Below are positions 1 to 20,125 of a DNA stretch of 20,125 nucleotides, piece by piece. The stretch comes from a virus. Made by a program: the position numbers and the translations under genes. Position 1 is the first letter of the stretch. Each line of letters opens with the position of its first letter. The stretch is from positions 1 through 20,125 of IMG/VR virus record IMGVR_UViG_3300025083_000294. One strand, 5' to 3'. Below the pieces are notes generated by a model. That model saw only the letters and a program-made list of their open reading frames with translations, ran no database searches and had not been told where the DNA came from.

Positions 1-2
1 GT

Positions 3-83
3 GGGGAAGATAAAGAAAGGGAGCAAAAAGAAATAGGCGTACCATACCTAAAGCTACCTATAATCAAAAACGCCAGTAATTAA
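3..83 (+). CDS. 3' end of a plus-strand gene (partial, tentative)
   Basis: The frame starting at base 3 is open from the window edge and encodes about 26 residues. It is charged at first, then reads GVPYLKLPIIKNASN before a TAA at 81-83. That stop falls in the loop of the terminator hairpin at 66-99, a common phage arrangement. A second frame (1-36, ending GKIKKGSKKK) also stays open to a TAG and cannot be excluded. Either way a plus-strand gene seems to converge on the minus-strand operon here. The product is unknown because only the tail is visible. Confidence 0.4.
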   Translation, partial: GEDKEREQKEIGVPYLKLPIIKNASN

Positions 84-99
84 TTTTACTGGCGTTTTT
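66..99. terminator. Bidirectional Rho-independent terminator
   Basis: A perfect 14-bp stem (66-79 with 86-99) has a 6-nt loop (ttaatt). The stem core is CGCCAGTAA/TTACTGGCG, flanked by an A-run on the left and a T-run on the right. It therefore ends transcription from both directions: the plus-strand gene at the left edge and the long minus-strand operon ending at 229. This is the clearest terminator in the window. Confidence 0.92.
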
Positions 100-144
100 T
101 AGTTGTTAATCGTATAGCATTAATTTTTAGTGGATGTACTCCGC

Positions 145-215
145 TACGGTCAATTATAGTAAAATTTAGAGAAAGATACTTATTTTAGGCAATATACTCA
201 AATTATTACTACGAT
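145..215 (+). repeat. 71-bp inverted duplicated element, copy 1
   Basis: This stretch matches the reverse complement of 5372-5442 over 71 nt with 8 substitutions by eye (about 89%) and no gaps. It lies in the non-coding stretch between the end of the minus operon (229) and the terminator. In the other copy the first 15 nt encode the end of a gene (YGKS-stop). Here the equivalent 15 nt read YGQL-stop, but no matching ORF lies upstream. Function unknown. Confidence 0.8.
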
Positions 216-228
216 CTAGCCTTATTCA

Positions 229-468
229 TTAGTCTAATTTTAAGCCGGATTCGTTTAAGATCTGATATAACTGTTCACGAGATTTTTCATAGGCCTCGTA
301 AGCTTCTTTGCTGTATTCATTGTCTGGCATGTATTTGCACTGAGCTCGCAACCATTGGTCAAGACTCCACATTGCCAGCTTCCATTTAGTACCGTTTACG
401 GCATCCTCAAAGTTTGAGGGATCATCGTTCTCAAAGTCGTTTAGGTCAAATTCTAATATTGCTTTCAT
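229..468 (-). CDS. Small phage protein, MKA-LWEI-like family
   Basis: 79 aa, function unknown. An N-terminal strand (MKAILEFDL) is followed by an acidic stretch, then WKLAMWSLDQWLRAQ, then a charged C-terminal helix (YEAYEKSREQLYQILNES). The layout resembles phage small proteins with an L-W-x-L-D-Q-x-L-R motif. It also resembles the two paralogs at 5428-5643 and 6214-6417 (MKA start, CLWEI, C-terminal helix ending in IND/IED), though this relation is weaker than that between those two. It is the last gene of the minus operon, 7 nt after the ribonucleotide reductase stop. A cytoplasmic protein is expected, with no signal or membrane segment. Confidence 0.8.
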   Translation of the reverse strand: MKAILEFDLNDFENDDPSNFEDAVNGTKWKLAMWSLDQWLRAQCKYMPDNEYSKEAYEAYEKSREQLYQILNESGLKLD

Positions 469-475
469 TTCTATT

Positions 476-2338
476 TTATTTTATTTCACAAGAGCCTCCT
501 GCACAAGCAAGCTCTCCAGATAGGTTTGTATTGTCATCAACCTCTAAGATGTTAGATAGGTCTACATCCTTCAAGGCCTTCATCATCTCGTTATACTTAG
601 CTTCATCTATATCCTCAAAGGGTGCTTGGGTGTAACTTCCTCCATCGTATGGCAATACAGATAGACCATTGTAGTGTTCTCTGTTGTCCCACATCCATTC
701 TCCTGCCTTATCCCACTCATCTTCCTTCAAAGATACCGTAGCAGAAACATTGTGCGTGTTAGAGCCTCTTCTGTGTCCAGGTACAACCCACTCCATAGCA
801 ACCTTCTTAATTCTCTCAAGTAAGTCAAACGGAGATTCAGTTCTAAGTATTGCACCCTTTGGAGACTTCTGTGGTATCTCAATAACAGCAGTGTCGTGAG
901 GTCTGAAGTACTCATCCTTAACAAGCTCAGGGTGGTTGTTAATCAGGTAGTTGTACATAGACTCATTCTTACCAACACGAATCCTTCTGATGTAGTAGTC
1001 GTTATGCCAAGCGTGTATACCTGAAGACGTCCCTAGTGCTAATGATGTTGTTCCAGCAGGCTTAACAGTTGTACACCTAGCGGCAGCGTTAATACCAATA
1101 GCCTTAGCAACCCTTGAGTTCTCCTTCTTAACAACCTCAGCAGCCTTAGTCATATCTAACTTAGATACAGCACCTGACCCTATGCCTGTCATAGACACAC
1201 CAATCAATGCATCCTTCTCAGTTGTCTCCCTCCAAACACTTCTTAGGTAATGGAAGTCGGTGTAACCTGCTTGTAGTGTACCAATAAAAGCGGCAGCCTT
1301 AACTCTATCCTCGTAGTCTTCCTGAGACTCTAGGTCACTTGCGTTAACCTCACACAAGTTACAGAACTGAAATGGTCTTAGAGCAATCTCACAGCAAGGG
1401 TTAGTTCCCCAGTCCTTATCGTTGTTAAGGTATATTCCAGGTTCTCCTGCTCCAGATAGCTCAACCCTCTTCCACAAGTCCATAAAGAAACCCTTACTAA
1501 TCTTATGTCTCATAAGTACGGCAGAGTTATTAGCCCTACCTCTCTGTGGGTTTTCTTCCCACCAAGAACCAGCCTTGCAAGAGATCATATCGTTATCGTC
1601 AGCAGAGAACAGACTAATAAGTGCAGCACGTCTAATACCACCAGCCAATACAGCATCAGCAATGTAGCAAATAACATCGTGAGCCTCAAGTGTAGTAAGC
1701 TTGTCGCCATCCTCTTTGGAGTCAAGCAATCCCTTTATCTTTACGATACACTCCTTAAGTGGCTGAGGACCTGGAGCCTTACCGCCAGAGGTAACGAGTT
1801 GTGCACCCTTTGGTCTAATGTCTGAGTAATCAAAGTCAATCTTAGAGCTTCTGTTCTCTCCCATGTAAGACTTCATTAAAACCTTAATAGCATCAGCCCA
1901 CCCCTCAATGGAGTCACCAATTAAAAATCTCTTAACCCTCTTCTTGTACGGATGATTAACAGCAGGTAGACTTTCTATGTGATGTCTTTGAACAGAGTAT
2001 CCAACACCAGTTCCCCCAAGTAAAAGAAACATAGTTTCATTAAAAGAATCAATAGAGTCAATAGGCAAATAAGCACAGTTGTAAACACGATTGGGTGAGA
2101 TAGAAATAGACTTTCCGCCAAATTGTAAAGACCGCATTGACGGTAAAACCTTCTTGTTGTAAACAAATTTATAAACCTCTTCAATTTCATCATTTAGTTG
2201 TGGGTATTTTTTAATGTGCATTAGTTTGTTACGAGTTACAAGCTCGTCCCAGCTCTCTCTTCTGTTTAGTTCTGGTATGTACTTGGCGTACTTCATATAC
2301 ACCGTTATCTCGCTTAAAATTTTGTTTGATATCTCCAT
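476..2338 (-). CDS. nrdJ: Adenosylcobalamin-dependent (class II) ribonucleotide reductase
   Basis: 620 aa. It reduces ribonucleotides to deoxyribonucleotides for phage DNA synthesis using a coenzyme-B12 radical. The sequence follows the monomeric RTPR type of Lactobacillus leichmannii (about 740 aa), but is shorter, as in other phage versions. By comparison with that enzyme the visible residues are: C88 (VYNCAYLP) and C326 (RPFQFCNL) as the active-site disulfide pair, C315 and E317 in NPCCEIAL as thiyl-radical cysteine and catalytic glutamate, and the C-terminal pair C612/C617 (ACAGGSC) that regenerates the active site. LLLGGTGVGYSVQ (105-117) and AGGIRRAALISL (232-243) are also typical. The second residue after the thiyl cysteine motif is CCE rather than the usual CGE. 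No B12 synthesis gene is visible, so cobalamin would come from the host. Confidence 0.96.
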   Translation of the reverse strand: MEISNKILSEITVYMKYAKYIPELNRRESWDELVTRNKLMHIKKYPQLNDEIEEVYKFVYNKKVLPSMRSLQFGGKSISISPNRVYNCAYLPIDSIDSFNETMFLLLGGTGVGYSVQRHHIESLPAVNHPYKKRVKRFLIGDSIEGWADAIKVLMKSYMGENRSSKIDFDYSDIRPKGAQLVTSGGKAPGPQPLKECIVKIKGLLDSKEDGDKLTTLEAHDVICYIADAVLAGGIRRAALISLFSADDNDMISCKAGSWWEENPQRGRANNSAVLMRHKISKGFFMDLWKRVELSGAGEPGIYLNNDKDWGTNPCCEIALRPFQFCNLCEVNASDLESQEDYEDRVKAAAFIGTLQAGYTDFHYLRSVWRETTEKDALIGVSMTGIGSGAVSKLDMTKAAEVVKKENSRVAKAIGINAAARCTTVKPAGTTSLALGTSSGIHAWHNDYYIRRIRVGKNESMYNYLINNHPELVKDEYFRPHDTAVIEIPQKSPKGAILRTESPFDLLERIKKVAMEWVVPGHRRGSNTHNVSATVSLKEDEWDKAGEWMWDNREHYNGLSVLPYDGGSYTQAPFEDIDEAKYNEMMKALKDVDLSNILEVDDNTNLSGELACAGGSCEIK

Positions 2339-2417
2339 CTTATTTTTATTGTTTTAATTTATGTTTTGCTTTATTGTATCCTATTAGTAAAATAAATGTA
2401 ATGTATAACAGTACCAC

Positions 2418-2576
2418 CTACAACCTATTTAGTATTTCCTTTAATTGCTCTGACACTACTTCGTCTTTATTGTTTTTAATATCTTTTATAAGGATACAGA
2501 ATGTAAACAACAACCCTATCGTTGCAAGAATTGAAATAATAGAAAGAACTATCAGTATCTTAATTGCTAGTATCAT
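2418..2576 (-). CDS. Small single-pass membrane protein
   Basis: 52 aa. The first 31 residues are strongly hydrophobic (ILAIKILIVLSIISILA, then TIGLLFTFCILI). They are followed by a charged tail (KDIKNNKDEVVSEQLKEILNRL). One N-terminal transmembrane helix with a cytoplasmic amphipathic tail is predicted. The ATG at 2576 lies inside the end of the upstream gene, a 17-nt overlap in another frame, which suggests translational coupling. Function unknown; a holin-like or membrane-remodelling role is possible but only a guess. Confidence 0.72.
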   Translation of the reverse strand: MILAIKILIVLSIISILATIGLLFTFCILIKDIKNNKDEVVSEQLKEILNRL

Positions 2577-2781
2577 CTTCAGCCTCCTCTTCCTTTTTTA
2601 AGTTTTCTTTTAACTTGTCAAGTGCCTCATCGTAGTCTGGCATTAACTTAATTGTCTCTAAAGTTCCTATAGATAGGTCTTTCATCTGAGAAATGTCATT
2701 CATAATACCCTGCATAACATTTGTTAGGGCTTTAATCTTTTTCTCTACAAGGTCTACCCTGCTTTGCTTTTGTCCGTTCAT
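2560..2781 (-). CDS. Small coiled-coil protein, unknown function
   Basis: 73 aa, charged and helical throughout. It starts MNGQKQSRVDLVEKKIKALTN and ends in an acidic stretch (KEEEAEDDTSN). The heptad-like spacing of hydrophobic residues suggests a coiled coil. It starts 5 nt after the stop of 2787-2933, and its end overlaps the small membrane protein gene at 2418-2576. The two may act together, since a soluble coiled coil followed by an overlapping membrane protein is a common phage pairing. I do not recognise the family. Confidence 0.8.
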   Translation of the reverse strand: MNGQKQSRVDLVEKKIKALTNVMQGIMNDISQMKDLSIGTLETIKLMPDYDEALDKLKENLKKEEEAEDDTSN

Positions 2782-2786
2782 TTTTT

Positions 2787-2933
2787 TTATTTATAAATTG
2801 ATAATTCAAATTCCACGAATGGGAAATATAAAACGTGCATATCGTAGTCTCCTTGGTCGTAGGTTCTAAAACCTAAAAGTATTCCAGGGTACAGCCCTAT
2901 TCCTAGTGACCAAGCTCTTTTTTCTTTTTTCAT
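2787..2933 (-). CDS. Conserved small phage protein (LYPGILLGFR type)
   Basis: 48 aa: a basic start (MKKEKRAWSLGIG), the core LYPGILLGFRTY, and a C-terminal VLYFPFVEFELSIYK. This resembles small proteins I recall from Bacteroidota phages and prophages with an LYPGILFG...HVLYLPFV pattern; their function is unknown. The ATG at 2933 shares one base with the stop of the gene before it (TAATG), a tight translational coupling. Too short for the usual ORF cutoff, but the junctions on both sides support it. Confidence 0.75.
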   Translation of the reverse strand: MKKEKRAWSLGIGLYPGILLGFRTYDQGDYDMHVLYFPFVEFELSIYK

Positions 2934-3106
2934 TATTCTTTTATTATGTTATACTCTATTTGTTTTTTAATTAAGTCTTTGAATAAAACCTTTCCGTGGG
3001 TTTCAAAACTCCACTTAACCCACTTAGCAAGTTGCCTCTCAGCATACCCTCTCCTAGAGAGACTCTTGTCAAGCCTTGTGTTAATTCTTTTTTCTTGGTT
3101 TATCAT
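2933..3106 (-). CDS. Small basic protein, unknown
   Basis: 57 aa, basic and helical (NTRLDKSLSRRGYAERQLAKWVKWSFETHG). The ATG at 3106 lies 26 nt inside the end of the nuclease gene upstream, and its TAA overlaps the next ATG by one base. The chain of overlaps argues that it is translated. The charge could suit nucleic-acid binding, but no known motif is visible. Confidence 0.7.
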   Translation of the reverse strand: MINQEKRINTRLDKSLSRRGYAERQLAKWVKWSFETHGKVLFKDLIKKQIEYNIIKE

Positions 3107-3548
3107 TTCTTTTTTCTAAAATTAATTCAATTGTTTTGTCGCATTCCTTTTGGTTTTGTGGCTTGTATAGAGATACACTTGGCTCAGTGATTGCCATAAG
3201 CGCTTTGAATAACTTGTATCTAAGAGGAAACGACTCATTAGCCCTACCTTTTGTTTCTATTATAAAGTCCTCTCCCTCAAAGTCTGGAGTATACTTTATA
3301 CCTAGTATCTTTTTATTACCTCTATCTCTGTACTCGCCTTTACCATTGGCTTGTCTCTCATAAGCTGTTTGGTTAAATTTAAATGACGGAAGCAGTTCAA
3401 AGCTTCTAAGTTCGTAACTAAACTTAATCTTAGCTTTCTTGAGTGCTATGTACATATACTTCTCAAGTCCCGATGCAAACTTTACACCATCATACTCAAC
3501 TTTATTTGCTCTTACAGGTCCTTTCTTTCTTTTAAATTTTCTCTTCAT
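3081..3548 (-). CDS. PD-(D/E)XK endonuclease, DUF1064-like
   Basis: 155 aa. The likely role is cleavage of branched or single-stranded phage DNA (resolvase-like), inferred from the family. The N-terminus is very basic (MKRKFKRKKGPVRANKVEYDG). The nuclease core shows E29 (SGLEKYMY), D89 (YTPDF), and E98/K100 (IIETKG), i.e. the E...PD...ExK catalytic set, followed by FPLRYKLFKAL as in DUF1064 phage nucleases. Length is normal for that family. It sits downstream of the phosphoesterase gene after a 67-nt gap and overlaps the next small gene by 26 nt. Confidence 0.8.
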   Translation of the reverse strand: MKRKFKRKKGPVRANKVEYDGVKFASGLEKYMYIALKKAKIKFSYELRSFELLPSFKFNQTAYERQANGKGEYRDRGNKKILGIKYTPDFEGEDFIIETKGRANESFPLRYKLFKALMAITEPSVSLYKPQNQKECDKTIELILEKRNDKPRKKN

Positions 3549-3615
3549 CTATATTTGTGGGGTTTAATATAGTTACACAAACTTTCGTATATGTACAGAT
3601 ATATAAAATATTTAT

Positions 3616-4794
3616 TTAAAAAAAGTGAGTTAACCTAGCAACTTGCCCTTGAGTTTTAGAATGTATGAACCCCTCAACTGCCGCCTTGTTTACATATCCG
3701 TTTCTATGATGCCAAGAGTCAGCAGGACTAGGGCTACGCAAACTCTCAACAGTTACGTTAATGTAATCCTTTGCAGTCTTATGGTGAACGTGGTGAGTGT
3801 AAAAGTATCTATGCTCTGAAGTAGCCCAATGCTCCTTAGCCTCAACGCTCATAAGCTGACCTAAATCTACTTGCTTGGCTCCATCTCCGTGAGTTGTTCC
3901 AATTAAAGAGTTACCATAAGTCGAATATTTTCTATGAGATATAGAACAGTCGAAGCTAATGTTCTTAGACAGTCTAAATTGAGTCTTTATAACATCCGCC
4001 AACATAAAACCACTCATATAGTCGTGATTAGATGGGTTAAAAACAAACTCTACGTCAGCTACGGAAATAAGCATCTCCAAAACGTCAACGTAAAGTTGTT
4101 TAGCGGTTAGAAAATTATCGTACCACATTCCATCTGTATCTTGAGAAGTACCGCTAGTAGTCTTTCTTTGTGGAGTGTCAGTATGCAGGATGTCATTACC
4201 TCCAATAAATATAATCTTATCTAAATTAAACCCCGAAGATTTATCTAGTATGCCTTGCACCCCCTCCTTAACCCTCTTAACGGCTACCTGACTGTTATAG
4301 TCTACGCCAGTTTCAAATGAGGTGGCCAACTTTCCTATGTGAATATCTGCGGGGTCTAGAACTAAGCAGTAACTATCTTTAGATTTATTCCTTTTGATTG
4401 TTGGATAGGTAGGAGAATGTTCTTTTAAATCAGATATAAACTTATCTCTAATTTTATCGTAGTCAACACTTTCTGCATTTTTGTAGTCAGGATTAGATAC
4501 AAGTGTAGATGTTCCAGTTTCTTTATCTTTAATCCAAGCGACCTTCCAGTTATCAGACGGATGTAGATTGTTACGATGTAGGGATTCATCAACAATAGAC
4601 CTAGGAATATATTCTCCAGACCTAATTGCCTTTGCAAAGTTTTCTATATTAATACCTTTGTCTGGATATTTTTCGGAAACTATCTTAGCAATTTTCCTAG
4701 AGCTATATCCATAACTCTCTTTTAATTCAGAAACCTCGTCTCTATAAACTCCATATCTGTAGTATTTAGATTTTTTGTTATCAACTTTATCCAT
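3616..4794 (-). CDS. Calcineurin-like metallophosphoesterase with N-terminal HTH
   Basis: 392 aa. The C-terminal two thirds is a two-metal phosphoesterase. In order: D150-x-H152 (DPADIHIGK), G199-N200-D201 (IGGNDIL), N256-H257 (NPSNHD), H302-G303-D304 (THGDG), and the histidine-rich block at 333-338 (THHVHH) that would supply the last metal ligands. The N-terminal part (about 20-70) reads like a helix-turn-helix (YGYSSRKIAKIVSEKY), suggesting DNA binding. The substrate is unknown; SbcD/Mre11-like nuclease or phosphodiesterase action are both possible. Its start overlaps the end of the DUF3310 gene by 8 nt. Confidence 0.88.
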   Translation of the reverse strand: MDKVDNKKSKYYRYGVYRDEVSELKESYGYSSRKIAKIVSEKYPDKGINIENFAKAIRSGEYIPRSIVDESLHRNNLHPSDNWKVAWIKDKETGTSTLVSNPDYKNAESVDYDKIRDKFISDLKEHSPTYPTIKRNKSKDSYCLVLDPADIHIGKLATSFETGVDYNSQVAVKRVKEGVQGILDKSSGFNLDKIIFIGGNDILHTDTPQRKTTSGTSQDTDGMWYDNFLTAKQLYVDVLEMLISVADVEFVFNPSNHDYMSGFMLADVIKTQFRLSKNISFDCSISHRKYSTYGNSLIGTTHGDGAKQVDLGQLMSVEAKEHWATSEHRYFYTHHVHHKTAKDYINVTVESLRSPSPADSWHHRNGYVNKAAVEGFIHSKTQGQVARLTHFF

Positions 4795-5089
4795 AATTTT
4801 TTAGTCTATCAAGTTCAAAATTCAAGTGGTTAATTGCTTTTTTAATGTCAGCCTCCTTGCTATCTCTAGCAGACTTGTTAACATAAATCTTTTTACCAGC
4901 CCTCATTAAGTAAGTTAGTGCCGTACCTATGTTGTAGTTGTCGCCTTGAAACGCTGAGACTACCTTAGCTGCTTCAATGCCATTGGATAGGTAGTACGTT
5001 GGTATTTTGCCAAAGTCTTCCTCTACAAAGGGGGGCTTTAACTCCACCTTGTCTAAGTCTAGTTGGTCTTTCCAATCTTTTTGTCTCAT
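4787..5089 (-). CDS. DUF3310 family protein (phage)
   Basis: 100 aa. The core YYLSNGIEAAKVVSAFQG, then NYNIGTALTYLMRAGKK, then DIKKAINHLNFELDRL matches the DUF3310 family common in phages, often labelled 'nucleotide kinase' without direct proof. A role in nucleotide metabolism or host modulation is therefore only inferred. A short N-terminal extension (1-25) precedes the domain. The last codons overlap the ATG of the phosphoesterase gene by 8 nt, so the two are probably co-translated. Confidence 0.88.
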   Translation of the reverse strand: MRQKDWKDQLDLDKVELKPPFVEEDFGKIPTYYLSNGIEAAKVVSAFQGDNYNIGTALTYLMRAGKKIYVNKSARDSKEADIKKAINHLNFELDRLKNYG

Positions 5090-5128
5090 TTTTAAATGGT
5101 TTTATTTTTGGGATTAAAACAAATGTAA

Positions 5129-5356
5129 TTATAAATTCTTAATGTTTCCGTTATTAATTAATAAATCTGCATAATCTTTATCAACAAAGAACTCCTTTTG
5201 CTCTGAAGATATCTCTTTAAATACCCAGCACTGTTTCCTCTCAATAACTCCCATCGTAATAATTTCGTAACGAAAGCCTCGTTTAAAATTATCAATTGCG
5301 TGATTGCAGCCAACGACTGAGCCAATACAAATTTTATGTATTTCAATATTGCTCAT
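5129..5356 (-). CDS. Small beta-rich phage protein, unknown
   Basis: 75 aa with alternating strands: CIGSVVGC, a loop, GFRYEIITMGV, CWVFKEI, then KEFFVDKDYADLLI. The pattern (small residue turn, F-x-x-G-x-x-Y-E-I, aromatic strand) recalls small SH3-like barrels in phage early regions and the gene at 15590-15805. No catalytic motif is visible. It follows the 71-bp repeat copy 2, which makes up most of its leader. Function unknown. Confidence 0.75.
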   Translation of the reverse strand: MSNIEIHKICIGSVVGCNHAIDNFKRGFRYEIITMGVIERKQCWVFKEISSEQKEFFVDKDYADLLINNGNIKNL

Positions 5357-5371
5357 ATTTATTATTTTATT

Positions 5372-5442
5372 ATCGTAGTAATAATTCGAGTATATTACCT
5401 AAAACAAATATCTTTCTCGAAATTCTACTATGATTTACCGTA
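5372..5442 (-). repeat. 71-bp inverted duplicated element, copy 2
   Basis: Reverse complement of 145-215 with about 89% identity and no gaps. It includes the last five codons of 5428-5643 and most of the spacer before the next gene. In minus-strand orientation it holds short inverted pairs (TCGAG...CTCGA and GTAATA...TATTAC), so it may fold, although the TCGAG pair is not preserved in copy 1. Confidence 0.8.
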
Positions 5443-5643
5443 ATTAATCAGGTCGTCAATATTTATATTGTTTTTCGCCATAATTTCGTCAATCTTCTCC
5501 CAGACTCTTTGGTAATCGACATCCGTACCTTTAAATTCTCTCCATCCGTTATGGACAATCTCCCATAAACATACAGCCATATCTTCAGATTTAGCTAGTC
5601 TTTTAATTTCAATCGGGTCTTTACTTTTAAATGTTGCTTTCAT
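5428..5643 (-). CDS. Small phage protein, paralog of 6214-6417
   Basis: 71 aa. Motifs: MKATFKSKDPIEIKRL, then DMAVCLWEI, NGWREFKGTDVDY, and RVWEKIDEIMAKNNINIDDL. Roughly three quarters of positions match the protein at 6214-6417, so one is a duplicate of the other. It has an N-terminal strand and two helices with no catalytic motif. It is a distant look-alike of 229-468. Function unknown; position in the early operon suggests host or replication modulation. Confidence 0.82.
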   Translation of the reverse strand: MKATFKSKDPIEIKRLAKSEDMAVCLWEIVHNGWREFKGTDVDYQRVWEKIDEIMAKNNINIDDLINYGKS

Positions 5644-5844
5644 TTGATATTTTGCTTTAATTTTTTTTATCTAGTCTTACAATCATAATTATAAATTTTA
5701 ATGTTTTCATTTTTAATTTAATCTAACTAACAGCAAATAAATTGCATTAAAACGACAACACAACACGCAATATAAATAATGCTTAGTGTAGTGTTTCGTA
5801 TCTAATTTTCTGCGTATTTGTCGCACTATTCATATTGCCATACG
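5644..5844. other. 201-bp non-coding gap with partial repeat of a neighbouring gene end
   Basis: No ORF over 17 codons is visible on the minus strand. The part at 5685-5723 resembles 5125-5167, the 3' end and downstream spacer of the gene at 5129-5356, with a few changes and small gaps. Given the adjacent paralogous genes, this looks like the remnant of a tandem duplication. The similarity is AT-rich, so chance cannot be fully excluded. Confidence 0.4.
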
Positions 5845-6117
5845 TTAGTAATCGTTAAATAATTTTAACCAATCTCGTTTATGCCCATCTAAGCTATTAG
5901 AATCAAACTTATCACCCAACCCATCTAAGTAAGCAAAGAAATCATTTAACGTGCGCTCCGCATCGCTAACAACACCTTTGTTTAACTCTTCTATCGCTCT
6001 GTCAAGAGCCATTCCCAATACTTTAGGTTCAGCCATTTTTGTTTTTGCAGGCACATTATTATCTCTTCGCCATCTATTGTGTTCTTCTAATACTTTAATT
6101 GTCTGTTTTAAATTCAT
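5845..6117 (-). CDS. Conserved small phage protein (LEEHNRWRR type)
   Basis: 90 aa. The start LKQTIKVLEEHNRWRRDNNV followed by PKVLGMALDRAIEEL matches a short phage family I recall with the pattern LEEHNxWRRG...LGxAIDxAIE. Its role is unknown. A C-terminal extension (about 50-90, DAERTLNDFFAYLDGLGDKF) is helical and acidic. It lies between the two MKA paralogs and may have been caught in, or inserted after, their duplication. Confidence 0.8.
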   Translation of the reverse strand: MNLKQTIKVLEEHNRWRRDNNVPAKTKMAEPKVLGMALDRAIEELNKGVVSDAERTLNDFFAYLDGLGDKFDSNSLDGHKRDWLKLFNDY

Positions 6118-6147
6118 TTTCTTTTAATTTTAATCTGTTAATAAAAA

Positions 6148-6167
6148 GCATATAACAACGTATATGC
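6148..6167. repeat. Short perfect inverted repeat in spacer
   Basis: GCATATA and TATATGC (7 bp each) surround a 6-nt loop (acaacg) between the genes at 6214-6417 and 5845-6117. There is no T-run on either side, so it is not a canonical terminator. It could be an RNA hairpin or protein site. Confidence 0.4.
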
Positions 6168-6213
6168 AGTCATTCGTACCTCACGCCTCATATACTCAAC
6201 TTTATGTCTTAAA

Positions 6214-6417
6214 TTAGTCAATTAAATCTTCAATATTGATATTATTATCTACCATAATCTCGTGAATTGTATCCCATACCCTTTTGTAGTCAACGTCAGT
6301 GTCTTTAAACTCCCTCCAACCGTTGTTAGCTATTTCCCATAGACAAACAGCCATATCATTGGCTTTTGATAGTCTCTTAATTTCTATTGGGTCTGCGCTT
6401 GTAAATTTTGCTTTCAT
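6214..6417 (-). CDS. Small phage protein, paralog of 5428-5643
   Basis: 67 aa. MKAKFTSADPIEIKRL, DMAVCLWEI, NNGWREFKDTDVDY and RVWDTIHEIM are followed by NNINIEDL, matching its paralog almost residue for residue apart from a shorter C-terminus. The two copies are separated by one unrelated gene and a decayed spacer. Function unknown. Confidence 0.82.
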   Translation of the reverse strand: MKAKFTSADPIEIKRLSKANDMAVCLWEIANNGWREFKDTDVDYKRVWDTIHEIMVDNNINIEDLID

Positions 6418-6450
6418 AATTTATTTTGTTTTTTTTTAATATAATAAGTT

Positions 6451-6822
6451 TTACTTAATGTTTTCCTTTAAAGATTCAATCTCTTGCTCCATCTCTCTAT
6501 AATTTCTGGCTTGCTCAAAAAGCTGTAAGTTAAGACTGTCTATCAACTCAGCTTGCAGGTTGTTTATTCTGTGAACTTGAAGAGTTGAATGTAAGTAATC
6601 GTTCACCTCCATTATCTTGTAGGCTTTCTTCTTATCAATTTTAAACGCCTTTATAATCATAGCATCCATAATCGAGGTAAAATACGCCACTCTTATCTGA
6701 ACCAAGTCTATATTCTTTTTTAAGCTTGCTTCGTACCAAAGTTTTTCAATTTCTTTGTCTGTGAGCGCAAAAGATTCTTTTCTATCTATTGCTTTTTGTA
6801 TTTGCTCATCTGTTAGTATCAT
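6451..6822 (-). CDS. Unknown helical protein next to the helicase
   Basis: 123 aa, almost entirely helical. Residues 1-30 are charged (MILTDEQIQKAIDRKESFALTD). A middle segment, VRVAYFTSIMDAMII-like (43-58), is mildly hydrophobic. The C-terminal 35 residues (ARNYREMEQEIESLKENIK) look like a coiled coil. Its ATG comes 2 nt after the helicase stop, so the two are probably translated together and it may be a helicase partner. No known family recognised. Confidence 0.75.
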   Translation of the reverse strand: MILTDEQIQKAIDRKESFALTDKEIEKLWYEASLKKNIDLVQIRVAYFTSIMDAMIIKAFKIDKKKAYKIMEVNDYLHSTLQVHRINNLQAELIDSLNLQLFEQARNYREMEQEIESLKENIK

Positions 6823-6824
6823 AA

Positions 6825-7745
6825 TTAAAATGGGTCTTGGTTACTATTAAAATCATTATTTGGAATCAGTGGCTGGAACTGTAGGTCAGGTCGTATAGCA
6901 TTATTAACTATATTAATTCCATCACTTACAAACCCAAGTCCCTTGTTGTATTCAAAGATAATCGGGTCATCAATTGCGTTAGGTTCTCCACCTGTCTCTG
7001 TATCCTTCACCTTTCGGATGTACACTTGAGTATTAAACTTCATCAGTGGATGTCCAATCAATCTGTGAATCGTTATAAAGTTATCGGGTCTATTAGCGAA
7101 TGGCTGACCACCTTCGCTTTGTGAACGGCTTGGTGGCATAGGATAACCATAGTATTCGTGTTCTAATCCGTAAACTCTTCTTGCTGCCTCTGTGTTAGGG
7201 TGAGTGTTTACAAATAAACTCTTTTTAGTTTGATTAACAAACTTTCTACTTTCGTTTAAGAAGTCGTAGTTAGCAGCGTGGGTGTAGTCCCTATTCATTC
7301 CAGTATACGGGTCAATAAGAACCGCATTTACATCTAAGCTTTCAAACATTGCAAATAGTTCTTCTGACTTATAAAAACCTGTATTATCAATGAACTTAAA
7401 ATGTTCTTCTACCCAAGCCTTAGCGTTATAGATTTCCAACTCGTCAGCCTTGTCTATGTACTTACCAAGCTTCCATTGTATTAGTCTCTTAACCAATTGC
7501 CCTGCTTTATTCTCTCCACTCCAAACACAAAACTTAAGCCCTTGTGTTACGCTTAATGCACAGAAATACCATAGCAACCAATCTGTTTTACCTACGTTAT
7601 CTAAGCCATTAATGATTGTGAACTCCCCTTGTTTAAATCTGTAGTGCTTATCAAAGGTTTGTAATCCTAGACCTAAGCCTAGCTTTATTCTTCCGTTAAT
7701 TACATCATCTAAATATTTGTCTGCAAATCCTCTTTGTAGTATCAT
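6825..7745 (-). CDS. DnaB-type replicative helicase ATPase (RecA fold)
   Basis: 306 aa. It is expected to unwind DNA at the phage fork as a hexamer. The Walker A motif is GLDNVGKT (47-54) with K53. A catalytic-glutamate motif (WSGENK, E78) follows, and Walker B is AVLIDPYTG (141-149) with D145. H182 in VNTHPNT is the likely sensor, and the glutamine/arginine-rich loop SRSQSEGGQPFANRPD (207-222) resembles the DNA-binding/arginine-finger region of SF4 helicases. Only the C-terminal ATPase core of DnaB is present: there is no N-terminal primase-interaction domain, and no primase gene is visible. It directly follows the winged-helix initiator gene (2-nt gap), which could be its loader. Confidence 0.87.
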   Translation of the reverse strand: MILQRGFADKYLDDVINGRIKLGLGLGLQTFDKHYRFKQGEFTIINGLDNVGKTDWLLWYFCALSVTQGLKFCVWSGENKAGQLVKRLIQWKLGKYIDKADELEIYNAKAWVEEHFKFIDNTGFYKSEELFAMFESLDVNAVLIDPYTGMNRDYTHAANYDFLNESRKFVNQTKKSLFVNTHPNTEAARRVYGLEHEYYGYPMPPSRSQSEGGQPFANRPDNFITIHRLIGHPLMKFNTQVYIRKVKDTETGGEPNAIDDPIIFEYNKGLGFVSDGINIVNNAIRPDLQFQPLIPNNDFNSNQDPF

Positions 7746-7747
7746 AG

Positions 7748-8428
7748 TTATCCCATTAGTTTTTGTCCGATTGTCTTTGTAGGCTCGTAAGCATTTAAGA
7801 ACTTAGCGAAGTTGTCTTGGTCTAAGAAGTATTTAGGTGTTATGTTCTTCTTACCTACCCACCACTTGTCCTCACAAAAAGATTTTATAGCCTTGTTAAA
7901 ATCTTCCTTGCTGTAATCTTTTCTCAAGTCACTTAGATTCATCCTATCTTGGTTTGTAAGAGTATTAAAGTTTGATGGTATTTTTAAATGACGAGTTCTT
8001 GACTCATTAAACCATTTTAAGAACTTAACCTTTGGGTCTTCCGATTCCCCTTTCTCTTTATATTTCTCTTTCTCTTTCTCTTTGGCTACAATTTGACTCT
8101 TAGCCAAACCTCCTAATTTACCCTTGTCAGATTGGCCTTCAATAAACCCCAATCTATTGACAACACTAGGAATTATGATGTAATCACCCTCTTGGTAAAC
8201 TAAGTCAAAGTTGCATAAAACTTTAAAGATTCTTTCAACTTTTTGCTTGTTATGTCCCAAGATTCTCCGAAAATATTGTAAGTTCCACTCAAGTTTTGCT
8301 GAACTTTTTATAAAACATTCATCAATAAAGAAGCGAAACATATCTCTTTCTTCGGCATTAAGCATTATAACTTTGTCGTCACTTCTCCAATCTTTTGGAT
8401 AGAATGTGTAGCCTAATCTCTTACTCAT
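7748..8428 (-). CDS. Winged-helix replication initiator / helicase loader
   Basis: 226 aa. The N-terminus (YTFYPKDWRSDDKVIMLNAEERDMF) is typical of the phage replication initiators/DUF1376-like proteins. A winged-helix fold with NLQYFRRILGHNKQKVERIFKVL follows, then strand YQEGDYIIIPSVV. A lysine/glutamate-rich linker (about 113-128) leads to a C-terminal helical part ending in a helicase-loader-like motif (DKWWVGKKNITPKYFL and FAKFLNAYEP). The likely role is origin binding and loading of the helicase encoded directly downstream. No ATP-binding motif is seen, so it is not a DnaC-type ATPase. The frame stays open upstream of this ATG to 8521 (see findings). Confidence 0.8.
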   Translation of the reverse strand: MSKRLGYTFYPKDWRSDDKVIMLNAEERDMFRFFIDECFIKSSAKLEWNLQYFRRILGHNKQKVERIFKVLCNFDLVYQEGDYIIIPSVVNRLGFIEGQSDKGKLGGLAKSQIVAKEKEKEKYKEKGESEDPKVKFLKWFNESRTRHLKIPSNFNTLTNQDRMNLSDLRKDYSKEDFNKAIKSFCEDKWWVGKKNITPKYFLDQDNFAKFLNAYEPTKTIGQKLMG

Positions 8429-8556
8429 TTCGTTGTTGTTTAATAAAAAAACCCCTGCAAATCCATCAGAGTCGAAGCTGATTTCATCACAAGGGCTTGT
8501 ATAGTTTCCTTCAGTTGCCTATTTATTCGACTGCAACTACAATGTAAAAGTACTAA

Positions 8557-8919
8557 TTAAAACGGTAAATCGTCTTCTGCTGAAGCTTTTTCTAATTCAA
8601 CTTCTTTTAGTGGAGCTTGATTTGGCTCTGCTGCGTCTGACTTAAATATCTTCCAAGCATCTAGATTGTGAAAATACTTTCCATTATATTCACGGCTAGA
8701 TATATTGAAGCTAACATCTACAACTTGCCCAACCTTATTGTACTTAATAAAGTTTTCTACTTTTTCATCTCCAAAGATTTGGAAAGCTACCTCTGGATTG
8801 TATTCATTTCCAGTTGATAGTACGAAGTTAATTTTCTGCCAATCTTTACCAGCTTTAGAAGTACCTTTTTCTACTTCTAATATTTTTAAGATTTTTCCAG
8901 TCATTGTTAAATCACTCAT
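8557..8919 (-). CDS. ssDNA-binding protein, DUF3127 family
   Basis: 120 aa. It probably coats single-stranded DNA during replication and recombination. The OB-fold-like core reads MTGKILKILEVEKGTSKAGKDWQKINFVLST, then FGDEKVENF, then VVDVSFNISSREYNGKYFHNLDAWKI (67-91), the layout of the Bacteroidota DUF3127 proteins. The C-terminus is acidic and ends in DDLPF, like the partner-recruiting tip of bacterial SSB. Placement between the RecE-like nuclease and the initiator fits the role. Confidence 0.87.
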   Translation of the reverse strand: MSDLTMTGKILKILEVEKGTSKAGKDWQKINFVLSTGNEYNPEVAFQIFGDEKVENFIKYNKVGQVVDVSFNISSREYNGKYFHNLDAWKIFKSDAAEPNQAPLKEVELEKASAEDDLPF

Positions 8920-8942
8920 AATAATAATAATTGTTTTGTGTA

Positions 8943-9677
8943 CTATAATGTACGGTTAATAAAAAATTGTTTTGCGTCAAATGATTCGTCCTTGTAGAAC
9001 AAATCGTATATCTCAGTAGCCTTAACGACCTTTTCTCTACCTCTCTCATAGAAGTTTTCTGAGCAGTCAAATAAACCCATCTGATGCGTGTTCTTGTCAA
9101 TTACTAAGAATACCATATCGTATCCAAATATCTCTCGATATAGGTATGCTTGTGAATCGTAGTTGTACTTGTTAGCTGAGAAGTGAAACGAGTTGATGTC
9201 TGAGGATGTCTTTATGTCAACTACAAGTTTGTCATCGTGGTTGATTATGTCAGCCTTACCCTTCCACATATTACCCATAATCTCTTTAACTCCTGGCACT
9301 TCGTGTTCAACCTCACCTACATTTATCATAGATGAAAATACATTGTTGTCAAGGAGTTTATCCACCATAGCGTCAGCCATATCTACCTCGTGCTGTAGCA
9401 TACACATCTCTCCACCACTAAGTTCTTTGTATACCTTGGTAGTTCGTGTGTTAGCCTCAATGATTTTAAACTTGTGTATCTTATCCTTCTCAAGTATTGC
9501 TGTGTGAAAGTAGCTACCAAATATCATTGCTGAGGTGGTCTTGGTCTTCTCTTTTAATCCTAGTGGATTAGTAAGTAGTGTACCAATGTTTGAGTTGCTT
9601 AAGTATTGCTGACCATACTCACCGTAGTACAACGTATCGTCTTGCAACTTTTCTATTACTTGCTCTTTAGTTTCCAT
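8943..9677 (-). CDS. RecE-like PD-(D/E)XK exonuclease (DUF3799 type)
   Basis: 244 aa. It is expected to digest one strand of linear dsDNA to give ssDNA for the annealing protein encoded just upstream. Motifs: AMIFGSYFHTAILE with H59, D143 (GKADIINH), the catalytic D154-x-K156 (VVDIKTSSD), and ANKYNYDSQAYLYRE with Q176 and Y178, the QxxxY signature of RecB/RecE nucleases. Length is close to phage versions of RecE. Its start is 1 nt from the ERF gene end. Confidence 0.86.
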   Translation of the reverse strand: METKEQVIEKLQDDTLYYGEYGQQYLSNSNIGTLLTNPLGLKEKTKTTSAMIFGSYFHTAILEKDKIHKFKIIEANTRTTKVYKELSGGEMCMLQHEVDMADAMVDKLLDNNVFSSMINVGEVEHEVPGVKEIMGNMWKGKADIINHDDKLVVDIKTSSDINSFHFSANKYNYDSQAYLYREIFGYDMVFLVIDKNTHQMGLFDCSENFYERGREKVVKATEIYDLFYKDESFDAKQFFINRTL

Positions 9678-9678
9678 A

Positions 9679-10263
9679 CTACAATGCTTTTAGTTTAGAC
9701 TCAACACTTGATGATAGCTCATACTTCTGTTTAATAGCTTCTAACTTACCACCGCTTTTGATGTACTTTTCGGCTTTTTTGTAAGCCTCATCCTTTACAG
9801 AACTAATTTTTTTGTAAGCCTCATTCTTTACAGAACTAATGCCCTTCTTGTTGGAACTTGTATCCGACTTGCCGTGGTTGTTACTAGCATCACTATCAGC
9901 GGTGTCGTCTATTAGAAATAGATTACCTAAAGAATACTTCTTACCGTAAGATGATGCACTACCAAACTTCTGTGGCATCTGCATACCCTTTTGGTCTAGG
10001 TCTATACCTACTATTGCTACTGCTTCTATGGAGTCCTTGCCATCAGATATTGTGGCTATTGACTTTAGAATTGGAAACGGCTCTGTGCATACGAGTTCTT
10101 CGTTTACTGTTACCGACACTCCTAAATCTAATAGGAATGGTTTAGTTGCCTCAAGGATGTCCTCAGCACTACGGAAGTTATACTTTCCAAAGCTATTATA
10201 CCTTGATTTCTTTGACTTAAATTGCGTTTGTATTGTCGCAAGTTTCTCATTTAGAGTTTTCAT
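9679..10263 (-). CDS. erf: ERF-family single-strand annealing protein
   Basis: 194 aa. It anneals complementary ssDNA during recombination-dependent replication. The ERF core has RYNSFGKYNFRSAEDILEATKPFL (21-44) and GSASSYGKKYSLGNLFLIDD (101-120). The acidic tail is joined by a linker with a two-copy 11-residue repeat, ISSVKNEAYKK and ISSVKDEAYKK (142-163), encoded by a 33-bp tandem repeat at 9775-9840. The Bacteroidota-type promoter at 10291-10321 lies about 30 nt upstream of its ATG. It begins the recombination-replication module with RecE-like nuclease and SSB. Confidence 0.87.
   Translation of the reverse strand: MKTLNEKLATIQTQFKSKKSRYNSFGKYNFRSAEDILEATKPFLLDLGVSVTVNEELVCTEPFPILKSIATISDGKDSIEAVAIVGIDLDQKGMQMPQKFGSASSYGKKYSLGNLFLIDDTADSDASNNHGKSDTSSNKKGISSVKNEAYKKISSVKDEAYKKAEKYIKSGGKLEAIKQKYELSSSVESKLKAL
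9775..9840 (-). repeat. 33-bp tandem repeat inside the ERF gene
   Basis: Two near-identical 33-nt units (9775-9807 and 9808-9840) differ at two sites or so and code for the repeated ISSVKxEAYKK segment of the ERF linker. In frame, so copy number could change without breaking the gene. Confidence 0.85.
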
Positions 10264-10290
10264 AATGGATTATTTAATTGTTTTCGTTTG

Positions 10291-10321
10291 CAAATATAAT
10301 GATTATTTTTTAATCACCAAT
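10291..10321 (-). promoter_or_regulatory. Bacteroidota-type promoter for the ERF module
   Basis: On the minus strand the -7 element TATATTTG (10291-10298) fits TAnnTTTG. 19 nt upstream is ATTG (10318-10321), near the -33 TTTG. A start site about 7 nt downstream would leave a leader of some 20 nt before the ERF ATG at 10263. The box lies in the 46-nt gap after the gene at 10310-10456. Confidence 0.7.
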
Positions 10322-10456
10322 TCTATTTATTATTTTTAATTTGTTTAAAAGTTTTTGTAACTCCATAAAGTCCCTAATGTTTAGCTTCTTTTTTGCATCT
10401 GAAAGTATAGCTTCTTTATGTATTTCCATTCTTCTATTGTTTTTATTTTCTATCAT
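10310..10456 (-). CDS. Small helical basic protein
   Basis: 48 aa from ATG at 10456 (MIENKNNRRMEIHKEAIL... then KKKLNIRDFMELQKLLNKL). It is mostly helical and basic. The start overlaps the stop of the upstream gene by 3 nt (ATGATAG), supporting translation; a second in-frame ATG at residue 10 would also fit. The coding region includes the -33 part of the ERF promoter. Function unknown. Confidence 0.68.
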   Translation of the reverse strand: MIENKNNRRMEIHKEAILSDAKKKLNIRDFMELQKLLNKLKIINRIGD

Positions 10457-10851
10457 ATTTCGCAGTATGTGTGTTTAATGTTTATAAATCCAACGTACTT
10501 TTGAATCTTTTCTTTTCTGTTAAATTCTGTTGTCTTTGGCATCTCTCTCCACTTCCAATTAAAGTTAAAACCTTCCTTAACAAGATTAACAATGTCAAAT
10601 ATGTATATGATGTCATTCATCTCTACGGCATATACAAAGTTTAAGTTGTTTACCATTGCGTAAGCATAGTTGTAGCTAAACTTATCAAACTCTATCATAA
10701 CATCACCGTAGAATGTGTGTCGATGCTTTACTTCAAAAATAGATTTATCGTTGTATGCATCAAATCTATTGTACTCGTAATCGGATTGTTTTATATCTGA
10801 ATTAGATTTAGATTCAATCCTTTTAATCATTGCTAACTCTTGTGCTTTCAT
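10453..10851 (-). CDS. Putative PD-(D/E)XK-type phage protein
   Basis: 132 aa. The segment RFDAYNDKSIFEVKHRHTFY carries D31 and E40-x-K42, the spacing expected for a PD-(D/E)XK nuclease core, followed by MIEFDKFSYN and a strand-rich middle. A conserved C-terminal piece (MPKTTEFNRKEKIQKYVGF) matches small phage nuclease-like proteins I recall. A DNA end-processing role is inferred. It is 3 nt from the sigma factor gene upstream, and its stop overlaps the next small gene. Confidence 0.6.
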   Translation of the reverse strand: MKAQELAMIKRIESKSNSDIKQSDYEYNRFDAYNDKSIFEVKHRHTFYGDVMIEFDKFSYNYAYAMVNNLNFVYAVEMNDIIYIFDIVNLVKEGFNFNWKWREMPKTTEFNRKEKIQKYVGFINIKHTYCEI

Positions 10852-10854
10852 AGT

Positions 10855-11589
10855 TTAAAGTATATCTATAAATTGGTTGTAATCAACACTATCTATTAGT
10901 TTATCAACCGCCTTCTTTTTAATCTCAGAGACCCTAACAAAGTTATTAATACCTTTTATACCTAAAACATTTGCTATCTCAAGACCCGTATGCTTATTGC
11001 AATCAAGTCCGTACGACATCCTTAGAACCTCATATTCTATGGCACTTAAATGCTTTTGCATAATACCTTTGAGGTATGCGTTAAGTATGTTTATATTATA
11101 CGGCTCGGTCTTGTCTTGAAAGTTACTGTTGTCCTTGCCGTCATCAATCGTAAGGAATATAGAACGAAAGAACATCTCTACATTCTGCTTGTCGTCTGAT
11201 TCTTTCCTCATTGCATTGCGTTTATATTCGGGTATTCTCATACTGCCTCTGTTGATGTCAATACGTCTCCTAATCGCACCCTTAATTCTCTTGGAAAAGA
11301 AAGACTTTAGTGTCTTATCAATGTCCCTAGATAGTTTAAGGTGTTCATAGTCTAGCTTATCAACTGCTAGTATTAATGCTTCAGAGCCAATCTGAATGAG
11401 GTCGCATATATTTAAAACTCCAATAGCTATCTCCGATGATGGAAACTTCCTTGCCAAGTTCTCAACTAATGGTAAGAATTTTATTATTAATTCATCTCTG
11501 CTATAGTCTAGCAGTTCTCTCTCTTTAGGTGTTGAAACCTTGAGGTCATTAGTATATCGAACATAGTTCTCAATATCGTATCGTTTCAT
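10855..11589 (-). CDS. Phage-encoded RNA polymerase sigma-70-family factor
   Basis: 244 aa. It would redirect host RNA polymerase to phage promoters. Region 2 includes LVENLARKFPSS, ICDLIQIGSEALILAVDKLD (61-80) and RIKGAIRRRIDINRG (101-115), which covers the core-binding and -10-recognition helices. Region 4 follows with LSAIEYEVLRMSYGLDCNKHTGLEIANVLGI (181-211) and an HTH (VSEIKKKAVDKL) for -35-type recognition. The region between (about 125-175) is short and unlike host RpoD region 3. No region 1 is visible. It sits at the end of the early block just before the ERF promoter, which suits a middle/late switch. Confidence 0.9.
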   Translation of the reverse strand: MKRYDIENYVRYTNDLKVSTPKERELLDYSRDELIIKFLPLVENLARKFPSSEIAIGVLNICDLIQIGSEALILAVDKLDYEHLKLSRDIDKTLKSFFSKRIKGAIRRRIDINRGSMRIPEYKRNAMRKESDDKQNVEMFFRSIFLTIDDGKDNSNFQDKTEPYNINILNAYLKGIMQKHLSAIEYEVLRMSYGLDCNKHTGLEIANVLGIKGINNFVRVSEIKKKAVDKLIDSVDYNQFIDIL

Positions 11590-11678
11590 TCTGATTTTTT
11601 TCTGTTACATATTTATTAAGTGTTAAGTGTTGATACTAATGTTTAGTTTAAGTTTTATTTTATTTTACTAATCTTAGC

Positions 11679-11849
11679 CTAATTGCTAACATCGTATAGC
11701 AATAATTGCTCTTTCTGTATATCTATAATCTTTTCGCTTATTGCTATTTGTTCTTCTAACAACTTTATTTTATCCTCTAAAATTGTTATTAACTTTTCAT
11801 TTATTTCATTTATTTTTCCATAGGTGCTGTTTTCATTTAATGTTTTCAT
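11679..11849 (-). CDS. Small coiled-coil protein
   Basis: 56 aa. MKTLNENSTYGKINEINEKL is followed by a regular heptad-like ITILEDKIKLLEEQIAISEKI helix, so a coiled coil is likely. It starts 5 nt after the stop of the upstream gene (11855-12145) and ends in a TAG at 11679. Both proteins are helical and may pair. Function unknown. Confidence 0.72.
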   Translation of the reverse strand: MKTLNENSTYGKINEINEKLITILEDKIKLLEEQIAISEKIIDIQKEQLLLYDVSN

Positions 11850-11854
11850 AGTTT

Positions 11855-12145
11855 TTATTTTCTTTTAATTAAATCTTTTACTGCCTTAATTGTTTCCTTG
11901 ATGTCGTTTGCCAACTCAAATCTCTCTTGGTCTATAGCGGTGTGGAGGGAGATGTAAAGTTCGCTCACCCTCTCCACTAACCTCTCCTTCTCAGACTTAT
12001 CTTGGTCGAGTTGTATAATATATTCCGTTGGTATGTTATTTGTTGAGTTAGCGTTATCATAAAACTCTTGGTCGAGTTCACGTTGCCTAGTATCTATTGC
12101 TTCCACTATCATTTGAGTTAGTTTTTGCATTTCTTTATCAGTCAT
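11855..12145 (-). CDS. Helical protein with UVR-like C-terminal motif
   Basis: 96 aa. Helical with a charged middle. The C-terminus LHTAIDQERFELANDIKETI followed by KAVKDLI resembles the UVR motif of UvrB/UvrC and relatives (A-x-x-E-x-F-E-x-A-x-x-x-R/K-D/E), a helical hairpin that mediates protein contacts. That resemblance is short and may be coincidental. The N-terminus (MTDKEMQKLTQMIVEAIDTR) is amphipathic. No catalytic residue seen. Confidence 0.78.
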   Translation of the reverse strand: MTDKEMQKLTQMIVEAIDTRQRELDQEFYDNANSTNNIPTEYIIQLDQDKSEKERLVERVSELYISLHTAIDQERFELANDIKETIKAVKDLIKRK

Positions 12146-12171
12146 AATTAATTTTTATTTTGTGTGTAATG

Positions 12172-12354
12172 CTAATCTTTTAGATAAACATTAATATATC
12201 TAGTTTTTAAGCACGTTTCAATTAACTGTATTTGGTATTGATTACCATCTTCTAACTCAATTAATCCAATGGGATATAATGGGAACGGAAGCTCTTTTAT
12301 AAATTGTGTTTGTTCTCGTTTTGCTGATGTTGCAAATAAAAATACTGTTTTCAT
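12172..12354 (-). CDS. Small unknown protein
   Basis: 60 aa. It starts MKTVFLFATSAKREQ and ends IQLIETCLKTRYINVYLKD. The hydrophobic start is too short for a membrane span. No family recognised. Spacing (26 nt to the next gene) and A/T-rich leader match its neighbours, and the ORF has no plausible competitor. Confidence 0.68.
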   Translation of the reverse strand: MKTVFLFATSAKREQTQFIKELPFPLYPIGLIELEDGNQYQIQLIETCLKTRYINVYLKD

Positions 12355-12409
12355 TTTAATTAATTTTTATTTTAGTTACTATATTTTGCCACTAATTACC
12401 GCTTAGTGG

Positions 12410-12658
12410 CTATTTATAGAACTCCTCATTTTTGCCTAATGGATTAATAAAAGTATAATAATAATCTTCGGCAACTTCATAATAATATTTTCTCGGCATA
12501 GGGTTTAAATATTCTTTTGTCATAGCTCTAATATAACAACTTATAAACTCTTGTTTTTCTTTTTCAATAAGTTCATTATACTTAGCCAATAAATCATTGC
12601 CTATGGAATATTGGTTTTGCTCCATATATTCCATTAATTCTTGTAGTGGTGTTTTCAT
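12410..12658 (-). CDS. Small phage protein (MKTPLQELMEY type)
   Basis: 82 aa from ATG at 12658. An earlier in-frame ATG (12700) would overlap the upstream gene end by 14 nt; the later start is preferred because it gives the MKTPLQELMEYMEQN opening I recall from Bacteroidota phage early proteins. KEKQEFISCYIRAMTKEYLNP and a tyrosine-rich tail (YYYEVAEDYYYTF) follow. Function unknown. Confidence 0.75.
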   Translation of the reverse strand: MKTPLQELMEYMEQNQYSIGNDLLAKYNELIEKEKQEFISCYIRAMTKEYLNPMPRKYYYEVAEDYYYTFINPLGKNEEFYK

Positions 12659-12686
12659 AATTTTTCTATTTCTTTTGCTGTCATAA

Positions 12687-12992
12687 TTATTTATTATCAT
12701 CCATAAAATCCCACTCTCTACCCGAGTTCATTGCAATTTTATTACTTGGCTCTTTATCCCCAAGCGATTCGTTAACGTATTTAGATATACTTTCGTAGTC
12801 CACTGAGGATAAGAATGATTTAACAAAACTCTTGATAATTGTGTTGTCTATAGAGTTAAAGTTAATTGTCTTAAGAACTATATCCTCGATAGAATTAGCT
12901 GATTGATGTTCTACGAAATTAACCTTAGAGGTAATTTCAACGTGAACTACATAGGTTTCGTAATTAAACGATGTTGCTTTTTTTGTTCCCAT
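12687..12992 (-). CDS. Unknown early protein
   Basis: 101 aa. A strand-rich N-terminus (ETYVVHVEITSKVNFVEH) precedes a helical middle and an acidic C-terminus ending DFMDDNK, the sort of tip that recruits partners. No known family recognised. It has a 37-nt A/T-rich leader after the upstream gene. Confidence 0.75.
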   Translation of the reverse strand: MGTKKATSFNYETYVVHVEITSKVNFVEHQSANSIEDIVLKTINFNSIDNTIIKSFVKSFLSSVDYESISKYVNESLGDKEPSNKIAMNSGREWDFMDDNK

Positions 12993-13029
12993 ATTTTTTT
13001 TTGATTTATTTAAAGTTACTAATTATTTA

Positions 13030-13245
13030 TTAATTAATGCCCTCAAGACGCATATAAGCATTTCTAAGGGACTCTTTCTTTTGTTTTGTGCTTAGTATTA
13101 TATCACGATAAAACTCCGCAATAGGGAAGAAATCTGAGTTGTGACACCTAACCCAATTGTTAAGTGTCTCTAATCTTGCATCGCATACATTTATTAAGTA
13201 CACTATCTTTAATTTTCTGTGTAGTTCTTTCTGCTTAGTTAACAT
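13030..13245 (-). CDS. Small basic helical protein downstream of DnaA-like gene
   Basis: 71 aa with a basic helix at the start (TKQKELHRKLKIVYLINVC) and WVRCHNSDFFPIAEFYRDIIL in the middle. It overlaps the end of the DnaA-like gene by 11 nt, so translation is probably coupled and the two proteins may cooperate. No family recognised. Confidence 0.72.
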   Translation of the reverse strand: MLTKQKELHRKLKIVYLINVCDARLETLNNWVRCHNSDFFPIAEFYRDIILSTKQKKESLRNAYMRLEGIN

Positions 13246-13744
13246 TGCTATTATTTTTATTGTGTAACATCTCCTCCCAAACTCCTTGCTTGATATCTTT
13301 AACCATTTGATTTATGGGGTAACTCATCTCCATCTGTTCAATAGATTCAAAGTTCCAACTTTTTAGTTGGTTTGAAAGCAAGTTAACTGCCGACATAATT
13401 ACGTTTTCCCTCCTAACCTTTACATCGTAACTTTTTAATCGGTCGTATAGGTCTGAGCGGTGTGTAATCTCTTGCACTTGCTTCTTTACTGCGGGATACA
13501 TCTCTGCATACTGCTTTATTTTCTTGTTGGAGTGGATGATTGTGGCGTGGTTGCGACCCCCTAGCATCTGCCCTATGTCGTTGTACGATGCACTCGTGTA
13601 CTCTCGGCATAGATATGCAAACATATCTCTCGCCCTTACAAATTCGCTTAGTCTTGAGTCACTTGTTACATCTGTAATTTCTAATCCATAGTAGCTAGAT
13701 ACGTCTTCCAATATCCCGTTTAATTGTTCTTGTCTTTTAGTCAT
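13235..13744 (-). CDS. Stand-alone DnaA domain IV-like DNA-binding protein
   Basis: 169 aa. Residues about 10-75 match the DnaA C-terminal DNA-binding domain: VSSYYGLEITDVTSDSR, RDMFAYLCREYTSASYNDIG, then GGRNHATIIHSNKKI (62-76), the counterpart of the DnaA-box-reading GRDHTTVLHA helix. The ATPase domain (III) and domains I-II are absent. After the domain comes a helical tail of some 90 residues with no clear relatives. It may bind phage origin sites, or occupy host DnaA boxes and disturb host initiation; both are inferences. Confidence 0.88.
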   Translation of the reverse strand: MTKRQEQLNGILEDVSSYYGLEITDVTSDSRLSEFVRARDMFAYLCREYTSASYNDIGQMLGGRNHATIIHSNKKIKQYAEMYPAVKKQVQEITHRSDLYDRLKSYDVKVRRENVIMSAVNLLSNQLKSWNFESIEQMEMSYPINQMVKDIKQGVWEEMLHNKNNSNVN

Positions 13745-13755
13745 TTTATTTAGTT

Positions 13756-14010
13756 TTATTTGTTATTATAAGTTTTGTTGTAGTATTGGTTTGACTTATA
13801 AATCAATTCCAACATTTTATCTAAATTTTCCACGCTTAAAGTTATGTATGTAAGTTCTTTAGTGTGTAAAGTGATGCATCCGTCATTATTAAATGAGCAT
13901 TCTATTGGGTCAATTTCTGCATCAACGATACACGCTGAAGCCGTTTGCTCTTTTTTATTGATTACTAACTTCCCATTGTTAGGGAAAAATAAGTCGTCTA
14001 TATTCTTCAT
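13756..14010 (-). CDS. Small beta-rich protein, unknown
   Basis: 84 aa. Alternating short strands (GKLVINKKEQTASACIV, DPIECSFNNDGCITLHTKELTYITLSV) precede a helix (NLDKMLELIYKSNQYY). No signal or membrane segment. It sits 11 nt before the DnaA-like gene. Function unknown. Confidence 0.72.
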   Translation of the reverse strand: MKNIDDLFFPNNGKLVINKKEQTASACIVDAEIDPIECSFNNDGCITLHTKELTYITLSVENLDKMLELIYKSNQYYNKTYNNK

Positions 14011-14011
14011 T

Positions 14012-14212
14012 TTATTTGGTATTATTATTAGTAAAAGGAGTGTGTTTACTCCATATTTTTTCTGCTCTACTTTGGTCGGGGAGGTCTAATCTCATTTGTA
14101 TTAAGTCCTTCATCTCCTTCAAGCCTTTCTTGTAAGTTCTGTTGTCGTCCGACCTCATATAATACCAATCTGCGTTAGATAGTAAATTGTCGAGTTGTTT
14201 GTAGTTGTCCAT
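14012..14212 (-). CDS. Small phage protein (WYYMRSDD type)
   Basis: 66 aa. NADWYYMRSDDNRTYKKGLKEMKDLI is a pattern I recall in small phage proteins with a W-Y-Y-M-x-S-D-D stretch; their role is unknown. The gene ends 1 nt before the next start and begins 3 nt after the membrane micro-protein at 14216-14302. Confidence 0.75.
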   Translation of the reverse strand: MDNYKQLDNLLSNADWYYMRSDDNRTYKKGLKEMKDLIQMRLDLPDQSRAEKIWSKHTPFTNNNTK

Positions 14213-14215
14213 CTG

Positions 14216-14302
14216 TTATCGTGTTAAATTAAATATTACTGCCACTACTACCACCGCAATTGATAGTAGTATAATTAGTCTGTCTTGTGTGTTTCTGTCC
14301 AT
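14216..14302 (-). CDS. 28-aa single-span membrane micro-protein
   Basis: 28 aa from ATG at 14302: a charged opening (MDRNTQDR), one hydrophobic span (LIILLSIAVVVVAVIFNL), and TR at the end. The size and N-out/charged-start layout fit a membrane micro-protein. It has an A/T-rich leader (ATTAAA) like its neighbours, and lies 12 nt after one gene and 3 nt before the next, so the space is otherwise unexplained. Confidence 0.62.
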   Translation of the reverse strand: MDRNTQDRLIILLSIAVVVVAVIFNLTR

Positions 14303-14314
14303 TTTAATTTAGTT

Positions 14315-14869
14315 TTAAAGATTAATATTTGATTTGAATGTATCTACGACATCCTTGTCAATTAAGTTTATTAGAGCCTCTTCAAATGCGTATGATGGCA
14401 CTTTACTTCCGATACTCCAAGTGTTAAGTTCGTTGATGGTGTACTCTCGGTCGTAGGTCTTCCAATCGTATATAGTGTACACCTCGTCTTGCCATTCAAT
14501 AACCCATTCTAATTGACATTTATCATCTTCGGATGCTTCGTTATATGTTGGCTGTCCTAACGTATTAAATAACTCGTAGTACGTTACACCTTTTAGTGTA
14601 TTAGTCTTGTAAGTTCCGTTGGTTAAGTTACCAACTTCGTGTTTCATTAATTTTTTCATTCTATTTGTATTGCTTAATATTACCTCGTGTTGAGGTTCGT
14701 TTTGATTTATAAATTGATTAAGTACTTCATTTATATTATTAAGTGCTTCTTCCACTTTGAGTTCTTGATCAGGTGAAATATCACCACTTTTTAAATTAAA
14801 GTCTTCGCAAATTCCTTCCCAATCTACATTGAGGTATTCGGGTTTTAAATCTTTTTTTGTGTGTTCCAT
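14315..14869 (-). CDS. Conserved viral domain protein (YDWKTYD type)
   Basis: 184 aa. The N-terminal half is helical and acidic. The C-terminal half has YYELFNTLGQPTYNEAS, LEWVIEWQDEVYTIYDWKTYD and TWSIGSKV, a layout I recall from phages and large DNA viruses (LFGxP, EWxIxF, IYDWK, W-x-I-G). No function is known for it. A likely promoter lies just upstream (14909-14939), so it may head a transcription unit. Confidence 0.78.
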   Translation of the reverse strand: MEHTKKDLKPEYLNVDWEGICEDFNLKSGDISPDQELKVEEALNNINEVLNQFINQNEPQHEVILSNTNRMKKLMKHEVGNLTNGTYKTNTLKGVTYYELFNTLGQPTYNEASEDDKCQLEWVIEWQDEVYTIYDWKTYDREYTINELNTWSIGSKVPSYAFEEALINLIDKDVVDTFKSNINL

Positions 14870-14895
14870 TTTGTTTATTTTTTGTTATTTAAAGT

Positions 14896-15186
14896 TTAAT
14901 AATTTGTGCAAATGTAATAATTTTGTTTAATTCCATCAAGAATACTTTCAAGCATATCCTTTACCACCTGATATTGTGATGGGGCTAACTCTCCAAAAAC
15001 AGTAATTTTAGGTTTGTAAAACCGTCCTTTTGATAACTTGGTGATTCGAGATGAAGTAGCCATTCTATTCAAAGCCTTTATAACCGCTTCCTTTTTATTC
15101 ACCTCAGTAATAAAATCTTCATAGGTGAATACATACCCTTTAGGTAGTCTATCTATTGTATTTGATATGTATTCAGTTGTTTTCAT
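14896..15186 (-). CDS. Truncated AbiEi-type winged-helix regulator with swapped C-terminus
   Basis: 96 aa. Residues about 8-78 match the N-terminal winged helix of Bacteroidota AbiEi-like/DUF6088 antitoxin regulators (DRLPKGYVFTYEDFITEV, EAVIKALNRMATSSRITKLSKG, FYKP, GELAPSQYQVVKDMLE). Full-length relatives run to about 200 aa and continue past this point into a C-terminal domain. Here the frame instead runs into ESILDGIKQN, encoded by a 34-bp direct repeat shared with the next gene upstream, and stops after YYICTNY. It may still bind DNA, perhaps as a defence-system or promoter regulator; the antitoxin function of the relatives cannot be assumed. Confidence 0.8.
   Translation of the reverse strand: MKTTEYISNTIDRLPKGYVFTYEDFITEVNKKEAVIKALNRMATSSRITKLSKGRFYKPKITVFGELAPSQYQVVKDMLESILDGIKQNYYICTNY
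14909..14939 (-). promoter_or_regulatory. Candidate Bacteroidota-type promoter
   Basis: On the minus strand the -7 element TACATTTG (14909-14916) fits TAnnTTTG, with TTG (14937-14939) 20 nt upstream. The TTG lies inside the 34-bp direct repeat, while the -7 box lies in the end of the AbiEi-type gene. The second repeat copy lacks a matching -7. A start near 14902 would give about 33 nt of leader for the gene starting at 14869. Confidence 0.5.
14920..14953 (-). repeat. 34-bp perfect direct repeat, copy 1
   Basis: Identical to 15245-15278, read in the same frame. It encodes ESILDGIKQN near the C-terminus of the truncated AbiEi-type protein. The two copies are 325 bp apart, start to start. Confidence 0.93.
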
Positions 15187-15210
15187 TTTTATTTACTCAA
15201 ACAAATACAA

Positions 15211-15250
15211 CAAAATGTCCAGTTTATTTAATAAAAAACTGGACATTTTG
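15211..15250. terminator. Perfect 15-bp hairpin between two genes
   Basis: CAAAATGTCCAGTTT (15211-15225) pairs perfectly with 15236-15250 around a 10-nt A/T loop. It sits over the end of the gene at 15224-15541 and just before the AbiEi-type gene. The stem core is TGTCCAG/CTGGACA flanked by A- and T-runs, so it can work as a terminator on either strand. It separates the two 34-bp repeats. Confidence 0.75.
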
Positions 15251-15541
15251 TTTAATTCCATCAAGAATACTTTCAAGCCTTTCTACAGATTTGTGTATCA
15301 ATTCATCGTATATTACATCGTAAGAATGGTGCAATTTTACATCAGTATTATATATGTTCTTAATTAAATCTTCTTTTAGCCTCTGCTCTGTTATGTTCTT
15401 GATGCCGATTACCTTTGAGTATCCGCTATCATTTATAGCGGACAGATACTTGTTTAAATTAGCTTTAGAGTCAAACTCTCTGTATACGTTACGGTACTGA
15501 TTGTTGTAGTAACTCTTGATTGTTATAATATACTTTTCCAT
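15224..15541 (-). CDS. Unknown early protein sharing a C-terminal repeat
   Basis: 105 aa. The N-terminus is strand-like (KYIITIKSYYNNQYRNVYREF), the middle helical and charged, and the end reads VERLESILDGIKQNVQFFIK. The ESILDGIKQN part is encoded by the 34-bp repeat that recurs in the next gene downstream. The last codons and TAA fall in the hairpin at 15211-15250. I do not recognise the family; the current C-terminus may not be the original one. Confidence 0.72.
   Translation of the reverse strand: MEKYIITIKSYYNNQYRNVYREFDSKANLNKYLSAINDSGYSKVIGIKNITEQRLKEDLIKNIYNTDVKLHHSYDVIYDELIHKSVERLESILDGIKQNVQFFIK
15245..15278 (-). repeat. 34-bp perfect direct repeat, copy 2
   Basis: Same 34 bases and frame as 14920-14953, coding for ESILDGIKQN. 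Bases immediately outside on both sides differ, so the boundaries are sharp. Confidence 0.93.
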
Positions 15542-15589
15542 TTTAATTGTTTTTAATTATTAATTTATCTATTCATACGTTGAAAAACA

Positions 15590-15805
15590 TTACACAGGTT
15601 TTAAAACACCATCAATAACCAACTTATTGGCAGTTTCTTTAAGTACTTGAAACTCTATATTGTTATCGTATAGGCTCATAAATGTCCAAAATTCTCCATA
15701 TTTACCATATCCAAAGCCCTTAATTAAATATTCCTTTCCTTTGATAAATGCCTTAAAACTTTTTAAGCATTTAACTTTACTGCCCATTGCTACTAGATTA
15801 TTCAT
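15590..15805 (-). CDS. Small beta-rich SH3-like phage protein, unknown
   Basis: 71 aa. VAMGSKVKCLKSFKAFIKGKEYLIKGFGYGKYGEFWTFMSLYDNN shows the strand-turn pattern (F-x-K-G-K-E-Y-x-I, then an aromatic strand) common in small phage proteins with an SH3-like barrel. It resembles 5129-5356 in layout only. Function unknown. Confidence 0.75.
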   Translation of the reverse strand: MNNLVAMGSKVKCLKSFKAFIKGKEYLIKGFGYGKYGEFWTFMSLYDNNIEFQVLKETANKLVIDGVLKPV

Positions 15806-15824
15806 AGTTCTTTTTTTTAAGTTG

Positions 15825-15847
15825 GAGAGGAGGAATATCCTCCCCTC
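15825..15847. repeat. GC-rich hairpin in an intergenic leader
   Basis: GAGAGGAGG (15825-15833) and CCTCCCCTC (15839-15847) form a 9-bp stem with one mismatch around aatat. It lies between the DUF932 gene and the gene at 15590-15805. In the minus transcript it is followed by A, not T, residues, so it looks more like a processing or stability element than a terminator. Confidence 0.5.
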
Positions 15848-15856
15848 TGTGATTGG

Positions 15857-16735
15857 TTAAACATATTGGATTGTATTCTTTTCAACCCATCTCATTATGT
15901 CATTAAAAGCAATATTAGACGTTTTAAGACCATTTCCGTGCATTAGGTATTCATTCTTATCCTCAATTGATTTGAATGTCTTAGAATCGTGATTAGTGTA
16001 CCTTGTTACACCATTGAATAATCCCCATAGTGTCTTCCCTTCAAGATGAATCTCTGTGGTCAGCGATTGTGCGAATGTTTCAACTTGATTCTTTTTCCTT
16101 GTTGAAACTGAATCTTGTTGAGCCATTGGGTCTACCTTGAACATCTTTCGTATGACAGATTCAATCATTTCGTCCTTCAGTTCTATGTCTGCCATACGTT
16201 TGAAGTTATCCATTAGCGAATTATCCAACTGCATAGCTTTACGAAGGTCTTGCATAGCCATCTGCACTCTTGCCGATGCTGATTCAGTATGTCTAAATTT
16301 ATCCAATCCCTTGTGAGCCATATGGAATGTATTGCTACATTTAATCACTTGAGATGTACTACCGAATCCAATTGATGTACTACCATCGTTTGAATTTGTT
16401 GCAGTAATCCATCTCTTTACTCCACCTACACCAATTTGTTCTGTAGGTAGTTCAACTTGGATGAATACTTTTTTCCCTCCACCAAAGATTCCTCCTTGTT
16501 TGGTAGGTAGATTCAGACCATCACTTGCTTGAATGATTGTTTCTGCTAACTCGAAATTCTGCATTGGTGTATACCTATTGCCGACAGTTCCGAGCCATTG
16601 GTCATTATCACTACGGAATATACCGAATGATTCGGTAGATTTTCCATCATTAGTTAGTAACTCTTCTTTAGTTACTGTCCAATTTAATCCATTTGCCTCT
16701 AATAAATCAAAGGTCTTCTCATTTAAATTACTCAT
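15857..16735 (-). CDS. DUF932 phage/plasmid-like protein
   Basis: 292 aa from the ATG at 16735, preferred over the upstream ATG (16762) because it gives the usual MSNLNEKTFDLLE opening. The family motifs are LGTVGNRYTPMQNFELAETI (48-67), RWITATNSNDGSTSIGFGSTSQVIKCSNTFHMA, and a helical C-terminus ending in MRWVEKNTIQYV. DUF932 (TIGR03299) proteins are widespread in phages and plasmids and their biochemical role is unclear. Length is normal. It is followed by the hairpin at 15825-15847. Confidence 0.87.
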   Translation of the reverse strand: MSNLNEKTFDLLEANGLNWTVTKEELLTNDGKSTESFGIFRSDNDQWLGTVGNRYTPMQNFELAETIIQASDGLNLPTKQGGIFGGGKKVFIQVELPTEQIGVGGVKRWITATNSNDGSTSIGFGSTSQVIKCSNTFHMAHKGLDKFRHTESASARVQMAMQDLRKAMQLDNSLMDNFKRMADIELKDEMIESVIRKMFKVDPMAQQDSVSTRKKNQVETFAQSLTTEIHLEGKTLWGLFNGVTRYTNHDSKTFKSIEDKNEYLMHGNGLKTSNIAFNDIMRWVEKNTIQYV

Positions 16736-16787
16736 AATATAATTTGATGGTAGGTACATCACCCATTTAGTTTAACTTTAATTTAAT

Positions 16788-17396
16788 TTATCTGTTCCAA
16801 GCCTCCTTAATGGTTAACCATATGATAGCTTGAAATTCGTATCCTTTTAGTTCAAACTCTTGAGCGACCATTGATGTAAGTTGCTCAATTCTTCTGTATT
16901 GTTTGGCAGTTATAGATTCCACACAATCTACTGCACCCTCATCAATTCCACACATACAAGCCCTTATGTGCCACTTGTCTATTGTTATATGCTCAGACGA
17001 TAGTCTACCTACATTCATAGCGAATGCGTGGGTTTTAGGTGATGATTCAGCAATCATTTCGCCATTCAGTACCCTAAATGCTTTCAACTTGTTGTTGTTA
17101 TATGTGCATACCTTTATGTTTTCAGCACTAATTCCATTAATGAATGCTACAATTACTGCCTCTGCATCAATCTTGTTGCGCTCCCATTTGTTGTTGGGAG
17201 ATAGGCAAGATACCACTGCCGCACAGACATACAAATCTATTCCGTACTTTTCGTTTAAATACTTGCAAAAGTCTTGTGCATCTTGATACCATTCCATTCC
17301 TTTGCTAATGTTATCACTACTTGCGAATGCATACCAAAACTTTAAGTTGATAATTACATCCTTATCTTTGATGTTTTTAATACTACGTTTTTCCAT
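16788..17396 (-). CDS. DUF7178-type, HhH-GPD-like DNA glycosylase-related protein
   Basis: 202 aa from the ATG at 17396; the longer frame would overlap the gene before it. Motifs: WYQDAQDFCKYL, AAVVSCLSPNNKWERNKIDAEAVI (59-82), SSPKTHAFAMNVG (118-130), EHITIDKWHIRA (135-146). They match phage proteins I recall with 'SPNNKWERN...KTxAF...ITIDxW', a layout like HhH-GPD DNA glycosylases, where a helix-hairpin is followed by a catalytic aspartate (here D140). Base excision or DNA-modification turnover is possible but unproven. Confidence 0.75.
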   Translation of the reverse strand: MEKRSIKNIKDKDVIINLKFWYAFASSDNISKGMEWYQDAQDFCKYLNEKYGIDLYVCAAVVSCLSPNNKWERNKIDAEAVIVAFINGISAENIKVCTYNNNKLKAFRVLNGEMIAESSPKTHAFAMNVGRLSSEHITIDKWHIRACMCGIDEGAVDCVESITAKQYRRIEQLTSMVAQEFELKGYEFQAIIWLTIKEAWNR

Positions 17397-17415
17397 TGTT
17401 ATTAGTTTATATAGT

Positions 17416-17577
17416 TTAATTAAATTTAATTTGAAATGATACAATTTTATCTTGGTCAAGCATAGTCATTAGATATTTGTATTCTTTTGTCGCTTTTGGT
17501 TTATAACAAAATCTTGTTGCATAGATATATTCGATGCCGTCTGCTTTAGTCATCGTAAATGTTGTTCTATATCCCAT
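17416..17577 (-). CDS. Small unknown early protein
   Basis: 53 aa: MGYRTTFTMTKADGIEYIYA, then TRFCYKPKATKEYKYL, then LDQDKIVSFQIKFN. It is basic and strand-rich. The ATG at 17577 comes 6 nt after the upstream gene stop, and its TAA is 19 nt before the next ATG. No known family. Confidence 0.7.
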   Translation of the reverse strand: MGYRTTFTMTKADGIEYIYATRFCYKPKATKEYKYLMTMLDQDKIVSFQIKFN

Positions 17578-17583
17578 TGTTAC

Positions 17584-17844
17584 TTAATTTATGTAGTTTA
17601 CTAATTCAAAACTTCCGCTATTCATCCCATACAAGGTAATAGATAGGCACTTGTTTACTTTCTTATTGTCCTTTGATAATTCAAGTATGAATCTATGGTA
17701 TTCACCTACTGATGGTCTTAGTCTACCATACTTGCCGCCACAAGCTATTTGTGTAAACCAATCTGAATAGTCTACTTTATAACCTTTCTTTTCCGCTTGT
17801 TGTTTAGCATATTCAACTGCTGATGTTGCTGTTTTGAAATACAT
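17584..17844 (-). CDS. Small phage protein with glycine/aromatic motif
   Basis: 86 aa. A helix (ATSAVEYAKQQAEKKGYKVDY) is followed by DWFTQIACGGKYGRLRPSVGEYHRFILEL, and a final strand-rich segment. The pattern of helix plus GKYGRLRP-GE resembles small unknown phage proteins. Function unknown. Its leader is part of the repeated block at 17842-17882. Confidence 0.72.
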   Translation of the reverse strand: MYFKTATSAVEYAKQQAEKKGYKVDYSDWFTQIACGGKYGRLRPSVGEYHRFILELSKDNKKVNKCLSITLYGMNSGSFELVNYIN

Positions 17845-17859
17845 AATTTTATTTTTAAT

Positions 17860-17882
17860 GATTAATTATTACTTGATTACTT
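17860..17882 (-). repeat. 23-bp direct repeat with shared leader, copy 1
   Basis: Identical to 18184-18206. Similarity also extends, with small changes, into the adjacent A/T-rich leader up to the next ATG, so about 40 bp of gene end plus leader were copied. Confidence 0.75.
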
Positions 17883-18163
17883 TATTTATTTAATTGTTTA
17901 AACTCTTTTAACGTTATTTGCTTTCCGAATTTGTCTTCATACGTTGTATGTTGGTATTTTGAATGGTAGTTCCTATCTACAATAGTTTTTATTTTTGCAG
18001 TTCCATTTTTACCTAGTGATACATATTTGTAATACAGGCAAACATAATTTGAAAATAAATGAATAATAAAACCGTAATTCGTTTCTTTTACTTTTGTAAC
18101 TCTTAAGTTTCTTGAATTATTATTAAACTTTTCTTTTTCTAAAAATACTTTATAGGATGTCAT
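17882..18163 (-). CDS. Basic early protein, unknown
   Basis: 93 aa, lysine/asparagine-rich (FLEKEKFNNNSRNLRVTKVKE), then hydrophobic strands (YGFIIHLFSNYVCLYYKYVSLG) and a basic C-terminus. No signal peptide or clear transmembrane span. No family recognised. Its end and leader share the repeat found with the neighbouring gene. Confidence 0.72.
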   Translation of the reverse strand: MTSYKVFLEKEKFNNNSRNLRVTKVKETNYGFIIHLFSNYVCLYYKYVSLGKNGTAKIKTIVDRNYHSKYQHTTYEDKFGKQITLKEFKQLNK

Positions 18164-18183
18164 AATTTTATTCTTTATTGATT

Positions 18184-18206
18184 GATTAATTATTACTTGA
18201 TTACTT
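18184..18206 (-). repeat. 23-bp direct repeat with shared leader, copy 2
   Basis: Identical to 17860-17882. It covers the last codons of 18193-18498 and the start of the spacer after it. Confidence 0.75.
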
Positions 18207-18498
18207 GATTAAATGCTCTTTTGATTATTGATAAATCGTACTTCAATTCATCCAATTGTCCTTCGTTATTTACATTGTATCTTTTTTCAAAACCATATGA
18301 ATAATTACCTTTTTCTTCTTTGATGTAAACGAATTGATTAGATACTACTATCGGTACTTTAATGTCTATGTAGTAAGGGAATGTTCCACCTGCATATGTC
18401 ATTGGTACTTCGTCAGCTACCAATACCGAAGGTAGCATATCATTGATAGCTATAACTTTATTCATAATAGCTTTCGATACTGTTTTTTTAGCTTTCAT
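18193..18498 (-). CDS. Early protein, unknown
   Basis: 101 aa. A basic start (MKAKKTVSKAIMNKVIAIND) precedes strand-rich YYIDIKVPIVVSNQFVYIKEE and a helical end. No known family or motif. The last codons lie in the 23-bp repeat. Confidence 0.72.
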   Translation of the reverse strand: MKAKKTVSKAIMNKVIAINDMLPSVLVADEVPMTYAGGTFPYYIDIKVPIVVSNQFVYIKEEKGNYSYGFEKRYNVNNEGQLDELKYDLSIIKRAFNQVIK

Positions 18499-18525
18499 CT
18501 TGTTTTTTTTTAATGGTTTAAAAAT

Positions 18526-18888
18526 CTACTTAGTAAATTCGCTATGCTTTTCAGTGAATTTAAATGTATCTTGTAGCTGGTCGGTTATAATTGTTACATC
18601 CTTAGCTTCCACCCATTTGCCGAAATTCTTTATCGATACTGTTAAGTCTTTCGTTTCAGTCTGGACAATAATATCAATTGGCTGAGTTTTTCTAATCATA
18701 GATATATTCAACCCTCTTTCTCTGGAGCGCTTGCAATATTCAATTGTATCCTTGCAAAAGTCTGCTATCAATATGGACGCTTCGTTTATGGTTTTTCTAC
18801 CATCTAAATTGATAACTTTTTTTGCTGAGAAAGTAATTTTGTTACTGTCTGAATTACTTTTTTGTACTAGTGTGATTGATGTTTTCAT
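18526..18888 (-). CDS. Early protein, unknown
   Basis: 120 aa: MKTSITLVQKSNSDSNKITF, then KKVINLDGRKTINEASILIADF, then DIIVQTETKDLTVSIKNFGKWVEAKDV. It is mixed alpha/beta and cytoplasmic, with no known family. It is the first clear small gene after the leader ORF at 19055-19318, with 166 bp between. The palindrome at 18967-18983 may control this spacing region. Confidence 0.75.
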   Translation of the reverse strand: MKTSITLVQKSNSDSNKITFSAKKVINLDGRKTINEASILIADFCKDTIEYCKRSRERGLNISMIRKTQPIDIIVQTETKDLTVSIKNFGKWVEAKDVTIITDQLQDTFKFTEKHSEFTK

Positions 18889-18966
18889 AATAAAAATATT
18901 AGGTTTATAATTAATGTTTCAGCGCTTCTAGAGTCTAAACCAATTGCATCCTTTACAATTGACCAA

Positions 18967-18983
18967 TACCAATATGGTATTTG
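18967..18983. promoter_or_regulatory. Palindrome, possible operator
   Basis: AATACC and GGTATT surround AATAT: a 6-bp inverted repeat with a 5-nt centre in the spacer before the gene at 18526-18888. Size and symmetry fit a dimeric regulator site. No second copy was noticed. Confidence 0.4.
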
Positions 18984-19054
18984 CACATTAACTGTTTACG
19001 TCCGTTTATCCAGTGGTCACCTGTCGCGCTTTCGCGCTTATATGTTCTGAGCGC

Positions 19055-19318
19055 TTACCTGGAGCGCTTCGCTCTTCTCATTTCGCGCTGGTTTGCGCTT
19101 CTAGTCTCTTTTCTGTTCTGCTCTTCAGCCATCCGCATAAATGTTACTGGCATACGGTCAGCAATACTCATACATCGGACAATTTTGTTAGTCTTTGCGC
19201 TCCTGGGAGCTTGCTTCGCTCCTCCAGTTTTAACAGCTCGTTTCCGTAGCTTCGTCGTAGCTTTGAAACCATCTATGTTGACAGTTAGTGTACCTTCTAA
19301 TTTCGTTTGTCGTAGCAT
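19055..19318 (-). CDS. Leader ORF: small very basic protein, uncertain
   Basis: 87 aa from ATG at 19318; an upstream in-frame ATG at 19372 lies at or before the promoter, so it is not used. The front half (LEGTLTVNIDGFKATTKLRKRAV) is protein-like. The back half is low-complexity and basic (RKETRSANQREMRRAKRSR) and overlaps a cluster of GC-rich hairpins and GCGCT words. After the TAA at 19055-19057 the same frame is open for another 33 codons to a TAA at 18953, including GDHWINGRKQLMCKYHIGIG. It may be a real first early gene, a gene broken by a stop, or a structured leader RNA that happens to be open. Confidence 0.42.
   Translation of the reverse strand: MLRQTKLEGTLTVNIDGFKATTKLRKRAVKTGGAKQAPRSAKTNKIVRCMSIADRMPVTFMRMAEEQNRKETRSANQREMRRAKRSR
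19206..19222. repeat. GC-rich hairpin in the leader ORF
   Basis: GGAGC (19206-19210) and GCTCC (19218-19222) enclose a 7-nt loop. Similar small hairpins occur at 19062-19074 (GAGCG/CGCTC with a 3-nt loop) and 19025-19036 (CGCG/CGCG with a 4-nt loop). They are among the few GC-rich stretches of the window. Confidence 0.5.
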
Positions 19319-19340
19319 ATCGTTTGAATTATTTACAGGG

Positions 19341-19373
19341 CAAATATAAGTAGAAAGAAATGTTATAAACAAA
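19341..19373 (-). promoter_or_regulatory. Strong Bacteroidota-type early promoter
   Basis: On the minus strand the -7 element TATATTTG (19341-19348) and the -33 element TTTG (19370-19373) are separated by 21 nt and match TTTG / TAnnTTTG. A start around 19334 would give about 16 nt of leader before the ATG at 19318. It is placed to drive the whole early operon. Confidence 0.78.
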
Positions 19374-19387
19374 CTTTCAACAAAGAT

Positions 19388-19429
19388 TTAACGTTTTCTT
19401 AACATTGCTTAACGTTTTCTTAACATTGC
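19388..19429. repeat. Two perfect 21-bp tandem units with phased GTTAA sites
   Basis: Units 19388-19408 and 19409-19429 are identical. Each carries two TTAAC sites, giving four in a row at 11, 10 and 11 nt spacing, close to one helical turn. On the transcribed strand they read GTTAA and end about 15 nt upstream of the -33 box. Confidence 0.9.
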
Positions 19430-19761
19430 CTTATTTCCTCTTTTTTATATAGAATCCCGCGATGCGCGCGTAACTAATAAAATTGAATTGAATTGTTAAC
19501 AGATGTTAAATTATTTAACCACATTTTGTAACTAACTGATTATCAGGCGAAAGAACTATCTTTTTTTTCTGGTAGTATGTATCCATATTGACCTAAAGTC
19601 GCTTAAAACGCCTTATTTGAGGTGATGTAAAATAAACGAGACATACAATAGGTTTAGTAAATAGTTACTAACAAAGTGAATGTTGATAATTAAAAGTTAA
19701 GTTTTGTTTGGATATTAAAATTTAATTTAGTATGGGGCTTTGTGTTATCCCTTGTATCATT

Positions 19762-19873
19762 GTATACGAACGTAATTAAAGTAACAACATTATATGTGCC
19801 TACAGTTAATACATTAGTATTAGTTACATCTGTATTAAAAGTTGAAACATTATATACAAACGTATATAAAAGT
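19762..19873. repeat. Degenerate iteron-like A/T-rich repeats
   Basis: Three partial copies are visible: 19762-19795, about 19824-19855 and 19851-19873. They share pieces such as ATACxAACGTAxTTAAAGT and AACATTATAT. A perfect short palindrome, TAATAC-atta-GTATTA, lies between the first two (about 19807-19822). Copies differ at many sites. Confidence 0.45.
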
Positions 19874-20004
19874 CAAAAAGGTAAACTGAAAAGCTGAAAA
19901 AATAGGGGGAACTGGGTAAAACGAAATGGATTTTCTGTGAGGATTGCGATGTAAATGTCGGTATATAACCCCAAATACCTAAGTATGTGATATGTCAAAA
20001 AAGT

Positions 20005-20105
20005 GACCCTATAAGACCCTCCACCTTACCCTCTACATAAACCGTCTTTGTTACCTTTCTTTTTTTTCTTGACCCTTCCTTTTTAAAAACAGAGGGTCAC
20101 ACCCT
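20005..20105. repeat. Cluster of GACCCT sites with an inverted copy
   Basis: GACCCT occurs at 20005-20010, 20015-20020 and 20071-20076, ACCCT at 20028-20032 and 20101-20105, and the inverse AGGGTC at 20093-20098. The last pair flanks a TTTTTAAAAA palindrome, so 20071-20098 could fold or bind a dimer. Confidence 0.55.
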
Positions 20106-20125
20106 TATTTTTTTCTTTATATTTT

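Follow-up and report, generated by a model that had tools for sequence, protein, structure and literature searches.

Probable capture of an abiE operator with a fragment of abiEi in a phage genome, and solitary copies of the operator in other phages as putative AbiEi-binding sites

AbiE is a type IV toxin-antitoxin system whose antitoxin in S. agalactiae, AbiEi, binds inverted repeats and represses its own promoter (Dy et al. 2014, PMC3985639). The phage locus described here resembles the S. agalactiae system (PMC3985639) in having the N-terminal winged helix of AbiEi and a palindromic operator in an abiE promoter, negative autoregulation being a feature of S. agalactiae. It differs in that only the operator and the N-terminal half of the antitoxin are present, without the C-terminal antitoxin domain and without AbiEii. 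The S. agalactiae operator IR1/IR2 reads TGTTGCTTTTA-N27-TAAAAGCAACA, from which the operator of this locus differs in both sequence and spacing.

In logic the nearest relatives appear to be RNA mimics such as Racrs, solitary CRISPR repeat units that serve as RNA anti-CRISPRs (PMC10651486). In both cases a lone nucleic-acid element recognised by a host defence protein is found where the defence genes are absent. Racrs, however, are transcribed RNAs behind a promoter, whereas the phage element described here corresponds to an operator in double-stranded DNA and mostly has no promoter. Pseudo-ToxI, as summarised in PMC10651486 from Blower et al. 2012, likewise allows a phage to evade abortive infection, by ToxIN, with a borrowed toxin-antitoxin control element, although that element is an RNA antitoxin mimic and the one described here a copy of a DNA operator, of putative function. 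Among the open-access papers searched for AbiEi decoys, decoy operators of phages and DUF6088, none described such an element. To our knowledge there is no described kind of element to which a lone DNA operator of a host toxin-antitoxin system, retained by phages, would belong, and operators of this sort apparently constitute an undescribed class of element.

The window, that is the whole stretch of 20,125 nt analysed, comes from a marine phage, on a viral contig with RNR, primase/helicase and exonuclease genes. It contains a perfect 34-bp direct repeat, itself part of a 39-nt repeat family (D2, 95% identity). By a simple counting estimate a 34-bp match arises by chance within 20 kb with a probability of the order of 1e-12. 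The features of the locus are as follows.

14896..14919, minus strand: YYICTNY-stop, putatively where the resident gene originally ended, as suggested by the sequence
14896..15186, minus strand: complete truncated AbiEi-like ORF, 96 aa, the last 18 aa being resident-gene sequence, without the antitoxin C-terminal domain
14920..14953, minus strand: 34-bp repeat, downstream copy, forming the end of the truncated AbiEi ORF
14953..15186, minus strand: first 78 codons of abiEi, captured, encoding the winged-helix DNA-binding domain (N-terminus of DUF6088)
15187..15249, minus strand: 63-bp operator and promoter block, ending just before the ATG
15202..15209, minus strand: TGTATTTG, a Bacteroidetes -7 box (consensus TAnnTTTG) whose start has the +6/+7 offset usually seen in bacterial abiE promoters
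15216..15245, strandless: candidate AbiEi operator palindrome TGTCCAGTTT-N10-AAACTGGACA, previously described as a terminator hairpin
15224..15541, minus strand: resident phage gene, 105 aa, of no known family
15245..15278, minus strand: 34-bp repeat, upstream copy, forming the 3' end of the resident gene and abutting the operator

Both copies of the repeat (14920-14953 and 15245-15278) encode LESILDGIKQN in frame, in the ORFs at 14896-15186 (-) and 15224-15541 (-). A first-pass annotation of the sequence had noted the repeat and its frame in the two genes, and both were confirmed. The present C-terminus of the resident protein, VQFFIK, is encoded by operator DNA. The same arrangement was found in a sister contig (IMGVR_UViG_3300025098_000374) that is 99.7% identical over the region, and the locus is therefore not a one-off assembly error. 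Elsewhere in the window a 71-nt inverted repeat (145-215 against 5372-5442, 89% complementary, 5.2 kb apart) and two tandem duplications were observed, at 9775-9840 (33-nt unit within an ORF, 97%) and 19388-19429 (21-nt unit, 100%).

The 96-aa ORF matched Pfam DUF6088 (PF19570) over profile positions 2-71 of 172 (E 1e-7) and, with residues 1-80, positions 1-79 of 202 in the PADLOC AbiEi profile (E 6e-26). Together with an AlphaFold model having the helix and strand order H-E-H-H-E-E (mean pLDDT 73), these matches identify it as the N-terminal winged-helix domain of an AbiEi antitoxin. Foldseek comparison with the PDB gave weak generic winged-helix matches, all at E >= 0.01, and a PDB sequence search returned no AbiEi structure of this subfamily. 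Full-length bacterial proteins of about 240 aa are roughly 70% identical to the ORF and extend past KDLLE, where the homology of the window protein stops (residues 80-85), and the C-terminal antitoxin domain is absent from the ORF. The proposed truncation of the protein at a point where full-length relatives go on was thus borne out by the N-terminal coverage of both profiles and by alignment to host proteins, in which homology ends at the repeat. No AbiEii nucleotidyltransferase adjoins the ORF, the neighbouring gene at 14315-14869 having no Pfam family. As N-terminal domain truncations of the S. agalactiae AbiEi were unstable and gave neither repression nor protection (PMC3985639), the truncated protein may, by analogy, have no activity. 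If it does bind DNA, its targets could be its own operator and a further copy of the 63-bp block (98%), located before a 57-aa gene in another part of the sister contig (L091:7946-8008). The window contig stops short of the matching place, and an HMM built from AbiEii found no match beside the sister-contig copy.

The hairpin between the repeat copies is real as an inverted repeat (arms 15204-15228/15233-15257), with a 17-bp perfect RNA stem of -24.3 kcal/mol and a z score of -5.8. Its stability is compatible with an intrinsic terminator carried along with the captured gene, which is how it had been read at first. This part of the reading did not hold. A terminator scan made no call at the hairpin, which has a loop of 10 nt and lacks the usual T-run after the stem, and the palindrome lies 5' of about 100 bacterial DUF6088 genes and also between divergent genes. 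RNR-linked phages, moreover, have their own separate GC-rich hairpin with a T-run after the palindrome. The terminator was accordingly rejected on the missing call, on the position 5' of abiEi in bacteria and on the conservation of the sequence, and we give it next to no credence. Rfam returned only chance miRNA matches.

In L002, a distant viral locus, the palindrome likewise stands just upstream of a gene for another AbiEi N-terminus, and this prompted a scan for TGTCCAGTTT-gap-AAACTGGACA. Of 124 such palindromes in bacteria, 102 lay upstream of a DUF6088 gene and no more than 300 bp from it, at a distance to the ATG of mostly 30-32 bp (about 31), and the AbiEii toxin gene came next after most of the palindrome-linked DUF6088 genes. 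The -7 box TAnnTTTG started 5-9 bp past the palindrome, mostly 6-7, in 65 of 94 bacterial loci. The palindrome is located in the promoter region, as is the operator of AbiE type IV toxin-antitoxin operons. The exact operator in either variant occurred 14 times, in 13 of 395 Bacteroidia genomes, is strongly conserved across distant bacteria, and in its variant form TGTCAAGTTT...AAACTTGACA also serves some bacterial abiE loci.

Since these loci had been picked by the palindrome, a search of 247 Bacteroidia genomes for DUF6088 was also made independently of it. The subfamily of about 240-267 aa was represented by nine retrieved members (L519-L527), and each had the palindrome 19-31 bp upstream, with 0-4 mismatches. 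A shorter DUF6088 subfamily had a different palindrome, TGTNNCA-N-TGNNACA, around the -7 box; a strict rule recognised it in 7 of 21 members, and several more had forms close to it. Proteobacterial DUF6088 genes on four plasmids had no perfect palindrome with 8-bp arms upstream, and the operator is therefore not universal. Association and spacing together argue strongly that the palindrome is the operator of this AbiEi subfamily. A Flavobacterium sasangense contig (L138:5887-6018) carried the two operator variants, of TGTCC and TGTCA type, about 70 bp apart beside a Bro-N / PDC-S13 gene, with no AbiEi in the locus.

Comparison of the window DNA with bacterial abiE loci placed the start of homology at query positions 81-86 in most matches, the left edge of the palindrome being at 86, while protein homology to AbiEi stops at residues 80-85 and the repeat begins at residue 79. 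As homology starts at the palindrome edge and ends at the repeat, the comparison supports capture of a piece of abiE, which would comprise the operator, the promoter and the first 78 codons of abiEi, into the 3' end of the resident gene. The first-pass annotation, which had an abiEi segment enter between the repeat copies, therefore stands for the structure and, in outline, for the capture, and fails for the identity of the hairpin. Since the ORF runs on into resident-gene sequence, the sequence fits a duplication of 34 bp of the resident gene, in which case the ancestral protein would have ended ...KQNYYICTNY. Short identities are seen at the junctions (AAAAT at the operator edge and CTTGAA at the other), and these would fit a microhomology-type double template switch leaving the 34-bp duplication behind. 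The segment does not resemble a transposon or insertion sequence, as it is about 291 bp long, holds only the AbiEi ORF between the copies and has no bounding pair of inverted repeats. No uninserted relative of the resident gene was found in the viral contigs or in INPHARED; two loci (L478/L479) had only the downstream gene in common with the window. In another viral contig (L002:2941-3135, the same as L110) the operator is followed by 54 AbiEi codons and then by unrelated sequence, which points either to another truncated capture or to a junction made in assembly.

The palindrome scan placed the operator in at least 119 viral contigs, while three control palindromes of similar make-up gave 1 match in total. 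Only 2 of 50 operator-bearing viral contigs had a DUF6088 match and, among the matches listed, exact phage 30-mers lay beside a DUF6088 gene in 3 of 113 cases. It had been suggested that phages capture single DNA-binding domains from host antitoxins; given the rarity of DUF6088 in these contigs it seems to be the operator that is repeatedly acquired instead. The A/T variant TGTCAAGTTT...AAACTTGACA was frequent in phages (58 distinct contexts), although some A/T-type sites inside conserved coding sequence may be due to chance, and the G/C variant was absent from the viral contigs scanned. Chance as the origin of the phage palindromes in general was ruled out by the control palindromes, by reversed-pattern controls and by the background rate of a second operator. 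A link to phage tRNA genes was dropped, as few palindromes lay near tRNAs.

Orphan operators, 77 of which had distinct flanks among the matches listed, lay mostly in intergenic gaps with all gene orientations, and the genes flanking phage operators encoded the major head protein, primase, DnaB helicase, endolysin and RNR. The site might be a true operator by which host AbiEi or the phage-encoded fragment represses a nearby phage gene. The second operator and promoter block before the 57-aa gene of the sister contig speaks for such regulation, as does a promoter-like box kept at the abiE spacing in three phage loci (L066, L007 and L072). Against it, the promoter box was retained in just 3 of the 77 phage orphans, compared with 65 of 94 in bacteria, and the neighbouring genes differ and lie in every orientation. 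We consider regulation of phage genes unlikely, though not negligible.

Related phages differ in whether the site is there at all. After the RNR gene it was present, diverged or absent among relatives (L406, L433, L435, L439), L439 being without the operator in contrast to L433/L435, and the segment with the operator in L372 was missing from its relative L375. As close relatives lack the site, the operator is an accessory element and not an essential phage site. This bears on the possibility that the phage sites serve another ligand and that abiE operators are look-alikes through which phage DNA draws AbiEi away by titration and so sets off the defence. Conservation of the operator across distant bacteria and its usual single copy in phages (one only in 48 of 50 whole viral records) agree with such an arrangement. 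An essential phage site would however be fixed, not missing in close relatives and variable in place, and two AbiEi-type operators would not be expected side by side. We judge it quite improbable that the host senses the phage in this manner.

Such pairs were in fact found. Of 164 distinct phage sites, 15 had the operator pattern of the second AbiEi subfamily no more than 200 bp away, and the rest of the same contigs contained this pattern 3 times in 1.39 Mb, a background from which about 0.15 would be expected against the 15 seen. The 15 paired sites are partly related by descent and represent about 7 lineages, giving P ~ 3e-10 when calculated on lineages. From a site of one AbiEi subfamily it is thus possible to predict sites of another, and this is difficult to account for unless AbiEi-type recognition is what is selected. 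Phage-borne operators are likely to be under selection, and the operator is most likely the selected part of the captured unit. A functionless abiE fragment decaying after illegitimate recombination would account for the window locus, and truncated AbiEi ORFs are found beside the operator in bacterial genomes as well as in L002/L110. Neutral capture does not account for bare exact operators in unrelated phages or for paired operators, however, and is improbable.

The reading we prefer, at somewhat better than even confidence, is that abiE operators are taken up from hosts by phages and retained as putative AbiEi-binding sites, most likely decoys, the window being one capture in which a gene fragment was included. 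As expected of a decoy, the element is identical to a recognition site of a host defence and the defence genes are absent. Operators would plausibly be acquired with parts of abiE, the gene part being lost later, and the window would represent an early stage. A replicating phage genome would multiply the AbiEi sites and titrate host AbiEi off its own promoter. Expression of abiE would then be changed before takeover, for example with more antitoxin supplied before host shut-off, so that the toxin is not released. The least secure step is whether the phage gains from this, as titration could instead induce the toxin: relieving the repressor would raise toxin along with antitoxin. One site in each phage genome is also a small number for titration. 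In a broader form, which we hold more tentatively and rate a little short of even, Bacteroidota phages carry DNA operator decoys captured from abiE promoters, single or in small arrays, for more than one AbiEi subfamily and perhaps for other regulators, as counter-defence at the level of DNA, and the window is an acquisition intermediate. If decoys are what these sites are, bare operators form a layer of counter-defence that is invisible to gene annotation because the element contains no gene. Triggering or silencing of type IV AbiE systems during infection would become testable, and from the operator one could predict which phages encounter hosts with AbiE. Further decoys can be sought with the operator pattern as a query.

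Three non-coding stretches of about 400 bp in viral contigs (L249:8400-8760, L337:1900-2190 and L356:2380-2700) contained several different palindromes, including both AbiEi operator types, and look like operator arrays. A third recurrent palindrome, TGCATGAA-N12/13-TTCATGCA, was observed at 7 viral loci within 300 bp of AbiEi operators and 0 times in 1.36 Mb elsewhere. It had two matches in 395 genomes, one of which (L529:1501-1529) lies beside an XRE-type gene, past which there is a possible Fic-like gene. Sites resembling parS (TGTTYCACGTGRAACA, up to 1 mismatch) occurred 5 times in the 0.10 Mb within 300 bp of phage AbiEi operators (L101:10204, L121:10496, L057:670, L025:4018 and L052:368), and 8 such sites, with up to 2 mismatches, were found in 1.36 Mb away from operators.
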